Positions 1-36,537 of a stretch of 36,537 bases of DNA are shown here, in pieces. Positions within the stretch are counted from its first letter, which is position 1, and every line of letters begins with the position of its first letter. A program made the position numbers and the translations under genes. Under the pieces are notes generated by a model. The model worked only from the letters and a program-made list of their open reading frames with translations. It did not search any database and was not told the origin of the DNA. The DNA is from Anaerolineales bacterium (GTDB taxonomy: Bacteria; Chloroflexota; Anaerolineae; Anaerolineales; Villigracilaceae), in NCBI GenBank assembly GCA_022865905.1, contig JALHUM010000123.1:1-36537 (forward strand), given 5' to 3'.

Positions 1-150
1 GACCAGCGCCGCGCCGTTGAAGGTGCGCAGGCGGGTGAGGACGGTATAGCCGAGGTGCGGACCTTCGCCCAGGCCTAACGCCCAGCCGTCGCGCGCCGGT
101 TCGAAAACGGGCGGGGGACCTTCGATGATGGTGATTTTGTTTTCATCCAT
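1..150 (-). CDS. Conserved hypothetical protein, N-terminal part (runs off the window)
   Basis: The minus strand has an ATG at 150-148 and stays open to the window edge, giving 50 residues that begin MDENKITIIEGPPPVFE and continue through WALGLGEGPHLGYTV and TRLRTFNG. The acidic start, the regular composition and the G/C-rich codon use fit a real gene of the host rather than of the A/T-rich island to its right. I recognise no catalytic motif and assign no function. The rest of the protein lies outside the window. A shadow frame on the same strand (75-335) crosses the palindrome at 202-258 and has no protein character. Confidence 0.6.
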   Translation of the reverse strand, partial: MDENKITIIEGPPPVFEPARDGWALGLGEGPHLGYTVLTRLRTFNGAALV

Positions 151-201
151 GAAAGAACCCTGTGTCTGGGAATGGGAAAATCATACCACAAAACCTGAAG
201 T

Positions 202-258
202 AACGAACCCGTTTCCTTCGCGAAGCACCCCCGAAGGGGGCAAGGAAACGGGTTCGTT
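202..258. repeat. Long palindromic repeat (nested hairpin)
   Basis: Arms of 17 bases at 202-218 and 242-258 are perfect reverse complements. Inside them a second hairpin pairs CCCCC at 228-232 with GGGGG at 236-240 around GAA. No T-run follows on either side, so it looks more like a REP-type palindromic repeat than a simple intrinsic terminator. It sits just upstream (52 bases) of the start of the minus-strand gene and at the left edge of the A/T-rich island. Confidence 0.7.
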
Positions 259-260
259 GT

Positions 261-383
261 TACCGCAACGGCTATTGCCTGAGTTTCAGCAATGCGGATG
301 TGGAAAAGTTCACGTTTCGAGTGGCGCGCACCCAACTCGACCTGCCAAGATGGCAGAGTGGTTTCAGGCTCACAGTGCGCTGA
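261..383 (+). pseudogene. Possible C-terminal gene remnant
   Basis: The frame 261-383 ends in TGA and reads YRNGYCLSFSNADVEKF, then TFRVARTQLDLPRWQ, then a short basic tail. This has balanced protein-like composition, unlike the other frames here. The frame is open leftwards only through the palindrome (stop at 201-203), and that part translates as obvious repeat sequence, so a real N-terminus is missing. The most economical reading is the 3' stub of a gene cut off at the palindrome. I cannot name the family, and chance coding potential over 40 codons is possible. Confidence 0.25.
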
Positions 384-486
384 TGACTAGCAAGGAATGA
401 TTCCTGCTTCATTATCAGACGGATTCTTTACAGGCGAGATCACGATTAGTAAGGAAGGGACAACCACATAGGAGGAGGGCGAGAAT

Positions 487-515
487 TTCCTGCTCGGGGA
501 AAAATGGTCTATAAT
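487..515 (+). promoter_or_regulatory. Candidate sigma-70 promoter of the helicase operon
   Basis: A perfect TATAAT at 510-515 lies 17 bases after a weak -35-like TTCCTG at 487-492. Transcription would start near 522, about 45 bases before the ATG at 567. The rest of 384-486 shows no feature beyond a short AGGAAT/ATTCCT dyad near 394-406. Confidence 0.5.
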
Positions 516-566
516 AGTGTTAATCTATTTTCGTAAGCGTAGACTGAGCAGTGGGATAAGGCGAAA

Positions 567-764
567 ATGAGCGCCTCTGGTTACATAATTGTCGTTCTCG
601 TTCTTGCAGTCGCAATTGCCGGTGCGATTGGTTACTTGTTGCTTGCTAACAAAAAAAGAGGGCGCAGTTTAATGGGTGAAAAGCCGGAGATACAGAAGGG
701 TGAATCTACAAAACCATTGGCAGAAACTGAGAGACAATCAATTGAGGAAGCACACACGCACTAA
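567..764 (+). CDS. N-terminal piece: single-pass membrane anchor (65 aa)
   Basis: This is the part before the in-frame TAA. Residues 6-27 form one hydrophobic helix (IIVVLVLAVAIAGAIGYLLL), followed by a positively charged NKKRGR stretch. That pattern suggests a short N-terminus outside the cytoplasm and the remainder inside. Residues 35-65 are a polar linker that reads straight on into the next segment after the stop. If the stop is real and not suppressed, the cell would make only this 65-residue membrane peptide plus, perhaps, a product restarted at 1023 or 1032. Confidence 0.5.
   Translation: MSASGYIIVVLVLAVAIAGAIGYLLLANKKRGRSLMGEKPEIQKGESTKPLAETERQSIEEAHTH
762..764 (+). other. In-frame TAA interrupting the membrane-anchored gene
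   Basis: The codon lies in the same frame as the ATG at 567 and the stop at 2670-2672. A single C to T change from CAA (Gln) would create it. No ATG, GTG or TTG follows in this frame until 1023. Confidence 0.75.
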
Positions 765-1022
765 GCGGTTGGGGAAATAACACAAGAGGCCAAAGAAGCG
801 CCCTCGGTTAGCGAGGTCGAAGGGTTACCGGATACTCCAGAAGAAATTCAGAGGGTAACACCACCCAAGAGAGGAGGAAGAACTCATCGAAACGAAGGGG
901 AAAAATCGCAAACGCGCGAAGGAAGTCCTCACCATCCGAAACCCGAGATTGTTTGTTGGGAAAAGGGGCGAGAATGGTTTTTAGGTATAGAAGTTCCTGA
1001 AGAACTTTGTAAGAGCGGTGAG

Positions 1023-2672
1023 GTGGGGATAATGCAAGACTCTTTACGATTGGAGCGGGATACATCGCGAACAAATTGCTGGTGCCTCACCCATGCTTTT
1101 GGTAAGTTAACCGTAAGTACGGTAGAAGACCCTATCGTTTTGGGCAAAGAGGGTGAAAGCTATCTCTTGTTCAAACTTAGTGGGGAAAATCGAAGAGAGG
1201 GCCGTCTTGTGACATCACCATCTTCCGGGGAATATCTCGTGGTCGTCCCTGCTAATTGGAAAATTTCACACCAAATCTCTGTTTCCTCTGAACAAATCGA
1301 CATGGAATCGTACCAGGCTTGCTGGCATGTTTTTGACACAACAGATAACAAAAAAATGGTTTTCTCCACTCCCAAAGGTGAGAAGAATATCCATTCCAAA
1401 TCCCCCCGATTTCGGATGATTGGTCCAAGTCTGAATGACGCAAGTTATATAGGGCCTCTCTTCGTCGAGAATCCTCCCCAAATCGGCACCCACGACATTA
1501 CAGATTGGAATGAGGTCGGAACGATCATCATCGGCGAAATTGGAGAAAGCCGATGGAGATCAGAAGTTCCTCTGACATTGGAAATTGCCATCCAAACTTT
1601 ACCTCCAGAAGCATTGGAGAGAGGAAGCGGATGGTATTTTCTAAGGTTCTATGACCAACATGACGATTTGATGGAAAGCCTCGATTTCAGATATGTCCGC
1701 GGCTTGAAAAAGATCAAAATGCCTCGTCCTCAGCCGTTTCCTCTTGAAGCGGGGCATGAGCTGACGTGTGTAGAAATTTTTCACGACCCCGAATGTACTT
1801 TCGAATCCGCTGATACGCTTTCAACTGATATTCGCATTGAACGTACAAACACTGGAACGGCATTATCTATCCCCCCGAATCCTGCATGCGACAAAACACG
1901 CTGGCGAATCAGTTGTGGTTCTGGCGCTAAAGTTAATATAACCATCTTGGTTGAAAGAATCTGGTGGAACATCGGAACCAAAATTGAAATACCATCTGCT
2001 TGGAAAGATCGGTTTGAGCCATTACCGAAAGATAGTTTTTCGGCCACATCCTATATTACATTATGGCTACGATTTCCTGCTCAACGCTGGGTCAAGAAAG
2101 TCGCAGTTGGTTTCCTGAGAGACCAAGCAAGAGAGTATCAAGTGGCCGTTATGGAGCAAACAGTCTGCATTCCCTTGCGCGAATTCGAGGTAAGGGACTT
2201 GCATCGCGACCATTTTCTACGGGTATGGCTTGAGCGTGGCGGAAAACAACATGAAGGTATAGTTGCGGTTGTTGCAGGTTTGCGCCCAGACTGGATAGGA
2301 TATGGGAGAAAGAAATCCGCTATAGCCGTAGCAATGATGCGTAAAGGCACTGGTGCGATGGAGATTAATGGATTCCCACTGACGGAATATTTCCAAAGAG
2401 CTCCATCTGAGGCACAACTCTTTTGGCGGCGTTTGCACGAACTCGAGCCAATACCTGCCATACTTTCGCAATTAGATGTTTCTCTTCGAGTAAGGGGAAG
2501 TAGTCCAAAAACAAAACGCCAATTGATGGCTGTTGCACATGCACTGGCTCATGCGCTCACGAACTACAAACCCGAACTGACTTCAATGCTGAAACGGGAA
2601 GGATTTGGAGGTGCGAGAGTCTCAAAATCAGCCTGTTTAGGCAAGGAGGGGTTGCTGAATGAATCCGATTGA
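1023..2672 (+). CDS. C-terminal piece: unassigned region plus uS9-like domain (up to 549 aa)
   Basis: Possible restart codons are GTG 1023 and ATG 1032; the latter follows a GAGGTGG ribosome-binding-like sequence. The first about 420 residues are beta-rich by eye and carry no motif I can name. From 2298 the sequence follows bacterial ribosomal protein S9 from start to end: YGRKKSAIA (S9: GRRKS..A), GTGAMEINGFPLTEYF (S9: GNGKI.IN.R.LEQYF), LDVSLRVRG (S9: LDLYITVKGG), HALAHALTNYKPEL (S9: HGITRALMEYDESL) and LKREGF (S9: LRKAGF). The S9 GGG..GQ loop is replaced by SSPKTKRQ, and the basic C-terminal tail is lost. Codon use is A/T-richer than the flanking genes. Confidence 0.6.
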   Translation: MGIMQDSLRLERDTSRTNCWCLTHAFGKLTVSTVEDPIVLGKEGESYLLFKLSGENRREGRLVTSPSSGEYLVVVPANWKISHQISVSSEQIDMESYQACWHVFDTTDNKKMVFSTPKGEKNIHSKSPRFRMIGPSLNDASYIGPLFVENPPQIGTHDITDWNEVGTIIIGEIGESRWRSEVPLTLEIAIQTLPPEALERGSGWYFLRFYDQHDDLMESLDFRYVRGLKKIKMPRPQPFPLEAGHELTCVEIFHDPECTFESADTLSTDIRIERTNTGTALSIPPNPACDKTRWRISCGSGAKVNITILVERIWWNIGTKIEIPSAWKDRFEPLPKDSFSATSYITLWLRFPAQRWVKKVAVGFLRDQAREYQVAVMEQTVCIPLREFEVRDLHRDHFLRVWLERGGKQHEGIVAVVAGLRPDWIGYGRKKSAIAVAMMRKGTGAMEINGFPLTEYFQRAPSEAQLFWRRLHELEPIPAILSQLDVSLRVRGSSPKTKRQLMAVAHALAHALTNYKPELTSMLKREGFGGARVSKSACLGKEGLLNESD

Positions 2673-5271
2673 ACTGGCGCAGAACATTGAAAAAAACTAT
2701 CGCCAATACTTGCAGACCACTTTCTATTTCAAAGATAAAGAACTCCGCGAGTCTTTCGAGAGCGCGTTGATCTCTGGACGCCTAAGCAAAGGCCCGTATC
2801 TCGAAGCAACTCCAATCTTCAAGCGGACGCAAATGACTCGCGAGTTGTTTCCAGAATTGTTGGGGTTTCAACCAGATGAAGGATTCTTGAAAGCGACAGA
2901 CAAGCATCTTTATAAACATCAAGAAGAAGCAATTCGACGCGTAGACCAGGGGCGCAATGTTGTTGTTTCAACTGGAACAGGGAGTGGAAAGACCGAGGCC
3001 TTTCTTTATCCCATCCTTCTGCACCTGTATCGAGAATTTCATGCGAACCAATTATGCCCAGGCGTGAGAGCATTGATCCTTTACCCTATGAACGCGCTGG
3101 CAAACGATCAGCGGGAGAGGCTTGCGGGACAACCCGATAAATACACACAACCAGGAATCTTGTGGACACTTCAACAAGAGCAATCCCTATTCAATTTCAA
3201 GTTTGGACAATACATCGGCGAAACACCAAACGACGAGGGAGATCGAAGACGGCATGGTAATGCTCATGAAGAGCGTCGCTTGCCAGGGGAGTATATTTTC
3301 CGAGAGGAAATGCGAGCAACGCCACCACATGTCCTTCTCACCAATTACTCTATGCTTGAATATCTATTATTGCGACCTGACGATAGTCCCTTGTTTGATA
3401 ATGCGCGTTGGTGGACGTATTTAGTTTTGGATGAGGCACATCAGTATCGCGGCTCACGCGGTATCGAAATGGCAATGCTAATCAGACGCTTAAAACAAAG
3501 ACTTAGAGAAGGTGGTAGAACTGCTCCCTTTCGTTGTATCGCCACGAGCGCAACACTTGGAAACGAGGAAGATAAGAAAACTGTCGCGGAATTTGCGTCA
3601 GACTTGTTTGGTGAGGAATTCCAGGAAGACGATGTGATTCTCGGTGATGTTGAACCAATCCCCCAAACAGGCCCCAACAGTCTTGATATTGCTGACTACA
3701 CTATACTCCAAGGCGCACTTCAGGGAAACGGCGAGTCAAAGGCTCACTTGATCGAGGTGGCAATAAAACTTGGAGCATCTCTCGAAAACGATGTGGATTT
3801 ACCCAAACTCACTGGAGGGCTTCTGAAAAAGGATTATCGGACTTGGTTATTACGAAACAAAGTCGCTGGTAATCCCTGCGCTGTACAGGAAGTTGCCGAC
3901 TACGTTTTTAATAACATTCCAACCGAAGAACGTGTAGGCGCATTGTCGAAACTTGTCGAACTCTTGATGAAAGCAAGAGATCCAGACTCAAGTGCCCCTC
4001 TCTTATCATCACGTTACCACGTTTTCCTCAGGTCACTGGAGGGCGCTTTTGTCTCCTATGATTGGCCTAATAAAAGGGTCGTTCTTGAGCGAAAAAATGA
4101 AGAGGGCAAAGGTATGGCTTTTGAGATTGCCCTGTGCCGCGAGTGTGGACAGCATTATTTTGTGGGAACGAAAAACTTCAAAGGAGGGAAACTATTGGAG
4201 GCAAATCGCGACCCCGGTCATGACAATTTTGGGGTCAGCTTCCTGCGCACTTTGAATGATGATGAAGATATCATTAATGATGAAGATGAAACAGAAGATA
4301 ACCGCGTAATTTTTCAACTGTGCGTGCAATGTGGCGAAGCGAGCACCGATAAGCCAACTTGTGGGCATGAAAACCACATACGCGTAGTGAGGGAATCTTC
4401 GCACGAGGATGATAGGGCAGATCAATTGAAGAGATGTGGGGCTTGTGGATACAACGCGTCAGGTCATGATCCCGTTCGTGAAATAATCTATGGCGCAGAT
4501 GGTCCCCATGCTGTGATCGCAACCACTTTATATCAAAACCTACCCGAAGGCAGAAAGAAAATATTGGCTTTTGCAGACGGACGACAGCAAGCCGCTTTCT
4601 TTGCTTGGTATTTGGGCAACACTTATGCAGACATTCTCAGTCGCAATCGAATTCATAAAATCTTGCACAGTTACGAAAGTTTTCCGGCGGTCGGCATCAA
4701 GCTAACGAGTTTGGCTCGTAAAGCATTTGCTGATTATAGTGATTCTTTCAGACAAAAAGCGTACGATGATCCTGATGAAATCCGAATCAATATCTGGCGT
4801 TCTCTCTATCGAGAATTGCTGACAGAGGAGCAACGTATATCTCTTGAGGGTGTTGGCTTGCTCCGCTGGTCAGTTGAATGGCCTGAATGGATTAAAGCCC
4901 CCGCAGTTTTTCTCGACCATCCTTGGTTCCTTAGTGAGTCAGAAGCATTCGATTTATTGTTTCTTCTCATAGATACCATGAGAGCTGATCGTGCCGTAGA
5001 ACTTCGTACCGAATCGGATGTTTCTCTACGTTGGAATGACCTCGGCGGGCAGTCAGCGCAGAGGCGTGTTACAAAAAGTGAAGAGGGAAGACTCAAGAGT
5101 TGGGAACGAAAATGGTGCGGGAAAACAGGAAGGCGAGCCCGTTTGCTTGCCAAGATACTTGAAAGAAATGGAACTCCAGAGACTGAAGCCGTGGAAAAAG
5201 CAATAAGTGCTTTGAGAAAGGTTTGGGATAGTTTAACGAAATGTGATGAAAACGCTCCATCATCCCAATAG
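2659..5271 (+). CDS. Helicase N-terminal piece: RecA1 lobe and zinc cysteine inserts (870 aa)
   Basis: This piece has the Q-motif-like KHQEEAIRR at about 86-94, Walker A, ALILYPMNALANDQ (motif Ia), LLTNYSMLEYLLLRP (motif Ib region), DEAH and SATL. An insert follows with cysteine pairs CRECG, CVQCG, a later CGHE and CGACG, which probably bind zinc. The final part carries KILAFADGRQQAAFFAWYL, the motif IV strand of the second RecA lobe, so the TAG falls inside that lobe. Alone it could bind ATP but lacks the arginine-finger motif VI, so it is not expected to be an active translocase. Start choice is secured by the strong Shine-Dalgarno and by the 14-base overlap with the upstream gene. Confidence 0.75.
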   Translation: MNPIELAQNIEKNYRQYLQTTFYFKDKELRESFESALISGRLSKGPYLEATPIFKRTQMTRELFPELLGFQPDEGFLKATDKHLYKHQEEAIRRVDQGRNVVVSTGTGSGKTEAFLYPILLHLYREFHANQLCPGVRALILYPMNALANDQRERLAGQPDKYTQPGILWTLQQEQSLFNFKFGQYIGETPNDEGDRRRHGNAHEERRLPGEYIFREEMRATPPHVLLTNYSMLEYLLLRPDDSPLFDNARWWTYLVLDEAHQYRGSRGIEMAMLIRRLKQRLREGGRTAPFRCIATSATLGNEEDKKTVAEFASDLFGEEFQEDDVILGDVEPIPQTGPNSLDIADYTILQGALQGNGESKAHLIEVAIKLGASLENDVDLPKLTGGLLKKDYRTWLLRNKVAGNPCAVQEVADYVFNNIPTEERVGALSKLVELLMKARDPDSSAPLLSSRYHVFLRSLEGAFVSYDWPNKRVVLERKNEEGKGMAFEIALCRECGQHYFVGTKNFKGGKLLEANRDPGHDNFGVSFLRTLNDDEDIINDEDETEDNRVIFQLCVQCGEASTDKPTCGHENHIRVVRESSHEDDRADQLKRCGACGYNASGHDPVREIIYGADGPHAVIATTLYQNLPEGRKKILAFADGRQQAAFFAWYLGNTYADILSRNRIHKILHSYESFPAVGIKLTSLARKAFADYSDSFRQKAYDDPDEIRINIWRSLYRELLTEEQRISLEGVGLLRWSVEWPEWIKAPAVFLDHPWFLSESEAFDLLFLLIDTMRADRAVELRTESDVSLRWNDLGGQSAQRRVTKSEEGRLKSWERKWCGKTGRRARLLAKILERNGTPETEAVEKAISALRKVWDSLTKCDENAPSSQ
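5269..5271 (+). other. In-frame TAG interrupting the helicase gene
   Basis: The reading frame is unbroken from 2659 to 7350 apart from this codon, which is followed by CGT and then TTG at 5275. CAG (Gln) to TAG by one C to T change is the simplest origin. No Shine-Dalgarno precedes TTG 5275, so independent translation of the second half is unlikely. Confidence 0.8.
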
Positions 5272-5274
5272 CGT

Positions 5275-7350
5275 TTGTTAGCGATAATAGAGGGAGACAC
5301 TCGAAGGCTTAACCCTGAATGGCTACGAGTTTTCCCAATTACTGAGGACGATGTGCTATTCCAATGCAATACTTGTCGTCGTTTGCAAACCGTCTCAGTG
5401 AGAGGAATTTGTTCAAGGCATGGCTGTTCTGGCAAGCTTGAAGAAAAGCGATTGAGAGAAATTGAGCCTAACCACTATCGTCGTCTATATCAAGAAGATA
5501 TGCCAGCGTCCCTTATCGTTGAAGAACACACTGCTCAACTTGATCACGAAAAGGCGCGTGAATTTCAGCGGGACTTTCGAGAAGGTAAAATTCATGTTTT
5601 AAGTTGTTCAACCACTTTCGAATTGGGCGTTGATCTCGGAAATCTTGATACCGCTTTCTTGCGCAATGTACCACCTGAAATCTTTAACTACGCACAACGA
5701 GTAGGACGGGTAGGACGCCGCAGCGGGATTCCTGGGTTCGCCATTACTTATTGCGGACGCAATCCTCATGATCTCTATCATTTTATCGAACCTTTACAGA
5801 TGATCAAAGGAAAAATACAGCCTCCTGTGTTGAGTCTCAAGAATTACAAGATCATTTCCCGTCATGTGACTGCAACCGCTTTGTCAGCCTTTTTTCAAAA
5901 TCACAAAGAAAGATTCAAGACCGTTGAAAACCTTTGCGAAGACCTATCCAATCCAAAGTTTGTTTCCGATTTCGAGATTTTCCTTAATGCGCATCGAACT
6001 GAGTTGGAAAATTCATTGCGAACAATAATTCCGCAGGATATGTTTACCTCTCTAGGTTTGCATGACGGTACATGGATTCAAGCAATCGCGGGTGAAAACA
6101 GCAGAATATCTTATTCCGTAGACGAAGTCTCAAGTGATTATAAGAAAACAATAGCTCTTAAGGAAATGCTTTCAAAGGAAGAGAAATATGATTTAGCCAA
6201 TTGGGCAAAGAAACGCGCTGAAACTATCGCTGGAGATGATGTTCTCTCTTTTTTGTCGCGTAAGGCTGTAATCCCCAAATATGGTTTCCCAGTAGATGTT
6301 GTTGAACTGGACACTCAGAGGGTAAAAAGTAGCCAAGATGCATCCGAAGTTCTCCTCCAAAGAGATCTTACAATAGCGATTTCTGAATTTGCCCCCACGA
6401 GTTCCCTGATTGCCAACAAAAAGGTTTGGACCTCCTATGGCTTGAAAAAAGTCGCCGAACGGGAGTGGGATCGCTGGTGGTATGCAAGATGCCCCACACA
6501 CGCTCGCTTTGAACGGAAACGGTATGAGGGCGAAGAACGTCCGCCTTCTTTTGAGGGGTGCTGCCCCAAAATGAAAATCTACCAATATATTGAACCGAAG
6601 TTTGGCTTTGTAACAAGCCTAGAAAAACCAAAGGAACCAACAGGTCGCCCCATAAAGGTCTTCACGACGCGGCCTTATTTTGCAGGCTTCAAAGACAAAA
6701 AGGGCGAGGAAAAAGATTTCAACGCTGTCATTCTGACCACCGTCTCGCCTGGCTATATGGTTGTAGTTTGCGAGGGCCGCAGAGGTGAAGGCTTTTTCAT
6801 TTGTAAAGATTGTGGGGCAGGATTCCGAAATATTAAGGATTTTCGAAAAGAGCATGACACCCCTCAAGGCTATAAGTGTCCAGCTAGGCCCGAAACACTC
6901 CGACCGAGCGTATCACTCGGCCACGAGTTGGTAACTGATGTATTAAAAATCCAGTTCAGCCATCCCCCTTCAGTACTCATAGAAGAACCAGGGTTTGCCT
7001 TTTCGCTTGCCTATGCAATGGTGGAAGGTGCAGCATACATTTTAGGAGTGCGACCGAATGATCTGAGTGCGACTGTCGCCTATGGCAGCGATGATTATCC
7101 TATACCACCGATAATTCTCTATGATAACGTGCCTGGTGGGGCAGGGCTTGTCGCACGGCTTGAGGATAAAAACACATTTCGAGATTGCCTAGAATCTGCG
7201 AAGAGAAGGTTGGGCGGTGCGTGCGGTTGTGGCGAAACTGATAGTTGTTACGGTTGTTTGAGAAGTTACAGAAACCAGTTCGCGCATCAGTACCTGCAAA
7301 GAGGACCAGTATTGCGCTACCTTGATGATATTCTGGCGAAATGGCTTTGA
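5275..7350 (+). CDS. Helicase C-terminal piece: RecA2 motifs V/VI and DUF1998/MZB (up to 691 aa)
   Basis: This piece holds HVLSCSTTFELGVDLG (motif V), then NVPPEIFNYAQRVGRVGRR (motif VI), typical of COG1205 helicases. A CNTC...C-x4-C cluster lies near its start (FQCNTCRRLQ, CSRHGC), a second pair (CKDCG) lies before the DUF1998 region, and the end has the DUF1998 signatures LGHELVTDVL, YDNVPGGAG and a four-cysteine knot. No proper start signal is visible, so it is best read as the continuation of the gene at 2659. Downstream, 7351-7441 shows no gene. Confidence 0.7.
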   Translation: MLAIIEGDTRRLNPEWLRVFPITEDDVLFQCNTCRRLQTVSVRGICSRHGCSGKLEEKRLREIEPNHYRRLYQEDMPASLIVEEHTAQLDHEKAREFQRDFREGKIHVLSCSTTFELGVDLGNLDTAFLRNVPPEIFNYAQRVGRVGRRSGIPGFAITYCGRNPHDLYHFIEPLQMIKGKIQPPVLSLKNYKIISRHVTATALSAFFQNHKERFKTVENLCEDLSNPKFVSDFEIFLNAHRTELENSLRTIIPQDMFTSLGLHDGTWIQAIAGENSRISYSVDEVSSDYKKTIALKEMLSKEEKYDLANWAKKRAETIAGDDVLSFLSRKAVIPKYGFPVDVVELDTQRVKSSQDASEVLLQRDLTIAISEFAPTSSLIANKKVWTSYGLKKVAEREWDRWWYARCPTHARFERKRYEGEERPPSFEGCCPKMKIYQYIEPKFGFVTSLEKPKEPTGRPIKVFTTRPYFAGFKDKKGEEKDFNAVILTTVSPGYMVVVCEGRRGEGFFICKDCGAGFRNIKDFRKEHDTPQGYKCPARPETLRPSVSLGHELVTDVLKIQFSHPPSVLIEEPGFAFSLAYAMVEGAAYILGVRPNDLSATVAYGSDDYPIPPIILYDNVPGGAGLVARLEDKNTFRDCLESAKRRLGGACGCGETDSCYGCLRSYRNQFAHQYLQRGPVLRYLDDILAKWL

Positions 7351-7441
7351 TATGTGTCCTCTCAGAAAGTGCATGCCGCCGCAGTTCCTTAACCAGCACA
7401 TGGTGGTATTTGGGGAGGAGGGGCGAATAAGGAAAAATAAA

Positions 7442-7495
7442 CTTTGTGGCGACAGTTGCCTCTCCTGGCCGGGCCAGGGAACTATCGCCACAAAG
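7442..7495. terminator. Bidirectional terminator hairpin between helicase and trpB2
   Basis: CTTTGTGGCGA at 7442-7452 pairs perfectly with TCGCCACAAAG at 7485-7495, with an inner imperfect stem around GGCCGGGCC. T-rich tracts follow on the plus strand (CTTTTCTTT) and on the minus strand (TTTATTTTTCC), so it can stop transcription from both convergent genes. Confidence 0.7.
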
Positions 7496-7502
7496 CTTTT
7501 CT

Positions 7503-8876
7503 TTATGACTTCGCCACAACTTGCGGCAGTTCTTTCATGGCTTCCTTCACTGCTTCGGCAGGATAGGCGTAATCTTCCAACTGCCCGCGCAGGAAGGCCT
7601 GATACGCCCCCATGTCAAAGTGCCCATGACCCGACAGGTTGAACAGGATAACGCGCTTCTCGCCCTTGGCTTTGGCATCCAGAGCCTCGTCAATGGCGGC
7701 GCGAATGGCATGCGCTGATTCCGGTGCGGGAAGGATGCCCTCCGCCCGCGCAAAGGCTACCGCTGCCTCAAAGGTCGCCACCTGCGGCACGGCGATAGCA
7801 TCAATGTATCCGGCGTCGCAAAAGGCACTCAGGCTGGGAGCCATCCCATGGTAACGCAGACCGCCGGCATGGATGGACGGCGGCACGAAGGAGTGTCCAA
7901 GCGTATACATCTTGACGATAGGGGCCATCTTAGCCGTATCGCCAAAATCGAAGGCGTACACGCCTTTCGTCAGAGAGGGCGTGGCGGTCGGCTCGACGGC
8001 CACAAAACGTGTGTGCTTGCCCCCTTTCAGATTCTGACGCAGGAAGGGGTAGGCAAGCCCGGCATAATTCGATCCGCCGCCCACGCAGCCGATGACCACA
8101 TCCGGGTATTCCCCTGCCAGGTCCATCTGCTTGAGGGCTTCCTCGCCGATGACTGTCTGGTGCATCAGCACATGGTTCAGCACCGAGCCGAGGCTGTACT
8201 TCTTGGCTCCGCCGGAAGTCGCGGCGACTTCCACTGCCTCTGAGATGGCAATGCCCAGTGAACCGGGGCTTTCCGGATCTTTAGCTCGCAACGAGCGCCC
8301 GAACTGCGTCCGCTCCGTTGGGCTGGCGTAGACCTGCGCACCGTAGGTTTCCATCATGATGCGGCGGTAGGGTTTTTGGTCGTACGAGACACGCACCATG
8401 TACACTTCCAGGTCAAGGCCAAAGAAATTGCAGGCCAGCGCCAACGCTGAGCCCCATTGCCCCGCGCCGGTTTCGGTGGTCAGGGACTTGGTGCCGGCGG
8501 CTTTGTTGTAGAATGCCTGGGCGATGGCTGTATTCGGTTTGTGACTACCTGCCGGGGAGACGCTCTCGTTCTTGTAGTAAATATGAGCAGGCGTGCCCAG
8601 CGCCTGTTCCAGGCGGCGGGCGCGGTGTAACGGTGTGGGACGGTACAGCTTGTAGATTTCGCGCACCGGCTCAGGGATCTCGATGTAGCGCTCGGCGCTG
8701 ATTTCCTGCAGGATCAGTTCCATGGGGAAAAGCACCGAGAGGAAATCCGGTGTGACCGGCTCGAGGGTGGCCGGATGCAGCACTGGCGTGGGCGGAAGAG
8801 GACTGTCAGCCATCACGTTGTACCAGTATTTCGGCAGGTCGGTTTCGTTCAACAGAAAACGGGTTTGGTCAGACAT
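7503..8876 (-). CDS. trpB: Tryptophan synthase beta chain, TrpB2 type
   Basis: This 457-residue PLP enzyme condenses indole with serine (or phosphoserine in some TrpB2 proteins) to tryptophan in the cytosol. Visible motifs: AGSHKPNTA with the PLP lysine at K113, the phosphate-binding glycine loop GCVGGGSNYAGL, and TETGAGQWG, all typical of the longer TrpB2 branch rather than of TrpB1, which pairs with TrpA. The start at 8876 is chosen because AAGGAG lies six bases upstream; an open frame to 9002 has no such signal. No trpA is adjacent. Expression should be controlled by charged tRNA-Trp through the T-box leader upstream. Confidence 0.93.
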   Translation of the reverse strand: MSDQTRFLLNETDLPKYWYNVMADSPLPPTPVLHPATLEPVTPDFLSVLFPMELILQEISAERYIEIPEPVREIYKLYRPTPLHRARRLEQALGTPAHIYYKNESVSPAGSHKPNTAIAQAFYNKAAGTKSLTTETGAGQWGSALALACNFFGLDLEVYMVRVSYDQKPYRRIMMETYGAQVYASPTERTQFGRSLRAKDPESPGSLGIAISEAVEVAATSGGAKKYSLGSVLNHVLMHQTVIGEEALKQMDLAGEYPDVVIGCVGGGSNYAGLAYPFLRQNLKGGKHTRFVAVEPTATPSLTKGVYAFDFGDTAKMAPIVKMYTLGHSFVPPSIHAGGLRYHGMAPSLSAFCDAGYIDAIAVPQVATFEAAVAFARAEGILPAPESAHAIRAAIDEALDAKAKGEKRVILFNLSGHGHFDMGAYQAFLRGQLEDYAYPAEAVKEAMKELPQVVAKS

Positions 8877-8892
8877 GGGAGACTCCTTGGGG

Positions 8893-8929
8893 TGGTAGAT
8901 TGGTAGATTAGTAGTTTGGTAAATTGGTA
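8893..8929. repeat. Short tandem repeat of (A)TTGGTAGA-like units
   Basis: Between the T-box terminator and trpB2, the bases TGGTAGATTGGTAGATTAGT are followed by two more degenerate TTGGTAA units, giving four to five copies of a 7-9 base motif. Related GACCAA/GTCAA motifs recur inside the T-box leader. They lie in untranslated leader sequence. Confidence 0.5.
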
Positions 8930-8976
8930 ACGCGCGAACGTATAAACGTTCAAATGCACAAACGCCACTACACCCT

Positions 8977-9021
8977 TCAAGGCGGATGCAAGGAAATAGC
9001 AAATTCGATTTGCAGATTCAT
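8977..9021 (-). CDS. Possible 14-aa leader ORF
   Basis: ATG at 9021-9019 is preceded by GAGGAGG at good spacing and encodes MNLQIEFAISLHPP before TGA. It lies directly after the T-box terminator and about 100 bases before trpB2. It contains no tryptophan, so it is not a classical attenuator peptide. Translation would depend on T-box readthrough. It may be a chance ORF or the decayed start of an upstream gene. Confidence 0.3.
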   Translation of the reverse strand: MNLQIEFAISLHPP

Positions 9022-9033
9022 TTAGACCTCCTC

Positions 9034-9472
9034 AAAAAATATAAAGCGTTCATCCCAAAAGGGACGAACGCTTTCGCATCCGTGGTGCCACCCAACTTAG
9101 GCTGCTTCCTTAAAAAAAGGATCCCCGTGTGATGCAACGGGGATAGAAGCCAGCCTCACTCTTCCTTAGTCGGTTGGTCACCTGGCCTTGTGGTCAAATA
9201 ATCCTTAATGGACTATCCGACAACGTGACCAATTGACCAAGTAACTAATAAGCCCAGATAACGGTGGCAACTTCCGGCACAGGCTACTTGATTAGTCAAG
9301 CAATTGTGTGGTCGTGTCGTCTTGACTATCAGACTTAGAGACCATTAGACTAAATCGTTCGCCCTGCAACTCCGAGGTCCATTCAGCGCCATCGTGCGGA
9401 CAGGATCTCACCTTTTCCTGCTCTCTGGGCCGCCGTAACAGGGCTTACTCGTCCTCATCAACGTTTTTCTAT
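9034..9472 (-). ncRNA. T-box riboswitch, tryptophan-specific, upstream of trpB2
   Basis: On the minus strand the leader shows GATGAGGACGAGTA at its 5' end, AGAGAGC, GGTGAGA and then GAATGGACCTC, which places a UGG (Trp) specifier at 9381-9379. The T-box GGGTGGCACCA is at 9093-9083. Its variable base after UGG is C, matching the G73 discriminator of bacterial tRNA-Trp. A terminator stem (9074-9061 with 9056-9043, one G.U pair, loop UUUU) and an A/U tract at 9042-9034 complete the switch. Uncharged tRNA-Trp should favour the antiterminator and switch trpB2 on. The leader is long, about 430 nt, because the stretch between stem I and the T-box holds GACCAA-type repeats. Confidence 0.92.
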
Positions 9473-9478
9473 ATATCT

Positions 9479-9506
9479 ATTATATGCAAGAAGGCACGCT
9501 TGTCAA
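9479..9506 (-). promoter_or_regulatory. Strong sigma-70 promoter of the T-box leader
   Basis: Reading the minus strand, a perfect TTGACA (9506-9501) and a perfect TATAAT (9484-9479) are separated by 16 bases. Transcription would begin near 9472, at the 5' end of the T-box leader. Confidence 0.85.
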
Positions 9507-9547
9507 TAGCAGCTTTCCGGGATTTCATTTTCTCCCCTCCCCTGTTG

Positions 9548-9553
9548 TATAAT
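9548..9553 (+). promoter_or_regulatory. -10 box with leaderless start of the HAD gene
   Basis: TATAAT ends seven bases before the ATG at 9561, so transcription should begin at or next to the A of the start codon. No Shine-Dalgarno fits between them, suggesting a leaderless mRNA. No good -35 is visible. Confidence 0.5.
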
Positions 9554-9560
9554 AGGCCTG

Positions 9561-10031
9561 ATGATTGAGTTGAACATTCCCGGACGAGGCAATCTACACT
9601 TGCATCACCTCGTCACTGACGTGAACGGCACACTGGCCGTGGACGGGCAATTGCTGGACGGCCTGGTCAAGAAAATCGCCGCCTTGGGTGACCGCTTGGC
9701 CGTCCACCTGCTGACCGCTGACACGCACGGACGCCAGGCCATCATTGACGGGCAGCTCAACCTGAAAGCTGTTCGTATCCCACCAGGGAACGAGGCAGCC
9801 CAAAAAGCCGACTACGTCCGCCGCCTGGGCGCGGAGACGGTCGTCGCCATCGGGCAGGGCGCCAACGACGCCGGAATGCTCGAGGCGGCCGCCCTGGGCA
9901 TCTGCGTGATGTCCCAGGAGGGCGTCGCTGTCGAGACCCTGCTGGCCGCTGACCTGGTCACGCCGGATATCTTTGCGGCCCTCGAATTGCTGGATAAACC
10001 CCTACGGATCGTCGGGAGTTTACGCAAATGA
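9561..10031 (+). CDS. HAD-like protein (soluble P-type-ATPase-like, COG4087 style)
   Basis: The 156-residue protein carries DVNGTLAVDG at 20-29, the HAD motif I with nucleophile D20 but Asn at the usual second Asp position (N22), and AIGQGANDAGML at about 96-107, the acidic motif IV. There is no cap domain and no membrane segment, matching the small soluble proteins that resemble the catalytic core of P-type ATPases. The substrate is unknown; N22 may mean weak or no phosphatase activity. Its stop overlaps the next start in ATGA, so the two are translationally coupled. Confidence 0.75.
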   Translation: MIELNIPGRGNLHLHHLVTDVNGTLAVDGQLLDGLVKKIAALGDRLAVHLLTADTHGRQAIIDGQLNLKAVRIPPGNEAAQKADYVRRLGAETVVAIGQGANDAGMLEAAALGICVMSQEGVAVETLLAADLVTPDIFAALELLDKPLRIVGSLRK

Positions 10032-11245
10032 ACCTGACAGAAGAAAACCCCTTCCCGGAAGAACCCATCCGCCTGCCGCCCGCGCGGCTCAAGCGGAGGC
10101 GGTACCTCGTCTCGCCAGGCGATGACGAACGCGCCGCCCTGCTGGAAAACCTGGCGCGGCGTGCCTTCCCCACGTTCGAATTCTTCCTCTTCTCCCTGTT
10201 GTGCGGGGCTGTCTTGGGCGCGGGATACATCCTGGATTCGCAAAGCCTGCTCCTGCTCGGCGTCTTGATCGCGCCCCTGATGACACCCTGGGTTGGCCTG
10301 ACGCTGGCGAGCGTCACCGGCTCGGGGCGCTTCTTCCTGCAAACGCTCGGAGGGCTGCTCATTGGCGGTATCCTGGTCTTCGGCGGCGGATTGCTGGCCG
10401 GGCTGGCGGCGCGCATCTGGCTGCCGCTGCCGCTCTCTCTAGTGGATATCAATTCTCATCTGTGGTGGCCGAACATGGTCGTTTTGGCACTGGGCGCGGT
10501 GCTGCTGGTCGTTTCTTTCGTCCGCTCGGAGGATAAGCCCTTCCTGCCCAGCGTGATGCTGAGTTACGAGTTGTTTCTGCCGTTGAGCGCCGCCGCCTTC
10601 GGGCTGGGGAGCGGCCTGACGGACGCCTGGCCGAACGGCTTGCTGGTCTTTCTCGTCCACCTGACGCTGGCCACCTTCCTGGGTGTGATCGTCCTGGCCT
10701 TCCTGCGTTTCCGCCCGGCCACGTTCGCTGGTTACATCCTGGCGGTCCTTATTCTCTCGTTGACTTTGATCGTCGTCCTCGGTTTGGCCGGCATCGGGAC
10801 ATTCATCCCGGCTCAGTCGGCGACGCCCACTCCGTCGCAGACTCTCGCGCCTGAACCGACTCACTCGGTGACGCCCGCTCCTCTGCGCACATCAACCGTC
10901 ACCCTCACCCCTTCGCCGACCGGCCCGACCGCTACGCCGACGCTGCAAATCCCCGCCTCCGTCACGCCGACGCGCACCATCACGCCCCAACCGACGCCGG
11001 TCTACGCGCGCATCTACTCTGCCGAGGGCGGTGGCGCCAGTGTTCGTTCTGAACCAGGCACCGGCGTGTTCCTGAAATCGCTCATCAACGATTACCTGAT
11101 CGAGGTCCTGCCAGAGGTCAAGACTTATAACGGGGTCGTCTGGGTGCACATCCGCACGCCGGATGGCACCGAGGGATGGGTGAAGCAAATGGTGCTGGTA
11201 TTTGCCACCCCGGCGCCTTATTGGCCGCCATCCGCTACACCCTAA
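10028..11245 (+). CDS. DUF389 membrane protein with C-terminal SH3b domain
   Basis: Residues about 45-260 hold six or so hydrophobic segments in the DUF389 pattern, including LLLLGVLIAPLMTPWVGL, a signature stretch of the family. A Thr/Pro-rich linker at about 265-325 (TPTPSQT, TPSPTGPTATPT) follows, then a bacterial SH3-like domain: YSAEGGGASVRSEPGTG ... VVWVHIRTPDGTEGWV. The linker and SH3b should face outside the cytoplasm. The role of DUF389 proteins is not established, and the SH3b suggests a cell-envelope function. It overlaps the HAD gene by four bases. Confidence 0.8.
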   Translation: MNLTEENPFPEEPIRLPPARLKRRRYLVSPGDDERAALLENLARRAFPTFEFFLFSLLCGAVLGAGYILDSQSLLLLGVLIAPLMTPWVGLTLASVTGSGRFFLQTLGGLLIGGILVFGGGLLAGLAARIWLPLPLSLVDINSHLWWPNMVVLALGAVLLVVSFVRSEDKPFLPSVMLSYELFLPLSAAAFGLGSGLTDAWPNGLLVFLVHLTLATFLGVIVLAFLRFRPATFAGYILAVLILSLTLIVVLGLAGIGTFIPAQSATPTPSQTLAPEPTHSVTPAPLRTSTVTLTPSPTGPTATPTLQIPASVTPTRTITPQPTPVYARIYSAEGGGASVRSEPGTGVFLKSLINDYLIEVLPEVKTYNGVVWVHIRTPDGTEGWVKQMVLVFATPAPYWPPSATP

Positions 11246-11259
11246 AATAGAAAAGGATT

Positions 11260-11294
11260 TAGGTGGGGCGCACCTTGAAGGTGCGCCCCACCTA
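11260..11294. repeat. Perfect 17-bp palindrome
   Basis: TAGGTGGGGCGCACCTT at 11260-11276 and its exact reverse complement at 11278-11294 flank one base. No T-run follows, and the next gene starts 22 bases later, so it may be a transcript-processing or REP-like element more than a terminator. Confidence 0.6.
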
Positions 11295-11316
11295 ATGAAA
11301 AACAGGAGTTTTTTGC

Positions 11317-12777
11317 ATGCCCATCCACTTTGGCACTGACGGCTGGCGTGCCGTCATCTCGGATACTTTCACGTTCAACAACCTACGTCTGCTGACCCAG
11401 GCCATCGCCGATGCGGTGGCCTCCGAGTATTGGGACAAGAGCGGCAACGGCAAGAATAAGCCCGACCTGCACAAGATGGTGGTCGGCTTCGACACGCGTT
11501 TCCTCTCGGATCGCTACGCCGGGGAAGTGGCGCGCGTCCTGGCCGCCAACGGGTTCACGGTCTACCTGGCCCAGTCCGACGCGCCGACGCCCGCCATCTC
11601 GTACGCGGTGTGTAATCTCAATGCCATCGCGGGCGTGATGATCACCGCTTCGCACAACGCCCCTCGCTATAACGGCGTGAAGCTCAAGTCGGCTTACGGG
11701 GGATCGGCGCTGCCCGAACAGTGCCGCCGGGTGGAGGTCTACATCAACGATAACGAGGAGCGGGCCAGGGGTCCGAATCTGATGGATTTCGACCAGGCGC
11801 GCCAGGCCGGTTTGATCCAGCGTTTCAACCCGCTGACGGCTTACTTCGACCACGTCCGCAAGTTGATCAACTGTGACATCATCGCCGAGAATCCGCAGCG
11901 CTTCGTGGTGGACTCGATGTACGGCTCCGGGCGCGGCGTCATCAAGACCTTTTTACACGGCACTGGCTGCGAGATAAGCGAGATCCGCGGCGAAATGAAC
12001 CCCGGCTTCGGGGGGATGCACCCCGAACCAATTGCCCGTTACCTCAGCCCGCTGGCTGGCGCGGTCAGCACTGGCATGGGCGATTTTGGCCTGGCCACGG
12101 ACGGCGACGCCGACCGCATCGGTGCGATGGACGGGCGCGGGACCTTCGTTGACCCGCACAAGATCATGGCCCTCTCCCTGCGCTACCTGGTCGAAAAGCG
12201 CGGCTGGAGCGGCGCGGTGGTGCGCACCGTCTCGACCACGCGCATGATTGACCGCCTGTGCAAGCGTTACGGTTTGAAACTCTACGAGACGCCAGTCGGC
12301 TTCAACCACATCGACGATTACATGCTGACCGAGGACGTGCTGATCGGCGGCGAGGAATCGGGCGGCATTTCATTCAAGGGACACATTCCCGAAGGCGATG
12401 GACCGATCATGGGACTGCTGCTGGTCGAGATGATCGCCGCCGCGCATAAGCCGCTGCACAGCCTGGTCGAAGAGCTTCTGGCGGAAGTCGGCCCGGCATT
12501 CTACGAGCGCACCGACTTGCGCCTGAGCCACCCGCTCGCCAAGGCCGAGATGACTGAGTACCTGACCAGGCAAGCCCCGGCCGGGATCGGCGGCCAGAAG
12601 GTGGTCGAGGTTGGCAACATTGACGGGGTCAAATACATCCTGGACGACGATTCCTGGCTGCTCATCCGGCCTTCCGGGACGGAACCAGTCTTGCGCGTCT
12701 ACGCCGAAGGCCGCGACATGAAAATGGTCAAAGCTTTGCTGGGTTACGGTGAAAAAGTCGCCGCGAGCGTGACGTAA
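11317..12777 (+). CDS. Phosphoglucomutase/phosphomannomutase family enzyme
   Basis: This 486-residue alpha-D-phosphohexomutase interconverts hexose 1- and 6-phosphates in the cytosol. Motifs: MPIHFGTDGWRAVI at the N-terminus; ITASHNAPRYNG with phosphoserine S112 (TASHNA replaces the commoner TASHNP); ATDGDADRIG for the metal; GGEESGGISF for sugar binding; RPSGTEPVLRVYAE for phosphate. An AGGAG lies about ten bases upstream of the ATG. Which sugar (glucose, mannose or glucosamine) cannot be decided from motifs alone. Length is normal. Confidence 0.92.
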   Translation: MPIHFGTDGWRAVISDTFTFNNLRLLTQAIADAVASEYWDKSGNGKNKPDLHKMVVGFDTRFLSDRYAGEVARVLAANGFTVYLAQSDAPTPAISYAVCNLNAIAGVMITASHNAPRYNGVKLKSAYGGSALPEQCRRVEVYINDNEERARGPNLMDFDQARQAGLIQRFNPLTAYFDHVRKLINCDIIAENPQRFVVDSMYGSGRGVIKTFLHGTGCEISEIRGEMNPGFGGMHPEPIARYLSPLAGAVSTGMGDFGLATDGDADRIGAMDGRGTFVDPHKIMALSLRYLVEKRGWSGAVVRTVSTTRMIDRLCKRYGLKLYETPVGFNHIDDYMLTEDVLIGGEESGGISFKGHIPEGDGPIMGLLLVEMIAAAHKPLHSLVEELLAEVGPAFYERTDLRLSHPLAKAEMTEYLTRQAPAGIGGQKVVEVGNIDGVKYILDDDSWLLIRPSGTEPVLRVYAEGRDMKMVKALLGYGEKVAASVT

Positions 12778-12798
12778 TCAACCACAAATGAAAGGGAT

Positions 12799-12830
12799 AA
12801 ACACAGATTGGGATAAACCAATCTGTGTTT
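12799..12830. terminator. 13-bp hairpin after the phosphohexomutase
   Basis: AAACACAGATTGG (12799-12811) pairs perfectly with CCAATCTGTGTTT (12818-12830) around GATAAA. There is no long T-run, so termination would be weak or factor-assisted. A similar 'ATAAACACGGATAAACC' string occurs near 30650. Confidence 0.5.
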
Positions 12831-12847
12831 GTCTGTAGCAATAAATC

Positions 12848-13735
12848 ATGATAGCCAAAATCTCCTATCCCCTCGCCATCCTCGAGGCCTTCTTCGTCAA
12901 CATCATCTGAGCCTCCTCGTTCATCTTCGTCAAGCTGTTGCTTAAAGACCTCGGCCCGCTGACCATCGGCGGGCTGCGCTATTTCATCGGCTTCCTGGTG
13001 CTCCTCCCGTTCATGCTGCGCAAAGGCAGACTCGACGCCCTTCCGCGCCGGATGTGGCTGCGTCTCCTCCTGATTGGATTGAGCGCCTACACGATCGGCA
13101 ACGGCGCCATGTTCTGGTCGTTGAAGTATCTGCCCGCCACCACCGTTTCGTTTATGATGAGTATGATCACGCTGCTCGTACTCTTTGGCAGCATTCTCTG
13201 GCTGAAAGAAATCCCCACCCGTCTCCAGACCGTCGGCATCCTGGTCACGCTGGGTGGGACGGCCCTGTTTTTCTTAGTTGGTCTCAAGCCTGGCGAGCCG
13301 CTTGGGATGGCCATTCTCAGCATCGGGCTGATCAGCTTCACCCTCTTCGGCGTATTGGGACGTGAGGCGGCGCGCGGCCAGAAGGTGGATACCCTTTCCC
13401 TGACGGCCATTCCGCTGGCCCTCGGTGGCGGACTCTTGCTCCTGGTCGCCTTACCGCTCGAAGGCCTGCCGCACGCTTCGCCCGGGACCTGGGGCCTGGT
13501 GCTCTGGCTGGCAGCCGTCAACACCGCCCTGGGTTATATCCTGTATAACCACGCCCTGCAGGTGCTGACTGCCTTCGAGATGAACGTGATGCTCAACCTC
13601 TCCCCTCTCTGGACTGCGCTGATGGCCTGGTTCCTGCTGAGTGAACGGTTGTTACTTTGGCAGTGGATTGGCATGGTCATCGTCGTCGTTGGCGTGGCGT
13701 TGGTGCAGCGCAGGCAAGGCATTAAAAGCATGTAG
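12848..13735 (+). pseudogene. EamA/DMT-family transporter interrupted by one in-frame TGA
   Basis: The frame from ATG 12848 to TAG 13733-13735 gives 295 codon positions with one internal TGA at 12908-12910 (codon 21). The context NII[stop]ASSFIFVK matches the first helix of EamA transporters, where a tryptophan is usual (W(G/A)SSF), so TGG to TGA by one G to A change is likely. The rest has about ten hydrophobic segments in two EamA repeats (LGPLTIGGLRYFIGF; NVMLNLSPLWTALMAWFLL). Restart at TTG 12938 would remove most of helix 1. No ribosome-binding site precedes 12938. Substrate is unknown. Confidence 0.8.
12908..12910 (+). other. In-frame TGA in the EamA gene
   Basis: It replaces the conserved tryptophan of helix 1. 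Neighbouring genes such as those ending at 22709, 23807 and 26746 use TGA as their real stop, so the code is standard and this is a nonsense codon. Confidence 0.75.
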
Positions 13736-13759
13736 GGCGGGATTCGTGTCCCGCCCTAC
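13732..13759. terminator. Hairpin between convergent genes, overlapping the EamA stop codon
   Basis: GTAGGGCGGGA (13732-13742) and TCCCGCCCTAC (13749-13759) are perfect arms around TTCGTG. The EamA TAG lies in the left arm. The gene on the other strand ends 23 bases away, so it may serve both, although no clear T-run follows. It resembles dispersed GTAGGGCGGGA-type repeats. Confidence 0.55.
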
Positions 13760-13781
13760 CCTCTCTACACTCTTTCCTCTC

Positions 13782-14351
13782 CTAATTTGCGGGCTTGGCC
13801 CGTAAACGCCGCGCCAGAAGAATCACCATCACCAGCACCACCGCCAGGACGATCAATCCTGGAAGGCCGAACTCGTCCGCAAAGCCGGTTTTCGCCAGGG
13901 CGGTAGCTGTGACCATGGCGGTCGCCGTCTTATTGGCAATGGCTGTCTGGGTTGCCAGGAGAGCCATAGGATCCAGCGTCGAGGTCGCGGTCGAGGCGGC
14001 AGTCGCCAGGGCTACCACCGGCGTCGGGCTGAGCGTGGGCTTAGGGGTATTGGTGGCCGTGGCCAGTGGACTAGGGAGCGCGGTCGGCGACCAGACTGCT
14101 ACCTCAGCCGTCTGGGTCATCGCTTGAGCGACCTGCGCATTCTGTGCCTGGATGGTCGCCTCTTGTGCAACGGTGGCAGCCTTCTGCCGGGGCAGGATGA
14201 CCAGCGCATACACGGCCATGAAAGCAATGGTTAGGAATACGATTCCTGCCAGGATGCCTGCCGCAATGATGAAAGTGCGATTATTAGATTCCTCCTTCAA
14301 GGGAGGCGTAGAATCGCCACTCAGATTGAGATCGTCGCTTTGGTCTAACAT
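13782..14351 (-). CDS. Small bitopic protein with LAKTG sorting-type C-terminus
   Basis: The 189-residue protein has a cytoplasmic N-terminus, one helix at about 26-52, a long Ala/Thr/Pro-rich outer region (ATATNTPKPTLSPTP), and an end that reads LAKTGF, a second hydrophobic helix and RRLRAK. That tripartite end is the layout of sortase substrates. LAxTG is the form known for class E sortases, while LPxTG is the canonical one. No sortase gene is in the window. ATG 14351 has GAGGAGGA upstream. A -10 TATAAT lies at 14375-14370, so it can be transcribed apart from the operon behind it. Function unknown. Confidence 0.65.
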   Translation of the reverse strand: MLDQSDDLNLSGDSTPPLKEESNNRTFIIAAGILAGIVFLTIAFMAVYALVILPRQKAATVAQEATIQAQNAQVAQAMTQTAEVAVWSPTALPSPLATATNTPKPTLSPTPVVALATAASTATSTLDPMALLATQTAIANKTATAMVTATALAKTGFADEFGLPGLIVLAVVLVMVILLARRLRAKPAN

Positions 14352-14369
14352 CGCTTCCTCCTCGCTTGA

Positions 14370-14375
14370 ATTATA
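14370..14375 (-). promoter_or_regulatory. -10 box upstream of the LAKTG protein
   Basis: A perfect TATAAT on the minus strand directly follows the stop codon of the preceding gene and lies 18 bases before ATG 14351. No convincing -35 is visible. Confidence 0.4.
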
Positions 14376-15431
14376 TCACCCCAGCACTTCCAAGTTGGCC
14401 AGTGGAACGGTGATTTGTTCGCCGCCTTCCAGGCGCACCTCGCCAGCCGGCAGGCGCAAGCCATTGGGCATGGCCGTCAGGCCTGGCAACAGCGTCACCA
14501 GCGTGCCCACCCGGCCGGCATCAGGCGCCCGAACCAGCCGCACCTGCTGGCCTGAGGCAAAGGACTCCACGTGGCGCGGCTGCGGCGCTTCTTCAGAAAC
14601 GGGCAGGGGAATGATGATTTCAGGCCGCGCGCCAGTGTAGCAATTGTAAGGTTCTCCATTCGCCGTCACTTCGCGCTTGGAATTGGTGGTCAGGAGCCGG
14701 TAAGCAGCTGCGTTCATCGCCCGGCGGTCGAACCCGTCGAGCACCACCACCGGGTAGCTTATCTGCATGGCGAGCGGCAGCAGCGCCGACGAGATACTAC
14801 CCAGGATCAAGCCGCGCACCGGCAACTCGTTTGCCGCTCGCAAGGCCGCCGCGTCGCTACAGGTGCCGCACAACAGCACCGAGCCGCGCAGGCTGACATC
14901 TATCCGGTCGGCGGTTAACGGATCGCCGGGCGAAGAAAGCAAGGGGAGCATCAGCCCAACGTCCACGCGGCCGTTGCCCCATACACCCTCGATGAGGGCG
15001 CCGTTCATCGTGATCTCTGCGCCCCGTTCCGGGATAAGGCGGGTGACGACCCCGGGCAGCCCGGCGCGCAGCTCGTACGTTCCCTCGCCGACCTCCAGCA
15101 GGATCTGCCCGCTTCCCACTGCCACCACGCGCCCGCTGCGCGGCGAGCGTACGTTCTTTCGGAATAACCCGCCGCGCGCCGCAACGATCTGTCCCTCTTC
15201 GACGCGGTCGCCAGTCCGCACCTGCACCAGTGTGTCGGCGATCTCCTCCGAGACCCCCAGCCCGGCGACCACATCCAGCAAGATGTGTTCCTGCCCAAAA
15301 TTGGCTTCCGCGATCACGTCTACCGGCATGACCTTCTGATCCAGGCGGACCACCACCCGCCCCGGGATGGGCAGAAGCCGCTCGCGGCGGAGGGTGGTGA
15401 GGGGCAACACGTGGGCAACGGGTGCGAGCAT
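14376..15431 (-). CDS. Unassigned protein with barrel-sandwich (lipoyl/biotinyl-like) segment, MutL partner
   Basis: The start at 15431 is preferred over GTG/ATG codons further up because GGAGG lies eight to nine bases upstream, inside the 3' end of the MutL gene; the product has 351 residues. Residues about 75-105 read RVEEGQIVAARGGLFRKNVRSPRSGRVV, a barrel-sandwich-like hairpin similar to biotinyl/lipoyl domains but without a modifiable EAMK/ETxK lysine. The middle has SVLLCGTCSDAAALRAANEL and PVVVLDGF. The end has a KOW-like GRVGTLVTLLPG. No catalytic motif is evident. It lies five bases from MutL and probably works with it. Confidence 0.55.
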   Translation of the reverse strand: MLAPVAHVLPLTTLRRERLLPIPGRVVVRLDQKVMPVDVIAEANFGQEHILLDVVAGLGVSEEIADTLVQVRTGDRVEEGQIVAARGGLFRKNVRSPRSGRVVAVGSGQILLEVGEGTYELRAGLPGVVTRLIPERGAEITMNGALIEGVWGNGRVDVGLMLPLLSSPGDPLTADRIDVSLRGSVLLCGTCSDAAALRAANELPVRGLILGSISSALLPLAMQISYPVVVLDGFDRRAMNAAAYRLLTTNSKREVTANGEPYNCYTGARPEIIIPLPVSEEAPQPRHVESFASGQQVRLVRAPDAGRVGTLVTLLPGLTAMPNGLRLPAGEVRLEGGEQITVPLANLEVLG

Positions 15432-15436
15432 GGGGC

Positions 15437-17188
15437 CTAACCTCCAACCGTCCAAAGCCATTTCTTGAGCAGCTCGCGCCGGTGGGCCTGGTCGGCGGGG
15501 AAGCGCAGCGGGCGGCCGCGCCCATCCACGATCACGCCCATCGCCGTCCCGTTGACGGTCATGCTGCCGCCGAGGCCGGGGCCAAAGCCGACATCGGCAT
15601 GGTGGAGAGGCTCAAGGTACAGGCGGGCCGATTGGCCGATGGGCAAGGGCAGGATCTCCAGCGCGCCCGGCTTGACTTCCAGCCGGCTCTCGTTGCCGTT
15701 CTCGTAGACCAGTTGGGCGCGCAGAAGGGGCGTTCCAGGCCGGGAGGATGACAACGGCGAGACGACAGTCGCCAATCCGAGGAAGGCGCCCGATTCGAGC
15801 ACCTGGATTGGAAGGATCGCGTTCAGGTTGGCGGCCGCGCCCAGGGCCGGCAGAAGGTTATTCTGATCCAGGATCAAAGTGGTGACCCCGACCGGCTGGA
15901 TGGCATCCAGCAGGATCAGCAGACTCTGGCCCCGCGTGGGCACGTGGGTGATGGCGCTGCCTCCGGCCAGTATAGGTTCGAAATAGGGGGTCATGCCGGG
16001 CGCCAGCCGCCGGGCGCAGGGGGAGAAGTCTTTGCTCGCCGCGTTCATCGCCAGGTAAAGGGTCTGGCGGGCAAGGGCCTGTTCAAGGGCCAGGTCTTCA
16101 GCCGTTGCCGGGATGGAAGTTGGGTAAAGCGATTTCTGGTAGAGGTAATCTTGCACCACGTCGGCCGGGATGTCGAGCGGCAGCCAGCGGAGGATATCCT
16201 CCAGGCTGGTGTACCCCAGCAAACCGGAAAGCCCTTCGCCCAGGCCAAGCTGCGGATAGACGCCCAACGTCAGCTCGCCGCCGAACGAGGCGGCCACCGT
16301 TGCGTCCGTGGCGCCGATGTCAATGCCCAGGACACCCTTGCGGGGATCGTAGATCTGGCTGAGGAAGCGGATGATGCGCCCCTGAGCATAGGCCGTCGGC
16401 ATGAGGTTGCCGCCCGCCCAGGCCCCCAGTTCCTCCACGCCGCCGATCTGGTTCATGCGGATGTGGGCGTAGAGATCGGCCAGGATGCGTTGAGCAGGCA
16501 ACAGATCCTCGGTTTCGAGCGTAGGGCGTAGGTTCGCGCCGATGCTCAAGGAGGCAGTCAGCGACTTGAATGAAGCCTTGACTTCGGGGACGAGCGCCTG
16601 GTTCCCTGCGAACAAGAGCGCCGGGCGTTTATCTGGAGGCAGCAGGTAACAGGCCAGGCCGATGGTTTCGAGGATGCGTTGCATCGATCGCGTGGCGCCG
16701 CCGTCGGTGCCTCCAGCAACCAGGATGAGGTCTGGGCGCAGGCGCAGGATGTTGTCAATCTGTTCCTCCGGCTTGCGCCGGTCGTTCATGCCGATGGCCT
16801 CGACCACCCGTGTGTAAGTGGTACGCGCCAACCGCTGGGCGCTCTCGAAGGAGACATCTGCTAGGAGGCCGACAACAACCGTTTTGATGGCCGGCCCAGC
16901 CGAGATCGTAGCCGCGAATGTATCCACCCCGCTGCCGCCCTGTGAGGGGATGATCAGGCGCAGGTTGGTATCCAACAGCGTCCGGCCAGTGACCGCCTCC
17001 AGATTCCTGATGGCCTGGTGCACGCCCTCGCCGACGTTCTTGAACGGCGCGATGGCAGTGGACGCTGCCTGACCGGAGGCGATGAAGCGATAATAGCCTT
17101 CGACCACGTCGAAGTGCGTGGCACGCGTTGTGGCGGCGCCAACATCTACAACCAGGAGGGAGTCTGCGTCAACCAGCGAGGTAGGCAT
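15437..17188 (-). CDS. MutL/GlmL-family ASKHA protein
   Basis: The 583-residue protein carries two ASKHA phosphate-loop signatures: LLVVDVGAATTRATHFDVVEG at the start and GVLGIDIGATDATVAASFGG in the middle. It also has LVAGGTDGGATRSM and PILAGGSAITHVP. This is the pattern of the MutL family, whose best-known members sit between the glutamate mutase genes glmS and glmE and are thought to act in repair or assembly of B12 mutases. No glutamate mutase is here, but a B12-binding mutase subunit and MeaB lie divergently at 22308-23807. It sits in a tight operon with membrane and zinc-ribbon proteins, suggesting a different or added role. Confidence 0.8.
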   Translation of the reverse strand: MPTSLVDADSLLVVDVGAATTRATHFDVVEGYYRFIASGQAASTAIAPFKNVGEGVHQAIRNLEAVTGRTLLDTNLRLIIPSQGGSGVDTFAATISAGPAIKTVVVGLLADVSFESAQRLARTTYTRVVEAIGMNDRRKPEEQIDNILRLRPDLILVAGGTDGGATRSMQRILETIGLACYLLPPDKRPALLFAGNQALVPEVKASFKSLTASLSIGANLRPTLETEDLLPAQRILADLYAHIRMNQIGGVEELGAWAGGNLMPTAYAQGRIIRFLSQIYDPRKGVLGIDIGATDATVAASFGGELTLGVYPQLGLGEGLSGLLGYTSLEDILRWLPLDIPADVVQDYLYQKSLYPTSIPATAEDLALEQALARQTLYLAMNAASKDFSPCARRLAPGMTPYFEPILAGGSAITHVPTRGQSLLILLDAIQPVGVTTLILDQNNLLPALGAAANLNAILPIQVLESGAFLGLATVVSPLSSSRPGTPLLRAQLVYENGNESRLEVKPGALEILPLPIGQSARLYLEPLHHADVGFGPGLGGSMTVNGTAMGVIVDGRGRPLRFPADQAHRRELLKKWLWTVGG

Positions 17189-17194
17189 AACCGT

Positions 17195-17869
17195 CTATAA
17201 AAAAGATGCGATGAAACTCCACAAGAAGCTCAAGCGTTCGACCAGGGCGGTCATGGCGGAGGCGTAGATCCCCGCGAACAGGACGCCAAAAGTGATCGCG
17301 ATGAAAACCTTGCCGATCCCGCCCAGGATATCTACCAGACGATTGCCCTGCGGGCCGCTTGGGGTGGCTTTGGCGCTGAAGTGGAAATAGACCAGCGTGG
17401 TCAGCGTGCCGACCAGGATAATGCTGGCCTCGAAGATGCGTTCGGAAACGCTGCCTCCCGTTTTGAGGTCGAAGAGGTTGATCGAGGCGCGGGTCTGCGG
17501 GAGGAGCGTGCCCAACACCGCGCCGCCCACCGCTACCGCCGCGCCTGCGCCGACCATGAAGGCCATAGCCGGGTTGCCCAGGTGGGCTGTGCGCGGCGAG
17601 AGTTTCATGAGTAGCAACATCCCTAAGAGGAGTGGAACAAGGGATAGGGTGCGCTCCAGCATATCCCCGTAGATCAAGGGCATGAAAAGCTTCGGCCACA
17701 GCACCTGGTGCCAGGCCACCGCAGCCGTGTATCCGGCCGAAACGCCAATGAAGATATAGATTGCCAGTCGGAAGAGTGGGTTATCACCCACCAGGTAGCT
17801 CAACACCAACAGCGTGAAGATGAAACTCACAATAGCCGTGACGAAATCCAGATTTATCCCGTCGGGCAT
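17195..17869 (-). CDS. Polytopic membrane protein of the MutL operon (224 aa)
   Basis: Six or so hydrophobic helices cover nearly the whole length (for example FIFTLLVLSYLV, LVPLLLGMLLLMKL, AFMVGAGAAVAVGGAVLGTLL, ASIILVGTLTTLVYF, ITFGVLFAGIYASAMTALV). No motif of a known transporter is visible. It lies six bases before MutL and two bases after the zinc-ribbon gene, so all are probably co-transcribed. Function unknown. Confidence 0.7.
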   Translation of the reverse strand: MPDGINLDFVTAIVSFIFTLLVLSYLVGDNPLFRLAIYIFIGVSAGYTAAVAWHQVLWPKLFMPLIYGDMLERTLSLVPLLLGMLLLMKLSPRTAHLGNPAMAFMVGAGAAVAVGGAVLGTLLPQTRASINLFDLKTGGSVSERIFEASIILVGTLTTLVYFHFSAKATPSGPQGNRLVDILGGIGKVFIAITFGVLFAGIYASAMTALVERLSFLWSFIASFL

Positions 17870-17871
17870 CG

Positions 17872-20487
17872 CTACGCCCCTTCCTCTGTCTTGCTCCGGC
17901 GGGCGCGCCAGGCAGCGATTGCGCTCGACAAGCCACCAACCAGGATCATCACCTCAGCCAGGAACAGTCCGGCGCTGAAGGCGTCCCAGTAGCGCCGCGT
18001 CAGACCCACGCCCTGGAAGACCTGTTCGTTGGCCTGCTCGTAAGCTTTTCCACCCGCCAGGCCGGTCACCAGGCCTTTGATCTGTCCCGAATCATAATAA
18101 GGCCGGATCATGGGTTCCGCCTGTGCAGAGATGACCATGATCATCGGCGCAGTGTTCAGGTAATGCCCGGCCTGTTCGATCCAGGTGCGGCCGGTGTCGG
18201 CGTTATCGGTCAAAACGAGAACGGCAGCAAAATCGCTTAGATCCTGGACACCCTGGAGCGTCGGCGTCTGCCAGGCGGGGGCGCCCTCGAGGGTGTAAGT
18301 TGCAGCCGCTGGCGGATCCTCGGCAAAACCGAGTATGCCAGCCGGGCCTCCGGCCAGATAGCCCAGGTTTACATATTCCGGCGGGGTCGGGAGCCTCTTC
18401 ATGAAAGAGTCAGCCAGGATCGGGCCGGTTGGCGAGGTGGAGAGTATCGCCAGACGAGGGCCTTTAAAGAGCAGGTGTTCGATCACCGGCGCAGCCGCCG
18501 CCTCCAACTCGCCGGAGAGCGCCGGTTCGTAATCGAAGACCATGAGAACTGACGGATTGGCCCTTAAGCCGTTGATCAGGCCCCTGGTCGTGCTCAACTC
18601 GGAAGGATAGACAACCCCAGGGACGGTCTGGATACCGGTCGCGAGCGGCAGGCCTACGGCCAGGATCAACACCAGGGCAATGATCCAGCGCAGGAGGCTG
18701 GTAGAGCGCAGGCGCGTCTGGCCAGACAAAGGACGGGGTTCGCTTTCTGCGGCCACCAGGCGCTCCAGGCTGGCTGCGTGACGCTGCTGGCTCTCCGTCA
18801 TCTGGAGCTTGGCGGAGTAGGCCTGCGGCTTGCGCAGCGCTCCCAGCCCGGGGCTGAGGGGGAGCACACCGCTCAATCCGGCCAGCGGTCCCCCGATGGC
18901 GGCCTCCTCTTTCTCTTCCTCTTGCGGGGCCTTGCTCTCGGCCATCACCGCCTCGACCGGGCGCATGGCCTGCACCCAGGAGGGCAGTTCTGCCGGCGCG
19001 ATCTCTGGCTTCTCGGCCGCCCCGGCGGGAGCTTTCTTCTCGCCCCTTTCCGGCTTCAGCATGGATAACCAATCCGGAGTTTCCATCAGGAGGTTCGCCT
19101 CGCGCTCGCCTGCTGGCAGAGCTGCCTCTTCCAGGGCGGCAGGTGAGGGGACTTCAGCCGGGGCAGCGCCCTCCTCGAACTCCGCCAGCCATTCGGGCAT
19201 GATTTTGCCTGGTTCTTCGACAGGCTTGCTTTCCGTTGGGCTGGCAAAGGCCGGTGCAGCCGGTTCTTCTTGCGCGGGGGGTGCCTCTGTCTCGAATTTC
19301 GCCAACCAATCGGGGTTCTCCTCAGCAGGAGGCTTCGTTTCGGGTGTGAAGGAGGGTTCGGGTGTGAAGATCGAGACGGCCGGTTTTTCTGTTTCCTTGG
19401 GGACAATTGGAGTCAAGTTCGCAGGCCAGTCGGGCGTTTCTGCCGGAGGCGCAGGCTCTGGCGTTGGTTTCTCCTTGGGAGCAGCCGCCTCAAAGACAGC
19501 GCCCGGCGCAGGCGGTTTCGCCTCTTCCGCAAAGGTGCTCGCCTGAAGTCCCGCCAACCAATCTGGCGATTCCTCGAAAGGTACATCAATGTGCGGAAAT
19601 TCACGCGTCGGCGTTTTGGATTCAGCCTGCAGCTTCATCAGCCAATCGGGAAGCTCCTCAGAGGGTGCAGACTTCGGACCGGTTGGCGGTACAGCCGAGC
19701 CTTTCTCAGGCTCGGCTTGGAGGCCAGCCAACCAGGTGGGTAGTTCTTCAGGGGGCTTTGCTTCAGCGGGGGCGGCCTGGATGTGGCCAAGTCTGGCAGG
19801 CGCAGGCTCGCTTTTCTGATCAGGAAACCAATCCGGCAGGCCTTCCAAATTTGCCGAGGCTGTCGGCTTAGATTCTGGCGGGAAGGGCGGCGCTCCACCG
19901 GCCGTTGGCGCGGGCTTTTCTTTCTCCTCCTGGCTCAAGCGTCCCAGCCAGTCCGTGCCTTCCGATGGTGCGATAGGCTCCTCCTCGGCAGGCGTCCCTG
20001 GCTGGATTGGAGATTTGTCGCGGATACTTGCAAGCCAATCCGGTACTTTCTCTTCCTCCTTAGCGCCGGCCTCCAGGCCGGATAACCAATCGGGCAGTTT
20101 TACGTCTACTGGCTGCGGGGCAGATTCCGCTCCGGTTGGGAACGGCCAGCCCTCGTCCGCGAAAGGTTTCGCTGGCTGCGCCAGGGGAGTCTGGCTATCC
20201 TGATCACGCAAGTCGCGCAGCCAGGAGGGCAGGGCGCGTTCCAGTTCGGCGGTATTCTCTCTGGTCGGTACGTCGCCAGCTTGGATGGATTCTGGCTCCG
20301 CAAAAGGCGCGGCGCCTCTTTTCATCTCAGACGTTCTTTGCTCTACCGGCTCCTCACCAGGATAGATCTGGGGGCGGTTATCGGGCGAAGAGGCCAACAG
20401 CGGCTTCAGCCGCGCCCCGCAAAACGCACACTTCTCCAATTCGTCGGAGTTGGGTTTGCCGCACATCGGGCAGCGCAGATCGGCCAT
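17872..20487 (-). CDS. Zinc-ribbon protein with about 13 PDWL-type repeats and two membrane helices
   Basis: The 871-residue protein opens with a zinc ribbon, CPMCGKPNSDELEKCAFCG. A Pro/Glu/Ala-rich, probably disordered region to about residue 500 carries a repeated short motif [LSTNVM]-P-[DSTE]-W-[LFV]-x-x-[LFMI]: LPSWLRDL, LPDWLSGL, VPDWLASI, LPTWLAGL, LPDWLMKL, SPDWLAGL, NPDWLAKF, MPEWLAEF, TPDWLSML, LPSWVQAM and others. A GPLAGLSGVLPL segment follows, then a helix (WIIALVLILAVGLPLATGI), an outer domain of about 200 residues and a final helix near the C-terminus. The start is ATG 20487, preceded by a G-rich site. The repeats look like docking motifs; the partner is unknown. Confidence 0.75.
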   Translation of the reverse strand: MADLRCPMCGKPNSDELEKCAFCGARLKPLLASSPDNRPQIYPGEEPVEQRTSEMKRGAAPFAEPESIQAGDVPTRENTAELERALPSWLRDLRDQDSQTPLAQPAKPFADEGWPFPTGAESAPQPVDVKLPDWLSGLEAGAKEEEKVPDWLASIRDKSPIQPGTPAEEEPIAPSEGTDWLGRLSQEEKEKPAPTAGGAPPFPPESKPTASANLEGLPDWFPDQKSEPAPARLGHIQAAPAEAKPPEELPTWLAGLQAEPEKGSAVPPTGPKSAPSEELPDWLMKLQAESKTPTREFPHIDVPFEESPDWLAGLQASTFAEEAKPPAPGAVFEAAAPKEKPTPEPAPPAETPDWPANLTPIVPKETEKPAVSIFTPEPSFTPETKPPAEENPDWLAKFETEAPPAQEEPAAPAFASPTESKPVEEPGKIMPEWLAEFEEGAAPAEVPSPAALEEAALPAGEREANLLMETPDWLSMLKPERGEKKAPAGAAEKPEIAPAELPSWVQAMRPVEAVMAESKAPQEEEKEEAAIGGPLAGLSGVLPLSPGLGALRKPQAYSAKLQMTESQQRHAASLERLVAAESEPRPLSGQTRLRSTSLLRWIIALVLILAVGLPLATGIQTVPGVVYPSELSTTRGLINGLRANPSVLMVFDYEPALSGELEAAAAPVIEHLLFKGPRLAILSTSPTGPILADSFMKRLPTPPEYVNLGYLAGGPAGILGFAEDPPAAATYTLEGAPAWQTPTLQGVQDLSDFAAVLVLTDNADTGRTWIEQAGHYLNTAPMIMVISAQAEPMIRPYYDSGQIKGLVTGLAGGKAYEQANEQVFQGVGLTRRYWDAFSAGLFLAEVMILVGGLSSAIAAWRARRSKTEEGA

Positions 20488-21134
20488 CACTTTCCCCCTC
20501 TCGAGGGATCGCTCCCGTAGGGCCGGTCAGCGCCAAACAGGACGCGCAGGCCGGTGGTCAGCGAACCCAGGGCAACGCCAATCAGGATGCCGCGCGCCCC
20601 GGCCGCCGCCAGTACCTGGGCGATGAACGGCCGGATCAGGTCGCCCAAGATCGGCACGTTGCCAACATATGGAAGCGGCACAGTGCCCAGCAAGATCAAT
20701 AAAGCTGTAACCAGGAAGATAACCGAAATCAGGTTGTTACGGCGGCGCAGCAGGCGGATGCTGGCATACATCAGCGTGACGGCCAGCATTGCCATCAAGC
20801 TGGTTTCGACCGGTAGTTGGATCGCCTTGAAGATCAGGGCCATCAGGGCGTGATCCGGCCGCAACCACAACCCAAGGATCAAAGTGGTGAGCAGGGAAAA
20901 TATCAGGATCAGGCTGTAAATCCCGCCTTTCTCTTTGCTGCGGATCTTATCGGTATGGACAGCCAAAAGGTTGAAGAGGCCAAGGAAAAGGGCAACCGCG
21001 GCCAGGATGATGACCCAATTCAGGATCGTGATACGCAGGTTGACCAGGATGGGAAGCTCGACAAAGTACCCCACCAGCATGATGAGGCCGGTGGCAATGG
21101 CAATGACGGCGGAAAACAGTCCCCTCAGCTTCAC
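20487..21134 (-). CDS. Polytopic membrane protein of the MutL operon (215 aa)
   Basis: Starts with GTG in a GTGA overlap with the preceding gene and ends sharing one base with the zinc-ribbon gene's ATG. About six helices are seen (AVIAIATGLIMLVGYFV, ILNWVIILAAVALFLGLFNLL, LILIFSLLTTLILGLWL, SLMAMLAVTLMYASIRLL, VIFLVTALLILLGTV, ILIGVALGSLTTGLRVLFG). No known motif is visible. The gene order and couplings imply a complex with its neighbours. Confidence 0.7.
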   Translation of the reverse strand: MKLRGLFSAVIAIATGLIMLVGYFVELPILVNLRITILNWVIILAAVALFLGLFNLLAVHTDKIRSKEKGGIYSLILIFSLLTTLILGLWLRPDHALMALIFKAIQLPVETSLMAMLAVTLMYASIRLLRRRNNLISVIFLVTALLILLGTVPLPYVGNVPILGDLIRPFIAQVLAAAGARGILIGVALGSLTTGLRVLFGADRPYGSDPSRGGK

Positions 21135-21874
21135 AGCACACCTGCCAGTTTCAGGAGGGCGCCCACGAGAATGCCGATTACGATCAGCCAGCGCAGGATG
21201 TCCTGGACGGTTAGGCTGGCGGAGTGGAAAGGCCTGGCCTTGAGGTATGCCCCGGCCGCGTACAACTCCTCGCCGATCAGTGGATCCTGCGCGCTGGCGT
21301 AAAGGATGGCCTGGGCCGTCAGATTATCGCTGCCTGCCAGTGTGGAGGTGTTTCCCCGTTCGGCGGTATCGGTCAATAATGCCACTTCGACGCCGAAGTT
21401 CCCCATCAGCACATTGGCTGAGAGGTTCTCATCCTGCATCACCGGCAGAACGCCTGCCGCGTAGGAGAAGGGGGTCAGGCCGGTCAGGCGTGCGGGGGTA
21501 GCGTCATATCCGGTCGAGAGGGCGGCTTGCCCGGAGGCCAGCAGCGCGTCCTGGGAGAGGATGGTTACCGCGCCGTCGCCGGAGGTCGCCACCGGAGGCC
21601 GGTCGCTGGCCGCAGTCAGCTCGGAGAGGCGGCGCAGCATTTCCAGGCCTGCCAGCTCGGCGGCGCTCTGCGGCGTGGTCAACCCGCCGCGTCCCAGCGA
21701 GATGTGCAGCCGGCTGCCTTCTTCTACCGCCAAGCCGATGGCCTTGCGCAGGCGGGCAAACGCCGGGATCTCTCGAAACGCCGGCGTGGACTTTCGGCGC
21801 AGGAACGCCAGTCCTGCCATCAGGATTGCGCTGAGAATGACCAGGCCAAAGCCGGCCAATCCGACCCAGTTCAC
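21131..21874 (-). CDS. Bitopic protein of the MutL operon (247 aa), DUF6754-like by memory
   Basis: GTG start in a GTGA overlap. A helix lies at about 5-25, followed by RLRKAIGLAVEEGSRLHISLGRGGL and a soluble alpha/beta region with DRPPVATSGDGAVTILSQDAL and GNFGVEVALLTDTAERG, and a C-terminal helix (ILRWLIVIGILVGALLKLAGVL). The pattern resembles a domain-of-unknown-function family that I believe is DUF6754; this should be treated as a guess. It probably anchors a soluble domain at the membrane in the same complex as its neighbours. Confidence 0.6.
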   Translation of the reverse strand: MNWVGLAGFGLVILSAILMAGLAFLRRKSTPAFREIPAFARLRKAIGLAVEEGSRLHISLGRGGLTTPQSAAELAGLEMLRRLSELTAASDRPPVATSGDGAVTILSQDALLASGQAALSTGYDATPARLTGLTPFSYAAGVLPVMQDENLSANVLMGNFGVEVALLTDTAERGNTSTLAGSDNLTAQAILYASAQDPLIGEELYAAGAYLKARPFHSASLTVQDILRWLIVIGILVGALLKLAGVL

Positions 21875-22131
21875 GCTGTGCCTTCCTCTCGCAGAAAAGC
21901 GGCGAACGCCTGCGCCTCTTCGTCATCTTCGAGCAGGTGCGCCAGCGCGCCGACCTGGGTGTCCGAAAAGGCCGGATGCAGGAGCGGCGCTCCCAGGTAC
22001 AATGCCTGCGCGCCGAGCACGGTCAGCGGCCTGGCAGCCTCCAACGCCCAGGCTGCCAGGTTCTCCAGCCCCAGGCGGCGCAGGAAGTCGGCCCAGGCGG
22101 GCCACGATGTACGAAAGTCAGAAGGGCTCAT
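21871..22131 (-). CDS. Small first gene of the MutL operon (86 aa)
   Basis: ATG 22131 is preferred over ATG 22140 because a purine-rich GCAGAGA lies just before it. The product is a soluble, Ala/Leu-rich helical protein (WADFLRRLGLENLAAWALEAARPLT; LAHLLEDDEEAQAFAAFLREE) without a known motif. It is the promoter-proximal gene: a TATACT -10 lies at 22164-22159. It ends in GTGA overlap with the next gene. Function unknown. Confidence 0.55.
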   Translation of the reverse strand: MSPSDFRTSWPAWADFLRRLGLENLAAWALEAARPLTVLGAQALYLGAPLLHPAFSDTQVGALAHLLEDDEEAQAFAAFLREEGTA

Positions 22132-22158
22132 TCTCTGCATCGGACGCCTATACGCTCT

Positions 22159-22164
22159 AGTATA
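22159..22164 (-). promoter_or_regulatory. -10 box of the MutL operon
   Basis: TATACT on the minus strand lies 27 bases before ATG 22131, giving a leader of about 20 bases. The -35 region is weak. Confidence 0.45.
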
Positions 22165-22270
22165 GCACACCCATGACACATTCAGACTTACACCACAGTC
22201 AGTATCACACAGAACAGATGAGCGTAGATTGATTCTATATCCTCACGCGCAACAGGTCAAGTAGCCATAG

Positions 22271-22276
22271 TATAAT
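22271..22276 (+). promoter_or_regulatory. -10 box of the B12-mutase subunit gene
   Basis: A perfect TATAAT. Transcription would start near 22283. This rules out the in-frame ATG at 22275, which overlaps the box, as the start. A clear -35 is not seen. Confidence 0.5.
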
Positions 22277-22307
22277 GCATTTGAAGATTCTTTCACGTGA
22301 GGGAACC

Positions 22308-22709
22308 ATGACTGAACGAAAAATCCGCGTTTTGGTCGCCAAGCCCGGTTTGGACGGTCACGACCGCGGCGCCAAGGTGGTCGCCCGAGCCCTTCGGGAT
22401 GCCGGCATGGAAGTCATTTACACCGGCCTGCGCCAGACCCCGGAGATGATCGCCGAGGCCGCGCTCCAGGAAGATGTGGACGCGGTTGGGCTTTCCATAC
22501 TCTCCGGCGCGCACATGGCGCTCGTCCCGCGCGTGTTCGAGCTGCTCAGGGCTAACGGTCAGGAGCTCGTCAAAGTTTTCCTGGGCGGCATCATCCCAGA
22601 CGAAGATGTACTCCTCTTGAAAAAGATGGGCGTTGCTGGCATTTACGGTCCCGGCACCTCTACCGACGATATTGTGCGGGATGTGCGCCAGGCTTTATTG
22701 GCGAAGTGA
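22308..22709 (+). CDS. Methylmalonyl-CoA mutase, B12-binding subunit
   Basis: The 133-residue cobalamin-binding domain has [10 protein letters not shown] at 15-24 (DxHxxG, with H18 as the cobalt ligand), SILSGAHM and GGIIPDED, the usual signatures of the small or C-terminal subunit of acyl-CoA mutases. It needs a catalytic large subunit that is not in the window. GAGGGA precedes the ATG at 22308. MeaB follows, which supports a role in methylmalonyl/succinyl-CoA exchange. Whether the partner is methylmalonyl-, ethylmalonyl- or isobutyryl-CoA mutase is undecided. Confidence 0.88.
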
Positions 22710-22714
22710 TGATT

Positions 22715-22759
22715 ACGTTTTACGTTTTCCGCTCTACGTGTTCGCAGTACGTAAAACGT
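22715..22759. repeat. 11-bp inverted repeat between mutase subunit and meaB
   Basis: ACGTTTTACGT at 22715-22725 and ACGTAAAACGT at 22749-22759 are reverse complements around a 23-base loop. No T-run follows. It may be a repeat element or mRNA-stability hairpin within the operon. Confidence 0.4.
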
Positions 22760-22778
22760 GAAGTGTAAGGATCCAGCG

Positions 22779-23807
22779 ATGAAATTGGTTGATGCCGTCC
22801 TTTCCAGCGACCGTCTGGCGCTCTCCCGCCTGCTGACCCAGGTAGAGAACGACACGCCCGAAGGCCGCGCCGCCCTCGATGCCCTCTTTCCCCACACCGG
22901 AAAGGCGCATCTGATCGGCGTGACCGGCGCACCTGGGACGGGGAAATCCTCGCTTGTCAACCAACTGGCGCTCTACTACCGCAAACAGACGGGAAAACGC
23001 GTCGCCGTCGTCGCCGTGGACCCGACCAGTCCTTTCACCGGCGGCGCGCTGCTCGGCGACCGGGTGCGGATGCGCGACCTGGCTGGCGATGCGGACGTGT
23101 TCATCCGCTCGATGGCCTCGCGCGGCTCGCTCGGAGGCCTGGCCCACGCAACGGCGGCCCTATCGCAGGTCTTCGACGCGGCCGGCTACGAGATCATTTT
23201 CATCGAAACGGTCGGAGCGGGACAGGCGGAGGTGGACATCGCCCGCCTGGCGCACACCACGCTGGTGGTCGAGGCGCCGGGCTTCGGGGATGAGATCCAG
23301 GCCATCAAGGCCGGCATCCTGGAGATCGCCGACATCCTGGTGCTCAATAAAGCTGACCAGCCGGGCGTGGAAATCACCGAGCGCGCCCTGCGCGATATGC
23401 TCGAGATGGCGCATCCGGTGCGACGCATCTTCCAACATCATGGTAGCCTGATTTCGGGCTACCATCATGGCAAGGTTGAAACCCTCGATGCCCCTGTCAG
23501 TTTGCCTGAAAATCTATGGGTACCCCCGATCCTGCGCACCATCGCCATCCAGGAGACAGGCTCCGTCGAACTGGCCGAAGCCATTGCCCATCACAGGGAG
23601 CACCTGCGTCAGAGCGGAGACTGGTCGCGCCGCGAGCATGCCCGCCTGGAACGCGAGGTCGAGGCGTTGATCCAGGAGACTCTGGCGGCGCAATTCCGCG
23701 CCAACATCCAAGCAGCTTACTACGAGAAGGTGCTTGTTCAGGTTTTCGAGCACCAGCTCTCGCCGTGGGAGGCTGTCAAGGCCTTGCTGAATGGGAGGCA
23801 GACATGA
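22779..23807 (+). CDS. meaB: MeaB/ArgK-type GTPase, mutase chaperone
   Basis: This 342-residue G3E GTPase protects and reloads B12-dependent acyl-CoA mutases. Motifs: GVTGAPGTGKSSLVN around 48-61 (Walker A), VDPTSPFTGGALLGDRVRM (switch region typical of MeaB), IIFIETVGAGQAEVDI and NKADQPG. ATG 22779 with AAGGA upstream is favoured over the in-frame ATG at 22758. Its stop overlaps the next start (ATGA). Confidence 0.93.
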   Translation: MKLVDAVLSSDRLALSRLLTQVENDTPEGRAALDALFPHTGKAHLIGVTGAPGTGKSSLVNQLALYYRKQTGKRVAVVAVDPTSPFTGGALLGDRVRMRDLAGDADVFIRSMASRGSLGGLAHATAALSQVFDAAGYEIIFIETVGAGQAEVDIARLAHTTLVVEAPGFGDEIQAIKAGILEIADILVLNKADQPGVEITERALRDMLEMAHPVRRIFQHHGSLISGYHHGKVETLDAPVSLPENLWVPPILRTIAIQETGSVELAEAIAHHREHLRQSGDWSRREHARLEREVEALIQETLAAQFRANIQAAYYEKVLVQVFEHQLSPWEAVKALLNGRQT

Positions 23808-24352
23808 TCTACGGTGAACGCATCCGTCTGCGCAGTGTGGAACGGGATGATATTCCCCTTTTTGTCGGCTGGTTGAACGACCCCGAAGTGATCGAGAACC
23901 TGATGATGAGATTGCCCATCTCGACCACCGACGAAATCCGCTGGTTCGAGAAATTGGCCGACCTCGCTCCAGAAGAGAAACCGCTGGCGATTGAAATCCA
24001 CGCGGGGGATGGCTGGCGGCTCGTTGGCAACAGCGGTTTCCATAATATCCAGTGGGTGAACCGCTCTGCTGAGATCGGTCTCTTCATTGGCGATAAATCT
24101 ATCTGGAATCACGGCTATGGCACAGAAACGGTTCGCCTGCTGCTCAAGCACGGCTTCGAGACCCTCAACCTGAACCGTATTTACCTGCACGTCTACGAAC
24201 CCAACAAGCGCGCCATCCGCGCTTACGAGAAGGCTGGCTTCGTGCTCGAAGGATGCTTGCGGCAGGCAAGATACAAAAACGGCCAGTATCAGGATGAATT
24301 CATCATGAGCGTTCTGCGTTCAGAATGGGACGCTCAACGTGGAATGGAGTAG
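23804..24352 (+). CDS. GNAT acetyltransferase, RimJ/RimL type
   Basis: The 182-residue protein opens IYGERIRLRSVERDDI and has the acetyl-CoA loop region IWNHGYGTETVRLLLKHGF and the C-terminal NLNRIYLHVYEPNKRAIRAYEKAGF, all standard for the RimJ/RimL-like GNAT family. The substrate, either protein N-termini or small amines, is not predictable. It overlaps meaB by four bases and prs follows two bases later, so it is co-transcribed. Upstream in-frame codons to 23516 lie inside meaB and are a shadow. Confidence 0.85.
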   Translation: MIYGERIRLRSVERDDIPLFVGWLNDPEVIENLMMRLPISTTDEIRWFEKLADLAPEEKPLAIEIHAGDGWRLVGNSGFHNIQWVNRSAEIGLFIGDKSIWNHGYGTETVRLLLKHGFETLNLNRIYLHVYEPNKRAIRAYEKAGFVLEGCLRQARYKNGQYQDEFIMSVLRSEWDAQRGME

Positions 24353-24354
24353 CC

Positions 24355-25344
24355 ATGCCCCCACGTTCGCATGAAATGCAAGTATACGGCGGCATCAAAT
24401 TGTATGCCGGAACGGCCTCCCCGGAACTGGCTCAAAAGGTCGCTGACCACCTCGGCGAGGAGCTGTGCGGGCGGGACATCGTCCTTTTCCCCAACGACAA
24501 CTTGTTCGTCAAACTGCACGGCAGCGTGCGCGGCCAGGACGTATACGTTATCCAGACCACCTCCGCGCCTGTCCAGCGGAATCTGATGGAGCTTCTCATC
24601 ATGCTCCAGACGCTGCGGATGGATTCGGCGGCGCGGATCACCGCGGTCATCCCTTACTTGTGTTATGGACGCTCGGACAAAAAAGACCAGCCGCGCATCC
24701 CGATCACTTCCCGACTGGTGGCAGACATGATCGAGGTCGCCGGTGCGGATCGCTACATGACCCTCGACCCGCACGCCGGACAAGTCCAGGGCTTTTTCTC
24801 TATCCCCGGCGACGTACTGACCGCCTCACATCTCATTACCGATTATATCAACCAGAACATCCGGGCTGGCTTGAAAGACCCGGTCGTCGTGACCGTGGAC
24901 CTGGGCTATGCTAAAAAAGGCCGCAACATCGCTGCCGACATTAATGTTCCCATTGCTTTCATCGAGAAGCGCCGCGCGGCCAACGACGCCAACGCCGAGG
25001 CGCTCACCATTATCGGCAGCGTCAAAGACCGGGATGTCATCCTGGTAGATGACGAAATTGATACCGGCGGTTCGGCGGCACAGGCCGTCCATCTCGTCAA
25101 AGACAGCGGCGCACGGCGCATGTACGTCGTCTTTATCCATCCGGTCTTCTCGGCGAACGCCGCCGAACGACTGGCCGCCCTGCAGGTGACCGAATTCATC
25201 ACCACCGACTCCGTCCCCATCCCGCCTGAAAAGCGCGCCCTGCTGGGCAATCGGCTGACAGTCCTTTCGGTCGCGTCGCTGCTGGGCGAGGTCATCCGCC
25301 GCGCCCACGAGGGTCGCAGCGTAGGTGAGATGTTCAACGAGTAG
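24355..25344 (+). CDS. prs: Ribose-phosphate pyrophosphokinase
   Basis: Makes PRPP from ribose 5-phosphate and ATP for nucleotide, His and Trp synthesis. The product of 329 residues has LFPNDNLFVKLHGSVRGQDVYV, YLCYGRSDKKDQPRIPITSR, TLDPHAGQVQGFF and the PRPP loop VDDEIDTGGSAA. It differs slightly from classical Prs (DPH.GQVQGFF and the loop are kept). ATG 24355 is preferred to an upstream in-frame codon at 24325, which lies in the GNAT gene. Confidence 0.92.
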   Translation: MPPRSHEMQVYGGIKLYAGTASPELAQKVADHLGEELCGRDIVLFPNDNLFVKLHGSVRGQDVYVIQTTSAPVQRNLMELLIMLQTLRMDSAARITAVIPYLCYGRSDKKDQPRIPITSRLVADMIEVAGADRYMTLDPHAGQVQGFFSIPGDVLTASHLITDYINQNIRAGLKDPVVVTVDLGYAKKGRNIAADINVPIAFIEKRRAANDANAEALTIIGSVKDRDVILVDDEIDTGGSAAQAVHLVKDSGARRMYVVFIHPVFSANAAERLAALQVTEFITTDSVPIPPEKRALLGNRLTVLSVASLLGEVIRRAHEGRSVGEMFNE

Positions 25345-25378
25345 TGTCCACTCAATTAATTTTTTCAAGGAGGAACCC

Positions 25379-25846
25379 ATGAAAGGCAACGACAAGATTA
25401 TCGAAAAACTGAATGCCCTGCTGGCCGACGAACTGACGGCCGTCAACCAGTATATCGTGCACTCGGAGATGTGCGCCAACTGGGGCTATGACAAGCTCCA
25501 CACGGTCTTCGAAAAGCGCGCCATTGATGAGATGAAGCACGCCGAAAAGCACATTGCGCGCATCCTCTTCCTGGAGGGACGGCCAATTGTCAGCAACCTG
25601 AACAAGATCAACATTGGGCCGGATGTCGAGACGCAGCACAAGAGCGATTGGGCTGCCGAGGAAGGCGCGATCAAAGCCTACAACGATTCCGTCCGCCTGG
25701 CCGTCGAACTCGGCGACAACGGGACGCGTGAAATGCTGGAGGCGATCCTCAAGGATGAGGAAGATCACATTGACTGGATCGAAGCCCAACTCGACCAGAT
25801 CAAGCAGATGGGCGTCCAGCCGTATCTGTCCGAGCAGATTTCGTAA
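25379..25846 (+). CDS. bfr: Bacterioferritin
   Basis: The 155-residue iron-storage protein has the four-helix di-iron ligands in LLADELTAVNQYIVHSEMC, EKRAIDEMKHAEKHIARI and EAILKDEEDHIDWIEAQL. The heme-ligand methionine position near 52 is not obvious: the helix reads IDEMKHAEKH, so a Met is present there. AAGGAGG lies seven bases before ATG 25379. It stores iron in a 24-mer shell in the cytosol. Confidence 0.92.
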   Translation: MKGNDKIIEKLNALLADELTAVNQYIVHSEMCANWGYDKLHTVFEKRAIDEMKHAEKHIARILFLEGRPIVSNLNKINIGPDVETQHKSDWAAEEGAIKAYNDSVRLAVELGDNGTREMLEAILKDEEDHIDWIEAQLDQIKQMGVQPYLSEQIS

Positions 25847-25857
25847 TCCTCGCTTGG

Positions 25858-25876
25858 GCGGGGTTTCAGACCCCGC
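25858..25876. terminator. Small GC hairpin between bfr and mutM
   Basis: GCGGGGT (25858-25864) pairs with ACCCCGC (25870-25876). There is no T-run; it may be a repeat or a weak terminator. Confidence 0.35.
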
Positions 25877-25885
25877 ACAGAACAT

Positions 25886-26746
25886 ATGCCTGAACTCCCC
25901 GAAGTCGAGACCATCGTCCGCGCGTTGCGCCCGGCCCTGGTCGGCAAGACGATTCTCTCTGCTGACCTGCTCTGGAAGCGCACCCTGGCCGCGCCCTCCC
26001 CTGAGGCGTTTAAAAAGCGTATCAAAGGTCAGCAAATCCTATCGGTTTCACGTCGAGCCAAATTTTGCAACTTTCAACTTTCAACCCTTCGAGAACCTCA
26101 CCTGTACCTGCGGCACTGGCGCAGGCAGGGCAAGCCATTCAACCTTCTTGTCCACCTGCGCATGAGCGGCGCTCTCCTGGTCAAAGAAGGTGCTTTTACG
26201 CCTGCAAAGCACGACCGCCTGGTCTTGACCCTTTCGGACGATCTCTCCTTGATCTTCAACGATGCGCGCAAATTCGGGCGCGTCTGGCTGACTGCGGACC
26301 CGGACGAGGTGCTGGGCGACCTCGGGCCGGAGCCGCTCGATCCATCCATCACGCCGCAAGCATTCTACGAACGCCTGCACGGGCGTCGTCGCCAGCTCAA
26401 GCCGCTTCTGCTCGACCAGAGCTTCATAGCCGGCCTGGGCAACATCTATACCGACGAGGCCCTGCACATGGCGCGTCTTCATCCGCTGGCACAATCGGAT
26501 TCAGTTACGCCGGAGCAGGCCGAGGGTCTATGGCGAGCCGTGCGCGCGGTGCTCGAAGAGGGCATTCGCAGCAACGGCGCCAGCATTGACTGGGTCTATC
26601 GCGGCGGTGAATTCCAAGATCACTTTCGCGTCTATGGGCGACATGGGGAACCCTGTCCGGTCTGCGGGGCGAAGATTGAGCGCATGGTGATTGGTCAGCG
26701 CGGGACGCATTTCTGTCCGAACTGTCAGCCGCTCGAGGGAGATTGA
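25886..26746 (+). CDS. mutM: Formamidopyrimidine-DNA glycosylase (MutM/Fpg)
   Basis: This 286-residue base-excision repair enzyme removes 8-oxoguanine. It has the catalytic N-terminus MPELPEVETIVRAL (Pro2, Glu3), LVHLRMSG, NDARKFGR, QSFIAGLGNIYTDEAL and the C-terminal zinc finger CPVCG...FCPNC. Between SRRAKF and LLVHLRMSG there are about 20 extra residues (CNFQLSTLREPHLYLRHWRR) encoded by a stretch with the tandem CAACTTT repeat. The catalytic parts are intact. Confidence 0.93.
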   Translation: MPELPEVETIVRALRPALVGKTILSADLLWKRTLAAPSPEAFKKRIKGQQILSVSRRAKFCNFQLSTLREPHLYLRHWRRQGKPFNLLVHLRMSGALLVKEGAFTPAKHDRLVLTLSDDLSLIFNDARKFGRVWLTADPDEVLGDLGPEPLDPSITPQAFYERLHGRRRQLKPLLLDQSFIAGLGNIYTDEALHMARLHPLAQSDSVTPEQAEGLWRAVRAVLEEGIRSNGASIDWVYRGGEFQDHFRVYGRHGEPCPVCGAKIERMVIGQRGTHFCPNCQPLEGD

Positions 26747-26748
26747 CT

Positions 26749-27372
26749 ATGGTATGGAATCTCGCAACGATTGGCCTACTCCTGGCGGTGCTGATCTTTG
26801 GTTACTTGATCGGCTTGCTGGAGGCCAGACTGAGAATCTCCAAGAAAGAAGGGCGGCCCGCCAAGCCACCTGCAGATGAAGCTCTTCCATCCCTGGAGGG
26901 CGAGATCGAGGTCTTGCGTGCTTGGCGTACCCGCGCCGGGAAACTGGGTCTGGAGATGGGCGGCCAAAGAATTGAGGGCAAGGAAATGTTGCAGCCCGAA
27001 CAGCATCGCAGGTTGGTCAATCTCCTGCTCGAACTGCGTCCCTGGCTGGAGGCCGCGCCAGATTTGCCGCCTGCTCGCTCCGGCCAGGAACAGCCAGCCA
27101 AGCCGCCTATCCCAGCCAAAACCAAAGAGCCAAAGGTAGAACAACCTGCCGTGGCCGCCTTCAGCATCGTGGCGCAAATTGACCAGATCCTGCAGGACAG
27201 GCTGACCGGCACGCCACTGGCAGGCAGAGGCATTCACTTGCAGGAATCGCCTGAAGGGGGCGTGATGGTTTGGGTTGGATTACAGCGTTTCGAGGGGATA
27301 GATGCCGTACTTGACCCGGAGGTCAAAGCCGCCATCCGGCAGGCTGTGGAAGCGTGGGAAAAGAAGCCGTAA
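26749..27372 (+). CDS. Membrane-anchored protein of unknown function (207 aa)
   Basis: One N-terminal helix (LATIGLLLAVLIFGYLIGLLEARL) is followed by a charged region, a helical segment (EIEVLRAWRTRAGKLGLEMGG), a Pro/Lys-rich linker and a small C-terminal domain (SIVAQIDQILQDRL ... GVMVWVGLQRFEGIDAVLDPEVKAAIRQAVEAWEKK). The ATG at 26749 is two bases beyond the mutM stop. No family recognised. The C-terminal domain should be cytoplasmic. Confidence 0.65.
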   Translation: MVWNLATIGLLLAVLIFGYLIGLLEARLRISKKEGRPAKPPADEALPSLEGEIEVLRAWRTRAGKLGLEMGGQRIEGKEMLQPEQHRRLVNLLLELRPWLEAAPDLPPARSGQEQPAKPPIPAKTKEPKVEQPAVAAFSIVAQIDQILQDRLTGTPLAGRGIHLQESPEGGVMVWVGLQRFEGIDAVLDPEVKAAIRQAVEAWEKKP

Positions 27373-27378
27373 TAAAAT

Positions 27379-27413
27379 TTGCTCGGCCGGGGGATAAGCC
27401 CACGACCGAGCCG
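27379..27413. terminator. Terminator hairpin between convergent genes
   Basis: GCTCGGCCG near 27381-27389 pairs with CGACCGAGC near 27403-27411 with one mismatch. The genes on either side converge on it. T-runs are short. Confidence 0.45.
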
Positions 27414-27423
27414 GTTTCACCGA

Positions 27424-29058
27424 TTAGGCCTTCGGCAGGCTTTTTACCAAATACAATTTCCCTCTTTCAAACCCGCGTTCGAGATAATACCGGCGCGTCC
27501 CTACCGCAGCAATAACTGCCATGCGGTGGAAGCCGCGCCTTCGGGCGATCTTCTCCGCCACCTCAAGCAGCCGCGTGCCGAGACCCGTGTGCTGCGCGGC
27601 TCCATTCCCTTCTTCTCCCACCGGCAGCGATTGGCCGTAAACGTGTACTTCGCGAACGATGGCCGCGTCATCTAGGTCGCCCAATCCTGTAGAAGGCGAA
27701 TCCACATTCGGCAAGCAGAGTCGCAGGAACCCGGCGATCTTATCCTCCGGCGTTACGAATGATAGAAAATGCTCCTCCGCGCCGTCTGCGGGATAGGCCA
27801 GATCATCCAACTCCAACGCGCTTGTCTCTACAGCTTGCTCGCGCACCTCCCGGCAGCGGATGCAATTACAGCGCGTCCCGCGCCGTCGTAGCTCGGCGTG
27901 AACATCCTGCCGCAAGCTGGTACGTTTATTCCCTGCCACCACGTGTGTCGAAGGTATATCGCGGACCACGCGGTTAACGCGGCAATAACGCGGGATGGCC
28001 GGCTTAAGGTCTGCAATCAGCGCTACCAGTTCTTCCTGCGTGTATGGCTGATATTTGCCGCGTCGCCAGTATTCATACAACGGGGCATTTTCCAGCAATT
28101 GCGTCGGGTAAATCTTGATCTCGTCGGGACACAGTCCCTCCCACAGGCGAGGAAAATCGGCGCGGTCGGTATCGAGCGTCGCGCCCAGCAGGTTGGGCAT
28201 CCAGTGCAGGACGATCTTGAACCCGGCCGCGCGCAGCAATGCGACGGCGCGATGCGTCTCGGCAGCGGTATGTCCGCGCGCATTGATTTCCAGGATGTGA
28301 TCGTCCAGGCTCTGCGCGCCCATCTGCACCTTCGTCACGCCCAGGTGGCGGAACCAGGCCAGCTCATCCGGGGTGATCTCGTCCGGGCGAGTCTCGACGA
28401 CCAGGCCGACGTTGCGGTGCGGGGCGGTTTCGTTGATGAGATGTACCGGACCTATCCCCCCTGTGTCCCCCCTTCCCTGTAGGGAAGGGGGGAGCGGGGG
28501 GTTAGGTCCATTCAACGCCTTAAAGCACTGAATTACAAACCATTCCTGGTAGTCGCGCCGATAGTAAGACCACGTGCCACCCAGGATGAGCAGCTCGACC
28601 TTATCGGTTGGGTGGCCGATCGACTCAAGCGCTTCGAGCCGCGAGCGCACCTGCGCGTACGGGTCGAAGTCGTGTTCGACGGCGCGCATCGCTCCCGGCT
28701 CGTCCGAGAGATAACTCTTGGGCATGTGCGCTTCGTCAGGACAAAAAATGCACTGGCCGGGGCAGGGATAGGGCTTGGTCAGCACGGTGACAGTGGTCAC
28801 GCCGGAGAGCGTCCGCACCGGCTTGAGGCGGATGCGCGCCAGCAGGGACGGGTCGGCTTGCCAGGCGCCGCTCTCGACCAGTTGGTTGTACGCTGCCACC
28901 AACACCGACTTGCTGATGTGTCCCCCTTTTACCGGATGCCGCCGCACCGCCTCGGCCACCGGGCGTCCGCCGCGCACGTCATCGAGCACCAGGCGCGCCA
29001 GAGCCAGCTTTTCGGGCGTGAGAGTGCGGAGTTGTTGGAAGGTGCTTTTCTTGACCAT
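27424..29058 (-). CDS. Elp3-family radical SAM/acetyltransferase (tRNA U34 modification)
   Basis: The 544-residue bacterial Elp3 puts the carboxymethyl-type group on wobble U34 of tRNA using acetyl-CoA and SAM. Motifs: PYPCPGQCIFCPDEAHMP with the Fe-S cysteines C99, C103 and C106; LELLILGGTWSYY-like core; VVETRPDEI; KIYPTQLLENAPLY; the CNCIRCREV zinc-site region; and a C-terminal GNAT domain (GLGTRLLEVAEKIARRRGF). Residues about 184-203 (NPPLPPSLQGRGDTGG) are encoded by a palindromic repeat inserted in frame. It is divergent from the methyltransferase, with 17 bases between start codons. Confidence 0.92.
   Translation of the reverse strand: MVKKSTFQQLRTLTPEKLALARLVLDDVRGGRPVAEAVRRHPVKGGHISKSVLVAAYNQLVESGAWQADPSLLARIRLKPVRTLSGVTTVTVLTKPYPCPGQCIFCPDEAHMPKSYLSDEPGAMRAVEHDFDPYAQVRSRLEALESIGHPTDKVELLILGGTWSYYRRDYQEWFVIQCFKALNGPNPPLPPSLQGRGDTGGIGPVHLINETAPHRNVGLVVETRPDEITPDELAWFRHLGVTKVQMGAQSLDDHILEINARGHTAAETHRAVALLRAAGFKIVLHWMPNLLGATLDTDRADFPRLWEGLCPDEIKIYPTQLLENAPLYEYWRRGKYQPYTQEELVALIADLKPAIPRYCRVNRVVRDIPSTHVVAGNKRTSLRQDVHAELRRRGTRCNCIRCREVREQAVETSALELDDLAYPADGAEEHFLSFVTPEDKIAGFLRLCLPNVDSPSTGLGDLDDAAIVREVHVYGQSLPVGEEGNGAAQHTGLGTRLLEVAEKIARRRGFHRMAVIAAVGTRRYYLERGFERGKLYLVKSLPKA
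28451..28506. repeat. Palindromic repeat inside the elp3 coding region
   Basis: CCCCCCTTCCCT (28467-28478) and AGGGAAGGGGGG (28481-28492) are perfect arms. An outer pair, CCTATCCCCCC (28451-28461) with GGGGGGTTAGG (28496-28506), matches at 10 of 11 positions. The element keeps the elp3 frame open and adds about 18 residues. Confidence 0.75.
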
Positions 29059-29063
29059 CGCAG

Positions 29064-29069
29064 TATAAT
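29064..29069 (+). promoter_or_regulatory. -10 box with leaderless start of the methyltransferase
   Basis: TATAAT ends six bases before ATG 29076, so the mRNA should begin at or beside the start codon. The space upstream also holds the elp3 start on the other strand. Confidence 0.5.
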
Positions 29070-29075
29070 CAGAGC

Positions 29076-29804
29076 ATGGATTCAGCTACAGCCGTTCGGC
29101 TGCTCGATCTGAATAAACAATTCTACCAGACCTTCGGGCGTGAATTTTCTTCCACGCGGCAGCGCCTCCAGCCCGGCGTGTTGCGGGTGTTGGACAGGTT
29201 GACTGGCGATGAATCTATCCTCGACCTGGGCTGCGGCAATGGTGAACTGGGCCGCGAACGGATGCGGCGCGGGCACCGCGGTCCTTATACAGGGCTGGAC
29301 TTCAGCCTGCTGCTACTCGAAGTCGCCCGCCATGGTTGGGAAGACGCTCCGGCGACGTTTATTCGCGCTGATTTAACAACCGCAGATTGGGAAAAGCGGG
29401 TCGTCTCATCAACGAACCAACCTTTTGATCTGGTAACAGCCTTTGCCGTGCTGCATCACATTCCAGGCCAGGATGTGCGGTTGAATATTTTGAACAAGGT
29501 GCGCGGACTGTTGCGCGAAGGCGGACATTTCATCCATTCCGAGTGGCAATTCTTGCACAGTGAAAAGCTCAAATCACGCATTCAGTCGTGGGAAGATGCG
29601 GGGCTTTCGCCGGAAGCTGTGGATTTCGGCGATTACCTGCTCGACTGGCGCAGCGGCGGGCGCGGTCTGCGCTACGTGCACCACTTCGACGAGGCGGAGT
29701 TGAACGCCCTGGCCGCGGCGAGCAGGTTCCGGGTCCAGGAAACGTTCTACGCCGACGGCGAGGGAGGTAGATTAGGGTTGTATCAGGTTTGGGAGGTCGT
29801 ATGA
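29076..29804 (+). CDS. Class I SAM-dependent methyltransferase (possibly Trm9-like)
   Basis: The 242-residue protein has ESILDLGCGNGELGRERMR (SAM motif I), PYTGLDFSLLLLEVAR (motif II), FDLVTAFAVLHHIPG (motif IV) and LLREGGHFIHSEW. The arrangement of motif IV plus downstream Arg resembles Trm9, the enzyme that methylates the Elp3-made carboxymethyl group on tRNA U34. The divergent elp3, 17 bases away, makes that link attractive. It remains an inference: many class I enzymes share these motifs. Its stop overlaps the next ATG by four bases. Confidence 0.75.
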   Translation: MDSATAVRLLDLNKQFYQTFGREFSSTRQRLQPGVLRVLDRLTGDESILDLGCGNGELGRERMRRGHRGPYTGLDFSLLLLEVARHGWEDAPATFIRADLTTADWEKRVVSSTNQPFDLVTAFAVLHHIPGQDVRLNILNKVRGLLREGGHFIHSEWQFLHSEKLKSRIQSWEDAGLSPEAVDFGDYLLDWRSGGRGLRYVHHFDEAELNALAAASRFRVQETFYADGEGGRLGLYQVWEVV

Positions 29805-30571
29805 AAACGAAAGATGAAATCGTCACCAACTGGCTGCCGCGCTACACCGGCATTCCGCTGGAAGAGATCAGTAAATACATCCTGCTGGTCAACTTCGAGA
29901 ATTACCTGCACCTGTTTGCCGACATGCACGGCGTGTCGATTCGCGGGCACGAAAAGCCGATGCCCAACGCCACGGCCAACGGCATCACGATAATCAACTT
30001 TGGCATGGGCAGCGCCAACGCCGCCACCGTCATGGACCTGCTCTCGGCTATCAAGCCAAAGGCCTGCCTGTTCCTGGGCAAGTGCGGCGGGTTGAAGAAG
30101 AAGAACAAGCTGGGCGATTTGATCCTGCCCATCGCAGCCCTGCGCGGCGAGGGGACTTCCAACGACTACTTTCCACCCGAGGTGCCGGCCCTGCCGGCCT
30201 TCAACTTGCAAAAAGCTGTCTCGACCACCATCCGCAACTACCACCGCGACTACTGGACCGGCACGGTCTACTCGACCAACCGCCGCGTCTGGGAGCACGA
30301 CGAGGAGTTCAAGAGCTACCTGCGCCGCATCCGGGCCATGGCCGTGGATATGGAGACGGCCACGATTTTCATCACCGGCTTCTATAACAAGATTCCCAGC
30401 GGCGCGCTGCTGCTGGTCTCCGACCAGCCAATGATCCCGGAGGGCGTCAAGACCGCCGCATCCGACGAGAAGGTGACGCAAGAATACGCCGATCTGCACC
30501 TGCGCATCGGCATCGATTCGCTCAGCGAGATCATCAACGACGGGTTGACTGTCAAGCACTTACGGTTTTAG
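29801..30571 (+). CDS. AMP nucleosidase (phosphorylase-like fold)
   Basis: The product has 256 residues with ITIINFGMGSANAATVMDLL, CLFLGKCGGLKKKNKLGDLILP, and AVDMETATIFITGF with the catalytic acidic residue of the MTA/SAH-nucleosidase fold. GMGSANAA and KCGGL are typical of short AMP nucleosidases that split AMP into adenine and ribose 5-phosphate. A related nucleoside phosphorylase is the alternative. GGGAGG precedes ATG 29801; it is coupled to the methyltransferase. Confidence 0.82.
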   Translation: MKTKDEIVTNWLPRYTGIPLEEISKYILLVNFENYLHLFADMHGVSIRGHEKPMPNATANGITIINFGMGSANAATVMDLLSAIKPKACLFLGKCGGLKKKNKLGDLILPIAALRGEGTSNDYFPPEVPALPAFNLQKAVSTTIRNYHRDYWTGTVYSTNRRVWEHDEEFKSYLRRIRAMAVDMETATIFITGFYNKIPSGALLLVSDQPMIPEGVKTAASDEKVTQEYADLHLRIGIDSLSEIINDGLTVKHLRF

Positions 30572-30586
30572 CCACAGACACTTTCA

Positions 30587-30614
30587 CCCCGTTCGGGCCG
30601 GGAGCCCGCCGGGG
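30587..30614. terminator. Nested GC hairpin after the nucleosidase gene
   Basis: CCCCG (30587-30591) pairs with CGGGG (30610-30614), and GGGC (30595-30598) with GCCC (30604-30607). There is no T-run, so the terminator call is weak. Confidence 0.35.
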
Positions 30615-30678
30615 CGAGACGGCCTGCTGCAAGTGCAGGTGTAAACGCAGATAAACACGGATAAACCAAGAGTCTTTT

Positions 30679-31443
30679 ATGCTTATCGCCATCACCCGCC
30701 ATGTCAGCCCGGCCATCGGCAAGTGTGAACTGACCCATCTGGAGCGCCAGCCAATTGACCTAGCTGTAGCGCGCGCCCAGCATCGTCAGTATGAGGCAGC
30801 TCTCAAGTCCCTGGGCGTAGACGTTCACCCGCTGCCCGCCGAAGTGGACCTCCCAGACTCGGTTTTCGTCGAGGATATTGCAATTGTAGTAGACGAGGCG
30901 GCGATCATTACTCGACCTGGAGCCGATTCGCGCAAACCTGAGACCGAGTCCATCGCCAAAGCCCTGGCCCCCTATCGAAAGCTGTTCTACATCCAGGCTC
31001 CCGGCACGCTGGATGGCGGCGACGTACTGACGGTCCGCAAAGATATTTATGTTGGGCAGAGCAGCCGGAGCAACCAGGCAGCCATCGAGCAGATGGGAGC
31101 TTTCCTCGCCTCGTTTGGTTACACCGTCAAAGGCGTGAAGGTGAGTGGCTGTCTACATCTGAAGTCGGCGGTCACGCAGGTGGCAGCAGATACGTTGCTC
31201 GTCAATCCAGCCTGGGTGGGTAAGGAAAATTTCCCCGGCATGAAATTCATCGATGTAGAACCATCCGAGGCCTACGCTGCAAATGCGGTGCTGGTCGGCA
31301 AGACGGTGCTTTACCCATCCTCCTATCCCAAGACGCGCCTGCGGCTGGAAGAGGCGGGGATTCGTCTAGTCATCGTGGAGGCTTCGGAATTAGCCAAGGC
31401 CGAGGGCGCGGTGACGTGCTGTTCGTTGATATTCAAAGTGTAG
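30679..31443 (+). CDS. Dimethylarginine dimethylaminohydrolase-type amidinohydrolase
   Basis: The 254-residue protein has LPDSVFVEDIAIV (substrate Asp/Glu), GTLDGGDVL, SGCLHLKSAVT with the catalytic His, and EGAVTCCSLIF with the catalytic Cys near 247. This is the pentein fold of DDAH and arginine deiminase. Length matches the short DDAH type better than full-length arginine deiminase (about 400). Substrate could be methylated arginine or another guanidine. It sits alone between hairpins and the ars operon. Confidence 0.88.
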   Translation: MLIAITRHVSPAIGKCELTHLERQPIDLAVARAQHRQYEAALKSLGVDVHPLPAEVDLPDSVFVEDIAIVVDEAAIITRPGADSRKPETESIAKALAPYRKLFYIQAPGTLDGGDVLTVRKDIYVGQSSRSNQAAIEQMGAFLASFGYTVKGVKVSGCLHLKSAVTQVAADTLLVNPAWVGKENFPGMKFIDVEPSEAYAANAVLVGKTVLYPSSYPKTRLRLEEAGIRLVIVEASELAKAEGAVTCCSLIFKV

Positions 31444-31548
31444 GGGCAAAGGCAGTGAAAAGTAACCCGTGATCAGTTCCGGTCAGTAGGGGACATTTAG
31501 CACCCTTCAACGTGATATTCTCCACTAATCCAGGCTGCCTTCAGGGAA

Positions 31549-31554
31549 TATAAT
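31549..31554 (+). promoter_or_regulatory. -10 box of the ars operon, leaderless arsR
   Basis: TATAAT ends six bases before the GTG at 31561, so transcription starts at about the start codon. The box overlaps the operator palindrome by two bases. Confidence 0.55.
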
Positions 31555-31576
31555 ATATTCGTGGCGACGAATATAT
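31553..31576. promoter_or_regulatory. ArsR operator palindrome overlapping the start codon
   Basis: ATATATTCGT (31553-31562) and ACGAATATAT (31567-31576) are perfect 10-base arms around GGCG. They cover the end of the -10 box, the transcription start and the first codons of arsR. ArsR/SmtB proteins bind such 12-2-12-like A/T-rich palindromes, so bound repressor would block initiation directly. Confidence 0.75.
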
Positions 31577-31917
31577 CTTCCGTTGAAGAAGTAGCATTCC
31601 TCCTGCAAACCATCGGCCAACCTGCCCGGATGCAAATCCTGCTGGCTATCGGCCAGGGCGAGACGTGCGTCTGCCACCTGGAAGCCACCTTCGGCTGGCG
31701 GCAGGCGTACCTCTCCCAGCACCTGATGGCCCTGCGCAAGGCGGGCATCCTTTTGGCGCGCCGCCAGGGACGGTATATCCATTACCGGATGGCGAACCCA
31801 GCCTTTCTTGATCTCATCTACCAGGCAGCACAAATCCAGAGCACGACCCTGCCCGAACTGGCCCCTTCGCCGGGGTGCGGCTGTCCGAACTGCCGATGCA
31901 AGCGGGAAAAAACATGA
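31561..31917 (+). CDS. arsR: ArsR/SmtB-family metalloregulator
   Basis: The 118-residue winged-helix repressor has IGQPARMQILLAIGQGETCVCHLE, with Cys36 and Cys38 at the classical alpha-3 arsenic site. The recognition helix is WRQAYLSQHLMALRKAGIL, the wing is RRQGRYIHYRM, and a cysteine-rich tail reads CGCPNCRC (Cys106-113), which can add metal ligands. It starts with GTG inside its own operator, pointing to tight autoregulation. It heads the operon ending in ACR3, so arsenite (or antimonite) is the likely inducer. Confidence 0.9.
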   Translation: MATNISSVEEVAFLLQTIGQPARMQILLAIGQGETCVCHLEATFGWRQAYLSQHLMALRKAGILLARRQGRYIHYRMANPAFLDLIYQAAQIQSTTLPELAPSPGCGCPNCRCKREKT

Positions 31918-32060
31918 AGAAAGCCCTTCAGGTAGCCTTGGAAGATTCCGACGTAATCGAGTTGATGCGCATCCTCTTGGATGAAGACGCCGAGGGCACT
32001 TTGATATTCCTGCAAACGCACTTCAAAGGCAAAGCCCGCGAACTGCTCGAAGGCGGCTGA
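31914..32060 (+). CDS. Small 48-aa protein of the ars operon
   Basis: ATG 31914 overlaps the arsR stop in ATGA, so it is translated by coupling. The product MKKALQVALEDSDVIELMRI continues with LLDEDAEGTLIFLQTHFKGK and is acidic and helical with no cysteines. No family is recognised. It may be a small adaptor or a regulator partner of ArsR. Confidence 0.6.
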   Translation: MKKALQVALEDSDVIELMRILLDEDAEGTLIFLQTHFKGKARELLEGG

Positions 32061-32066
32061 AAGGTA

Positions 32067-32126
32067 ATGATTGAAGTGCCCGGGAAAGGCGCTCAACAGA
32101 TCTCTGGAAATCTGTTCAAGAAATGA
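32067..32126 (+). CDS. Possible 19-aa coupled ORF
   Basis: ATG 32067 is preceded by AAAGG and encodes MIEVPGKGAQQISGNLFKK, ending in a TGA that overlaps the next gene's ATG (ATGA). It could serve only to bring ribosomes to the Fe-S gene, which has no Shine-Dalgarno of its own. It could also be the decayed N-terminus of that gene. Confidence 0.3.
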   Translation: MIEVPGKGAQQISGNLFKK

Positions 32127-32641
32127 TCTTCCTCGACTCGATTACGCTAACGCGCACGCTCCCCTGCCTGGCCAAACCGGGCAAGATGATCGTCATTGGC
32201 AAACCCGCCCGGACGCTGGAAGAGGTTTTGCCGTACCTGGCGACATTACCCGGCATCATCGCCTACAACCCGGAACAATGCACGCTGACCTTCCGGCGCC
32301 AGCCCGGTTTTCTCACCATCCAGCGCGACCAGGCGTACATCACGCAGGTCAAAGATGTTCAAGAAGGGCTTGAGCTGCTTGCCGCGCTGACCGAGAGCAT
32401 CAATGCGGTCTGGGAACACCGGCAGGAATTGGTCGCGGTCACGGCCTCGAAACGCACGCCTCGCCCGCTCGATGTCTGGTCACTCCTGCCGCAGACCAAT
32501 TGCAAGCAATGCGGCGAGGCCACCTGTATGGCCTTTGCGGTGGGTTTGCTCCAGCAGAATCGGGCGCTGACCGAATGTCCGCTTCTCGCCTCCGACTCTA
32601 ATTTAGCCGACCGCCGCGTCGCACTCGAAGCCATGTTGTGA
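32123..32641 (+). CDS. 4Fe-4S-cluster protein with ACDS-gamma-like cysteine motif
   Basis: The 172-residue protein ends in LLPQTNCKQCGEATCMAF with Cys127, 130 and 135 and a fourth Cys at 152. This spacing (CxxC-x4-C-x16-C) is that of the Fe-S domain of the acetyl-CoA decarbonylase/synthase gamma subunit and related proteins. The N-terminal about 110 residues form an unassigned alpha/beta domain. Within an ars-type operon it may carry electrons for a redox step. That role is inferred. Confidence 0.7.
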   Translation: MIFLDSITLTRTLPCLAKPGKMIVIGKPARTLEEVLPYLATLPGIIAYNPEQCTLTFRRQPGFLTIQRDQAYITQVKDVQEGLELLAALTESINAVWEHRQELVAVTASKRTPRPLDVWSLLPQTNCKQCGEATCMAFAVGLLQQNRALTECPLLASDSNLADRRVALEAML

Positions 32642-32665
32642 GCATGGCCCAAAAAGGAGTAAGAA

Positions 32666-33115
32666 ATGCCTGAATTCCTTGAAACCATGGTTGACAAATT
32701 CACCTTCAAAGTTGCTACAGATCGTTTGTACAACGCAGAAGGGATCTGGGCGAAACCGGAAGGGAATCTCGTCCGGATTGGCTTATCCGACTTCTTGCAG
32801 CAGCGCAGCGGCGATGTGGCCTTTGCCGAGGTCAAGCCAGTGGGCACACAGGCAGCCTTTGGTAATGAAATCGCCCTCATCGAGACCATCAAGGTCAATA
32901 TCAGTCTGACCAGCCCTGTGACGGGCAAAGTGGTCGAGGCCAATCCGGCCATGGCGACTGCTCCCGAAGCTATCAATCAGGAGCCATATGGGGCCGGTTG
33001 GCTGGCGGTGGTCGAGGCAACGGATTGGCAGACTGACAAAGCAAACCTGTTAGACCCCCAGGCCTACTTTGCCAAAATGAAAATGGAAGCCGAACAGGAG
33101 GTCAAAAAAGCATGA
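32666..33115 (+). CDS. GcvH-like lipoyl carrier protein
   Basis: The 149-residue protein matches the glycine cleavage H protein: GLSDFLQQRSGDVAFAEVKPVG, then ALIETIKVNISLTSPVTGKVVEAN, in which K76 of ETIK is the lipoylation lysine, then NQEPYGAGWLAVVEA. No gcvP or gcvT is near. GAGTAAG-type site lies upstream of the ATG. H-like proteins outside glycine cleavage are known from sulfur-oxidation systems; here it lies in an arsenic-type operon. Dihydrolipoyl dithiols bind arsenite strongly, so a role as arsenite carrier or redox partner is a reasonable hypothesis. Confidence 0.85.
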   Translation: MPEFLETMVDKFTFKVATDRLYNAEGIWAKPEGNLVRIGLSDFLQQRSGDVAFAEVKPVGTQAAFGNEIALIETIKVNISLTSPVTGKVVEANPAMATAPEAINQEPYGAGWLAVVEATDWQTDKANLLDPQAYFAKMKMEAEQEVKKA

Positions 33116-33573
33116 CCGGTCAAAACCGTAAATCCCGCGTGGTCATCGTCCCGTGCAGCGGGATCGGCAAAACGTACGGCACCGTCAGCCGCGAGGCCGC
33201 TTACGATATCATCGAAGATCTGCGTCCTGAAGAAACACAACTGGTCGCGCTCTCCATGCTTGTCCTGGGAGACGAAGCGGCCCGCGCCGCAGTGGCGCAG
33301 AATCCGGCCATCACGATTGACGGCTGCAAACTGGCCTGTGCAACCAAGATGGTGAAAGAGAGCGGCGGAACCGTCGCCCAGGATTTTGCCGTCCTGGATG
33401 TTTACCGCCGTTACAAGCAGTTCAAGCCGCAGGGGATTGCCGAACTCAACGAGGGCGGGGAACAACTAGCGCATGCCCTTGCCGAGGAGATTGCCAGGAT
33501 TGTTGATACCCTCACCTCCAGCCCCTCTCCCACAAGCGGGCGAGGGAAACCTGATGGAGGCTCAAATGGTTGA
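33112..33573 (+). CDS. DGC-domain putative zinc-binding protein 1
   Basis: The 153-residue protein has VVIVPCSGIGKTYGTVSREAAY and TIDGCKLACATKMV, the DGC signature (Asp-Gly-Cys) of a family of putative zinc-binding proteins. It overlaps the lipoyl carrier by four bases. The last about 20 residues (TLTSSPSPTSGRGKPDGGSN) come from a palindromic repeat and differ in character from the rest, so the native C-terminus was probably near residue 130. Function is unknown; cysteines suggest metal or metalloid binding. Confidence 0.75.
   Translation: MTGQNRKSRVVIVPCSGIGKTYGTVSREAAYDIIEDLRPEETQLVALSMLVLGDEAARAAVAQNPAITIDGCKLACATKMVKESGGTVAQDFAVLDVYRRYKQFKPQGIAELNEGGEQLAHALAEEIARIVDTLTSSPSPTSGRGKPDGGSNG
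33523..33546. repeat. Palindromic repeat in the 3' end of DGC gene 1
   Basis: CCCTCTCCC (33523-33531) and GGGCGAGGG (33538-33546) pair with one mismatch; the flank CCCTCACCTCCAGCCCC fits a dispersed repeat. It extends the gene in frame and also supplies the GAGGG/GGAGG sequences just before the next start. Confidence 0.55.
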
Positions 33574-34315
33574 CCTGCCGAAGAAGAAAGTGGGCATTGT
33601 ATCCTGCTCTGGCGAGGAATTGGCCGAGGGAACGGTGACACGCCTGGCTGCGCTTAAAGTATTGGAACAACTCCGCCCTGCCGACACCGTGACGATCTGC
33701 CTGCCGCTCTTCCTGGCGGGCGGAGAAGGGGATCGTGCCTTTGCCAAGTTTTACCCGACCATCGCGGTAGATGGCTGTGAACTACGCTGTGCGGCGCGTG
33801 CAACCGAGATGTATTCCAGCAAACCGGCTGCGAGCGTCATGGTCCGGGAACTGGTTGCGGAAAACAACCTCGGCCAACTGGAGGGGAGACGCCGCCTGAA
33901 CCCCGCTGGACTTCGAGCGGTTAATGTGACCGCCGAACGCATGGCAGCATTGGTGGATGAACTGCTCGGAAAACATTGGGACCGGCGAGAAGGTGCTTTC
34001 GTTGAGTCGCAAGCGGACTCTGCCGTCTCCTTGGGGGACGCTGAAGAAACCGAAAAAGTGGCTACCTGCGCCTGTGGGTCTGGAATCCCCATCCAGGAAG
34101 TGGAGATCGAAGGCCAGGTGGTCACCCTGATTGCCCTGCCGCTCATCTTCGAGCAGTTCCGGCAATCCCGTAAGCCGCCTTCCGGTACAACTGCACGCGA
34201 ACTGCTGGATACGGTCAAATTATACAATCCGGTGCCCGAGGGCGCCGATGAGCAATACAAAACCGTTCTCATGCGTGAATATGCCGCGTTTAGTGAAAAG
34301 GAGGCCGCTCAATGA
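33566..34315 (+). CDS. DGC-domain putative zinc-binding protein 2
   Basis: ATG 33566 has GGAGG five bases upstream; ATG 33554 is the alternative. The product of 249 residues has KVGIVSCSGEELAEGTVTRLAA and AVDGCELRCAARA, the same DGC pattern as its neighbour. A C-terminal extension reads CACGSGIPIQEVEIEGQVV and IFEQFRQSRKPPSGTTARELL, with an extra CxC pair. It probably arose as a paralogue of gene 1 and may act with it as a metal-binding pair. Upstream codons to 33473 lie in the repeat and are not credible. Confidence 0.72.
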   Translation: MVDLPKKKVGIVSCSGEELAEGTVTRLAALKVLEQLRPADTVTICLPLFLAGGEGDRAFAKFYPTIAVDGCELRCAARATEMYSSKPAASVMVRELVAENNLGQLEGRRRLNPAGLRAVNVTAERMAALVDELLGKHWDRREGAFVESQADSAVSLGDAEETEKVATCACGSGIPIQEVEIEGQVVTLIALPLIFEQFRQSRKPPSGTTARELLDTVKLYNPVPEGADEQYKTVLMREYAAFSEKEAAQ

Positions 34316-34776
34316 GCCAGACTGCGACCTATCACACGACCGTTTCGTGGAAGGGGGAGCATTGGGGTCACATCGTCATGGGCAATGGGCCGGAGATGGA
34401 ATTCTCCGCGCCGCCCGACGCGCAAGGCCATCCTGGCGTTCTTACCCCTGAAGATGCTTTCGTGGCCGCAGCCAACACCTGCATCATGATGATGTTCATC
34501 TGGGCTGCCAAACGCTACAAACTGGAGTTGTTATCCTATGAATGCCGCGCCGAAGGCACGAAGCTGATCGAATTGGATCGCACGGAGATTTTTACGCACC
34601 TGCGCTTCTGGCCGGTCATCCGGATCGCCGCGGGGGACGAAGACCCCAAAGCGGTTGAAGCGCGCGCCAAACGTGCCCTGCAGTCCGCCCAAAAATACAG
34701 CCTGGTGGCGAACTCCGTGAAATCCGAGGTGATCCTTTCACCGCAAATTGAGGTGGTCGCCGGAAAGGGCGGATAA
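34312..34776 (+). CDS. OsmC-family protein
   Basis: The 154-residue protein has TPEDAFVAAANTCIMMMFIWAA, the OsmC/Ohr cysteine region (one Cys here), and a C-terminal AQKYSLVANSVKSEV in which the second peroxidatic Cys of true Ohr/OsmC is replaced (YSLVAN instead of CPV..). A one-cysteine protein may not reduce peroxides by the usual disulfide route. AAGGAGG precedes the ATG; it overlaps the DGC gene by four bases. Confidence 0.8.
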   Translation: MSQTATYHTTVSWKGEHWGHIVMGNGPEMEFSAPPDAQGHPGVLTPEDAFVAAANTCIMMMFIWAAKRYKLELLSYECRAEGTKLIELDRTEIFTHLRFWPVIRIAAGDEDPKAVEARAKRALQSAQKYSLVANSVKSEVILSPQIEVVAGKGG

Positions 34777-35156
34777 TGAAAACGAATTACGTTGAAATGC
34801 ACAAATCCCTCGAAGAGCGCCTTGCCCAACTTGGGAGCGAGATTCCCGGTCCGATGACCGGTTTCGCCCGTCTGCACAAAAAAGCCATTGAGGAGGGCGC
34901 CCTCAGCAGCAAAATCAAAGAGATGATGGCGCTGGCGATCAGCATTGTCGTCGGCTGCGAGGGTTGTATTGCTTATCATGTTCACGATGCCATCGCGGCT
35001 GGCGCTACCCGCCCGGAATTACTGGAAACGATTGGCGTGGGAATCCTGATGGGCGGAGGCCCGGGATCCATTTATGCCGCACATGCTCTGGATGCCATGG
35101 AACAGTTTTTGCCCAAAGAAGAGAACAACCCTGACATTTCTTCATGCTCGATTTGA
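34776..35156 (+). CDS. AhpD-like carboxymuconolactone decarboxylase family protein
   Basis: The 126-residue helical protein carries the AhpD-type thiol motif CEGC (Cys61, Cys64) with His68 in [17 protein letters not shown], followed by [22 protein letters not shown]. AhpD-like members pass electrons from dihydrolipoyl groups to peroxiredoxins, which is notable beside the lipoyl carrier at 32666. It starts at the last base of the osmC stop. Confidence 0.87.
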
Positions 35157-35217
35157 GCGACGGATAGAATCCGAAACCACAATTACACCCAATTCATACA
35201 AGAAAAGGAGTCGATTT

Positions 35218-35463
35218 ATGTTAACCATCAAAGTTCTTGGACCGGGTTGCGCCAACTGCAAGAATGTTGAAGCCGTAGCCCGCAAAGCCATTGCCGACCT
35301 GGCCATTGAGGCTGAGATCGTCAAAGTAACCGACTACGCTGACATCATGAAGTATAAATTACTCTATACCCCTGGACTGGTCATCAATGAGAAGGTTGTC
35401 TGCGCAGGCCGCATCCCATCGCAGGCCGAGGTAACGACCTGGCTGGCGAATGCTCTCGACTAA
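35218..35463 (+). CDS. Small thioredoxin-like protein (redox-active disulfide protein 2 type)
   Basis: The 81-residue protein is [20 protein letters not shown] with Cys11 and Cys14, and has [19 protein letters not shown] with the cis-proline position and a third Cys. This is the short thioredoxin family often found beside arsenite permeases. AAAAGGAG lies seven bases before ATG 35218; an upstream overlapping frame is a shadow. It may reduce the operon's thiol proteins. Confidence 0.9.
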
Positions 35464-35489
35464 TAAACTTGCATATCAAGGAGTCTACA

Positions 35490-36537
35490 ATGTCCAACCA
35501 AACTTCTGCCGATACCGTGGGAGTAACGAAACGCCTTTCGACCCTCGACCGCTTCCTGACGCTGTGGATTTTCCTGGCGATGGCACTTGGCGTCGGCATC
35601 GGCTTCCTTTTCCCTGCTGCCGTGCAAACCTTCAACACCGCCGTTTCTGTCGGTACGACCAATATTCCCATCGCCATCGGCCTGATCCTGATGATGTATC
35701 CCCCACTGGCCAAAGTCCACTATGACGAACTGGGCGACGTTTTCCGGAACTGGAAGGTGCTCGGCCTATCGCTGGTCCAGAACTGGGTCATCGGCCCGGT
35801 CTTGATGTTCGCCCTGGCGATCATTTTCCTGCGCGGCTATCCTGAATACATGACCGGCCTGATCCTGATCGGCCTGGCGCGCTGCATTGCCATGGTCATC
35901 GTCTGGAACGAACTGGCCAAGGGCGATACCGAATATGCCGCCGGATTAGTGGCTTTCAACAGCATCTTCCAGGTGCTGTTCTACAGCGTGTATGCCTACG
36001 TCTTTATCACCGTCCTGCCGACCTGGTTCGGCATGACCGGCAACATCGTGGACATCACCATCGGCGAGATTGCCAAGAGCGTGTTTATTTATCTGGGTAT
36101 CCCGTTCATCGCCGGGTTCCTGACGCGCTTTTTTCTTGTGCGCGCCAAAGGCAAGGAATGGTATGACAAGGTATTTGTTCCCAAAATCAGCCCGCTGACG
36201 TTGATTGCCCTGCTGTTCACCATCGTGGTCATGTTCAGTCTGAAAGGCGAAAGAATCATCACGGTTCCACTGGATGTGGTGCGGATTGCCATCCCGTTGC
36301 TGATCTATTTCGTGGTCATGTTCCTGGTCAGTTTTTTCATGGGCAAAGCCGTCGGCGCGGACTACGAGAAGACGGCCACGCTCTCGTTTACGGCGGCCAG
36401 CAACAACTTCGAACTGGCGATTGCGGTAGCGGTGGCGGTGTTTGGGATTTCATCGGGGCAAGCCTTCGCAGCGGTCATTGGGCCGTTGGTGGAGGTACCG
36501 GTGATGATCGGGCTGGTCAACGTGGCATTCTGGTTGC
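35490..36537 (+). CDS. acr3: ACR3-family arsenite permease (3' end beyond the window)
   Basis: AAGGAG precedes ATG 35490, and 349 codons are open to the window edge. The protein has about ten hydrophobic segments and the family marker [19 protein letters not shown] with the essential Cys, plus [20 protein letters not shown] and [18 protein letters not shown]3 exports arsenite (and antimonite in some) driven by the proton gradient. It is the output of the operon headed by arsR. Only the last few residues are missing. Confidence 0.93.

Follow-up and report, generated by a model that had tools for sequence, protein, structure and literature searches.

A protein encoded in the window (the whole stretch of 36,537 nucleotides of Anaerolineales DNA analysed here) carries an array of short tryptophan motifs, and the same motif is found on the tail of an unlinked TPR protein. 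We argue from the array itself, the constraint on its motifs, the conserved operon that encodes it, the motif shared by the two families and the covariation of array size with the detectability of the TPR protein. The shared motif array suggests that both proteins would belong to one cell-organising assembly held by these motifs. With a probability of about 55%, we propose that the short-linear-motif array joins the membrane scaffold and the TPR protein in one assembly, through docking or sticker motifs.

Layout of the membrane protein

The initial annotation had described a zinc-ribbon membrane protein here without giving its strand. The observation is confirmed, and the gene reads on the minus strand; the plus strand has seven stops. 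From the N to the C terminus, the protein consists of a zinc ribbon, a Pro/Ala/Glu-rich chain with the motifs, a transmembrane (TM) helix, an outer Rossmann-like domain, and a second TM helix:

17872-20490, minus strand: membrane protein gene with zinc ribbon and PxWL array (open reading frame of 872 residues, GTG start)
20398-20475, minus strand: zinc ribbon, residues 6-31 (CPMC...CAFC; sub-threshold Pfam match and two CxxC read directly)
18955-20235, minus strand: residues 86-512, a probably disordered chain rich in Pro, Ala and Glu that holds the 13 PxW[LVF]-type motifs (sequence count, composition, conservation)
20209-20232, minus strand: first, positionally fixed motif LPSWLRDL(R), of the PxWLxxxR type (close to the N-terminus of most homologues within the order)
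18946-18987, minus strand: LPSWVQAMRPVEAV, the last motif, fixed in position (consensus across the alignment of the order)
18628-18690, minus strand: TM helix 1, residues about 601-621 (hydropathy; helix 89-110 of the AlphaFold2 model)
17995-18603, minus strand: outer alpha/beta (Rossmann-like) domain, residues about 630-832 (AlphaFold2)
17917-17979, minus strand: TM helix 2, residues about 838-858 (hydropathy and AlphaFold2 model)

The N-terminal zinc ribbon named in the first description is borne out by its two CxxC knuckles (C7/C10 and C21/C24, in CPMC-x10-CAFC at residues 7-24), although it scores below the Pfam cut-offs (18.0 against 25 bits for PF13240, Zn_Ribbon_1, and 17.4 against 27 for PF13248). 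The knuckles are not universal in the family, as they are missing in one near-complete genome (G057) and in most sampled Chloroflexales. A membrane-anchored outer domain C-terminal to the array had also been read correctly: hydrophobic segments at residues 594-627 and 836-861 enclose a domain that AlphaFold2 models with a pLDDT of about 95-98 across most of its length. Comparison of this domain with PDB structures gave no match at E <= 0.001, and comparison with PDB sequences gave none; neither fold nor sequence thus gave a lead to its function. Because basic residues precede the first and follow the last hydrophobic segment, the positive-inside rule would place the array on the cytoplasmic side.

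The motif array and its constraint

Residues 80-515 contain 14 tryptophans, 13 of them in motif context (LPSWLRDL, LPDWLSGL, VPDWLASI, GTDWLGRL, LPDWFPDQ, LPTWLAGL, LPDWLMKL, SPDWLAGL, TPDWPANL, NPDWLAKF, MPEWLAEF, TPDWLSML, and LPSWVQAM, spaced 17-44 residues apart) and one, W115, outside. The count of about 13 copies first given holds for a slightly relaxed motif, whereas the exact expression that accompanied it, P[DSTE]W[LFV]xx[LFMI], has ten hits in residues 61-520. The possibility raised there, that the motif is no better than expected from composition, is answered by shuffling, since 20,000 shuffles of the same residues gave a mean of 0.013 matches and a maximum of 2. The array region is 18% Pro, 16% Ala and 15% Glu, and this composition, with poor alignment, points to a disordered chain. 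Single-motif peptides of the array are EELPDWLMKLQA, LPSWLRDLRDQ, and LPSWVQAMRPVEAV.

When the window protein is compared with two same-genus orthologues, identity is 77% in the motif cores and 45% in the rest of the chain, next to 77% in the zinc ribbon and 75% in the outer domain, and none of 2,000 permutations reached the observed motif-core conservation (p < 0.0005). By this sequence comparison, the motif cores are under purifying selection. No DNA-level tandem repeat was found within the array of the window gene, which rules out recent tandem duplication of DNA as its source; with cores so much better conserved than linkers, the copies are held by selection rather than by recent duplication. 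Unlike the window gene, the array is partly tandem-amplified in one other genome (G016, locus L011) and in Chloroflexales.

Across homologues, the motif copy number ranges from 0 to more than 60 and the spacing is irregular. Within the order of the source organism, the motif follows one logo and its copy number varies, as in docking-motif arrays, so that its conservation in homologues agrees with the initial annotation. Homologues without the motif, which had been named there as counter-evidence, did not turn up in this order, where nearly all homologues exceed composition and the one exception (L050) has a shortened frame, but in some other lineages the motifs of the homologues are few or absent. 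Standing above composition and conserved over its linkers, the array has the sequence properties of a multivalent short-linear-motif scaffold.

The motif copies are not all of one kind. The first (PxWLxxxR) and the last (LPSWVQAMRP) are fixed in position in most of the order, and the middle copies vary in number. The last motif, LPSWVQAMRPVEAV, is found in 48 of 102 homologues, including other classes, and the PxWLxxxR type is retained in several lineages with few motifs. Because the chemistry of these fixed motifs differs from that of the middle copies, which can expand, it is doubtful that the array serves a single partner, as had been suggested. In other classes, A, S or P takes the place of D before W, while P, W, and L stay.

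Other repeats were seen in individual homologues. The G003 orthologue (L004, 394-3744) has an in-frame ALSLSKGA repeat inside its array that looks like a translated short interspersed DNA repeat. The membrane protein of G219 (L168, 7781-10573, minus strand) has a repeated RPQ[RQ]KWDD in place of PxWL, plus one PPDWL; RPQ[RQ]KWDD was looked for in the TPR tail of the same genome and not found, so a parallel motif switch cannot be claimed.

A conserved operon in Chloroflexota

The membrane protein is encoded by gene 3 of a seven-gene operon (13782-21874, minus strand), the other members of which are:

21131-21874, minus strand: gene 1, DUF6754 membrane protein (PF20539, E 7.7e-25, 87.9 bits against a cut-off of 27; conserved order)
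20487-21134, minus strand: gene 2, multi-TM protein of 215 residues (open reading frame; conserved order)
17195-17869, minus strand: gene 4, multi-TM protein of 224 residues (open reading frame; conserved order)
15437-17188, minus strand: gene 5, GlmL/MutL-like ASKHA-family protein of 583 residues (PF13941, E 4e-59)
14376-15461, minus strand: gene 6, RnfC_N barrel-sandwich hybrid segment, 361 residues (PF13375, 27.1 bits, cut-off 25.6)
13782-14351, minus strand: gene 7, membrane protein of 189 residues with a Thr/Pro-rich middle (open reading frame; conserved order)

Gene 1 is a member of the DUF6754 family (PF20539). Our literature search returned no paper on DUF6754 and nothing on PDWL motifs with a zinc ribbon. 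A profile comparison of DUF6754 with the outer domain of the membrane protein detected no relation, which leaves the idea that they are paralogues unsupported. Gene 5 matches the GlmL/MutL family well over the PF13941 cut-off (201 against 27 bits); it differs from GlmL in that it falls far under the cut-off of the equivalog NF040745 (81.5 against 475 bits) and neighbours membrane proteins.

Orthologues of the membrane protein were found in 59 of 61 related genomes. Nearly every genome sampled from the source's order has operon genes 1-6, and mostly gene 7 too, in one and the same arrangement, and most of the operon core recurs in other Chloroflexota classes. In a search by MutL-like alignment, the named contigs with this gene were nearly all from Anaerolineales or other Chloroflexota. 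G180 and G075 retain the greater part of the operon core with zero motifs. At the other end of the range, the membrane homologues of three genomes of 1-3 contigs each, which we take to be Chloroflexus aurantiacus, Herpetosiphon, and Roseiflexus, hold 53, 44, and 23 motif matches.

Two other regions of the window are recorded here for completeness. Divergent from the operon with its GlmL-like gene 5, positions 22275-23807 (plus strand) encode a B12-binding mutase-like subunit (by reading) and a MeaB GTPase; among the loci compared, these lie beside the operon only in five related ones (L032, L033, L034, L037, and L041). At 1023-2672 (plus strand), residues 427-527 of a 548-residue frame match ribosomal protein S9, and the 426 residues ahead of that match could belong to a different gene or reflect a wrongly set start.

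A TPR protein as second motif carrier

The TPR protein, unlinked to the operon, adjoins ndk and was detected in nearly every genome of the source's order. Its tail carries the motif of the membrane protein, far above composition in nearly all homologues, and the motif logos of the two families are nearly identical. In the near-complete genome G057, a codon scan for P[DE]W[LIMV] returned only two same-strand clusters, which are these two genes. In the window's own genome, the PDWL clusters are the membrane protein gene and a contig with the TPR tail (C212); the TPR gene is split there between this contig and C173, and its tail motifs include IPDWLQAM and LPDWLKGI. The initial annotation had guessed at multivalent docking sites for another product of the operon. 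The multivalent sites hold up, the motifs being selected, of one logo and variable in copy number, but a partner within the operon is not supported, and the strongest lead is the unlinked TPR protein with its shared motif array.

The AlphaFold2 model of the full TPR protein has folded ends (residues 1-253 and 739-823) with a low-confidence tail between them. In-cis docking was not predicted, most variable PDWL copies having a pLDDT of about 39-48, and the model speaks against in-cis docking of the tail motifs, although with poorly aligned tails and binned pLDDT only this is a weak test.

Chloroflexales TPR tails carry PFSLEELGLSPEEI repeats (PFSLxxLGL) and almost no PxWL, against about 20-60 PxWL copies on the membrane proteins of the same group. 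One such tail (L177, 7430-12844) has more than 20 near-identical PFSLEELGLSPEEIAQLE repeats, and it is possible that these form an analogous docking array. Some genomes of family f38 have PDWM/PxWL motifs on the TPR tail, with no membrane protein or operon detected. The TPR match of G135 (L194, 6707-9313) runs into another C-terminal region, protease-like by eye, instead of a motif tail.

Covariation of array size with the TPR protein

Among 71 genomes, phylogenetic least squares relates larger membrane arrays to a detectable TPR protein (p = 3e-4). The same analysis without G019, G350, and G371 gives p = 6e-7, a value that calls for careful reading because the exclusion was chosen before these genomes were checked and removed all, and only, the array-rich genomes scored as TPR-less. 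When checked, G019 proved to encode the TPR tail, truncated where a contig starts, and G371 had ndk at a contig edge; G350 was without ndk. An absent TPR protein here means one not detectable by the TPR profile, and the search missed the divergent TPR proteins of G180 and G227, which lie beside ndk and are tail-less. The statement that the array follows TPR presence was corrected on account of the cut G019 gene and of these two genomes.

In G325 and G343, the ndk-linked protein is a short remnant with one motif, and in G075 and G129 a divergent ndk-adjacent protein has no motifs and its kinship to the TPR family is uncertain. The membrane arrays of G180, G227, G325, and G343, with G075 as an uncertain case, have 0-3 motifs; a small or absent array on one protein tends to be matched by one on the other. 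Three genomes (G073, G353, and G378) have the TPR protein and 0-1 membrane motifs, and in four others (G211, G242, G356, and G364) neither the TPR protein nor ndk was found. Within-family comparisons, which are secondary and not corrected for phylogeny, gave a Mann-Whitney p of 0.0015 and a Spearman coefficient of 0.45 (p = 0.03).

Discussion

In the reading that we prefer, the cytoplasmic tail of a membrane-anchored scaffold would carry the array as short linear motifs of the form [D/E][L/I/V]P[D]WLxx[L], each of them probably a short amphipathic helix capped by Pro-Asp at its N-terminus. The scaffold may sit in a conserved Chloroflexota envelope complex with two multi-TM proteins and the DUF6754, ASKHA-family, and RnfC_N-like proteins; from its family, the ASKHA gene suggests a nucleotide-driven conformational change somewhere in this complex. 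Because the same motif sits on the tail of the unlinked TPR protein, both proteins would enter one assembly, in which the motifs could either dock, multivalently, onto a receptor common to both or act as stickers for one another. The membrane complex would recruit or cluster the TPR protein, and the expandable tryptophan-motif array and the array-bearing TPR protein would build a common assembly at the cytoplasmic face. Against this two-protein model we count the Chloroflexales tail motif, the f38 tails without an operon, the three genomes with a TPR protein and almost no membrane motifs, and the negative in-cis AlphaFold2 result.

TPR domains are known peptide readers, and this one could itself be the reader: a network would form if its groove bound PDWL peptides from the membrane protein as well as from TPR tails, its own in cis or those of neighbouring molecules. 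The detection of the TPR protein in nearly every genome of the order and the array size that tracks this detectability would fit, but AlphaFold2 shows no in-cis docking of the variable motifs (within the limits given above), G180 and G227 keep a TPR domain without arrays, and the Chloroflexales tail motif is unlike the membrane motif, so we hold this version to be unlikely. Equally doubtful is an operon product as reader, for example the ASKHA or RnfC_N-like protein, which would also recruit the TPR protein through its copies. Strict operon conservation speaks for it, as does the PxWLxxxR type kept in several reduced-array lineages, as would follow from a core component requiring a fixed copy; in G180 and G075, nevertheless, most of the operon core remains where motifs are lacking altogether, and the operon is undetected in some genomes whose TPR tails bear motifs. 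Non-specific aromatic stickers in low-complexity chains, which would promote condensation or solubility near the membrane with no defined receptor, could explain the wide range of copy number, the irregular spacing, and the tandem amplification, and yet a specific motif of 5-7 residues with fixed P and W/L is common to two families, and P, W, and L stay in other classes even where the D before W changes; we assign this explanation a similarly low probability. Functionless low-complexity drift or a gene-model artefact is very improbable, since the shuffling, selection, and cross-family logo tests contradict it, although the array region is Pro/Ala/Glu rich and aligns poorly.

This operon, kept order-wide and with its core present across much of the phylum, has no described function. 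The short motif that its membrane protein shares with one identified protein outside the operon now makes it open to testing. Should docking be real, pull-downs with motif peptides could expose the assembly and, perhaps, a bacterial peptide-reader domain of a new kind. As the genome that we presume to be Chloroflexus aurantiacus has about 50 motif copies, a cultured organism would be available. More tentatively, one could imagine that Chloroflexota have a lineage-specific cell-organising matrix, made of the operon's membrane complex and a soluble TPR scaffold that share an expandable tryptophan code, with an undescribed peptide-binding reader domain.

The array is real, selected, and undescribed in the literature searched, and it works like multivalent motif scaffolds, with no homology shown. 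Endocytic adaptors with DPW, DPF or NPF arrays likewise have a disordered chain with many short aromatic motifs, which are read by appendage or EH domains; they resemble our array in this motif-rich chain, but are eukaryotic, use another motif, and have known readers. The Rubisco linkers EPYC1 and PYCO1 are disordered repeat chains whose sticker motifs give multivalency, and the PYCO1 stickers both oligomerise and bind the folded enzyme (PMC6265248, PMC10288592). The likeness lies in a disordered repeat chain with multivalent short sticker motifs, and we claim no homology: EPYC1 and PYCO1 are eukaryotic and soluble and their client is known, whereas the array described here is bacterial and membrane anchored, with a zinc ribbon and an outer domain.
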